DNA from: an uncultured Granulosicoccus sp. | Lineage (GTDB): Bacteria > Pseudomonadota > Gammaproteobacteria > Granulosicoccales > Granulosicoccaceae | DNA length: 38,516 bases | Assembly: GCA_937991945.1 (NCBI GenBank) | Contig: CALKLO010000029.1 | Coordinates: forward strand, 1-38,516 | Direction of reading: 5' to 3' | Part shown: positions 1 through 38,516 of the stretch, in pieces | Position numbering within the stretch: position 1 is the stretch's first letter | How the letters are laid out: each line of letters begins with the position of its first letter | Program-made: the position numbers and the translations under genes | Notes under the pieces: model-generated | What the model saw: the letters and a program-made list of their open reading frames with translations, nothing else | Told to the model about the DNA's origin: nothing | Databases searched by the model: none

Positions 1-4
1 AAAT

Positions 5-391
5 CTATCGGCCTTGCTTTAGCAAGTCACGAATTTCTGTAAGCAATGCAACGTCTGCTGGATCAGCTTCCGGCTCTGCTTCTTTCTCTTTCGCTGCAGC
101 CTCTTTCATCTTATTGATAGCGCGCAGAATCAAGAACACGACGAAAGCAATAATAATAAAGTCTATCGTTGCCTGTATAAATGCCCCGTAACCAATAGCA
201 GCATCTCCCACCTTGATTGACAAGTCTTGAAAATTCACGCCGCCCATAAATACACCAATAATTGGCATTAGGATATTTTCGACGAGCGTGCTGACCATCT
301 TTCCAGTCGCAGCACCAATGATGATGCCGACCGCCATATCGATCAGGCTACCTTTTACTGCAAATTCTTTGAACTCGGAAATCATACCCAT
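5..391 (-). CDS. mscL: Large-conductance mechanosensitive channel MscL
   Basis: Inner-membrane homopentameric channel that opens under membrane tension and releases solutes during hypo-osmotic shock. The protein of about 128 residues starts MGMISEFKEFAVKG, aligning position for position with the E. coli N-terminus. TM1 (about residues 15-40) contains the pore-lining small-residue run GIIIGAATGKMVS, TM2 lies near residues 70-92, and a charged Lys/Glu-rich cytoplasmic helix ends the chain. I chose the ATG at 391 over an upstream one because GGAGT at 399-403 lies 7 nt before it and the N-terminus fits the family. It is the last gene of the minus-strand group in view; a strong terminator separates it from ppiD, so it should have its own promoter in 392-624. 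Length and motifs are normal for the family. Confidence 0.95.
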   Translation of the reverse strand: MGMISEFKEFAVKGSLIDMAVGIIIGAATGKMVSTLVENILMPIIGVFMGGVNFQDLSIKVGDAAIGYGAFIQATIDFIIIAFVVFLILRAINKMKEAAAKEKEAEPEADPADVALLTEIRDLLKQGR

Positions 392-768
392 TTTTCTTAC
401 TCCGTAAAACAATATTGGTTTAGGTTACGTCCAGTACAACTCTTAGCCCTGTGCCTAAGCCGCAATGGGAACAGAGCCAATACTAAGGATGTATTACAAC
501 CTTGTCACTCACTCATTGACGAATTTAACTTTACTTTTACATAGGCACACAAATCGCCTGCTTCTTGGCGCAATCCAACCCTTAACTCAAGCAAATATTC
601 GAGCAAGCAGTTTTCATCAGACACAAAAAAGGCCATTCCGAGTAAATGCAATGCACTTACACAGAACAGCCTTTTCACTTAGGGTCAGACCTCAAGCGCT
701 GAAATGATCTAACGAACTACTAAAAGCTCATGTAGCCATCTGGTGCTTTTACCGACCCAGACTCCGTG
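392..768. other. mscL-ppiD intergenic region
   Basis: 377 bp without a convincing gene. It contains the long ppiD terminator hairpin (625-675, listed separately). The part between that terminator and mscL must hold the mscL promoter, but I see no box pair good enough to call. An 80-codon plus-strand frame at 465-707 has no recognisable domain, no ribosome binding site, and crosses the terminator, so I do not call it. Confidence 0.6.
625..675 (-). terminator. Long intrinsic terminator downstream of ppiD
   Basis: On the minus strand the arms 675-653 and 649-627 form a stem of 22 pairs in 23 positions around a 3-nt loop (650-652), ending in GCC followed by a T run (A run 625-630 on the plus strand). 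Four of the pairs are G-U wobbles that exist only in minus-strand RNA (positions 634/668, 635/667, 639/663, 646/656); the plus-strand RNA would have A-C mismatches there. This strand asymmetry supports a transcript from the ppiD side. It lies 94 bp past the ppiD stop codon. Confidence 0.85.
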
Positions 769-2733
769 TTAGTAATCAGAGTATGGAGAGGTATAAGGAT
801 CTGTTGAGATATCAATGTCAGCCTTAGCACGCAAACTTTGGATGAACACTTCAAATTCTGTTCCTCCGCGACGAGGATCAGCACCTGGTTCAACGACTCC
901 TCTCAAAGGAGCTGCTGCAGACATTCCCTCACCACTCTGAGATTCTTCCTCAACCGCTAGCTCTGGCACAACTACCGAATCCAAGCGCAATGCTATCAGA
1001 TCTCCATTGGCAGCAGAAACCACATGCGTAACAACGTCACCAGCTGGCTTGGGTAATCCAAAAATCTCAATAACCACATCTCTATCTAATTCTGTAGAGG
1101 AGCGACCCAGAGCAACCTGCTCTATGGCTGAAGCAAAATCATCAGCGCCTGCGATTTCATTAGCAGCAGAACCACCTAGCAGTTTCTCAACAGCCGAATC
1201 TCTAAGAGCACCCAGCATTTCAGTTGCTCTCTCACCTTTTAACGTATCTGCTAGTTCTTCGCGAACATCATCAATTGTTTTCGGACGCGTATCTTCGTAC
1301 TCAGCAAGACGCAAGACCACAACATGCCCTTGAGCAATCTCTATAGGGTCAGAGTTGATTTCGTCCTGCTTTACTTCGTCGCTAAACATAGCTTGCACGA
1401 TTTGTGGGTTTGTCAAAACCGGCCCAGAATCAGTTTCAGAATCTAACCAATCTGAAGTCTTGATCTCTAACCCAGTTTCATCAGAAGCCACATCAAGCGA
1501 ATCAGGGTTATCGAAAGAATATTCGATTAGTAGCTCTCTCAAGTCGTAAAACGAAGCATCTGCTTGAGTCTGCTTTAGCGTTGCAATAATGTCATCGCTA
1601 ACTTCTTCAAACGGCTTACCGGACTCAGGCAATATCGCATCGAGTTTAATTAAGTGAACACCGAAGTCTGTAACGATTGGATCTGATACAGAACCCACAT
1701 CTCCTAGCGCGTATACCGCTTGCTCAAATTCTGCGACCATGGATCCTGGAGAAATCGTGCCGAGACTACCGCCCAGGTCAGCCGAGCCAACATCGTCTGA
1801 GAATTCCTTAGCCATATCTGCGAAAGATTCACCTGCTTCAATTCTGGCTTTAACTTTTGCAAGTTCAGCGACCTGATCATCTGCATCGCCTTCGTCTGAA
1901 CTTAACAGAATATGTGACGCCTCACGCTGCTCTGCTCTTATAAAACTAGCGCGATTTTCATCGTAATATTCTTGAGCATCTGCCTCACTGACGTCAATTG
2001 AATCAGCAAGGTCATCAATACTTAATTCGATGTATTCAATTTTCATTCTCTCCGGGAAAATGTAATTGTCTTTGTTAGATTCAAAATAAGCGGCAACATC
2101 TTCGTCACTTGTTTCTATTCCACTCTTCGCTTTCTCGAAGTCAAAACGAACCGCTTCTATAGTACGAATTTGTCTCGCTAGCGCTGATAGCCGCTCCGAC
2201 TCTTGAGGGAGTGTAAAACTTGTATCGCTGATACCAGACCTAAACTGGTTGAGCGCTGTATCGTCTCGGTAGCTTTGCTCAAACGCAGGCACCGACATAC
2301 GTGAAGCCTGCAATTGCGACTGATACGTTTCACTGTCAAATTTGCCGTCAACTTGAAAATTAGGCAACTCACGAATAGCTCGACCAAGCGTTTCATCACC
2401 TACTGCAAAACGCTGGTTAACCACTTCACCCTCGAGCACTTGCTGGGTAATCAATTGCTCTAACGCCTGCTCTCTTAGTAACGTCTCGTTAGCTAATGCG
2501 GCTGGCAATTGACCGCCAAACATACGGGCAAGTTGCTGACGTTGCTGCTGATAAGCACGCTCTAGTTGTTGGGAGTTAATAGACTGACCATTAACTTCGG
2601 CTACTGAAGCGACCGTTCCACCACTAAAATAGGAACCGATGCCGACAAGAGCAAATGGAATACAGATCAAGGTGATCAAGGTGTACTTGATCGGTTTCGA
2701 ATTCCTAACTGTTTCTCTTAGATCTAATAGCAT
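769..2733 (-). CDS. ppiD: Periplasmic folding chaperone / peptidyl-prolyl isomerase-like PpiD
   Basis: Membrane-anchored periplasmic chaperone associated with the SecYEG translocon, helping newly translocated proteins fold. About 654 residues. A short cytoplasmic N-terminus (MLLDLRETVRNSKPIKY) precedes one membrane anchor at about residues 18-37, a SurA-like N-terminal chaperone region (about 45-200), and one parvulin-type rotamase domain at about 268-366 with REASHILL, FADMAKEFSDD and GGSLG blocks and the closing FGVHLIKL. The ATG at 2733 is preferred over an in-frame TTG at 2760 because it gives the canonical PpiD N-terminus and GGA lies 9 nt upstream. It follows hupB and two tRNAs, as hupB-ppiD do in E. 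coli, but a terminator at 2858-2880 and two hairpins lie between them, so it is probably transcribed separately. Confidence 0.93.
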   Translation of the reverse strand: MLLDLRETVRNSKPIKYTLITLICIPFALVGIGSYFSGGTVASVAEVNGQSINSQQLERAYQQQRQQLARMFGGQLPAALANETLLREQALEQLITQQVLEGEVVNQRFAVGDETLGRAIRELPNFQVDGKFDSETYQSQLQASRMSVPAFEQSYRDDTALNQFRSGISDTSFTLPQESERLSALARQIRTIEAVRFDFEKAKSGIETSDEDVAAYFESNKDNYIFPERMKIEYIELSIDDLADSIDVSEADAQEYYDENRASFIRAEQREASHILLSSDEGDADDQVAELAKVKARIEAGESFADMAKEFSDDVGSADLGGSLGTISPGSMVAEFEQAVYALGDVGSVSDPIVTDFGVHLIKLDAILPESGKPFEEVSDDIIATLKQTQADASFYDLRELLIEYSFDNPDSLDVASDETGLEIKTSDWLDSETDSGPVLTNPQIVQAMFSDEVKQDEINSDPIEIAQGHVVVLRLAEYEDTRPKTIDDVREELADTLKGERATEMLGALRDSAVEKLLGGSAANEIAGADDFASAIEQVALGRSSTELDRDVVIEIFGLPKPAGDVVTHVVSAANGDLIALRLDSVVVPELAVEEESQSGEGMSAAAPLRGVVEPGADPRRGGTEFEVFIQSLRAKADIDISTDPYTSPYSDY

Positions 2734-2774
2734 TGTGATTTTTCCGTGCCTGATTAACAACCCGCAGCGTGACC

Positions 2775-2843
2775 GCGCTGAACGTAAATAGATTCAGCGC
2801 AATGATGCTTCACTGACCTTCAATGAACTCGAAAAGTTCATTG
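2775..2843 (-). other. Two perfect hairpins in the ppiD leader
   Basis: Two inverted repeats occupy the ppiD upstream region: GCGCTGAA at 2775-2782 with TTCAGCGC at 2793-2800 (8-bp stem, 10-nt loop), and CAATGAACT at 2821-2829 with AGTTCATTG at 2835-2843 (9-bp stem, 5-nt loop). Neither is followed by a T run on either strand, so they are not simple terminators. They could be regulator operators or structures in the ppiD 5' leader. The function is unknown. Confidence 0.5.
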
Positions 2844-2857
2844 TGTATTGCACAACG

Positions 2858-2880
2858 AAAAAAGGGTGCCGAAGCACCCT
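2858..2880 (-). terminator. Intrinsic terminator of the hupB-tRNA transcript
   Basis: On the minus strand GGGTGC, a TTCG tetraloop and GCACCC are followed by six T (plus-strand A run 2858-2863). It is the textbook intrinsic terminator form. It sits 72 bp beyond the tRNA-Asp 3' end and upstream of ppiD, closing the hupB-tRNA-Val-tRNA-Asp unit. Confidence 0.92.
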
Positions 2881-2951
2881 CAAATCGACTTGCCGACTGT
2901 CACCGTCTGGCAAGCAAAGCGTCAAACTACTACAACAACGCTTCTTGGTGT

Positions 2952-3028
2952 TGGCGGAGCGGACGGGACTCGAACCCGCGACCCCCGGCGTGACAGGCCG
3001 GTATTCTAACCAACTGAACTACCGCTCC
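2952..3028 (-). tRNA. tRNA-Asp (GTC)
   Basis: Complete 77-nt cloverleaf with encoded CCA (TGG at 2952-2954 on the plus strand). Acceptor GGAGCGG pairs with CCGCTCC, and the T-loop region reads GGTTCGAGTCC. The anticodon GTC corresponds to plus-strand positions 2992-2994. It lies 5 nt downstream of tRNA-Val and is co-transcribed with it. Confidence 0.97.
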
Positions 3029-3033
3029 AATAA

Positions 3034-3109
3034 TGGTGGGTGCTAACGGGATCGAACCGCTGACCCTCGCCTTGTAAGGGCGATGCTCTACCAGCTGAGC
3101 TAAGCACCC
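3034..3109 (-). tRNA. tRNA-Val (TAC)
   Basis: Complete 76-nt cloverleaf with encoded CCA (3034-3036 on the plus strand). Acceptor GGGTGCT pairs with AGCACCC, the D arm reads TAGCTCAGCTGGTAGAGC, and the T loop reads GGTTCGATCC. The anticodon TAC corresponds to plus-strand 3074-3076. It begins 7 bp after the hupB stop, so it is probably processed from the hupB mRNA. Confidence 0.97.
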
Positions 3110-3116
3110 GAGCAGA

Positions 3117-3389
3117 CTAGTTTACCGCATCTTTCAATGCTTTACCAGCTTTAAAGCTAGGAACATTTGAAGCTGCAATTTGTAATGGCTCACCTGTACG
3201 AGGATTGCGGCCAGTACGAGCTTCACGTTTACGAACAAGGAACGTACCAAATCCTACGAGAGTAACTTGGTCACCCTGCTTCATGGCTTCGGTAACAGCT
3301 TCTAAAACCGCGTCTACAGCACTCGCAGCATCGGCTTTAGTCATTTCGCCTTTAGCAGCAACCGCTTCAACAAACTCACCTTTATTCAT
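3117..3389 (-). CDS. hupB: DNA-binding protein HU (HU-beta type)
   Basis: Small nucleoid-associated protein that bends and compacts DNA as a dimer. 90 residues, the standard HU length. It starts [21 protein letters not shown], has the [30 protein letters not shown]-type beta-arm region (written here as one family block; DNA-intercalating Pro in GRNP near residue 63), and ends with [15 protein letters not shown]. The position between lon and ppiD is the conserved hupB location. GGGGAT lies upstream of the ATG. Two tRNA genes follow within 7 bp and share its terminator. Confidence 0.96.
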
Positions 3390-3575
3390 GAAAAGCTATC
3401 CCCGTTTATTTAGTTGTGTAAGCACCGAAACGACCGGTGTGTTCTTACGCTTTACCTAAGGCGTGAATCATACGCGAAAAAAAGCGAAAAACACACCAAC
3501 CACAGGGGTTTCAGAGCAATTACACAACTTTTTTTACAATCGAACATATTATGCGCAATACAACGCAGCCTTATT

Positions 3576-3630
3576 GCTTATAAGCAGGAGTAAAAACAAT
3601 TTTACCCCTGCACAATCCCTCTTTATAAGC
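3576..3630 (-). repeat. Bipartite inverted repeat downstream of lon
   Basis: GCTTATAA (3576-3583) pairs with TTATAAGC (3623-3630), and directly inside it GCAGGAGTAAAA (3584-3595) pairs with TTTTACCCCTGC (3600-3611) across a 4-nt loop. The single imperfect pair (3589/3606) is a G-U wobble only in minus-strand RNA. In that RNA the two helices form 20 pairs, with an 11-nt bulge on one side. There is no clear T run afterwards, so it may stabilise or process the lon mRNA 3' end rather than terminate it. Confidence 0.55.
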
Positions 3631-3646
3631 CGTACAAAAAACTGAC

Positions 3647-6169
3647 TTAATGCGTTCTAACCGCAGCCGACTGCGAATCAGGCCGATCATCGTTACCAGA
3701 AACTGTCTCTGGCAACTTTTCTTCATCAGGCCCAGGGCTTCTTGCCAGAGCCACTTCCAAAACCTCGTCAATCCACTGAACTGGACGAATATCGAGCCCA
3801 GATTTAATTTCATCGGGTATTTCGGATAAGTCTTTTTCATTTTCGATAGGAATCAGAACCGTATCGATACCGCCGCGCTGCGCAGCCAACAACTTTTCTT
3901 TCAATCCGCCAATGGGTAAAACTTCCCCTCGAAGCGTAATTTCACCAGTCATTGCGACGTTAGCTCGGACTGGCACTCTAGTAAGACTAGAAACAATGCC
4001 AGTGACCATGCCTACACCTGCACTTGGCCCATCTTTAGGTGTGGCACCTTCAGGTACGTGAAGGTGTATATCCTGCTTTTCATGAAAATTCGCCTCTATG
4101 CCTAAAGACTCTGCCCGGCTCCTAACAACCATCATTGCTGCAGTTATCGATTCTTGCATGACATCGCCCAACTGACCTGTTGAACTCAGTTTACCTTTCC
4201 CTGGCACAACCGCTGCTTCAATCGTTAGCAATTCTCCCCCAACAGAGGTCCAAGCAAGGCCAGTCACTTGACCGATCTTGTCTTCCTTTTCAGCTCGACC
4301 ATGACGATGACGAGGAACACCGAGGTAATCATCGATATTTTCAGCCGTCACCTTAACGAGCTCATCGCTGTGTTTATTACCGTCAGCCTTATTTTTTAAT
4401 TCAAGCTCCATAACCTGCCTTACGACTTTGCGGCATATCTTGGAGACTTCACGTTCAAGGTTACGAACACCCGCTTCACGTGTGTAACTTCTGATGATTT
4501 CCATGATCGCGTCATCACTCACGGAGAGCTCTTCTGCATTCAAGCCATTATCTTGCATCTTGCGAGGAAGTAAATAGCGCTCTGCAATATTGAATTTTTC
4601 CATTTCTGTATACCCAGGTATACGGATAACTTCCATTCGGTCGAGCAAAGGCTCGGGAATATTCATGGTATTGGCAGTCGCAACAAACATTACATCTGAT
4701 AAATCGTATTCAACTTCTAAATAGTGATCGGTAAACGTATGGTTTTGCTCTGGATCCAACACTTCAAGTAACGCGGAAGAAGGGTCGCCTCTGAAATCCG
4801 TAGACATCTTGTCAATTTCATCCAGCAAAATTAAAGGATTGCGCCTCTTCACCTTTGCTAGGTTTTGGACAATTTTTCCAGGCATAGAACCAATGTAAGT
4901 GCGACGATGACCGCGGATTTCTGCCTCGTCGCGAACGCCACCTAGTGCCATGCGACTAAATTTTCTACCTGTAGCGCGGGCAATAGATTTCCCCAACGAC
5001 GTTTTACCAACACCTGGAGGTCCCACTAAACACAGTATCGGACCTTTTGCATGCCCCACTCGCTTCTGCACGGCCAGGTATTCAAGAATGCGTTCTTTAA
5101 CTTTCTCTAACCCGTAGTGATCATTCTCGAGAGTTTCAGCAGCTTCAATTAGGGTCTTTTTCAACTTGGACTGTTTCTTCCAAGGCAGACTGACTAACGT
5201 ATCTATATAGTTGCGCACCACTGTTGCTTCAGCAGACATAGGTGACATCATTTTGAGTTTGTTCAACTCAGCTGTTGCTTTCTTTTTAGCTTCCTTGGAC
5301 AGGCCGCCTTTTGAAATCTTCCGACTTAACTCTTCGTTTTCATTAGGCACGTCGTCCATCTCGCCCAGCTCTTTCTGAATAGCTTTCATTTGCTCATTCA
5401 GATAGTACTCACGCTGACTTTTTTCCATTTGCTGCTTTACGCGACCTCGGATGCGCTTTTCAACTTGCAGCATGTCCAACTCTGATTCCATCAAATTGAG
5501 CAGATGCTCAAGTCTCTTTGCTGGGTCGAATAGTTCGAGAATTTTTTGCTTTTCTTCAACGCGTAATGACATTTGCGCTGCAATCATATCGCCCAATCGA
5601 TCAGCATCTTTGACTCCGGTCAAAGAGCTTAAAATTTCAGGCGGTACCTTCTTGTTCATCTTGACGTACTGATCGAACATATTGGTCACTGAGCGCACAA
5701 GCACATCTAGCTCTTTGCCATCAGTATCGATCTTGTCTTCACCAGAGTCATCGCTGTCTTCCGATGGACTATCGGACGCTTCCTTAACCGTGATATCAGC
5801 AACGGTAAAGTCAGCTACAAAATAGCCATCGTCAGCAACGTTGACAGAATCAATCACTGCCCGCTGAACGCCTTCCACTAGAACCTTAATGGTTCCATCC
5901 GGTAATTTTAGAAGCTGCAATATGGTCGCGATGGTTCCGACACGATGAATATCCTCATCGGACGGATCGTCTACCGCAGCACTGGTTTGAGCGGCCAGCA
6001 TGATGCGTTTATCCGCTGACATTGCAGCATCTAACGCGTCTATCGACTTCTCTCTCCCAACAAATAGTGGAATTACCATATGCGGATAAACCACCACATC
6101 GCGCAAAGGCAATACGGGTAGTTGGGAGGCGCTTAAATTGTTTTCGTTTGTTTGTTCGCTGTCAGTCAC
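3647..6169 (-). CDS. lon: ATP-dependent Lon protease (LonA)
   Basis: Cytosolic AAA+ serine protease that degrades misfolded and regulatory proteins. About 840 residues. The N-terminal substrate domain begins at [20 protein letters not shown] (residues 17 on), followed by coiled coil, Walker A GPPGVGKT at 383-390, Walker B LILLDEID at 446-453, and the proteolytic domain with catalytic Ser in PKDGPSAG (about 716) and Lys in GGLKEK (about 759). The start is a GTG at 6169 with AGGAG at 6181-6185; an upstream TTG would add 22 unrelated residues. An acidic, Ser-rich insert (about residues 131-150) in the N-domain is longer than in E. coli. A sigma-32-like promoter (6224-6251) precedes it, and clpX upstream is sealed off by a terminator. 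Confidence 0.96.
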
Positions 6170-6223
6170 TGAGCTGAATTCTCCTGAGTGCGGTCGACAT
6201 CTTTTGGTCGAGCATACACGACA

Positions 6224-6251
6224 AGATGAGACCAACTAGAGAAAATTCAAG
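6224..6251 (-). promoter_or_regulatory. Candidate sigma-32 (heat-shock) promoter of lon
   Basis: On the minus strand CTTGAA (plus 6246-6251) is separated by 15 nt from CTCATCT (plus 6224-6230). The known sigma-32 consensus is CTTGAA, 13-17 nt, CCCATnT, so the -35 box matches fully and the -10 differs at one base. The predicted start would lie about 45 nt before the lon GTG codon. Lon is heat-shock induced in E. coli, which fits. Confidence 0.6.
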
Positions 6252-6346
6252 CATATAACCTCAACGAAATGAGGTGGATTTACTCAAGTCGCAACATAAT
6301 CAACAACACAGGGACATAACCCTGACGCTTATTTATACACAGACAC

Positions 6347-6377
6347 AAAAAAGCCGGCTCACTGGGCCGGCTTTTTT
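6347..6377. terminator. Intrinsic terminator after clpX (works in both directions)
   Basis: AGCCGGC (6352-6358) and GCCGGCT (6366-6372) form a GC-rich stem with a 7-nt loop, flanked by six A and six T. It lies 26 bp beyond the clpX stop codon and separates clpX from lon transcription. Confidence 0.92.
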
Positions 6378-6402
6378 CGCAAAACGTAAGAACACTGACT
6401 AA

Positions 6403-7698
6403 CTAGTCATCAGAAGCTGCACGCTTATACATTTCTTCTTCCATTACCTTTTCCTGCCCTTCTAGAAGAAGATATGGCTTCGCCTCGCCCCGCACAACAG
6501 CACCGTCAAGAATGACTTTTTTGACGTTTTCGATTCGTGGCAGCTCGTACATAGTGTCCAGAAGAACGTTTTCCAGAATGGTACGAAGACCTCGAGCACC
6601 CGTTTTACGCTGCAGTGAGTTTTGAGCCACTGCTTGTAGGGCATCTTTACGGAATTCGATATCCACTTCTTCCATAGCAAGTAGCTTCTGATACTGCTTG
6701 GTTATCGCGTTTTTGGGCTCAACAAGAATGCGCACCAGCGCTTCTTCATCTAGCTCTTCAAGAGTCGCAACAACCGGCAGACGACCAACAAATTCTGGAA
6801 TCAAACCAAAACTAATTAAATCCTGAGCTTCGCAATCCATTAGCATTTGGCCAATGTTGCTCGAATCGTCCTTAGATTTAACTTCAGCTCCAAAGCCAAT
6901 TCCGCCTTTGTCGCTGCGATTTTGAATTATCTTTTCCAATCCAGAAAAAGCACCACCACAAATAAAGAGAATATTTGAAGTATCAACCTGTAAAAATTCC
7001 TGCTGCGGATGCTTTCGCCCACCTTGCGGTGGAACAGAAGCGACCGTTCCCTCAATCAATTTCAATAACGCTTGTTGTACACCTTCACCCGATACATCGC
7101 GAGTAATGGAAGGGTTATCGGATTTACGAGAGATTTTGTCGATTTCATCGATGTACACAATGCCAGTCTGAGCTTTCTCGACATCGTAGTCGCACTTTTG
7201 CAGTAGCTTTTGAATGATGTTTTCAACATCTTCTCCCACATAACCGGCCTCGGTTAGTGTGGTTGCATCTGCGATTGTGAACGGCACATTGAGTGTCCGA
7301 GCCAATGTCTCTGCCAACAAAGTTTTACCCGAACCTGTTGGGCCAATAAGTAAAATATTACTCTTGGCTAGCTCGACATCACCTTTCTTGTCCTTGTACT
7401 CCAACCGCTTATAGTGGTTGTAGACAGCAACAGACAAAATTCGCTTAGCCTTTGCTTGACCAATTACGTATTGGTCTAGAAGCTCATTAATTTCGTGAGG
7501 CTTCGGAAGCGCACTATCTTCATCCGTAGTTTGCTCCTGCATTTCCTCTGTAATGATGTCATTACACAGATCAACGCATTCGTCGCAAATAAATACTGAA
7601 GGGCCCGCGATAAGCTTGCGCACTTCATGTTGGCTTTTTCCACAAAAAGAACAATACAGCAGTTTGCCGTCGTCTTTTTTGTCTTCCTGGTCACTCAT
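6403..7698 (-). CDS. clpX: ATP-dependent Clp protease ATP-binding subunit ClpX
   Basis: AAA+ unfoldase that recognises tagged substrates and feeds them into ClpP. 431 residues, close to the usual 420-430. The N-terminal C4 zinc-binding domain has Cys16, 19, 38 and 41. Then come Walker A GPTGSGKT (119-126), pore loop GYVG (152-155), Walker B IVYIDEID (180-187), the IGF loop that docks on ClpP (266-268) and sensor 2 GARGLR (366-371). All catalytic elements are intact. The start at 7698 gives the family N-terminus MSDQ, with AGAGG upstream. clpP lies 153 bp upstream in transcription order; a strong terminator follows. Confidence 0.97.
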
Positions 7699-7851
7699 GC
7701 TTAACTAACCTCTGGCTTTCCAACACATTGCCGTGTTTCCCAATGAAGATTCAAGCGCCGAAATCGCACCTGAATCACTGGATGCTGGGCGAATCACAGT
7801 TCAAACCAGATCATATGTCCGGCTTGCACTGAATCCAACTGTATTCTAGAA

Positions 7852-8574
7852 CTAGTCTTCAGAGTTCGGCGTTTTACCGCTGCTAGCAACATCGACTTCT
7901 TCGTCACGTGTTTGGACGATTCTGTCTACCAGCCCATACTCAACTGCATCTTCTGCTGTCAAGAAATTATCTCTCTCTGTATCTGCCTTTACCTTTTCAA
8001 CGCTCTGACCGCTATGTTGCGCCATCAGTTTGTTCATTCTTTCTTTTATCGACAGAATTTCTCGGGCATGAATGTCAATATCCGTGGCCTGTCCCTGAAA
8101 ACCGGCCGATGGTTGGTGAATCATTACGCGAGAGTTAGGTAATATGAACCGTTTGCCCGGTTCGCCAGCGTTGAGCAAAAATGCTCCCATGCTGGCTGCT
8201 TGACCAATACAGAGCGTGCTGACATTGGGTTTGATGAACTGCATCGTGTCATATATTGCCATTCCGGCAGTAACTGACCCGCCTGGCGAATTGATATAGA
8301 GTGAAATGTCCTTATCAGGATTATCAGACTCTAAAAATAACAACTGAGCCACAATCAGGTTGGCCATGTAGTCTTCGACTTGGCCAACCATGAATATCAC
8401 GCGTTCTTTGAGTAGGCGTGAATAGATATCGTAAGAGCGCTCTCCGCGAGAAGATTGCTCTACGACCATAGGAACCAGGCCACCCGCCGCGGATGGATTG
8501 CTAGCGCCGAATGATGCGTTACCGTAATTGCCAGGCATTGCGCCGGTAAAACCCCAATTTGGACCTGAATTCAT
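7852..8574 (-). CDS. clpP: ATP-dependent Clp protease proteolytic subunit ClpP
   Basis: Serine peptidase forming the tetradecameric chamber used with ClpX or ClpA. The catalytic triad is visible: Ser128 in GQAASMGA, His153 in MIHQPSAG, and Asp202 in ERDNFL. The start at 8574 gives 240 residues, with an unusually long Gly/Asn/Ser-rich leader of 32 residues before LVPMVVEQ; E. coli has a much shorter propeptide. An internal ATG at codon 13 (8538) is a possible alternative start. The ribosome binding site is weak at both. It lies 23 bp downstream of tig, the usual tig-clpP-clpX order. Confidence 0.95.
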
Positions 8575-8597
8575 TATTAGCTATTCTCGCTCTCTGT

Positions 8598-9911
8598 CTA
8601 CGCCTCTGGCGTAGACGGGTTCATGATGTCTTTAAATGTAGTCGGTTCTTCGCTAACTGTCGCTGCATCTAGAACAGACGTAGTGACAGCGTCTTCAAGA
8701 ACTAGGCCTTCAATGTTCTTTAACATTTCCGGGTTCCCGTAATAGTAGTCGACGACTTGCTGCGGATCTTGATAAGAAGAGGCTAATTGCTCAACTTGAG
8801 CCCTAACAGCCGCCGCATCAGCTTTGATTTCATTGCGCTGAATGATTTCAGCAACAACTAAACCTAACTTCACTCGACGTGTAGCCTGCTCAGTGAACAA
8901 TTCGTCAGCCAACATAGACGAATCAGACTCCGCAGGCATTTGTTGCATAAGTTGTTCCCTTTGACGCTGAATTTCTTCAGAAACCAGTGAACTAGGCACA
9001 TCTATAGGATTTAGATCGACCAATCCGTCCATAACCTGAGTTTTCACTTGGTTTTCGACACGAGTAGCCAGTTCTCGTTCCATATTCTTCCGAATATCTG
9101 CACGCAAACCTTCGATTGTTCCGTCTTCAATACCAAATGTACGAATTACATCTTCGGTAAGTTCAGGCAAATGCGATTCTTTTACTTCGTGAACCGTAAT
9201 ATCGAATTCAACTTCCTTGCCCGCTAGATGCTCAGCTTGATACTCATCTGGAAACGTTACTTTGATTGTTTTTGCATCAGCGGCCTTCATACCGATGAGC
9301 TGAGTTTCAAACCCAGGAATCATTGAATTGCTGCCTAAAACTAGAGGCGCTTTCTCAGCTTTACCACCGTCAAATTCCTCACCATCGATACGGCCTAAGA
9401 AATCAATAACGATTTGATCGCCATCTTTAGACTCGCGATCTACAGCTGCAAATTCAGTACGCTGCTTGCGAAGGTTTTCGAGCATGTCATCAATATCGGA
9501 GTCTTGGACCGATACGAGAGGTTTAGTCACCTTGATGCCGTCGTTAAATACAGGCTCAAACTCTGGATAAACTTCAAAAGTAGCGACAAAACTGAAGCCC
9601 GTCTCACTGTCATCTTCTGCAGACTCGCCAGGAACGATATCTGGCTGACCCGCAGGCCGCAATTTTTCCTGCTGAACCGCGTCGAAATATGAGCGGTTGA
9701 TGAGGCTACCAAGCACTTCGCCACGAACTTGAGCTTCGTAACGCTTCTTGACGACTTTGAATGGGACTTTTCCAGGGCGAAAACCATTCATGCGAGTGGT
9801 CTTGCTCAGGCTCTGAAGTCGTTCCAGCACTGCGCTGTCAATGTCTTCAGACGGCAGAGCAACAGTCATTTTGCGCTCTAGGCCCTGGGTGGTTTCAACG
9901 GATACTTGCAT
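8598..9911 (-). CDS. tig: Trigger factor, ribosome-associated chaperone and prolyl isomerase
   Basis: Binds the ribosome exit tunnel and shields nascent chains. 437 residues. The N-terminal ribosome-binding domain starts MQVSVETTQGLERK and contains the signature GFRPGKVP at 43-50. The FKBP-type PPIase domain runs from about 163 to 245 (GDQIVIDFLGRIDGEEFDGG, FETQLIGM), and the rest is the helical chaperone body. The ATG at 9911 is preceded by GAGG and matches the family start; the upstream in-frame extension is unrelated. The 5' region between tRNA-Leu and tig contains two short palindromes, GTGCC/GGCAC at 9977-9992 and GGCCCAA/TTGGGCC at 9943-9957. No separate promoter was convincing, so transcription may come partly from the tRNA promoter. 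Confidence 0.96.
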   Translation of the reverse strand: MQVSVETTQGLERKMTVALPSEDIDSAVLERLQSLSKTTRMNGFRPGKVPFKVVKKRYEAQVRGEVLGSLINRSYFDAVQQEKLRPAGQPDIVPGESAEDDSETGFSFVATFEVYPEFEPVFNDGIKVTKPLVSVQDSDIDDMLENLRKQRTEFAAVDRESKDGDQIVIDFLGRIDGEEFDGGKAEKAPLVLGSNSMIPGFETQLIGMKAADAKTIKVTFPDEYQAEHLAGKEVEFDITVHEVKESHLPELTEDVIRTFGIEDGTIEGLRADIRKNMERELATRVENQVKTQVMDGLVDLNPIDVPSSLVSEEIQRQREQLMQQMPAESDSSMLADELFTEQATRRVKLGLVVAEIIQRNEIKADAAAVRAQVEQLASSYQDPQQVVDYYYGNPEMLKNIEGLVLEDAVTTSVLDAATVSEEPTTFKDIMNPSTPEA

Positions 9912-9998
9912 GCTTGCCTCGATTAACCACGATGTTTGACGAGGCCCAAATTGGGCCATTCATCGGGTCAGGTGATGTGCCATACACGGCACGAAAAC

Positions 9999-10082
<84 letters not shown>

Positions 10083-10168
10083 AGTGGTACTTCTCGCTAA
10101 TTATAGCGTTTTCCCGTCAACAATGACGAGTCAATAGTGCATATCACAGGATGCACATGAGGCTAAGG

Positions 10169-10245
10169 TGGGGTGAACGACGGGATTCGAACCCGCGACC
10201 ACAGGAATCACAATCCTGCGCTCTACCAACTGAGCTACGCTCACC
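10169..10245 (-). tRNA. tRNA-His (GTG)
   Basis: 77 nt including the genomically encoded G-1 (plus position 10245) and CCA. Acceptor GTGAGCG pairs with CGTTCAC, the discriminator base is C as in other bacterial tRNA-His, and the anticodon is GTG. Third gene of the cluster in transcription order. Confidence 0.96.
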
Positions 10246-10384
10246 ACTAGTTTACCTTAACTATTACCTTCACTACTGATGACCTAGAACGCAAATTACA
10301 TCGAGCTCAAGATCTAACCAACGTCGAGTTGGTGTACTAATGATACTACTGGACTCGCGATACACAGCAAGTTTTTTTAAATAA

Positions 10385-10461
10385 TGGTGCGCCCGGCAGG
10401 ATTCGAACCTGCTACCCTCGGCTTAGAAGGCCGATGCTCTATCCACATGAGCTACGGGCGC
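10385..10461 (-). tRNA. tRNA-Arg (TCT)
   Basis: 77-nt cloverleaf with encoded CCA. Acceptor GCGCCCG pairs with CGGGCGC, the anticodon loop is CTTCTAA, and the anticodon TCT reads AGA/AGG. Second gene of the cluster. Confidence 0.96.
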
Positions 10462-10581
10462 TCTCTGCCGATAAACAGGTGAGGCTCTTGTACAGCCGTA
10501 CCCGCGAATGCGACGGTACGTACCCAGAACGTAATCTGAATGACAAGTGTTTGGATAAAACTACAATCCAAATAACAAAGT

Positions 10582-10658
10582 TGGTCGGGGCAGCAGGATT
10601 CGAACCTACGACCCTCTGCTCCCAAAGCAGATGCGCTACCAGGCTGCGCCATACCCCG
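10582..10658 (-). tRNA. tRNA-Pro (TGG)
   Basis: 77-nt cloverleaf with encoded CCA. The acceptor starts CGGGG and pairs with CCCCG, the D arm contains AGCCTGGTAGCGC, and the anticodon TGG lies in CTTTGGGAG. It is the first gene of the cluster, about 20 nt downstream of a near-consensus promoter. Confidence 0.96.
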
Positions 10659-10682
10659 AAACTTCGTGCCATTCAGCCGCAC

Positions 10683-10711
10683 ATAATAACGGCTACTTTA
10701 AGCTAGGTCAA
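10683..10711 (-). promoter_or_regulatory. Sigma-70 promoter of the Pro-Arg-His-Leu tRNA cluster
   Basis: On the minus strand TTGACC (plus 10706-10711), a 17-nt spacer and TATTAT (plus 10683-10688). Five of six -35 bases and five of six -10 bases match the consensus, with ideal spacing. A G/C-rich stretch (GTGCGGC) follows the -10 box, the kind of discriminator found in stringently controlled stable-RNA promoters. The tRNA-Pro gene begins 24 bp downstream of the -10 box. Confidence 0.85.
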
Positions 10712-10750
10712 CAATGCTTGCCAATTCATTTGCGTTATTTACAACAAAAC

Positions 10751-10951
10751 TTAATCTATTTCGTCGATCCAAGTCATCTGGATGGCTTCGAGAATGCCTT
10801 CGGATGATTTCTCAGGATCATCATCGAAACCATCGATAGCTAAAATCCACGCATGCATGTCGGTAAAACGCACATATTGCGGATCAACGTCTGGGTGGGC
10901 CTCAACTAACTCTATGGCAATATCTCGAACATCTGTCCATTTCAACTTCAT
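10751..10951 (-). CDS. iscX: Fe-S assembly protein IscX
   Basis: Small acidic protein that binds IscS and modulates Fe-S assembly, proposed as an iron-dependent regulator of IscS. 66 residues, the usual length. Family blocks MKLKWTDVRDIA, VRFTDMHAWI, DGFDDDPEKSSEGILEAI and the acidic end WIDEID are all present. The ATG overlaps the fdx stop codon by 1 nt (TAATG), so it is translationally coupled as the last gene of the isc operon. Confidence 0.95.
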   Translation of the reverse strand: MKLKWTDVRDIAIELVEAHPDVDPQYVRFTDMHAWILAIDGFDDDPEKSSEGILEAIQMTWIDEID

Positions 10952-11292
10952 TAGTGAGGAGCCTCTGAGACCATATTAATAGTGTATTTCGGAATTTCGA
11001 TGACCAAATCGTCCTCAGCAACGATTGCCTGACAACTCAGGCGTGAATCAGGGTCTAGACCCCAAGCCTTATCCAGATAGTCTTCCTCTACTTCATCCGC
11101 CTCATCTAGAGTATCCCCGCCTACTCTTACGTGGACATGACAGGTGGTGCAAGCACACGATTTTTCGCAGGCATGTTCAATATGCACCCCATTGCGTAAC
11201 ATCGCATCACATACTGATATACCTGCGTCTACAGAAAACTCGGCCCCTTCAGGACACATTTCCGGGTGCGGTTTAATTGTTAAGGTTGGCAT
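10951..11292 (-). CDS. fdx: ISC-system [2Fe-2S] ferredoxin
   Basis: Adrenodoxin-type ferredoxin that supplies electrons for cluster assembly on IscU. 113 residues. Cluster ligands Cys42, Cys48, Cys51 (in HACEKSCACTTCHV) and Cys87 (SRLSCQA) fall at the same positions as in E. coli Fdx. Conserved blocks LDKAWGLDPDSRLSC and VIEIPKYTIN are present. The ATG at 11292 is preceded by GAAGG and gives the family start MPTLTIKPHPEMCPEGA; an upstream in-frame TTG would add 15 unrelated residues. Confidence 0.95.
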   Translation of the reverse strand: MPTLTIKPHPEMCPEGAEFSVDAGISVCDAMLRNGVHIEHACEKSCACTTCHVHVRVGGDTLDEADEVEEDYLDKAWGLDPDSRLSCQAIVAEDDLVIEIPKYTINMVSEAPH

Positions 11293-11370
11293 GCCGCCTT
11301 CAACTCCACTGTCGTTTAATTTAACTACGCTGTGCAATTTTGCATCAGCAGTAACACTTGATAAGAATTT

Positions 11371-13287
11371 CTATACGTCCGCTACAGATTTATCATTTGG
11401 GCCTGTGCCCATACTCGAATCGATAGCATCTATTTCTTGACCAGACATCATCTTTCTAACACTGGCATTCATTCGGCGTTCTACGAACTGACCACTCGCA
11501 TGCTCAAGGTCATGCACCGCTGCCTTAATAATACTGCGGTCATCTGATTTCATGCTAAGCGTAACTTTCTCAATATGCTGATCGATATCTTGCCGCTCTT
11601 GTGATGAAAGGTGCTCGTCACCGTCCGCATCAAGCGCACTAACAATCGCTTCTAGCACACGTGAAGCCTCGACTCGCTGCTCTTGCAACACACGCTTTTG
11701 CATATCTTCGCCAGCATTATCCATGGATTCGCGAAGCATGCGTTCAATCTCACCATCAGACAATCCATAGGAGGGCTTAACATCGATACTCGCAAGCACC
11801 CCACTCTCTCTCTCAAGCGCACTAACCGTTAACAAACCATCGGCGTCAACTTGGAATAAAACTTGGATTCTGGCCGCACCTGCCACATGCTCTGGCATGC
11901 CTTTTAGCTCAAATCTCGCGAGCGAGCGACAATCTTCAACCATTTCCCGCTCGCCCTGAACAACGTGCAAGGCCATCGCCGTCTGCCCATCTTTATAGGT
12001 GGTAAATTCTTGGCCGCGCGCTATCGGGATTGTCGTGTTGCGCGGTATAACTTTTTCAACCATGCCACCCATAATTTCTAGACCTAACGACAAGGGAGTC
12101 ACATCTAGAAGCAGTAAATCGCTATCAGGCTTATTACCGGCCAAGACATCAGCTTGTATGGCAGCTCCTATTGCAACAACCTCATCTGGATCTATAGAGG
12201 TCAAAACAGTTTGTTCAAAAAATTCGCCGACCTTGTGGCGAACCAATGGAACACGAGTTGAGCCGCCAACCATGACCACGGCCGTCACTGATTCTTTATC
12301 TATGCCTGCATCTCGAAGTACTTGCCTGCATGGCTTTAACGTTCTAAGCAACAGAGGCTCAAGCATCGAATTAAACTCAGCAACGGATAACTCACCCTTC
12401 CAACCATTACCGTTAGTATCTTGCCAATCAACGGCGACAGTGTCCTGGGCCGAGAGCGACTCCTTGAGTTTCTGAGCGTATTGCTTCACGACAGCCTCTT
12501 CTTTCTCATTAGCTAAATGAGCAATGCCCGCCTTAGCCAAAAGCCATTCAACGAGAAGGTTATCAATGTCATCCCCACCGAGAGCCGTATCGCCCGCCGT
12601 GGCCAATACCTCGAAAATGCCTCGCTGCATCTTTAGTATGGATATATCGAATGTACCACCACCTAAATCATAGATAGCGACCGTACCTTCGTCCTCATTG
12701 TCCAAACCATACGCCACTGCCGCAGCCGTTGGCTCATTAAGCAAGCGCAATACGGACAAACCTGCAAGCGCTGCTGCATCTTTAGTCGCCTGTCGCTGGG
12801 CGTCATCAAAGTAGGCCGGCACCGTCACTACGGCCCCAACAAGCTCGCCGCCTAAACTGGCTTCAGCTGTGCTTTTTAACGTTCGTAGAATCGCCGCTGA
12901 AACATCAATGGCACTCTTAGGGCCATCTGTCGTGACGAAAGCTGGCAATGAGCCAGAGCTCAGGTCAAATTTGTAGTGTTTGTTCAGCCACGAGCTTTCT
13001 AAATCCTTAGCACCCTTACCCATCAATCGCTTAGCGGAACGAATAGTACTCAGTGCGTCGCCATCAGCTAGTTCAGCAGGATGCCCGACAAGAGGCTCGA
13101 CTCCAGAGTCGAAAAACACCACGGATGGAACAGATCGTTGACCTGATTCATTTTCTAATACATCTGCGCTACCGCTTCTGATAGCCGCAACCAATGAATT
13201 AGTTGTCCCCAAGTCTATACCGACTGCCAATCTACGCTGATGTGGCGCTTGAGATTGTCCGGGTTCTGCGATTTGCAGCAATGCCAC
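11371..13287 (-). CDS. hscA: Hsp70-family chaperone HscA
   Basis: Specialised Hsp70 that, with HscB, recognises the LPPVK motif of IscU and promotes transfer of the assembled Fe-S cluster. 638 residues. It starts [11 protein letters not shown] like E. coli HscA. The nucleotide-binding domain contains [10 protein letters not shown] (24-33), [13 protein letters not shown] and [13 protein letters not shown], followed by the linker [11 protein letters not shown] and the substrate-binding domain. The start is a GTG at 13287, preceded by AAGGAG at a good distance. hscB lies 73 bp upstream and fdx 78 bp downstream. Confidence 0.95.
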
Positions 13288-13360
13288 GCTAGCCTATCTC
13301 CTTATGTATTTTCGTACACTGACCTGTCATTGCTACGCGAGCAAAGAATGCTTTTGACAG

Positions 13361-13897
13361 CTACTGGTCGTCCAATTGTTCTTCAGTGCTTCGAACTTCT
13401 TGATTTAGTTTGTCTAAAAATTGCCACTGCCGAGCCACTGTTCTCGCATGGTCCCATTGTGCTTTCGTACAAGCTTGTTCGAAGGCACTCACTTGCTCGG
13501 CGGTACTGACCTTTAGCTGACGCCTCACAGCATCCAAAGCGGCAAATGGATCACTGGCATTCGGCGCCATTTCCAACGCTTCTCGATTCTCCATCTGCTC
13601 CATCAAAAACATTGGCGACATTTGGGTATCGGTTTCTTCATCGATAGACACGCCTTGCAACTTGAGCAAATAGACTGCTCTGCGTAATTCGTTACTCAGT
13701 GTCTGATACGCCTCATTGACGTGACTGGCAGCCTGCATAGACCACCGCCTGTCTGAGTCAGGCTTTGACACGAACTTATCAGGATGAAGTTGTTTTTGCA
13801 GATCTTGAAATCGCGTGACTAGCGTAGCGTTATCAATGGTAAACCCAACTGCAAGGCCAAACAGATCAAAGAAATTTTTGGATAGATCAACGTGCAT
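13361..13897 (-). CDS. hscB: J-domain co-chaperone HscB
   Basis: J-protein that delivers IscU to HscA and stimulates its ATPase. 178 residues, typical length. It starts MHVDLSKNFFDLFGL, the invariant HPD is at 38-40 (QLHPDKF), and the C-terminal three-helix IscU-binding domain follows with NEAYQTLSNELRRAVYLL. The ribosome binding site before the ATG at 13897 is poor, and a 9-bp hairpin (13928-13960) lies just upstream, which may limit expression relative to iscA. Confidence 0.94.
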   Translation of the reverse strand: MHVDLSKNFFDLFGLAVGFTIDNATLVTRFQDLQKQLHPDKFVSKPDSDRRWSMQAASHVNEAYQTLSNELRRAVYLLKLQGVSIDEETDTQMSPMFLMEQMENREALEMAPNASDPFAALDAVRRQLKVSTAEQVSAFEQACTKAQWDHARTVARQWQFLDKLNQEVRSTEEQLDDQ

Positions 13898-13927
13898 GGC
13901 AAAGCAATCTCAAACTTTAGTAACGAC

Positions 13928-13960
13928 ACTGCCCGGAAATCTTATTGATAACCGGGCAGT
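13928..13960. other. 9-bp perfect hairpin between iscA and hscB
   Basis: ACTGCCCGG (13928-13936) and CCGGGCAGT (13952-13960) form a GC-rich stem with a 15-nt loop in the 92-bp iscA-hscB gap. There is no T run on the minus strand, so it is more likely a processing or stabilising structure than a terminator. It could set the ratio of scaffold proteins to chaperones within the isc operon. Confidence 0.5.
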
Positions 13961-13989
13961 AATCTCAAGAGTTATGGAATAAACAACAC

Positions 13990-14316
13990 CTAAATGGTAA
14001 AGGACTCACCACAACCACACTCGTCTTTAACGTTAGGATTATTGAACTTAAACCCCTCATTAAGACCTTCACGCGTGAAATCCAACTCAGTGCCGTCTAG
14101 GAAAACCAGACTCTTTTTGTCGATAATGACAGTGACGTCGTTATTTTCGAACACTTCATCATTGGCCGCGACTTCGTCAGCAAATTCCAGAACGTACGCT
14201 AATCCAGAACATCCTGTGGTACGCACCGCTAAGCGCAGGCCTACACCTTTCCCACGCTTTTCAAGGAAACCCTTGATGTGCTCAGCAGCACTATCAGTAA
14301 AAGTTACGCCCGCCAT
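13990..14316 (-). CDS. iscA: A-type Fe-S carrier IscA
   Basis: Carrier that receives clusters from IscU and passes them to target proteins, especially [4Fe-4S] enzymes. 108 residues. The three conserved cysteines are Cys36 (TTGCSGL), Cys100 and Cys102 (DECGCGESF). ATG preceded by AGGAG. It lies 25 bp downstream of iscU. Confidence 0.95.
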
Positions 14317-14341
14317 GATAAAGGACTCCTATTGTAAGTGA

Positions 14342-14752
14342 CTAGCTAGCTACAGCTTCAGAACCATCTCTCGCTGCGCGCTTTGCTTTGATATCTGCAA
14401 TAGCTGCTGCGATAGCGTCTTCTGCCAACACTGAACAATGTATTTTAACTGGCGGTAAAGCCAACTCATCAGCAATGTGCTTATTACGGATCTCGCCCAC
14501 TTCGTCTAGGGTCTTACCCTTAACCATTTCAGTAACGAGTGAAGATGAGGCAATTGCAGAACCACAACCGTAGGTTTTGAATTTTGCATCTTCAATGATG
14601 CCGTCGTCATTGATTTTAATCTGGAGACGCATAACATCGCCACACGCAGGTGCACCCACCATGCCTGTACCAACATTTGGATCGTCTTTGTCGAGAACAC
14701 CAACGTTGCGTGGGTTTTCGTAATGGTCAAGAACCTTGTCACTGTAAGCCAT
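14342..14752 (-). CDS. iscU: Fe-S cluster scaffold IscU
   Basis: Scaffold on which IscS sulfur, iron and Fdx electrons build the nascent cluster. 136 residues. Cluster ligands Cys37, Asp39, Cys63, His105 and Cys106 are present, and the HscA-recognition motif LPPVK is at 99-103. The C-terminus (KRAARDGSEAVAS) is slightly longer than the E. coli protein. ATG with CCGGAG upstream. A 105-bp gap containing two hairpins separates it from iscS. Confidence 0.96.
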   Translation of the reverse strand: MAYSDKVLDHYENPRNVGVLDKDDPNVGTGMVGAPACGDVMRLQIKINDDGIIEDAKFKTYGCGSAIASSSLVTEMVKGKTLDEVGEIRNKHIADELALPPVKIHCSVLAEDAIAAAIADIKAKRAARDGSEAVAS

Positions 14753-14767
14753 GATTTTCTCCGGTGT

Positions 14768-14788
14768 AAACGACCATTAAGGTCGTTT
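14768..14788 (-). other. Hairpin 1 in the iscS-iscU gap
   Basis: AAACGACC (14768-14775), loop ATTAA, GGTCGTTT (14781-14788): perfect 8-bp stem ending 15 bp before the iscU start codon. It could affect access to the iscU ribosome binding site or stabilise the 5' end of a processed iscUA-hscBA-fdx mRNA. Confidence 0.5.
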
Positions 14789-14816
14789 GATAAATGCTGT
14801 ACTTAAATTGAAAATT

Positions 14817-14838
14817 CGTCGCAGGCAAACCTGCGACG
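14817..14838 (-). terminator. Terminator-like hairpin 2 in the iscS-iscU gap
   Basis: CGTCGCAGG (14817-14825), loop CAAA, CCTGCGACG (14830-14838): a perfect 9-bp GC-rich stem 19 bp after the iscS stop. On the minus strand it is followed by AATTTTCAATTT, a weak U-rich tail. It may act as a partial terminator or RNA-stabilising element inside the isc operon, giving different levels of iscRS and iscUA. Confidence 0.55.
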
Positions 14839-14857
14839 TTGATAATACATCGACTAA

Positions 14858-16081
14858 CTAATGGCTAGCCCAAACGACAGAAGCCAAATCGATACCTTCA
14901 TTGTGCATATCCCATAATGGGGACAGGTCTCGCAATTTCTCTACCGCTTCGCGAGTCTTGGCAATAGTGAAATCGATTTCTTCTTCAGTTGTGAAACGCC
15001 CGATAGTGAAACGGATCGAACTGTGAGCCAATTCATCATTTCTGCCAATGGCACGCAGCACATAAGACGGCTCTAAGCTTGCGCTTGTGCAAGCAGAACC
15101 ACTAGACACGGCTATGTCCTTCATTGACATGATCAAGCTTTCGCCTTCAACAAAGTTAAAACTGACATTCAAATTACCGGGAATTCTCTGCTCAAGATCA
15201 CCATTGAGATAGATTTCTTCCATGTCCGAAAAGCCATTCCATAGACGATCGCGTAGAGCGCCCATGCGAATGTTCTCAGCGTCCATTTCTTCGTGAGCAA
15301 TACGGAAAGCCTCTCCCATTCCAACGATTTGATGGGTTGCTAATGTCCCTGAACGCATACCACGCTCGTGACCACCACCGTGAATTTGAGCTTCCAGACG
15401 AATGCGAGGCTTACGGCGAACGTAAAGCGCTCCGATACCTTTAGGACCGTACACCTTGTGAGCACACAAAGACATCAGATCAACATTCATCGCTTCGACG
15501 TCGATAGCTACTTTGCCAGGGCTCTGAGCTGCATCAACATGGAATATAATGCCGCGCTCACGTGTGATTTTACCAATCGCTGCCAAATCTTGAATGACAC
15601 CAATTTCGTTGTTCACATGCATGATGGAAACGACTGTTGTGTCATCTCGCAGCGCCGCTTTGAAAACATCAAGATCTAGCAGACCGTTTTCCAACGGATC
15701 TAAATAAGTGACTTCAAAGCCTTCTCTTTCGAGTTGGCGGCAAGTATCGAGAACGGCCTTGTGCTCAGTCTTTAAAGTAACAATGTGCTTTCCTTTTTTC
15801 ACATTGAAACGAGCAGCGCCCTTAATAGCCAAGTTATCAGATTCAGTAGCACCTGAAGTCCAAACTATTTCTTTGCTGTTCGCACCAAGCAGCTTGGCTA
15901 CGTTGTCACGAGATTGTTCGACTAATTCGTCAGCAGCCCATCCAAATGGGTGGGAGCGTGAAGCTGGATTTCCAAAATGACCCTGCTTAGTCAAGCACTC
16001 AGCCATTTTCGCAGCTACCCTTTCATCGACTGGGGTAGTTGCCGAATAATCCATGTAAATGGGGATATTTAAAGAACTCAC
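14858..16081 (-). CDS. iscS: Cysteine desulfurase IscS
   Basis: PLP enzyme that takes sulfur from cysteine and supplies it to IscU and to tRNA thiolation. 407 residues. Visible residues are His107 (KTEHKAV), the PLP-binding Lys209 ([11 protein letters not shown]) and the active Cys331 in [10 protein letters not shown]. It starts with GTG at 16081, preceded by GAGG; the N-terminus ([16 protein letters not shown]) fits the family. iscR lies 112 bp upstream, with small hairpins in the gap (GGACAA/TTGTCC at 16115-16129 and TACGAA/TTCGTA at 16145-16167). Confidence 0.96.
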
Positions 16082-16193
16082 TATGACTGCCTCAATTCTA
16101 TGTTTTGTTAACTAGGACAAGCTTTGTCCCTTTGAATAAACTTTTACGAATCCTAAACCTGTTCGTATGACTCGAGCCCTTAAAAAGGTCGAC

Positions 16194-16652
16194 TTATACG
16201 TGAGGCCTTTGCAACATTACTTTTTCTTGGCGCATCGAAACGTTTTGCACTCGCTGCCTGTCTATCATGTCCTGAAGAGAGACACTACTCAAAAATTCTT
16301 CTATTTGCGCACTTAACCCTTCCCACAGATCGTGAGTTAAACAACGACCATGGCTGTGGCAGTTTTCTTTACCCGCGCACTGGGTTGCATCAACCGACTC
16401 GTTAACTGCGCCAATTATTTCCGAAACAGGGACGTCGCTGAGATTGCGCGATACCGAGTAACCACCACCTGGACCTCGAGTACTGGTAACCAAGCCGTTA
16501 CGTCTGAGCTTGGAAAACAACTGCTCAAGATAAGAGAGTGATATTTCCTGTCTGAGCGAGATTTCTGCCAACGACACAGGACCCGATTGCCCGTGCAATG
16601 CTAAATCTAGCATTGCCGTTACCGCGTAACGCCCTTTCGTTGTCAGTTTCAT
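16194..16652 (-). CDS. iscR: Rrf2-family Fe-S-sensing regulator IscR
   Basis: Transcription factor that carries a [2Fe-2S] cluster and represses the isc operon when clusters are sufficient. 152 residues. The N-terminal winged helix starts [18 protein letters not shown]; the cluster ligands are Cys92, Cys98 and Cys104 in [14 protein letters not shown], followed by His107. All sensing residues are present. A 25-bp operator-like sequence lies 81 bp upstream of the start codon, consistent with autoregulation. Confidence 0.96.
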
Positions 16653-16732
16653 AACGTCAACTTTCGTTAATTGCCCTGCAAAGACTTAGCTGTGTAGCTA
16701 AAACCTTCGTACCATTAGATTGCCAGAATCGC

Positions 16733-16757
16733 ATAACCCACCAAACTAGTCAAGTAT
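16733..16757 (-). promoter_or_regulatory. Candidate IscR type 1 operator and iscR promoter region
   Basis: On the minus strand a 25-bp element begins ATACTTGACTA and ends GGTGGGTTAT. The known type 1 IscR consensus (ATASYYGACTR, 3-nt AT-rich centre, YAGTCRRSTAT) matches the left half fully and the right half partly (GT, purine pair, TAT end). It includes a TTGACT -35-like box, as in E. coli where IscR overlaps the isc promoter. The length and position are right, but the -10 box is not clear. Confidence 0.6.
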
Positions 16758-16808
16758 TATCCCTATGCACGAAGCTCGCCTTATGCCAACTAACCTCACG
16801 AGATGCAC

Positions 16809-17507
16809 CTAGCTGGCTTTTTTTCGCAACTGGTCTAATTCCGCACGAAGTTCAGCAACCTGCTGCTGCAGTAATTCAACAGCGCTATCCATTGGGTCGT
16901 CAGTCTCGCCTGCGACGCCGTAGGCATCAAATGCCGGATCCAGCATGCTAGCCTGCTTTTCACGAACGAGCTCTAGGCACTTTTCATTGTTGTTTTTGCA
17001 GCGCACGATCTTGCCAGGCACACCCACAACTGTCGCACCCGCAGGCACAGGCTCCAAAACGACCGCATTAGAGCCAATTCGAGCGTCATCAGCTACGATG
17101 AACGGTCCCAATATTTTCGCCCCTGCCCCCACGACCACATTGTTACCCAAGGTAGGGTGCCGCTTTCCTTCGCTCAACGTTCGACCGCCTAGAGTGACAC
17201 CTTGATAGAGAGTTACGTCATCGCCTATCTCAGCGGTCTCACCTATAACCACACCAGTGCCGTGATCCACAAAGAATCTTCGCCCAATAGTGGCTCCAGG
17301 GTGTATTTCGATGCCGGTTAACCAGCGAGCCATATTGCCTAGAAATCTGGCAGGCCAGCGAAACCCTCGCTTCCAAAGCCAGTGATTGCATCGATGAAAC
17401 AAAATCGCATGCACACCCGAATAACACGTCAGAACGTCTAACAGGTTGCGAGCTGCTGGATCGCGTTCAAACACACAGCTGACATCTTCTTTAAGCAGTT
17501 TCCACAT
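16809..17507 (-). CDS. cysE: Serine O-acetyltransferase CysE
   Basis: Makes O-acetylserine, the immediate precursor of cysteine. 232 residues, the shorter form common next to isc loci. An N-terminal helical domain (1-65) precedes the left-handed beta-helix with hexapeptide repeats (about 66-165). Catalytic His82 (VDHGTG) and His117 (GKRHPTLG) are present. The tail ends in a predicted coiled coil (about 207-230, Gln/Leu/Glu-rich). It lies just upstream of the iscR promoter, matching the functional link: cysteine is the sulfur source for IscS. ATG at 17507. Confidence 0.93.
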
Positions 17508-17599
17508 ACTTCACCGCCTTATTCCCTACTAAATTACTGGGTTATTGTACGCCCAATTTTAAAATCAGGAAACGGACAAATTTTATTCTTCCGCTAAAC

Positions 17600-17620
17600 A
17601 TTGGCTACTGGCTAGCCAAT
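17600..17620 (-). terminator. Possible weak terminator or hairpin after trmJ
   Basis: ATTGGCTA (17600-17607), 5-nt loop, TAGCCAAT (17613-17620): perfect 8-bp stem 20 bp past the trmJ stop codon. On the minus strand only TGTTTA follows, so termination would be weak. Confidence 0.4.
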
Positions 17621-17639
17621 TGCGCGAAAGAAGTCTGAT

Positions 17640-18437
17640 CTATCTGTTCTTAGGTTTTTCGGTTGCTGCTAGTATTCCTCGAAAAATGGCCACCTCGTTA
17701 CCGCTCGGCCGATTAGTTTCAAAATACCGCCGAACCCGCCTACGCAGCAGCCTCGGGTTGTCCGGGTTCATAAATCCAGTGTTGATCATGACGCGATCTA
17801 AGTGATCGAAAAAATGCCCCATCACCTCGCTCGTAGCTGGCAACTCATCTGGATCTGTAGCAACTTCCGGCTCTTGTGCCGTACCGTCAGCAGAGCTTTT
17901 CCACTTACCAGGCATTGGCTGAGGCGCTCCCAACGGAACAGACACCAATGCTTGCGAAAGCTCGTAAGACACCACTTGAACCGCACTTCCGAGATTCAAT
18001 GATGAAAAATCAGGATTACACGGAATTCTCAACAAGCGGGTGCACAGATCAAGCGACTCATTACTCAAGCCCGAACGCTCTTGACCAAACACCATGGCCA
18101 CTTTTTCTCCGGCGGGCAAAGTCTTGGAGAGCGCACCAATTTCGTCGGCTATTTCTCGACAAGCCAACAGTGGCACGGCGAGCTGGCGGGCACGCGCACT
18201 GGTGCCAACAACCATCCTGCAGTCTGCAATGGCGTCGCTGAGAGTTTCATAGGTTTGCGCATCTTTTAGGACATCATTGGCCCCAGAGGATCTAGCCAGA
18301 GCTTCTGCTGACAAATGCGGACAGGTGTCTACCAAACGAAGGTTGGTAAACCCCATAGTTTTCATTGCGCGCGCTGCCGCGCCCAAGTTTCCAGTGTGGG
18401 TCGTGCCCACCATGACAAAAACGATTTCAAGACTCAT
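17640..18437 (-). CDS. trmJ: tRNA (cytidine/uridine-32-2'-O)-methyltransferase TrmJ
   Basis: SPOUT-class methyltransferase acting on position 32 of the tRNA anticodon loop, using S-adenosylmethionine. 265 residues. Family blocks: TTHTGNLGAAARAMKTMGF near the N-terminus, GTSARARQ (78-85), MVFGQERSGLSNE (115-127) and SSLNLGSAVQVVSYEL (145-160), which form the SAM-binding trefoil knot. The C-terminal extension (about 165-265) is the dimer/tRNA-binding region. Divergent from suhB, the arrangement known from E. coli. Confidence 0.93.
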   Translation of the reverse strand: MSLEIVFVMVGTTHTGNLGAAARAMKTMGFTNLRLVDTCPHLSAEALARSSGANDVLKDAQTYETLSDAIADCRMVVGTSARARQLAVPLLACREIADEIGALSKTLPAGEKVAMVFGQERSGLSNESLDLCTRLLRIPCNPDFSSLNLGSAVQVVSYELSQALVSVPLGAPQPMPGKWKSSADGTAQEPEVATDPDELPATSEVMGHFFDHLDRVMINTGFMNPDNPRLLRRRVRRYFETNRPSGNEVAIFRGILAATEKPKNR

Positions 18438-18562
18438 AGCGTAATGATGTCACAACTAAGGAACTTCACTGCAAAACTTGTTAGCGGAATCACTCAAAAA
18501 TCGTCGATTGACGTCGTTTCGCATTACACTAGGGAGTTCTGCCACAGACAAGCGAAAATACC

Positions 18563-19381
18563 ATGCAACCGATGCTAAACATTGGCATCCGAGCTGCCCG
18601 CGCAGCCGGCAAGGTCATCACCCAAAGTATCGATCGTTACGACCCGATGACGATTGAAAAAAAACAGCGCAACGACTTCGTCACAGAAGTTGATCACAAG
18701 GCCGAGGCGGAGATCGTTAACACGCTCAGCCGAGCCTACCCTGATCATTCTTTTCTATGCGAGGAGAGCGGACTCATTGGCGATGAAAACGCAGAATTTC
18801 AATGGATTATTGATCCACTGGATGGGACAACCAATTTTATCCACGGTTTACCCCACTTCAGCGTGTCGATTGCTTTGACACAGAACGGCAAGTTATTCCA
18901 AGCCGTCGTTTATGATCCAATGCGCCAAGAATTATTTACGGCAGGCAAAGGTGAAGGTGCATTTCTCGATAGCAAGCGTCTTCGAGTATCCCCTACATCA
19001 CAACTTGACAGCGCCTTGTTGAGCTGCGGCTTTCCGTATCGTGACGGCCAGGACTTGGATTTCTTCCAACGCACATCCAGGCACTACACAGAACGAAGCG
19101 GTGGCGTCCGACGCTTGGGCTCAGCAGCATTAGATCTGGCTTACGTCGCGGCGGGTCGTTTCGACGGCACCTGGCTAACAGGCCTTAAAAGCTGGGATAT
19201 GGCTGCTGGTGGCCTTATTGTCAGAGAAGCAGGTGGCTTACTGAATGATTTTGATGGCGGTGACGACTGGCTGAGCCTAGGAGAAGTAATCGCTGCAACT
19301 CCAAAAATTCACCATCAGATGCTCGAAGTCATGAAGCCGTTGTCAGCTGCGCGGCATAAAATGCACCGTAAAAAGAGCTAA
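18563..19381 (+). CDS. suhB: Inositol-1-monophosphatase family protein SuhB
   Basis: Mg-dependent phosphatase of the inositol monophosphatase family; in E. coli SuhB also works in rRNA transcription antitermination with Nus factors. 272 residues. The metal site is visible: Glu67-Glu68 (CEESG), Asp84 and Asp87 in IIDPLDGTTNF, and Asp212 in SWDMAAGG. The only plus-strand gene in the conserved part of the window, divergent from trmJ with a 125-bp gap. A downstream inverted repeat at 19425-19454 is shared with convergent secF. An ATG four codons into the frame (MLNIGIRAAR) is an alternative start. Confidence 0.94.
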   Translation: MQPMLNIGIRAARAAGKVITQSIDRYDPMTIEKKQRNDFVTEVDHKAEAEIVNTLSRAYPDHSFLCEESGLIGDENAEFQWIIDPLDGTTNFIHGLPHFSVSIALTQNGKLFQAVVYDPMRQELFTAGKGEGAFLDSKRLRVSPTSQLDSALLSCGFPYRDGQDLDFFQRTSRHYTERSGGVRRLGSAALDLAYVAAGRFDGTWLTGLKSWDMAAGGLIVREAGGLLNDFDGGDDWLSLGEVIAATPKIHHQMLEVMKPLSAARHKMHRKKS

Positions 19382-19424
19382 CTTAGTCGAATACCGCTAT
19401 TGCTCTAAAAGGAGCAGAGTAAAC

Positions 19425-19454
19425 ACCCTCCAAGGCTTTCCCAGCTTGGAGGGT
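19425..19454. terminator. Shared terminator hairpin between convergent suhB and secF
   Basis: ACCCTCCAAG (19425-19434) and CTTGGAGGGT (19445-19454) form a perfect 10-bp stem with a 10-nt loop. Tails are short (TAAATAA on the plus side, GTTTACT on the minus side), so it is probably a moderate bidirectional terminator. Confidence 0.7.
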
Positions 19455-19477
19455 TAAATAACAAGCCTTACCAGCCC

Positions 19478-20416
19478 CTAAGGGGTGGAATCCAACTCAG
19501 CGCCTTCCTTTTCAACAGGCATTAAGTCTTCCTTGGATATTCCAAGACGCAGAACCGCGATACTGGCTACGAAGATGGATGAGTAAGTACCGACAACCAC
19601 ACCAATGATGAGCGCTAACGCAAAACCATGGATTATTTGACCACCAAACACGAACAGTGAGATCAATACAAGCAATGTGGTCATGGAGGTAATAACCGTA
19701 CGCGATAAAGTTTGATTAACAGACTGATTCATGACTTCGGCAGGCGTGCCGCTTCTCATCGATATGAAATTTTCTCGTATTCTGTCAAACACAACAATAG
19801 TGTCGTTCAGCGAGTAGCCAATAACCGCCAAGATAGCGGCAAGAATAGTCAAATCGAACTCAACCTGAAACAGGGCAAAGAATCCGACGGTAATGACCAC
19901 ATCGTGAACCAGTGCTAATACAGAGCCGACTGAAAATTTCTTTTCAAATCGGAACCATATGTACGCAACGATTCCAAACAAAGCCGCAAGCACTGCCAAA
20001 CCGCCCTTCTCTCGAAGCTCCTCACCTACCTGAGGTCCGACGAACTCTACCCGCCTCATTGTCACTTCAGATTCGCTTGCCTCTCCAAGCACTCGCAAAA
20101 CCTCGGTACTAACACTTGCGCCTGTAAAACCCTCTTTTGGAGCCATACGAATAAGCACCTCGGTGCTAGCACCAAACGTTTGTACTTGAGAGTCAGGAAG
20201 ATCAGCGACAGCCAAGGCAGTTCGGATCACATTGAGGTCCGGCGCTTCTTCGTAGCCAACTTCTATGGTGTATCCACCTGTAAAATCAACCCCTAGGCTA
20301 AGACCACGAAAACCAATGGCGAGCACAGAAGCAACAATCAAAAAACCTGAAATCATGACCGCCACTTTGTAGTGACTCATAAAATCAAATGAGGTATCAC
20401 GAACTAAACTACGCAT
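19478..20416 (-). CDS. secF: Protein translocase subunit SecF
   Basis: Inner-membrane RND-type partner of SecD that uses proton motive force to finish protein export through SecYEG. 312 residues with six membrane segments: TM1 about 17-37, a periplasmic loop (38-135) with GVDFTGG and FVGPQVGEEL, then five segments. The TM4 motif GYSLNDTIVVFDRIREN is at 200-216. ATG with AGGAT upstream. 77 bp after secD. Length is typical of stand-alone SecF. Confidence 0.95.
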   Translation of the reverse strand: MRSLVRDTSFDFMSHYKVAVMISGFLIVASVLAIGFRGLSLGVDFTGGYTIEVGYEEAPDLNVIRTALAVADLPDSQVQTFGASTEVLIRMAPKEGFTGASVSTEVLRVLGEASESEVTMRRVEFVGPQVGEELREKGGLAVLAALFGIVAYIWFRFEKKFSVGSVLALVHDVVITVGFFALFQVEFDLTILAAILAVIGYSLNDTIVVFDRIRENFISMRSGTPAEVMNQSVNQTLSRTVITSMTTLLVLISLFVFGGQIIHGFALALIIGVVVGTYSSIFVASIAVLRLGISKEDLMPVEKEGAELDSTP

Positions 20417-20493
20417 GCGCTGATCCTGCGTTCATCACAGAGGCTGATGAACAAATAGTTGTCGACAATAGAGTAAGAAATAAACGCATGTCA

Positions 20494-22311
20494 TTATATA
20501 GGTAGTGTTTGTAAGCGCTTGCCACCAAACAGTGCATTAACCAAAACGCGAGTCCCGAAGATCGCCGTAAACATTGAGGTCAAGATGCCAATGCAAAGCG
20601 TAATCGCAAACCCTTTGATCGGCCCCGTTCCCATACTGAATAGTACGACTGCAGCAATGAGTGTTGTGATGTTTGCATCTGCGATGGTCACAAACGCCTT
20701 GTCGTAACCCGCTGACAACGCCGCCTGCACACTGCCACCTGCTTTGAGCTCTTCACGTATCCGCTCAAAGATCAACACGTTCGCATCAACCGCCATACCT
20801 GTGGTCAGTACGATTCCTGCAATACCTGGCAACGTTAGAGTTGCGCCCAGAACACCCAACACGGCAACGATAAGCACAACGTTTGTCACCAGTGCCAGCC
20901 CTGCTATGACGCCGAATGTCCTGTAGTAAAAACCCATGAACACAACGACCAATGCCAACCCTACAACCGCTGAGAGAAACCCCTGCCTTATATTGTCCTT
21001 ACCTAGGCTCGGGCCTACGGTACGCTCCTCAACGATTTGCACGGGGGCTTTTAGCGCACCCGCTCTGAGTAGCAACGCCAAGTCAGTCGCTTCGTTAAGG
21101 CCTAAGCCGGTCGTTTGAAATCGATGACTCAGAACGTCATTAATCGTGGCGGTATTGATGACCTCTTCAATTTTGGTCACTTTCTTGATGATCTCGCCAT
21201 CAACCTCGACGCTATCTATTCGATTCTCGATGTACACCACAGCCATTAAATTACCCACATTATCTTGAGTAACTTCTTGCATACGACGCGCACCGGCGCT
21301 GTCTAAGTTAACAAACACAGCTGCCGAACCAGACTGCTGATCGATACCCGAAGAGGCACCCTTTATTTGATCACCTGTAACGATAATGTCTCGATCCAAC
21401 ATAACTGTGGAACCATCGTATCGTTGGGTATAAGCCTTTCCGTTGCCTCCCAGCGACACCAACCTGTATTCCAACGTTGCAGTCGCCCCGATGATGTCTT
21501 TGGCACGACCGGTATCTTGTACACCCGGCAACTGAACCACGATTCTATCGACGCCTTGCTGTTGGATAACAGGCTCCGACACACCGAGCTCATTAATACG
21601 ATTTCTCAGTGTGACGATATTCTGCTGCAATGCGCTGCGCTGCTCTTCCACGGCCGCAATCTCTGTCAGATTGGCCGTGATGTAAGCGTACTCATCGTCT
21701 TCAGAGGTGTCGAAATCTAAACTAAAAACATCGCGGCGCAGGATCGGCAGCATTAGATCTCTATTTGCCTCGTCTTTAAACCGAGCGCTGATCTCGCCGT
21801 TTCTGTATTGAATGGAAGTTCCACGAATACCTTCCCCTCTAACGCGACGCTTCCAATCCGGCACGAACCGCTCCTCAGCTGATGTGAGCGCAGTTTGCAT
21901 ATCCACTTCCATCAGAAAATGGACACCGCCTCTTAAATCCAAGCCAAGATACATCGGTGCTGCAATGTTTCTTAGCCACTCAGGACTGGCATCGACCAAG
22001 TTTAAGGATGTTATGAACCGATTTGGATCTAACGAATCTGCCAGTACATCCCGAGCTCTGATTTGATCGTCTTCACTAGCGAACAACGCTAGAAATCGAC
22101 CCTCATCAATGCGGATTTCGACATTTTCGAAACCTGCTTTGGACAAGGTCAAATCAAACTGACTAACCTCAATCGGCGTTAGTGGATCTGTTCGCCCTGA
22201 CACTTGGACGGCCGGATCGCTACCGAAAATATTGGGCAGTGCAAACAGCACCCCAACAATAGCGATCGCCGCCAACAGCAGCGTTTTCCAGAGAGGATTA
22301 GTATTGGTCAT
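20494..22311 (-). CDS. secD: Protein translocase subunit SecD
   Basis: Large subunit of the SecDF complex. 605 residues from the ATG at 22311; a TTG two codons upstream is less likely. TM1 lies at about 8-27, and a large periplasmic P1 domain starts after it, with LGLDLRGGVHFLMEVD at about 122-137. The C-terminal five-helix RND region includes the GMAVDANVLIFERIREEL motif at about 505-522, whose Asp matches the proton-path residue of the family. Typical of gammaproteobacterial SecD (about 615 residues). Part of queA-tgt-yajC-secD-secF. Confidence 0.95.
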   Translation of the reverse strand: MTNTNPLWKTLLLAAIAIVGVLFALPNIFGSDPAVQVSGRTDPLTPIEVSQFDLTLSKAGFENVEIRIDEGRFLALFASEDDQIRARDVLADSLDPNRFITSLNLVDASPEWLRNIAAPMYLGLDLRGGVHFLMEVDMQTALTSAEERFVPDWKRRVRGEGIRGTSIQYRNGEISARFKDEANRDLMLPILRRDVFSLDFDTSEDDEYAYITANLTEIAAVEEQRSALQQNIVTLRNRINELGVSEPVIQQQGVDRIVVQLPGVQDTGRAKDIIGATATLEYRLVSLGGNGKAYTQRYDGSTVMLDRDIIVTGDQIKGASSGIDQQSGSAAVFVNLDSAGARRMQEVTQDNVGNLMAVVYIENRIDSVEVDGEIIKKVTKIEEVINTATINDVLSHRFQTTGLGLNEATDLALLLRAGALKAPVQIVEERTVGPSLGKDNIRQGFLSAVVGLALVVVFMGFYYRTFGVIAGLALVTNVVLIVAVLGVLGATLTLPGIAGIVLTTGMAVDANVLIFERIREELKAGGSVQAALSAGYDKAFVTIADANITTLIAAVVLFSMGTGPIKGFAITLCIGILTSMFTAIFGTRVLVNALFGGKRLQTLPI

Positions 22312-22367
22312 ACTCAAAACGCTTCTTAAGGTTGGACGAGGATCACTAAATTTGTGCGCGTTGGATG

Positions 22368-22694
22368 CTAAACGCTTTTCAAAGTTCCGTTAGGTAACAA
22401 AGCAGCAATGGCCTGCTTTTGAACGTTGACTTCCATACCTTCAGCAACTCGAATGGTTACGAACGCATCACCCACTTTTGTGACGGTTCCACCCAGTCCA
22501 CCATTACTAACGACCTCATCGCCCTTTTTCAAGGCCGTGATCATAGCTTTATGTTCTTTCATACGCTTTTGTTGGGGACGGATCATCAAAAAATAGAAGA
22601 TCGGCAACATAAGCAGCAGAGGAAGAATACCCATGATGGAACCACCGGCGCCACCGGCAGATTGGGCGTATGCGTTACTGATGAAAAAATCCAT
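22368..22694 (-). CDS. yajC: Sec translocon accessory subunit YajC
   Basis: Small inner-membrane protein of the SecDF-YajC complex. 108 residues. It starts MDFFISNAYAQ, close to E. coli MSFFISDAVA. One membrane segment, about residues 21-39, is followed by the signature MIRPQQKRMKEHKAMI and a soluble beta domain (GDEVVSNGGLGGTVTKVGDAFV). The ATG at 22694 is preferred over a TTG two codons upstream. It lies 56 bp before secD. Confidence 0.95.
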   Translation of the reverse strand: MDFFISNAYAQSAGGAGGSIMGILPLLLMLPIFYFLMIRPQQKRMKEHKAMITALKKGDEVVSNGGLGGTVTKVGDAFVTIRVAEGMEVNVQKQAIAALLPNGTLKSV

Positions 22695-22791
22695 GGTCAA
22701 TGCTCTTAAAATGAGGGCGAAAGATAGCGATTAATTATGCCATACACAGCTCAATCAAGCGTATTTACCGACTACTAGTTAGCGGTTTAGA

Positions 22792-25028
<2,237 letters not shown>

Positions 25029-25051
25029 GAAACTGTCTTAGGATAAGCGCT

Positions 25052-25138
25052 TGGTGCCGGAGGCGAGACTTGAACTCGCACTCTGTTTCCAGAACCGGAT
25101 TTTGAATCCGGCGTGTCTACCAATTCCACCACTCCGGC
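25052..25138 (-). tRNA. tRNA-Leu (CAA)
   Basis: 87-nt class II tRNA with encoded CCA. Acceptor GCCGGAG pairs with CTCCGGC, it has a long variable arm, and the anticodon CAA corresponds to plus 25102-25104. It lies between the hpt terminator and queA. Confidence 0.97.
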
Positions 25139-25149
25139 AGCGCAGCAGA

Positions 25150-25178
25150 AGTGTAGGCAGATTCGGCAGGAACAACAA
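25150..25178 (-). promoter_or_regulatory. Candidate promoter of tRNA-Leu-queA
   Basis: On the minus strand TTGTTG (plus 25173-25178), 17-nt spacer, TACACT (plus 25150-25155). The spacing is right, but the boxes match only three and four of six. The predicted start falls almost at the tRNA 5' end, so the leader would be very short. Confidence 0.4.
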
Positions 25179-25189
25179 GCATCGGGGAA

Positions 25190-25214
25190 GAAAAAATGCC
25201 ACTTCTGCGGCATT
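25190..25214 (-). terminator. Intrinsic terminator of the phosphoribosyltransferase gene
   Basis: On the minus strand AATGCC, an 8-nt loop, then GGCATT running into a T tract (plus A run 25191-25196). It lies 56 bp past the stop codon at 25270 and before tRNA-Leu, separating the two units. Confidence 0.8.
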
Positions 25215-25269
25215 ATTTTCAGTTATTCAAGCAACTTGGCGGATTAAGGCAATAAATCCAACCGAAGTG

Positions 25270-25872
25270 TTAGTCTTCAGCCCGCATTTTCGTCGGCTCG
25301 ATGATCCCTTCCAACGACTTCATGACAGGAGTCAGGTGCGGTTTATTCTTCTCGATTTCAGATTTAGACAGGCCTTCCATCTCGTGGGGGAACACCAACC
25401 AGTCATCCGTTTTGTGGGCATAGTAATCAGGCTGAAAGTCAGTTTTATTTCTGTCAGGCTTAAAATACGCAGTGGCCACCCGCACATCGTGAGGCAGATT
25501 CTTACGCGCCCGCTCTTTAAGCTTATCAAGAATAGCTTTCACGCTTAGGCCGGTATCAAAAACATCATCCACAATAAGCAGAGAGTCTTCTTCGTTCATC
25601 TTTCTGGTCAAGTAGCTCAAGCCATGGACGCGCACATTATTTTTACGCCGAGCTATACCGGAATACGAAGACGTGCGTATGGAAATGTGATCGGTGGCAA
25701 CACCATAGAAGTCCAATAGCTCTTGGACCATAATGCCGACGGGCGTGCCCCCTCTCCACACGCCAACAATAAAATTGGGTCGAAATTCACTTTCCAATAT
25801 TTGTCGGCCAAGCTCGAGGGAATCTTCCAGCAACTTTTGCGCTGATATATAAACTTTTTCGTCTGTACTCAT
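25270..25872 (-). CDS. Purine (hypoxanthine/guanine-type) phosphoribosyltransferase
   Basis: Type I phosphoribosyltransferase, probably salvaging hypoxanthine or guanine with PRPP. 200 residues. FIVGVWRGGTPVG (34-46) and the PRPP-binding loop LLIVDDVFDTGLS (98-110) are clear, and PDYYAHKTDDWLVFPHE (149-163) matches the COG2236 branch rather than classic Hpt or Gpt; the exact base is not settled by sequence. It follows pyrF by 55 bp, so two PRPP-linked nucleotide genes sit together. A terminator follows. Confidence 0.82.
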   Translation of the reverse strand: MSTDEKVYISAQKLLEDSLELGRQILESEFRPNFIVGVWRGGTPVGIMVQELLDFYGVATDHISIRTSSYSGIARRKNNVRVHGLSYLTRKMNEEDSLLIVDDVFDTGLSVKAILDKLKERARKNLPHDVRVATAYFKPDRNKTDFQPDYYAHKTDDWLVFPHEMEGLSKSEIEKNKPHLTPVMKSLEGIIEPTKMRAED

Positions 25873-25927
25873 GTAACGCCTTCTAATTAAATAGGTAAAG
25901 CCTGGATACTTGACTACCCAGAATTAA

Positions 25928-26695
25928 CTAAACAGCAGCCTGCGCGGCAGCAATTTGAACTTCAGCCGCTAGCGCTGCCAGCACATCTATCGGTGAGGCC
26001 GCTTGCGTAATAGGACGCCCGATAACTAGGAAATCACTGCCTGCAAGTATGGCATCGAAGGGCGTCAGCGTGCGGCGTTGATCATCAGGTCGTCCACCGT
26101 GTGACGAAATATTCCCAAGCGGGACTGCACTGGCTGGATCCGGTCGTACACCAGGCGTAATGGTTAGAAAATTGTTTTTAGCAATAGACCGAATTAGCCC
26201 GACTTCATGCGGCGAGCACACAACTCCATCAAGTGCTGCTTGACGAGCAAGCGTGGCCAATCTCGCCACTTGATCAGCTGGCTCTACGTTAAGACCTGAT
26301 GCTTCCAACTCTGCCCTATCAAGACTGGTTAGTACTGTTACTCCAATGATTCGAGTACCACCACCTGTTGTAGCGTTCCGATCATATTGCTGAACCGCAT
26401 CACGAGCAGCAGATAGCATGGCTGGACCACCACTAGCATGCACATTAACCATCCACACACCTAATGACGCAGCTGCCTCTACTGCACTCGCAACGGTATT
26501 TGGAATATCGTGATATTTAAGATCTAGAAAAACATCAAAACCCGCCTTTTGACAGCGCTCAACAAAGGCAGGCCCTGCCAGAGTGAACAACTGGTTACCC
26601 ACCTTCAGGCGCGTCAGTTCCGGCTCCAACCGATCGACTAAATCGATAGCCTTACCAACATCTGCAAAATCCAGCGCTGTTATTATTCTATTCAT
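25928..26695 (-). CDS. pyrF: Orotidine-5'-phosphate decarboxylase
   Basis: Last step of UMP synthesis. 255 residues. Active-site residues Asp9 (ALDF), Lys31 (LKVG) and the Asp58-x-Lys60-x-x-Asp63 triad in LDLKYHDIPNTV are present, as is the phosphate-binding IITPGVRP-like stretch (TITPGVRPDPAS) and the final VIGRPI. ATG overlaps the lapB stop by 4 nt (ATGA). lapB-pyrF adjacency is conserved in gammaproteobacteria. The Ala-rich tail is about 20 residues longer than in E. coli. Confidence 0.96.
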   Translation of the reverse strand: MNRIITALDFADVGKAIDLVDRLEPELTRLKVGNQLFTLAGPAFVERCQKAGFDVFLDLKYHDIPNTVASAVEAAASLGVWMVNVHASGGPAMLSAARDAVQQYDRNATTGGGTRIIGVTVLTSLDRAELEASGLNVEPADQVARLATLARQAALDGVVCSPHEVGLIRSIAKNNFLTITPGVRPDPASAVPLGNISSHGGRPDDQRRTLTPFDAILAGSDFLVIGRPITQAASPIDVLAALAAEVQIAAAQAAV

Positions 26696-27873
26696 TCGCC
26701 TTCTACTCCGATGATTGTGGATACGCTATCCCATTGCCCACAACTGGGGCATCGCCAATGCATAACGTTACCTTGAAACCCGCAAGAACTGCATCGATAA
26801 GCCGGTTTGTCTTCAACGACTTTATCTAACAGATCGCATATAACTTGTACTTTGTCGCGCTCACCCGGCTTGCTCAGTTCGACCTGATCATGCGCCCAGT
26901 CACGCAAACCTTTCAGCGAGGGCCGTTTAAGTATCTGATCTTTGAAAAAACGATCAGCGAGCTGCGAATTAAATCGCGTCGCTATGACCTCACGCGTACT
27001 TCGGATAACCGAATAAGCATTGCGTTGTGAATGAATACGCTTAAGAAACTCATCCAATTCAGATGCATTACCGGCCTTTCGAAAAACGTCAAAGCGCTTA
27101 TCAATAATTTCGGGCACTAGCTCCGGTCGCAGTTGCTCTACCCGCTCATACAATTCGTTGGCACGTGAGTACTCACCTTCCTCCAACGCTAGATCTGCTA
27201 GCATCATTGACGCCCTAGCGCACGCTTCATCATGCCTCAGCGCCTTGATCAACTGTTCATCTGCCAGGTGCCGCTCTGCCGCTTTAATGGACTCAAGCGC
27301 CAGCTCGCAGTAGTAATGAGCTATGCGCCAACCCAGTGATTTATCGTTGTGATTCTGCGCAGCGGTGGCCACCACAATGGCTTGCTGCCAATCGCTTTCG
27401 CGCTCATGCAATTGCAACAAGCTTTGATGAGCCTCATCAACTTGATGACCTGACTGAATAAGATCTTTAAACGCTGCCTCTGATCGATCCAGCAAACCCG
27501 CAGACTCGTAATCGCGCGCCAACTCAAACCTGGCCATTGCGCGCACATCATCATCAAGTTCTTCGTTGTCGACAATGCTTGTGTGCATAAACACAGCACG
27601 CTCCATATCGCCTCTCTGACGATAATGGTTACCTAGAGCAATATGCGTGTCGGCGGTGTTTCGAGCAGCATCGGAGCTGTTGCTAAACAGTCCTTCAGGC
27701 GTCGCGGGTTGATCCGACAAAAGGACATTTAGCCCTTCATGAAATTCGCTACTGTAATCCCAAAATGCCTTTGTGGAATGCGCACCAGAGCGCTCATCGC
27801 TTCGCTTAGCCGCAAACCAGCCAGCCGCTGCAGCAACAGGGAGTAACAACCATAGTAGATCAGGAATGGACAC
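26692..27873 (-). CDS. lapB: Lipopolysaccharide assembly protein LapB (YciM)
   Basis: Inner-membrane anchored TPR protein that controls LPS synthesis by promoting FtsH degradation of LpxC. 393 residues. An N-terminal membrane anchor (about 5-22) precedes TPR repeats (about 75-330) and a C-terminal rubredoxin-type metal site with Cys361, Cys364, Cys375 and Cys378 (YRCSSCGF, WRCPSCGQW). Overlaps pyrF by 4 nt. The usual upstream partner lapA is absent: only 60 bp separate lapB from ihfB. Confidence 0.94.
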   Translation of the reverse strand: MSIPDLLWLLLPVAAAAGWFAAKRSDERSGAHSTKAFWDYSSEFHEGLNVLLSDQPATPEGLFSNSSDAARNTADTHIALGNHYRQRGDMERAVFMHTSIVDNEELDDDVRAMARFELARDYESAGLLDRSEAAFKDLIQSGHQVDEAHQSLLQLHERESDWQQAIVVATAAQNHNDKSLGWRIAHYYCELALESIKAAERHLADEQLIKALRHDEACARASMMLADLALEEGEYSRANELYERVEQLRPELVPEIIDKRFDVFRKAGNASELDEFLKRIHSQRNAYSVIRSTREVIATRFNSQLADRFFKDQILKRPSLKGLRDWAHDQVELSKPGERDKVQVICDLLDKVVEDKPAYRCSSCGFQGNVMHWRCPSCGQWDSVSTIIGVEGE

Positions 27874-27933
27874 CCACTCAGTCTAGCTCAATGCTGACTC
27901 TCAGAGCGCGGGGCAAGAACAATTTAAGGGGTC

Positions 27934-28299
27934 TTAATCGTCCAGGGAATCGTCACTGTCGTCATCATGTGGGTCGTTAACACCACCAGTGCCGTTGTTA
28001 ACTCTTTCTCGGAGCTCTTTACCGGGCTTAAAATGCGGCACATGTTTGCCACGAAGCGCCACAGCATCGCCAGATTTCGGATTTCGGCCCATACGAGCGC
28101 CTCGAAAGTGGAGACTAAAGCTACCAAAACCGCGTATTTCGATACGCTCGCCACCTGCTAGCTCCTGGCTCATTTTTTCCAGGATACTTTTTACTGCAAG
28201 CTCGACGTCTTTAGGGGCTAAATGACTCTGATTACGAGCCAGCGAATCGATGAGATCCGATTTAGTCAGACTGTTATCTGTACGTGACCGTTCGCTCAT
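27934..28299 (-). CDS. ihfB: Integration host factor subunit beta, extended at both ends
   Basis: DNA-bending nucleoid protein, partner of IhfA. The core (residues 11-103) contains [41 protein letters not shown] and [15 protein letters not shown], all close to E. coli IhfB. It is 121 residues instead of about 94: ten extra residues ([10 protein letters not shown]) at the N-terminus and an acidic tail ([13 protein letters not shown]) at the C-terminus. The N-terminal extension is supported by a full AAGGAGGT ribosome binding site 5 nt before the ATG at 28299. Downstream of rpsA, the conserved position. Confidence 0.94.
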
Positions 28300-28304
28300 A
28301 CCTA

Positions 28305-28312
28305 ACCTCCTT
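28305..28312 (-). promoter_or_regulatory. Strong ribosome binding site fixing the ihfB start
   Basis: On the minus strand AAGGAGGT, fully complementary to the 16S 3' end, with 5 nt before ATG 28299. It is the best ribosome binding site I found in the window and supports the longer N-terminus of IhfB. Confidence 0.88.
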
Positions 28313-28330
28313 TCCCAACCGTTTATGAGT

Positions 28331-28355
28331 GAGGCGGGAAGACACTTCCCGCCTC
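28331..28355. other. 10-bp hairpin between rpsA and ihfB
   Basis: GAGGCGGGAA (28331-28340), loop GACAC, TTCCCGCCTC (28346-28355): perfect, GC-rich. On the minus strand no T run follows (ACTCATAAAC), so a processing or mRNA-stabilising role separating the rpsA and ihfB messages is more likely than termination. Confidence 0.6.
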
Positions 28356-28393
28356 GCTCTCTGGATAGGGTTAATACTTAACCGCTTTAGAAA

Positions 28394-30073
28394 TTACTTA
28401 TCCAGTTTACCTAACTGCTCTTTCATCAAGTCTCCCAGCGTAGTACCGGCAGGCTCTGCAGATGCATCGTTGTAATCGCTCATCGCTTCTGCTTCGTCAG
28501 CGTAGTCCTTCGCTTTGATGGACAGGCTTAGCATACGTGATTTACGATCGGTACCGATGAATTTCGCTTCGATCTCGTCGCCTTCTTTGAAGTGCATTTT
28601 CACGTCTTCAACTCGCTCGCGAGAAATCTCACTAGCGCGTAGAACACCTTCAACACCGTCTCCAAGATCAACAATCGCGTGCTTGGTATCTACTTCTTTA
28701 ACGATACCTTTAACGATGCTGCCTTTAGGGCTATCCGCAACGAATTGGCCGAATGGATCACGATCAATCTGCTTAACACCGAGTGAGATACGCTCACGCT
28801 CAGGATCAACAGCAAGAACGACTGCTTCAATTTCATCGCCCTTCTTGTAGTTGTGAACCGCTTCTTCGCCAGTTTCGTTCCAAGAAAGATCTGACAGATG
28901 GATCAGACCATCAATGCCGCCTTCCAAGCCAATGAAGATACCGAAGTCAGTGATTGACTTGATAGTTCCACTAACCTTGTCGCCTTTGTTAAACGACTCA
29001 GAGAAATCTTCCCAAGGGTTAGGCTTACATTGCTTGATACCTAGAGAGATACGACGACGCTCTTGATCGATGTCAAGAATCATGACTTCGACTTCATCAC
29101 CCAGCGCTACAACCTTGTTCGGGTTGACGTTGCGGTTAGTCCAATCCATTTCGGATACGTGAACTAGACCTTCAACACCTTCCTCGATCTCTACAAAGCA
29201 ACCGTAGTCAGCGATGTTAGTGACCTTACCGAACAGACGTGAGCCTTCTGGGTAACGACGAGTTAGGTCAACCCATGGATCTTCACCCAGTTGCTTAAGA
29301 CCTAGTGATACGCGGTTACGCTCGCGATCGAACTTAAGAACCTTAACTTGCATTTCCTGACCGACTTCAACCACTTCAGAAGGATGCTTAACGCGCTTCC
29401 AAGCCATATCAGTAATGTGTAGAAGTCCATCAATACCACCGAGGTCAAGGAACGCACCGTAATCGGTGAGGTTCTTGACGATACCCATGATTTCTTGGCC
29501 TTCTTGCAGATTCTCGAGCAGTTGCTCGCGCTCTGCACTGTACTCAGACTCTACAACCGCACGACGTGATACGACGACGTTGTTGCGACGCTGATCCAGC
29601 TTGATAACTTTGAATTCGAGTTCCTTGCCTTCCAAGTAGCTGGTGTCACGTACTGGTCGAACGTCAACCAATGAACCAGGTAGGAATGCGCGGATGTCAC
29701 AAACTTCAACGGTGAATCCACCTTTGACCTTGCCTGTGATGTTTCCTTTGATGATTTCATCATTTTCTTGGGCTCTTTCAAGAACAGTCCAAGAACGTGC
29801 ACGACGAGCTTTCTCGCGTGACAGTTTTGTTTCACCGAAACCGTCTTCCACGGAATCAAGAGCAACTTCGACGCTATCGCCGATTTTTACATCAGTTTCA
29901 CCGTTTTCGTCTTCAAACTCTTCAATAGGCACTGCGCCTTCTGATTTGAGTCCGGCATTAACGATGACGTAATCGCCAGTGATGTCGACAACTGTTCCAG
30001 TAAGAATGGAACCGACTTTCATCTGGGCTTTGGAGATGCTCTCTTCGAAGAGCTCCGCGAAAGATTCTGACAT
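28394..30073 (-). CDS. rpsA: 30S ribosomal protein S1
   Basis: Ribosomal protein that recruits mRNA to the 30S subunit. 559 residues with six S1 RNA-binding repeats (about 21-87, 105-171, 192-260, 277-347, 364-434, 451-520). The C-terminal repeats carry the usual GFVH-like loops ([47 protein letters not shown]). The tail after residue 520 is acidic. As in E. coli, no strong ribosome binding site precedes the ATG (only a distant AGG), which fits translational autoregulation by S1 and a structured leader. A small terminator-like hairpin lies 64 bp upstream. Confidence 0.96.
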
Positions 30074-30136
30074 TAAAAAGTAAACCTGTAGGTGAGTGAC
30101 GCAGAGTCTTCATGACCAGGCGATGTGTTAGTGGAT

Positions 30137-30159
30137 AAAAAACCGGACCCTCATGGTCC
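30137..30159 (-). terminator. Terminator or attenuator between cmk and rpsA
   Basis: On the minus strand GGACC, loop ATGAG, GGTCC, GG, then six T (plus A run 30137-30142). The stem is only 5 bp but is GC-rich and has a full T run. It lies 153 bp beyond cmk and 64 bp before the rpsA ATG, so it could end cmk transcripts or attenuate readthrough into rpsA. The rest of the 239-bp gap must hold the rpsA promoter, which I could not place. Confidence 0.6.
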
Positions 30160-30312
30160 AGCAAAACGCGTTATGCAGGTTGAACAAGGCACGCAGTTAA
30201 ATGAGTGACCGGAATACCTATAGTTACTGACGCAGCGCTCTCAGCTCATTAAAAATCAGCAAAAACCGCAACGGACCTACACTTTCTGTTGCAAGTGTGA
30301 CTCCAGAAAGAT

Positions 30313-30987
30313 TTACTCAGCGACTGTTAACATCGGTAGCGCCGAGACTATCTTGGCCACCACAGCACGTATGGATAAATCACTGGAATCAATGATGAGC
30401 GCATCGTGGGCAGCAACCAACGGCGAATGCTCACGGGAACTGTCTCGTTCGTCGCGCGCACCAATCTCTTGCAGCAAGCTCGCCATTGTAGTCTCTATCC
30501 CTTTGTCTTTCAACTGCTTAGCTCTGCGGAGCGCTCGAACCTCTACAGAGGCCGATAGAAAGACCTTCAGGGAGGCATCTGGAAACACCACCGTGCCCAT
30601 GTCTCGACCGTCAGCGACCAAACCGGGAAGTTGTCGAAAGCTACGTTGCTCATCGAGTAGAGATGCCCTCACCGATGACATGACGGCGACCTTCGAAGCT
30701 GCGGAAGCTGTTGTTTCTAAACGTAAATGGTGTGTTACGTCGCGACCATTGAGATAAGCCTTGACCCCATCGGGATCTGGCTGAAATGTCGCTTTTAGAG
30801 ACTCAAGAGCCGCCATAACCGACGATTCATCATCGATTGTCGCCTGGCAATTTAACGCATGTAATGCTGCCGCTCTATAAACCGCTCCGCTATCTAGCAG
30901 GTGAAAACCCAGATGATCTGCCAGATTTTGAGCAACAGTCCCCTTACCAGCCCCTGAGGGACCGTCGATGGTGATGACCGGAATCAT
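30313..30987 (-). CDS. cmk: Cytidylate kinase
   Basis: Phosphorylates CMP and dCMP with ATP. P-loop GPSGAGKGT is at residues 9-17; LLDSGAVYRAAALHAL, GLVADGRDMGTVVFPDA and the lid region IGARDERDSSRE follow. About 224 residues from the ATG at 30987. The start is uncertain: the ATG lacks a ribosome binding site, while GGAG at 31006-31009 would suit a non-ATG start 2-3 codons earlier. An in-frame TTG at 31011 directly abuts the aroA stop. aroA-cmk-rpsA order is conserved. Confidence 0.93.
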   Translation of the reverse strand: MIPVITIDGPSGAGKGTVAQNLADHLGFHLLDSGAVYRAAALHALNCQATIDDESSVMAALESLKATFQPDPDGVKAYLNGRDVTHHLRLETTASAASKVAVMSSVRASLLDEQRSFRQLPGLVADGRDMGTVVFPDASLKVFLSASVEVRALRRAKQLKDKGIETTMASLLQEIGARDERDSSREHSPLVAAHDALIIDSSDLSIRAVVAKIVSALPMLTVAE

Positions 30988-31011
30988 TTCCAAAATCGTT
31001 TGAGACTCCAA

Positions 31012-32355
31012 TTAATTGCTTGCAGGTAATTCTTGAATGTTCAGTCCCGATCGCTTAGCGATCTGGGCAAAACCTGGGAACGAAGTATTGACGTTATCGC
31101 AATCTAGCACCGTGATTGGACCATCAGAAATCAAGGATGCCATTGCAAAGGACATCGCTGTTCTGTGATCTCCACAACTGTCTGCCGTTCCGCCAGAGAG
31201 ACGACCACCGGTAATCCGGGCGCCATCTGGTGTATCCGTAATATCGGCACCCAATGCTCTCAGACCATCAGCCATTACTTGTATACGGTCAGTTTCTTTT
31301 ACGCGAAGCTCTTCAGCGCCTGTAACGATCGTTTGGCCTTCAGCGCTGGCAGCAGCCACAAAAATCGCTGGGAATTCATCGATGGCCAAGGAAACCAGCT
31401 CTTCAGGAACCGCAATACCCTTGAGCTTTGAACCTGTTACCTGCAAATCTGCAACAGGCTCACCCCCTGTAATACGTTGATTTTCAATGGCGATGTCAGC
31501 GCCCATCAATCGCAGAATATCGATAACACCTGTTCTTGAGGGGTTCATACCCACACCTGTCAGCGTTAGCTTTGAGCCTGGGGTCATACTGGCTCCAACT
31601 AAAAAGAAGGCCGACGAGGAAATATCGCCGGGTACCGTCAATGATGTAGCCGTTAAGTGTTGACCTCCGACTATGGAGGCCGTTAGACCGTTCACAGTTA
31701 CATCCACCCCAAAACCACGCAGCATGCGTTCGGTATGGTCGCGAGTTATCGCGGGCTCATGCACAGTAGTGGTGCCGGACGCGTGCAAACCTGCCAGTAG
31801 AATTGCGGACTTGACCTGCGCGCTGGCTAACGGACATACGTACTCAATAGCCGACAAGGTACCGCTTTTTGCAATGACCAAGGGGGGCGTACCACCCTCA
31901 CCTGTACCTATTTTTGCACCCATTTGACTCAGTGGATCAACTATTCGGCGCATTGGCCGGCCTGTCAACGACGCATCGCCGGTGAGCGTTGCAGGTATGT
32001 CCATCCCAGCAAGTAAACCTGTCAAAAGGCGCATGCCTGTACCTGAATTTCCTAGGTAGATAGCCTCGCTAGCAGGCTTTAGAGCTGCTACACCTTGACC
32101 GTACAGAGTGACTTCACCCGGCCCACCGCGCTCAATTTTCACACCCATGGATTTGAAGGCGTCTAGCGTATGCAGACTATCTTCTCCTTCTAAAAACCCC
32201 GAAACCTCAGTTACACCCGTGGCTATCGCACCAAACATTATGGAGCGATGAGACATCGATTTATCACCAGGTACCTGAACGGATCCGGTAAGGGTTGATG
32301 CAGGCGCTAATTGGAAAGTTTTGCCGGTCACGTTGGGAAAAGTCTCTGTATTCAC
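31012..32355 (-). CDS. aroA: 3-phosphoshikimate 1-carboxyvinyltransferase (EPSP synthase)
   Basis: Sixth step of the shikimate pathway. 447 residues. Motifs: VPGDKSMSHRS (28-38, Lys32), LGNSGTGMRLL (101-111), SAQVKSAILLAGL, RDHTERML, and EELRVKETDRI. The sequence pattern is closer to the class II / Pseudomonas-type enzymes than to E. coli AroA, but the Gly of the NSGT loop is kept, so glyphosate tolerance cannot be claimed. Starts with GTG at 32355, with AGGA upstream. In Pseudomonas this gene is joined to tyrA; here tyrA lies 5.9 kb away across an accessory block. Confidence 0.95.
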   Translation of the reverse strand: MNTETFPNVTGKTFQLAPASTLTGSVQVPGDKSMSHRSIMFGAIATGVTEVSGFLEGEDSLHTLDAFKSMGVKIERGGPGEVTLYGQGVAALKPASEAIYLGNSGTGMRLLTGLLAGMDIPATLTGDASLTGRPMRRIVDPLSQMGAKIGTGEGGTPPLVIAKSGTLSAIEYVCPLASAQVKSAILLAGLHASGTTTVHEPAITRDHTERMLRGFGVDVTVNGLTASIVGGQHLTATSLTVPGDISSSAFFLVGASMTPGSKLTLTGVGMNPSRTGVIDILRLMGADIAIENQRITGGEPVADLQVTGSKLKGIAVPEELVSLAIDEFPAIFVAAASAEGQTIVTGAEELRVKETDRIQVMADGLRALGADITDTPDGARITGGRLSGGTADSCGDHRTAMSFAMASLISDGPITVLDCDNVNTSFPGFAQIAKRSGLNIQELPASN

Positions 32356-32569
32356 GTTAAATCCTAGGTTCTACTCAAAATGGTAACACTCCAGAGGATC
32401 GATTATTAGCCACACAGTTACCGAAACGCTTGTGAATTCGCCAATTCTAGTTGTTTGAACACCTATACCCCTCATTGCAACTGGCACTTGCTTTGCTTCG
32501 GCACAGTATCGACGCAAGCACCCAGCAATACAGGAGCGAGCTTGCGCACTAACCGGGAATACGAGCGCG

Positions 32570-33658
32570 ATGACACAAAGGCATTTACTCACGAGCATTT
32601 CAGCACTAGTTTTTTATGCAACCGCCGCATATACCAACATTGTTGTTGCAGATACTCGAACCTATCAAGCAACCACAGATTTTCCCATTCTGGATGCCGG
32701 CGCTGCCCCCTACTACTCAGAAGAACCAAACAGACCCTCATTGGCAATCAATGCAGAGAATGTGGAATACCGAGATGTGTTCGCTCGCGCTGAGGTCGTT
32801 TATGACGGCAACGAGGGAATTCACGAGCTTACGTTAGTCGCGCTAGCCGAATTGGACGGAGAGGCAGATTATCGCGTGTTGGTTAATGATGTCGTCGTTG
32901 GTGAAGCAACAAACCCCACAGTAAGCGTTGACTACACCATTGTTAGGCACACGTTCACAAATATCGCTATTCCTGTCGGAGCAACGCTCGCTGTTGAATC
33001 ATTGGCCAACACCAATGGGACCATTCCTGAGGGCGATGGAACCGCTTATGCCAGGGGACGTTGGAGCACACTGGAAATGCTAGAACAAGATGCTTCATCG
33101 GAAACCCCAACACCCAACACAATCGATTTAAGTGTTGGCATCAGCAGTAACAAGCAAAGCCTAGGCTTCAATGAGGACTTTGAACTAGAACTCGTACTCA
33201 GCAATGACATCAATAGCCTAACGGCCACACAGCCTATTGTCTCAGTAGCTATTCCACTCCAAACATTAACAATCGCCTCAGCTGATCAATGCACACAAAC
33301 CGCACTTGGTTTTGATTGTGCTTTCCCCGAATTACCTGCAGGCAATAGTTATTCAATGACTCTATCTCTTTCCAGCACAGACCAAACTGTCGCCATGGCC
33401 GTGCAGGCAAGATCAACAGCCGATCAAGATGATCGAGAAGAGACGAACAACATTGCAAGCATCAACATTGATATCGCTGATCGCGAATTAGAACCCGAAC
33501 CTGAAACTCCCGATGCACCTCAAACGACTGACATCAGTGCAAGCGTTAGTAATAAGTCGGGCGGTGGTATTTCTTTGTTTTGGTACTTGCTACTGGTTAA
33601 CTTAACGCACCGCCTTTACTCACAACGATCAACTCGTTGTTTCGACAAAATGGCTTAA
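32570..33658 (+). CDS. Secreted beta-rich protein with possible GlyGly-CTERM-like sorting tail, function unknown
   Basis: I do not recognise a named family for the full protein. 362 residues. A signal peptide covers about 1-27 (MTQRHLLTSISALVFYATAAY). The body has two likely beta-sandwich regions: about 28-170, resembling carbohydrate-binding-like modules, and about 178-305, resembling DUF11/CARDB modules (LELVLSNDINSLTATQP, DDREETNNIASINIDI). A Glu/Pro linker (EPEPETPDAP) leads to a C-terminal SGGGISLFWYLLLVN plus basic residues (HRLYSQRSTR). That is the layout of GlyGly-CTERM signals, normally cut by a rhombosortase for surface display. The tail is longer than usual and ends CFDKMA, so the match is imperfect. 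The next gene starts 39 bp downstream. Confidence 0.75.
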   Translation: MTQRHLLTSISALVFYATAAYTNIVVADTRTYQATTDFPILDAGAAPYYSEEPNRPSLAINAENVEYRDVFARAEVVYDGNEGIHELTLVALAELDGEADYRVLVNDVVVGEATNPTVSVDYTIVRHTFTNIAIPVGATLAVESLANTNGTIPEGDGTAYARGRWSTLEMLEQDASSETPTPNTIDLSVGISSNKQSLGFNEDFELELVLSNDINSLTATQPIVSVAIPLQTLTIASADQCTQTALGFDCAFPELPAGNSYSMTLSLSSTDQTVAMAVQARSTADQDDREETNNIASINIDIADRELEPEPETPDAPQTTDISASVSNKSGGGISLFWYLLLVNLTHRLYSQRSTRCFDKMA

Positions 33659-33697
33659 CACAATTCGTCCACAACTGGGATTTTCTCGCACACAAAC

Positions 33698-34141
33698 ATG
33701 ATCAAAATGGCTATAGTCTGTTGTGTGAACAAAGAACGACTTCTACATCTTGTGCTTGTTGCAGCGCTATTCATTAGCCAATTAGCTGCTCACACCCACG
33801 TTATTGGACATTTAGACGTAAATACCCACGTCGAAAGCCATCTTGCCGAACATTCCCATAACCACTCGGCATGTGAACACCACAAGCAGCACTCCTTCAT
33901 TTCAGCAGAGAATGTAACTCCGACCTGCCAAAGCAACACCGCCCATGTCCATGAAAGCGAAAACGACATTGATTGCGCTATTTACCATGCGTATTCGGGA
34001 CAGAGTATTCATCTATCAGGGAATACAACCTGCTTTTCACCGATTGATTTCGACGACAATTTTACATCTGAAAAGTTAACGTCGATAGCAACATTAGAAC
34101 TAGACGCCAAACGCATCCGCGGGCCTCCTTCTCGCACCTAA
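33698..34141 (+). CDS. Small His-rich exported protein, DUF2946-like
   Basis: 147 residues. A hydrophobic segment at about 15-31 looks like an N-terminal signal or anchor. The following region is unusually rich in histidine (16 His in the protein; HTHVIGH, EHSHNHSACEHHKQH) with scattered Cys. The C-terminus has the IRGPP motif seen in small exported proteins beside metal-resistance or uptake genes (DUF2946-type). Metal binding, probably zinc or copper, is inferred from composition only. No clear ribosome binding site precedes the ATG at 33698; later starts (ATG 33707, GTG 33725) are possible. 60 bp before the ZrgA-like gene. Confidence 0.75.
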   Translation: MIKMAIVCCVNKERLLHLVLVAALFISQLAAHTHVIGHLDVNTHVESHLAEHSHNHSACEHHKQHSFISAENVTPTCQSNTAHVHESENDIDCAIYHAYSGQSIHLSGNTTCFSPIDFDDNFTSEKLTSIATLELDAKRIRGPPSRT

Positions 34142-34201
34142 AGACTTGCCCTTATCAAGCGACTTTTCGTCGCTACCCTGATCAAGCTTCTGGAGCACCT
34201 A

Positions 34202-34858
34202 ATGAAAATTTCCCTTATTTTCGCTGTAACGACGGCGAGCATTTCTACTATGGCAGTCGCACAAACACAACGCGATTTAGACAGTCATGAACACGGCAGT
34301 GCCACATTAAATATCGCTATAGATAGCGCAGATGTTTTCATTGAACTGGAAACACCGTGGAACAATCTAGTCGGATTTGAGCACAAACCTGAAACCGAAG
34401 AACAAACGGCGTTACTAGAGGGCGCCATCGAGCAACTAAAAAAACCTGAGCAATTTATCTCTTTTCCAGGAGTCGAATGCGAGATCAAAGACATCTCCAT
34501 TGAAAGCTCACTGAGTCACGAAGAGCACGAAGAGCACGAAGAACACGAAGAACACGAAGAGCACGAAGAGCACGAAGAACACGAAGAACACGAAGAGCAC
34601 GAAGAGCACGAAGAACACGAAGAACACGAAGAACACGAAGAACACGAAGAACACGAAGAACAAACCCACAACAGTGTATTGATTTCATATAGCTACCATT
34701 GTGAAAACGCTAATGAAATCGCCTCTATTGGTGTCGATTTATTCGAAATATGGCCTGGTTTTGAGGAAGTATCCGTGCAGTTAATAGGGCCGAATGGACA
34801 AATGTTAGAACAGTTAAACGCTGGCAAAACCGAGCTTGACCTCAGTCAACTGCAATGA
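34202..34858 (+). CDS. DUF2796 / ZrgA-type periplasmic metal-binding protein with Glu-Glu-His repeats
   Basis: 218 residues with a signal peptide (about 1-20, cleavage after AVA). The family block HEHGSATLNIAIDSADVFIE (29-48) and WNNLVGFEHKPETEEQ (53-68) identify DUF2796, the family of ZrgA, a zinc-uptake-related protein in Vibrio cholerae. Residues 107-151 are 15 perfect EEH units followed by EEQ. The C-terminal part (about 158-218) resumes the normal domain (ISYSYHCENANEI, DLFEIWPGFEEV). ATG 34202 has GGAG upstream. It overlaps the ATPase gene by 4 nt (ATGA). The repeat is most likely a high-capacity metal-binding loop. Confidence 0.88.
   Translation: MKISLIFAVTTASISTMAVAQTQRDLDSHEHGSATLNIAIDSADVFIELETPWNNLVGFEHKPETEEQTALLEGAIEQLKKPEQFISFPGVECEIKDISIESSLSHEEHEEHEEHEEHEEHEEHEEHEEHEEHEEHEEHEEHEEHEEHEEHEEQTHNSVLISYSYHCENANEIASIGVDLFEIWPGFEEVSVQLIGPNGQMLEQLNAGKTELDLSQLQ
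34520..34663 (+). repeat. Tandem 9-bp repeat (Glu-Glu-His) with 36-bp higher-order pattern
   Basis: Sixteen 9-bp units. Calling GAAGAGCAC unit A and GAAGAACAC unit B, the order is AABB AABB AABB BBB, then a last GAAGAACAA. The first 108 bp are therefore three identical 36-bp blocks, showing expansion of a four-unit block, and the following B run shows single-unit expansion. Each unit keeps the frame, so copy number can change without breaking the gene. Confidence 0.97.
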
Positions 34859-35637
34859 TTGATTCCGAATCAAACTCGTCAGAAGATGCCCCTATTGCCG
34901 CTGGCAATAGGGGCAAAGCCATCGTCGACATTTCGAACTTGAGTTTCACTTGGCCGTCGGATAGCACCCCGGTGCTGCAGATAGACAAACTTCAGATTCA
35001 CCAAGGCGAAAGAGTATTCATCAATGGACCTTCTGGCTCAGGTAAAACTACCTTGCTTAGCCTTATTGCTGCAGTCCTATCCGCAACATCCGGCAGCATT
35101 CGTATTGATGACATACCACTCGAAACACTTCATAGAGGTCATCGAGATCAATTTCGCGCTGATAGGATCGGGTTAGTTTTTCAACAGTTTAACTTGCTGC
35201 CGTTTCTATCAGTATCTGAGAATGTTCAACTACCCTGTCAATTTTCGTCTCGAAGAAATACCAGAGCACTTGAGTCTGGAAATTCGTTAAACGAAGAGAC
35301 TGATCGGCTACTACGTGCAATGCATCTTCCCCTACCCGAAATAAAACATAAGCCCGTCACTAGATTAAGCGTAGGTCAACAACAACGGGTGGCAGTAGCA
35401 CGAGCACTCATTGGGCGACCTTCACTCATCATTGCAGACGAACCAACATCCGCTCTCGACACAGATTCAAGAATTGCATTCTTAGATCTATTGTTTTCAG
35501 AAATTGAATCGAGTCAATCTACATTGATATTCGTCAGCCATGACCAAACTCTAGCCACGGCCTTTGATCGTCAAATCGACTTAAGAACAATTAATAGAGC
35601 TAACGTTGAAAATCACATGGCAACGGGCGCATCATGA
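34855..35637 (+). CDS. ABC transporter ATPase (LolD/MacB-type), ZrgB/C-like
   Basis: 260 residues. Walker A GPSGSGKT is at 58-65, Q-loop Gln110 (LVFQQFNLLPFLSV), signature LSVGQQQRVAVARAL at 171-185, Walker B LIIADEP at 191-197 and switch His229 (FVSHD). The signature has Val-Gly-Gln instead of the usual Ser-Gly-Gly, as in many LolD/ZrgB relatives. Catalytic residues are present. Overlaps by 4 nt with the genes on both sides (ATGA each), so it is a tightly coupled transporter unit with the FtsX-type permease. Confidence 0.92.
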   Translation: MIDSESNSSEDAPIAAGNRGKAIVDISNLSFTWPSDSTPVLQIDKLQIHQGERVFINGPSGSGKTTLLSLIAAVLSATSGSIRIDDIPLETLHRGHRDQFRADRIGLVFQQFNLLPFLSVSENVQLPCQFSSRRNTRALESGNSLNEETDRLLRAMHLPLPEIKHKPVTRLSVGQQQRVAVARALIGRPSLIIADEPTSALDTDSRIAFLDLLFSEIESSQSTLIFVSHDQTLATAFDRQIDLRTINRANVENHMATGAS

Positions 35638-36887
35638 TTAAGCTTGCCTACAAAAGCCTAACAAACCGCTGGCAAAGTGCTGTTTTAGCAGCATTGGCTA
35701 TCACCATGAGTGTTGCTTTAATACTCACGGTCGAAAAAGTTCGACGTGAAGCGCGTAACAGCTTCACACAAACCGTATCCGGCACAGACCTTATTATCGG
35801 AGCGCGTAGCGGTAGTGTTCAGCTATTGCTGTACTCTGTATTTCGCATTGGAAATGCCACCAACAACATCAGCATGGAAAGCGTGGATGACATCCGCGAC
35901 AGAGCTGCAGTTGACTGGTTAATACCCCTCTCCCTGGGTGATTCACATGCTGGCTTCCGCGTATTAGGCACCAACGAAGATTACTTCTCACACTATCGTT
36001 TTGGTAGTGACCAACAAATACAACTCTCATCGGGTTACCTTTTCAACGATTTATTCGACGCAGTGATTGGCAGTCAGGTCGCTAAAAAGCTGGGCTACAA
36101 ACTGGGTGATGAAATCGTAGCCGCACATGGCACTGGAAGAGTGGCACTAGTCAAACACGAGCGACAACCATTTGTTGTAAGTGGGATTCTCAAACCCACA
36201 GGAACACCTGTGGACAGCACTATTCACGTCAGCTTACAAGGCATCGAAGCGATGCACATAGACTGGCGCAACGGCGCTAATGTAAAAGGCGCCGGTACTG
36301 ACGCAGAAACACTTAGAAGCATGGAGCTTAAACCGACGGCTGTCACCGCTGTACTAGTCGGATTGAAGTCAAGGGCACAAGTTTTTCGTGAACAACGTGC
36401 CATTAATACTTACCGGGAAGAGCCTTTATTAGCCATCCTTCCAGGGGTTGCATTGCAAGAACTCTGGAATTTAATGAGTGTGGCTGAAATGGCATTGATG
36501 ATCATATCGATATGTGTCGTCGTAGCAGGCCTAGTAAACCTAATGTCTGTATTACTCGCAGGTTTAAACGAGCGCCGACGCGAAATGGCCATACTACGTT
36601 CTACCGGTGCAAGACCTGCTCATGTGTTCCAACTGCTATGTATTGAGTCCACGTTACTGACATTCATCGGAATCGTAGCTGGCTTATTGTTTCATTATTT
36701 ATTGATAAGCCTTGGATCCGTATTTTTACAAGAACGTTTCGGTTTGTCTCTTAATTTATCTCTGCCGAACCTTAGGGATATAAGCATACTTTTAGCCATC
36801 GCCCTTGCTGGGCTTATTGCGGGCACATTGCCGGCTCTACAGGCGTATCGGACATCGCTCTCCGATGGCCTTTCTCAACGGCATTAA
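35634..36887 (+). CDS. MacB/LolCE/FtsX-type ABC permease
   Basis: 417 residues with MacB-like (type VII) layout: TM1 at about 16-32, a large periplasmic domain (33-285), then TM2 about 286-310, TM3 about 340-360 and TM4 about 383-402. The coupling motif LNERRREMAILRSTGARPAHVF at 311-332 is typical of FtsX-domain permeases. Proteins of this class usually drive mechanical work or extraction of periplasmic and lipoprotein cargo rather than simple inward transport, so the zinc-uptake reading of its neighbours needs care. 28 bp before the DUF3299 gene. Confidence 0.9.
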   Translation: MIKLAYKSLTNRWQSAVLAALAITMSVALILTVEKVRREARNSFTQTVSGTDLIIGARSGSVQLLLYSVFRIGNATNNISMESVDDIRDRAAVDWLIPLSLGDSHAGFRVLGTNEDYFSHYRFGSDQQIQLSSGYLFNDLFDAVIGSQVAKKLGYKLGDEIVAAHGTGRVALVKHERQPFVVSGILKPTGTPVDSTIHVSLQGIEAMHIDWRNGANVKGAGTDAETLRSMELKPTAVTAVLVGLKSRAQVFREQRAINTYREEPLLAILPGVALQELWNLMSVAEMALMIISICVVVAGLVNLMSVLLAGLNERRREMAILRSTGARPAHVFQLLCIESTLLTFIGIVAGLLFHYLLISLGSVFLQERFGLSLNLSLPNLRDISILLAIALAGLIAGTLPALQAYRTSLSDGLSQRH

Positions 36888-36915
36888 TGACCCAATTAAA
36901 TATTAGGAGCTTCTT

Positions 36916-37503
36916 ATGAATATTCGAAAAATGCTTGTTTTATCTGCGCTTCTTGGCTCGGTAGTTTTTGGAGCATACGCGCAACCTAGCTGGTGGCCAT
37001 TTGGCAACACGGGTAACCAAGAGAATAATGAGGACATCGTAGAACTTGGGTGGGACGACTTGATACCCGATGACTTTATACAGCCTGAGAACCCCTTCGC
37101 AACAATGTCACAAGAGGCTATCGACAAATTGCTCGATGGTAGCGAAGCGTCAAAAGCGGAGCTTGCTAGGCTTGAAGAAGCGTTTTACTTCGCTCCGGTT
37201 GTTGACGACTTAGATGGTAAGCGGGTGAAAATCCCAGCTTACATAACGCCATTGGATTTCGACAATCAAACAAGACTTAGTGAATTTCTATTGGTTCCCT
37301 ACCTGGGTGCTTGCATGCATTCGCCGCCGCCCCCTGCCAATCAAATTGTGCATGCCAACACTGGCGATGCCATTGAGATGGAGAATCTTTACGACCCTAT
37401 CTGGGCTATAGGAACACTACGTACAGAGGCTGTCGAAAGCAATCTTGCAACGTCAGGTTATCGAATTGAAGTAGAAAAATTAGTGCCCTACACAACAGAG
37501 TAG
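36916..37503 (+). CDS. DUF3299 periplasmic protein
   Basis: 195 residues with a signal peptide (about 1-22, cleavage after YAQ). Family signatures: LGWDDLIPDDF (44-54), KIPAYITPLDFDN (105-117), and LLVPYLGACMHSPPPPANQI (125-144). DUF3299 genes are often found next to ZrgA-like and ABC genes; the molecular role is not known to me. The Cys/His of GACMHSPPPP could bind metal, which is inference. AGGAG lies 6 nt before the ATG. Last gene of the plus-strand set. Confidence 0.88.
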   Translation: MNIRKMLVLSALLGSVVFGAYAQPSWWPFGNTGNQENNEDIVELGWDDLIPDDFIQPENPFATMSQEAIDKLLDGSEASKAELARLEEAFYFAPVVDDLDGKRVKIPAYITPLDFDNQTRLSEFLLVPYLGACMHSPPPPANQIVHANTGDAIEMENLYDPIWAIGTLRTEAVESNLATSGYRIEVEKLVPYTTE

Positions 37504-37552
37504 TCGAGCGCTAATTTCGAATAATGCTCTGACGATGCGCCACTGTTTGACG

Positions 37553-37590
37553 TGTTGTGATAATTCAAGACAACTTGGATTATCACAACA
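37553..37590. terminator. 17-bp hairpin between convergent genes
   Basis: TGTTGTGATAAT (37553-37564) and ATTATCACAACA (37579-37590) form a perfect 12-bp stem. Inside it CAAG (37566-37569), loop ACAA, CTTG (37574-37577) adds 4 bp, and the linking T-G pair (37565/37578) pairs as G-U only in plus-strand RNA. It lies 50 bp after the DUF3299 stop and 5 bp before the end of the minus-strand gene at 37596. It is a likely two-way terminator, stronger for the plus strand, although the T tail is only three long. Confidence 0.7.
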
Positions 37591-37595
37591 TTTCA

Positions 37596-38180
37596 CTAGT
37601 CGCGCGGATACAACTCACGCTCGCATAAATTTATATTTTCAAATGTGTACTCTAGTGATAAATAACCGACTTCTAGTGAATAGGCATTTAACACCAACCC
37701 CACACTGCGTAGATTTTCGGGAAGCACCGCACCGCTGCTGCTATCCCAAATTGTGGCTACATAACGATCTCCATCACTGACTGCCTGTAACCAATTGTCC
37801 AAGTCAGCGTCAGATCTACCAGAAAAGCGAAAGTCAAAATCTTTCGCTACCCCAAACATTTTAGCCAGCCGCCTTGTTTCTTTAGCGAACAACGCTTGAA
37901 CCTGCGTACCCTTTGAGTCGCTCGGAATTTCAAGCCCAATGGCTTTAATCCAACACAGCCCCTGCACATCAGAGAATTGTCCGAGATAAGTTTCATAGGC
38001 CTCATTCGGCTCTGCCACACTCAGCAAACGCAACATGCCCGCAGGTGAGCCTTCATCTTTAACAGTGGCAATGTCGTTAACTGGAAGCCCCATAGACAAG
38101 CCAAACGAGTCAGCTAACGTTGCCCTTGCACACAAACAACCTGCAAGGAAAACAGCGACACTTATACATTGATAGTTCAT
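37596..38180 (-). CDS. Exported protein of unknown function
   Basis: 194 residues; not recognised. The N-terminus MNYQCISVAVFLAGCLCARA is hydrophobic and contains LAGC at 12-15, a lipobox-like motif, but there is no basic residue before it and an alternative signal peptidase I site follows ATLA (20-23). The mature part is soluble and mixed, with blocks EPNEAYETYLGQFSDVQGLC and FRFSGRSDADLDNW. It may be a small secreted or lipid-anchored periplasmic protein. Convergent with the plus-strand metal genes and 90 bp upstream of the tyrA end on the same strand. Confidence 0.7.
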   Translation of the reverse strand: MNYQCISVAVFLAGCLCARATLADSFGLSMGLPVNDIATVKDEGSPAGMLRLLSVAEPNEAYETYLGQFSDVQGLCWIKAIGLEIPSDSKGTQVQALFAKETRRLAKMFGVAKDFDFRFSGRSDADLDNWLQAVSDGDRYVATIWDSSSGAVLPENLRSVGLVLNAYSLEVGYLSLEYTFENINLCERELYPRD

Positions 38181-38270
38181 GGCTTTTCATCACAGTGACG
38201 GCGCCTACCTATTCGCAATTGCAAAGCCAATTCACTTATTCATGATACTGAATATTGCAGATATCGCGGC

Positions 38271-38516
38271 TTAGGTGTATTCATCTCGTGCTTTTTTTGC
38301 ACGCTTAAACGTCTGCTCTATTGCATCGCCATCACTTGCCGCTATGGATGCACGCAACTGCTTGAGATGATCATCAAGACGGTCCATAGACTCTAAAATA
38401 GCGTCTTTATTACTCAAACAAACATCACGCCACATGACGGCATCGCTAGAGGCAATACGTGAAAAGTCTCGAAAACCGCCTGCAGCATAGCGAAATATTT
38501 CTTCTGCACCTTGCTG
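38271..38516 (-). CDS. tyrA: Prephenate dehydrogenase, C-terminal 81 residues (runs off the window)
   Basis: Frame open from the window edge to a TAA at 38271. The visible residues contain AAGGFRDFSRIASSDAVMW and RDVCLSNKDAILESMDRL, the conserved C-terminal helical signature of TyrA prephenate dehydrogenases (tyrosine synthesis). The tail ends KRAKKARDEYT. In many gammaproteobacteria tyrA is next to or fused with aroA; here the frame ends in its own stop codon and aroA lies 5.9 kb away. The start lies outside the window. Confidence 0.9.
   Translation of the reverse strand, partial: QQGAEEIFRYAAGGFRDFSRIASSDAVMWRDVCLSNKDAILESMDRLDDHLKQLRASIAASDGDAIEQTFKRAKKARDEYT

Follow-up and report, generated by a model that had tools for sequence, protein, structure and literature searches.

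Genes at the locus

The window analysed here, a 38,516-nucleotide stretch of DNA from an uncultured Granulosicoccus sp. (contig CALKLO010000029.1), carries six open reading frames on the plus strand between positions 32570 and 37503, separated by gaps of 39, 60, -4, -4 and 28 bp, exactly as an earlier note on this DNA had given them. The features of the locus are as follows:

32570..33658, plus strand: gene 1, an exported protein with a CBM6/35/36-like beta-sandwich, a CARDB/integrin-like Ig domain and a GlyGly-CTERM-like tail; a neighbour of aroA, outside the zrg operon
33712..33717, plus strand: -10-like box TATAGT, 7 nt upstream of the zrgD start codon (leaderless-type), inside the gene 2 ORF of the earlier note
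33725..34141, plus strand: gene 2, a zrgD-type upstream ORF with a GTG start, encoding an export signal, a His-rich variable part, CxxxH, RGPP, three residues and stop
33974..33988, plus strand: CAIYH codons, the invariant Cys and His (CxxxH), a putative metal site
34118..34129, plus strand: RGPP codons, an arrest-type motif, with the Arg 48 positions past the Cys and three residues before the stop
34142..34201, plus strand: zrgD–zrgA leader, with an apical hairpin (34158-34174) and the zrgA ribosome-binding site (34191-34195)
34202..34858, plus strand: zrgA (DUF2796, ZrgA family), with a PF10986 match and an EEH array at 34517-34662 (9 bp x 16.2)
34855..35637, plus strand: ABC ATPase, zrgC-type, from profile matches
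35634..36887, plus strand: FtsX/LolE/MacB-type permease, zrgB-type, from profile and structure relatives
36916..37503, plus strand: DUF3299 protein, PA4066-type, in the zrgE position, from a profile match

Genes 2-6 form a zrg-type cluster of the ordinary kind, in the order zrgD-zrgA-ATPase-permease-DUF3299. That the locus is of the zrg type had been recognised rightly in the earlier note: profiles match ZrgA/DUF2796 and, adjacent to it, the ABC ATPase, the FtsX-type permease and the DUF3299 protein. The ZrgA match to PF10986 is strong (E 4.1e-47; 160.6 bits against a curated cut-off of 27.4), but the protein scores 173.1 bits with the NF047873 equivalog model, below the cut-off of 185, and is thus a ZrgA-family protein rather than an NCBIfam equivalog.

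The same note read all six genes as one unit, and this is contradicted by comparison with other genomes. At E <= 1e-3, tblastn found no match to gene 1 in 40 zrg stretches taken from 38 genomes of relatives, nor among 80 named zrg loci (at least seven of which are on the same contigs as the relatives' stretches). Among the 25 genomes that have both gene 1 and zrg, the two lie side by side in the window alone, and the six-gene unit is therefore rejected. In the nearest relative searched, the order is cmk-aroA-gene1-RhtA-like-x7-tyrA, with zrg absent from this region and located on another contig; the RhtA-like gene had no match in the genome of the window in a search run without a positive control. 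With the unrelated gene 1 on one flank and the tyrA side of the aroA–tyrA region on the other, the zrg operon may have arrived at its present place by relocation or transfer, two routes that a permease tree with many open forks and long branches cannot tell apart.

Gene 2 had been taken, like gene 1, for a new addition to zrg. Only gene 1 is missing from the other copies; gene 2 occupies the known ZrgD position and is found before zrgA in most relatives. After removal of three stretches that end at a contig edge (L039, L067 and L070) and one without zrgA (L071), 36 relatives' stretches remained, and 31 of these have an RxPP-ended ORF no more than 250 bp before zrgA (it is missing in L043, L045, L048, L049 and L062). 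The tests on 29 loci described below use 28 of these relatives and the window, with L044, L047 and L063 excluded as their RxPP-ended ORFs are cut or divergent.

The structure model of gene 1 comprises a CBM6/35/36-like beta-sandwich (residues 28-174) and a CARDB/integrin-like Ig domain (residues 179-305), which were assessed separately because the pTM of the model is 0.52 and the whole-chain TM of the top Foldseek rows, which were beta-galactosidases, is low (0.24). By fold match, the protein models as carrying a carbohydrate-binding-type domain. The proposal that it has a GlyGly-CTERM is plausible, as 19 homologues out of the 26 aligned have, by visual count, a GG-hydrophobic-basic tail and the genome encodes a rhombosortase above cut-off (146.8 against 84 bits; C118). 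Against this, the GlyGly-CTERM model TIGR03501 has no match in the window's gene 1 protein and reaches 14.6 bits in its nearest homologue, against a cut-off of 15.5. A role for gene 1 as a metal protein is unsupported given its four His residues and CBM-like model, although the CARDB entry that it matches is a di-metal complex and gene 1 is thus not proven to be metal-free.

The gene 2 peptide

A de novo search of 22 family loci (near-duplicates L046, L056 and L058 excluded; shuffles given half the restarts of the real data) identified the motif CTATACT right before the zrgD start in 18. Because this conserved -10-like box sits within the gene 2 ORF as first drawn, we moved the start from ATG 33698 to GTG 33725, most likely the true start. 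The resulting protein is 138 amino acids in length and begins just 66 bp after the gene 1 stop. Judged by the promoter-like box, gene 2 would be the first gene of the operon.

The protein contains 16 His and six Cys and has an N-terminus that looks signal-like by eye. Of the 189 stop-bounded frames of the window, gene 2 alone has R[AGS]PP near its stop. RGPP and RAPP are described as strong arrest motifs, with RGPP among the most avoided (PMC12992588). Across the 29 loci the His-rich part of ZrgD varies freely, with total length ranging from 118 to 167, whereas the part running from CxxxH through R[A/G]PP and three residues to the stop is fixed: the distance from the Cys to the Arg of R[A/G]PP is exactly 48 positions in 27 loci, so that the His and the Arg are separated by 43 residues, and R[A/G]PP is followed by exactly three residues in 27, with CxxxH missing in two loci. 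In ZrgD from Vibrionales, Marinomonas and Zooshikella the Cys to Arg distance is 45 positions in 11 of 12 cases and 46 in the other.

Neither PF10795 (DUF2607) nor PF11162 (DUF2946) matches the window protein at E <= 1, and PF11162 has no match in the genome, although it touches four of 25 family members (best 2.3e-4). Gene 2 may thus be said to work like CruR or CutF (see below) but not to be a DUF2946 protein. A profile of the family aligns with the Vibrio-type DUF2607 in hhalign (probability 80.5, E 1.3e-5). A search for DUF2607 in 369 genomes of the class gave two weak matches, none above cut-off, but the spread of ZrgD cannot be read from this sample, which apparently includes few or no Vibrionaceae. 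A further NCBIfam candidate for gene 2, NF038397, was rejected at chance level (14.1 against 40 bits).

The zrgD–zrgA leader

Pairing between the zrgD stop region and the zrgA Shine–Dalgarno (SD) sequence is seen in the relatives. The mean pairing is 6.41 bp, against 5.52 bp when partners are permuted (reached in none of 5000 permutations), 3.93 bp with shuffled tails and 3.45, 3.95 and 3.70 bp at three other junctions of the operon. In an alignment of 26 rows (A5, from which L050, L059 and L064 were also excluded), 81.1% of cells are paired in register compared with 35-53% when slid, and the covariation score is reached by 3 of 500 shuffles, with the caveat that rows sharing ancestry may outscore shuffles even where no structure exists. 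Counts of both-sided changes (265/500) and of further pair types (123/500) do not rise above shuffles. Over the 29 loci, the predicted probability that the SD is unpaired is 0.12 in the free RNA, 0.37 when the zrgD end is masked and 0.30 with tails shuffled (Wilcoxon 1.6e-7 and 8.8e-6).

The window copy is an outlier, with its SD unpaired at 0.43 free and 0.42 masked. Its pairing of zrgD stop and SD is short and interrupted, the longest helix being 3 bp, and the leader fold has a z of only -1.73, with 8 of 200 shuffles equally good. The SD-shielding pairing is therefore strong in the family and weak in the window, where the features of peptide and promoter are retained but the predicted RNA switch is not. 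Several Vibrio loci have no SD pairing and would have to act through some other output, for example Rho termination.

Zur control

The earlier note saw no Zur operator, and we agree: a matrix scan found none within 900 bp upstream of zrgA. The matrix was rebuilt from 12 znuA sites alone (random 99% level 11.1, 95% level 8.1) because a first version also drew on three boxes from zrg loci and on one that precedes a znuA–zrg pair. None of the 29 ZrgD-bearing loci has a Zur box above the 99% level and one (L053, 8.8) lies above the 95% level. Of the other eight loci scored, three (L045, L048 and L049) exceed the 99% level and L047 comes close to it at 10.5; as L047 also has a RAPP-ended ORF, the exclusivity of Zur box and upstream ORF is imperfect. 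Elsewhere in the genome, a Fur-family gene adjoins znuA, and the sequence before that znuA agrees with the gamma-proteobacterial Zur consensus at 17 of 22 positions. A box scoring 15 or more was found at 13 of 30 znuA-type loci, this one included, leaving 17 without. Given the lack of a box near zrgA, we refer to the locus as a zrg-type cluster rather than a Zur-regulated one.

Relationship to known systems

ZrgABCDE of Vibrio cholerae and V. parahaemolyticus resembles the window operon in having ZrgA, an ATPase, an FtsX-type permease and a DUF3299 protein, with the gene order zrgD-zrgA-zrgC-zrgB-zrgE in V. parahaemolyticus, and in the Vibrio relatives the gene directly 5' of zrgA encodes a small exported protein that contains a Cys and, at its end, RxPP. 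Unlike Vibrio zrg, neither the window nor its ZrgD-bearing relatives have a Zur box above threshold, and the ZrgD of the window family is longer and His-rich, with its Cys and Arg 48 rather than 45 positions apart. PA4063–PA4066 of Pseudomonas aeruginosa is also similar: ZrgA matches PA4063 (E 4.2e-19), the MacB-like ABC pair is split, and the window DUF3299 protein matches the PA4066 structure 4hsp (E 2.8e-31). PA4063 is the first gene of its operon, however, and there is thus no ZrgD; in many of the Pseudomonas zrg loci examined, a Zur-like box is found about 50 bp before zrgA.

Nascent-peptide sensing of a transition metal has been shown for copper, in CruR and CutF. CruR, a DUF2946 upstream ORF of Bordetella pertussis, resembles gene 2 in heading a metal-transport operon and in having an export signal and a metal-ligand pair at a fixed spacing, with CXXC at 90-93, RAPP at 139-142 and three residues to the end (PMC9426467), which by the count used for ZrgD amounts to 46 or 49 positions. 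It differs in using copper and CXXC where the gene 2 family has CxxxH and a His-rich part, and in acting on a downstream TonB transporter through Rho termination over a 162-bp gap, where the ZrgD family has an SD-shielding stem over 46-105 bp. CutF of Rhodobacter capsulatus is likewise a nascent exported sensor, in which some 45 residues separate the ligand motif from a Pro-rich tail and a stem-loop shields the SD of the next gene, as predicted for the ZrgD family (weakly so in the window). In contrast to what is proposed below, CutF responds to copper through CxxxC and switches an oxidase on at high metal.

A proposed metal switch and its rivals

Taken together, these results suggest that genes 2-6 are probably a relocated or transferred zrg-type operon in which gene 2, as an upstream ORF, has a regulatory role like that of CruR and CutF, switching zrg translation according to metal. 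In this model zrgD would be translated from its own promoter just 5' of its start, yielding a nascent chain with a His-rich part and with CxxxH at a fixed step from the arrest motif R[A/G]PP at its end. In the family, a ribosome stalled on this motif would mask the stop region of zrgD and so keep it from pairing with the zrgA ribosome-binding site, leaving that site free and zrgACBE translated. Binding of metal, most likely zinc, to the growing peptide would end the stall and let the site close again, so that the uptake genes would be on at low metal. We infer promoter activity, arrest, the metal and the direction of the response from these features, and likewise that the window copy, with its weak RNA pairing, may still work in this way. 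More tentatively, ZrgD of the Vibrio zinc operon may be the zinc-sensing counterpart of CruR/CutF, with a leaderless arrest peptide replacing Zur in the Granulosicoccaceae, and zrg copies having either an R[A/G]PP upstream ORF and a stem that locks the SD or, where that ORF is lacking, a Zur box.

Several other readings must be weighed against this one. Gene 2 could serve in the periplasm as a His-rich buffer or chaperone for zinc and play no part in regulation, its RGPP tail and leader structure being incidental or reflecting plain translational coupling; its 16 His, signal-like N-terminus and position next to ZrgA, a known zinc binder (PMC9820375), would fit this. We consider it unlikely, as it is the His-rich part that varies freely and the CxxxH-R[A/G]PP-3-stop part that is fixed, RGPP is reported as one of the strongest arrest motifs and one of the most avoided (PMC12992588), and the SD pairing covaries and is absent at the three other operon junctions. 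The same preference for a regulatory over a buffering gene 2, together with the unlinked gene 1, leaves unsupported the earlier chain, in which capture at the surface by gene 1 is followed by buffering in the periplasm and by energised ABC uptake. Genes 1 and 2 do share a strand, with a 39-bp gap in the original annotation, and the GlyGly-CTERM-like tail and rhombosortase are compatible with surface sorting, but gene 1 is unlinked to zrg in every other copy examined, adjoins aroA in the nearest relative searched, has a CBM-like fold with only four His, and is followed by a promoter-like box belonging to zrg itself. Such a chain is highly improbable.

Two further alternatives deserve more weight. 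The relocated operon of the window strain may have lost its translational switch and be expressed constitutively, or in part by read-through from gene 1, since the stop region and SD are no longer complementary and gene 1 ends so close upstream; yet the window retains the -10-like box, the CxxxH spacing and RGPP, and the predicted fold still has the two G of the SD base-paired to the CC that precedes the zrgD stop, making loss of the switch plausible but somewhat doubtful. The other concerns the transporter, which has not far short of an even chance of being a MacB-type exporter, carrying a metallophore or the metal that it binds, or else an FtsX-like machine that transmits force, with gene 2 setting the level of export. 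The permease domains match FtsX and MacB_PCD and its PDB relatives are MacB and LolF; its model (pLDDT 71) aligns with a LolCDE permease chain at Z 21.3 and with MacB at Z 18.2, at an rmsd of ~14 A over 350 residues. For P. aeruginosa PA4064-65, export of pyochelin has been argued (PMC11481552), whereas the V. cholerae data have been taken as zinc import via ZrgA (PMC9820375).

Implications

Among the papers listed, we found in titles and the opening parts of abstracts no link of ZrgD or zrg to arrest peptides, and the word zinc does not occur in the main texts of PMC9426467, PMC9973294, PMC12992588 or PMC10987492; the supplementary gene lists of these papers may already include ZrgD-like members. 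If the metal switch proposed here is correct, it would lend itself to direct test, offering a single peptide, a single pause site and a single RNA lock, with covarying partners in more than 20 species. It would also urge caution elsewhere, in that small His-rich proteins heading metal operons may be switches rather than metal stores. A zinc-uptake version of nascent-peptide sensing would, if true, explain ZrgD and show how a zinc transporter can be controlled without Zur.

The zrg operon and its surroundings

The six plus-strand ORFs that the earlier note read as one metal-handling cluster, leading from surface capture through periplasmic buffering to an ABC step, are borne out exactly, with gaps of 39, 60, -4, -4 and 28 bp, as is the zrg-type identity of genes 3-6. 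What stands there is an unrelated gene followed by a zrg-type operon of known kind.

32570-33658, plus strand: gene 1
33712-33717, plus strand: -10-like box TATAGT, the window version of CTATACT
33725, plus strand: GTG start of zrgD, after the TATAGT box
33725-34141, plus strand: gene 2, zrgD-type
34202-34858, plus strand: gene 3, zrgA
34855-35637, plus strand: gene 4, ABC ATPase
35634-36887, plus strand: gene 5, FtsX/MacB-type permease
36916-37503, plus strand: gene 6, DUF3299 protein
37596-38180, minus strand: x7, 194 aa

Profile searching identifies gene 3 as ZrgA (PF10986, 160.6 bits). By sequence match to solved structures, gene 3 resembles PA4063 and a second zinc-binding protein (8ezw), gene 5 MacB/LolF and gene 6 PA4066 (4hsp); zrgE of the V. 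parahaemolyticus operon is presumably a DUF3299 protein too. The predicted permease model fits the LolE/MacB/FtsX class. Extracts of published work interpret the ABC pair as an importer in V. cholerae (PMC9820375) and as a MacB-type exporter in P. aeruginosa (PMC11481552), and either may be true of its dealings with metal. The genome comes to 3.8 Mb in 158 contigs; the window is contig 29 in its entirety, and the nearest named matches are Granulosicoccaceae.

Within the ZrgA gene, a near-exact 9-bp array coding EEH (34517-34662; 16.2 copies, 96% matches) also shows a 36-bp higher-order period. Gene 6 and x7 converge, and the space between their ends holds a long near-perfect hairpin (37553-37589; -26 kcal/mol, z -6.2), possibly a two-way terminator; x7 has no match in Pfam or NCBIfam, yet the nearest relative also has it next to tyrA (59% identity).

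Gene 1

Membership of gene 1 in the cluster, as the earlier note had it, is contradicted by comparison with relatives. Gene 1 is matched in 35 of 48 family genomes (over at least 225 residues in 32) and ZrgA is present in 40, and among the 25 genomes having both, the two stand together only in the window; many of these are drafts, in which separate contigs alone are weak proof of non-linkage, and in the one-contig genome G020 they lie 1.01 Mb apart. No gene-1 match occurs in the 40 fetched zrg stretches of relatives (37 of them >7 kb) or in 80 named zrg loci, at least seven of which share contigs with those stretches. In G022, the nearest relative searched (aroA 86% identical), the order is cmk, aroA, gene 1, RhtA-like gene, x7, tyrA; zrg is missing from this region, and DNA similarity to the window runs on both flanks of the window's zrg block. 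Gene 1 shares a contig with aroA in 5/29 genomes compared, at 1.6 to 15 kb. On this comparison gene 1 does not belong to the zrg cluster, adjacency being the sole basis for linking it to metal. The zrg block (33658-37596) occupies the spot of the RhtA-like exporter gene of G022, for which a search without positive control found no match in the window's own genome.

The AlphaFold model of the gene 1 product (pLDDT 86) predicts a CBM6/35/36-like sandwich and an Ig domain, followed by a loose linker and a helix at the C-terminus. The modelled sandwich resembles CBM36 7ay3 (Z 14.4, 2.5 Å over 122 residues) and the Ig domain integrin legs or CARDB (Z 14.3 and 13.8). Because a GG-hydrophobic-basic tail is seen by eye in 19 of 26 homologues and the genome encodes a rhombosortase, the simplest reading is a surface-displayed, sugar- or partner-binding protein.

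Gene 2 at the ZrgD position

Gene 2, also taken for an addition to zrg, instead holds the place of ZrgD, so that of the six-gene order it is gene 1 that falls away and gene 2 that stays: in 31 of the 36 Granulosicoccaceae zrg stretches that include the upstream side, zrgA is preceded within 250 bp by a short ORF with R[A/G]PP at its end. The V. parahaemolyticus operon runs zrgD (DUF2607), zrgA, zrgC, zrgB, zrgE (PMC9817125, in extract). The window protein matches no Pfam family; PF10795 is matched by 8 of 12 ZrgD proteins of Vibrionales, Marinomonas and Zooshikella, all of which have the Cys and terminal RxPP, and the Granulosicoccaceae profile aligns with the Vibrionales-type profile over the Cys-to-RxPP part (probability 80.5).

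Eight residues are invariant in 25 aligned ZrgD-type proteins (alignment A4): a Gln, a His, both named residues of CxxxH, and the terminal Ile, Arg, Pro and Pro. Whole lengths range from 118 to 167, yet Cys and Arg stand 48 positions apart in 27 of 29 loci, with 43 residues separating the CxxxH His from the Arg; R[A/G]PP is followed by three residues and the stop, likewise in 27/29. Among the 12 Vibrionales, Marinomonas and Zooshikella proteins, 11 have a Cys-to-Arg step of 45 and one has 46; in three Hyphomicrobium and one MAG it is 47. CxxxH is missing in the relatives' loci L059 and L064. Among 189 stop-bounded frames of at least 60 codons in the window, gene 2 alone has R[AGS]PP this close to its stop.

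In the Hyphomicrobium loci L143, L150 and L192, leaders are long and structured, and in the upstream ORFs that end in RxPP pairs of Cys (C..C) stand 47 and 50 positions ahead of the motif, which may point to a different metal or output.

Promoter and Zur

De novo searching with a 12-nt model found CTATACT in 18 of 22 loci, directly ahead of the zrgD start (log-likelihood gain 86.2 versus 35.6-39.5 in shuffles, which had half the restarts), where a -10 box would yield an mRNA almost without leader. With TATAGT and the GTG so placed in the window, the zrg operon seems to have its own promoter downstream of gene 1.

A Fur-family gene adjoins a znuA in the genome; this znuA is preceded by a Zur-like box, which 12 of 29 znuA-type loci of relatives share. 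With a matrix built from znuA sites alone, none of the 29 ZrgD-bearing zrg loci has a box over the random 99% level; L045, L048 and L049, zrg loci lacking the upstream ORF, exceed it. Vibrionales zrg loci apparently carry both ZrgD and box, the latter mostly ~375-400 bp before zrgA. In the sister-genus locus L043, a ZnuA-like gene (3379-4497) with a His-rich loop and a Zur-like box at its start replaces zrgD immediately upstream of zrgA; in L188, L190 and L209 (Rhodobacteraceae, Rhabdochromatium), translations read by eye show a Fur/Zur-like ORF there.

Pairing between zrgD and zrgA

Across the family, the zrgA ribosome-binding site (TCAGGAG) is complementary to the end of zrgD, its final codons plus stop (typically CTCCTGA); a small hairpin lies between the two. 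Native partners pair over a mean of 6.41 bp, versus 5.52 with partners permuted among loci (best of 5000: 6.17), 3.93 with shuffled tails, and 3.45, 3.95 and 3.70 at three other operon junctions. In a 26-row alignment, 81.1% of cells pair, a share that falls to 35-53% on sliding by 1 to 3 columns; 3/500 shuffles reached the covariation score and 4/500 the number of doubly changed cells, while pairs with double changes (265/500) and further pair types (123/500) do not rise above shuffles. The stop region deviates in the relatives' loci L055, L057 and L058. Outside the family, pairing in 16 loci is 5.13 bp versus 4.08 permuted (p 0.0006), ranging from perfect cases such as Marinomonas (10 bp) to several Vibrio in which it clearly fails.

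If a ribosome pauses with the third residue of the motif in its P-site, its usual footprint would extend to the stop codon. When zrgD is masked as far as the stop, the predicted opening of the zrgA site goes from 0.12 to 0.37 in 29 loci (Wilcoxon 1.6e-7; against shuffled tails, 8.8e-6). Toeprints in published work put a paused ribosome at that residue (PMC10987492, PMC12992588, in extract).

Of these loci, the window shows the pairing least well. Here zrgD ends with TCTCGCACCTAA. No helix to the site is longer than 3 bp, masking leaves opening unchanged (0.43, 0.42), and the leader fold, though pairing the two G of the site with CC before the stop, has a z of only -1.73, so that the RNA part of the proposed switch is doubtful in this strain; the peptide and promoter features are kept.

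A candidate nascent metal sensor

By analogy, the layout of ZrgD is that of a nascent metal sensor. Extracts on CruR of B. pertussis describe CXXC, then 45 residues up to RAPP and a stop three residues further on, with a pause at RAPP proposed to be relieved by copper on the nascent chain (PMC9426467); arrest was later demonstrated in vitro, RAPP/RGPP being strong arrest motifs strongly avoided in proteomes (PMC12992588, in extract). ZrgD likewise sets a ligand motif at a fixed step from a terminal R[A/G]PP, three residues and stop, but has CxxxH and a His-rich chain where CruR has CXXC and copper. CutF of R. capsulatus, with CxxxC ~45 residues from a Pro-rich tail, acts on a stem hiding the next gene's ribosome-binding site (PMC9973294, in extract), as the family's zrgD-zrgA stem would.

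At low metal, a ribosome would pause on R[A/G]PP of zrgD and uncover the zrgA start, allowing the transporter genes to be expressed; once metal binds the CxxxH/His-rich chain as it emerges, the pause would end and the zrgA site would close. This direction, with genes on at low metal, is the most likely by CruR and uptake-system logic. The family-wide RNA evidence given here for such a switch did not turn up in the literature searched, in part as extracts. We infer the metal only from the zrg context and the His/Cys ligands, and propose gene 2, the part of the locus deserving attention, as a zinc-side member of the CruR/CutF kind.
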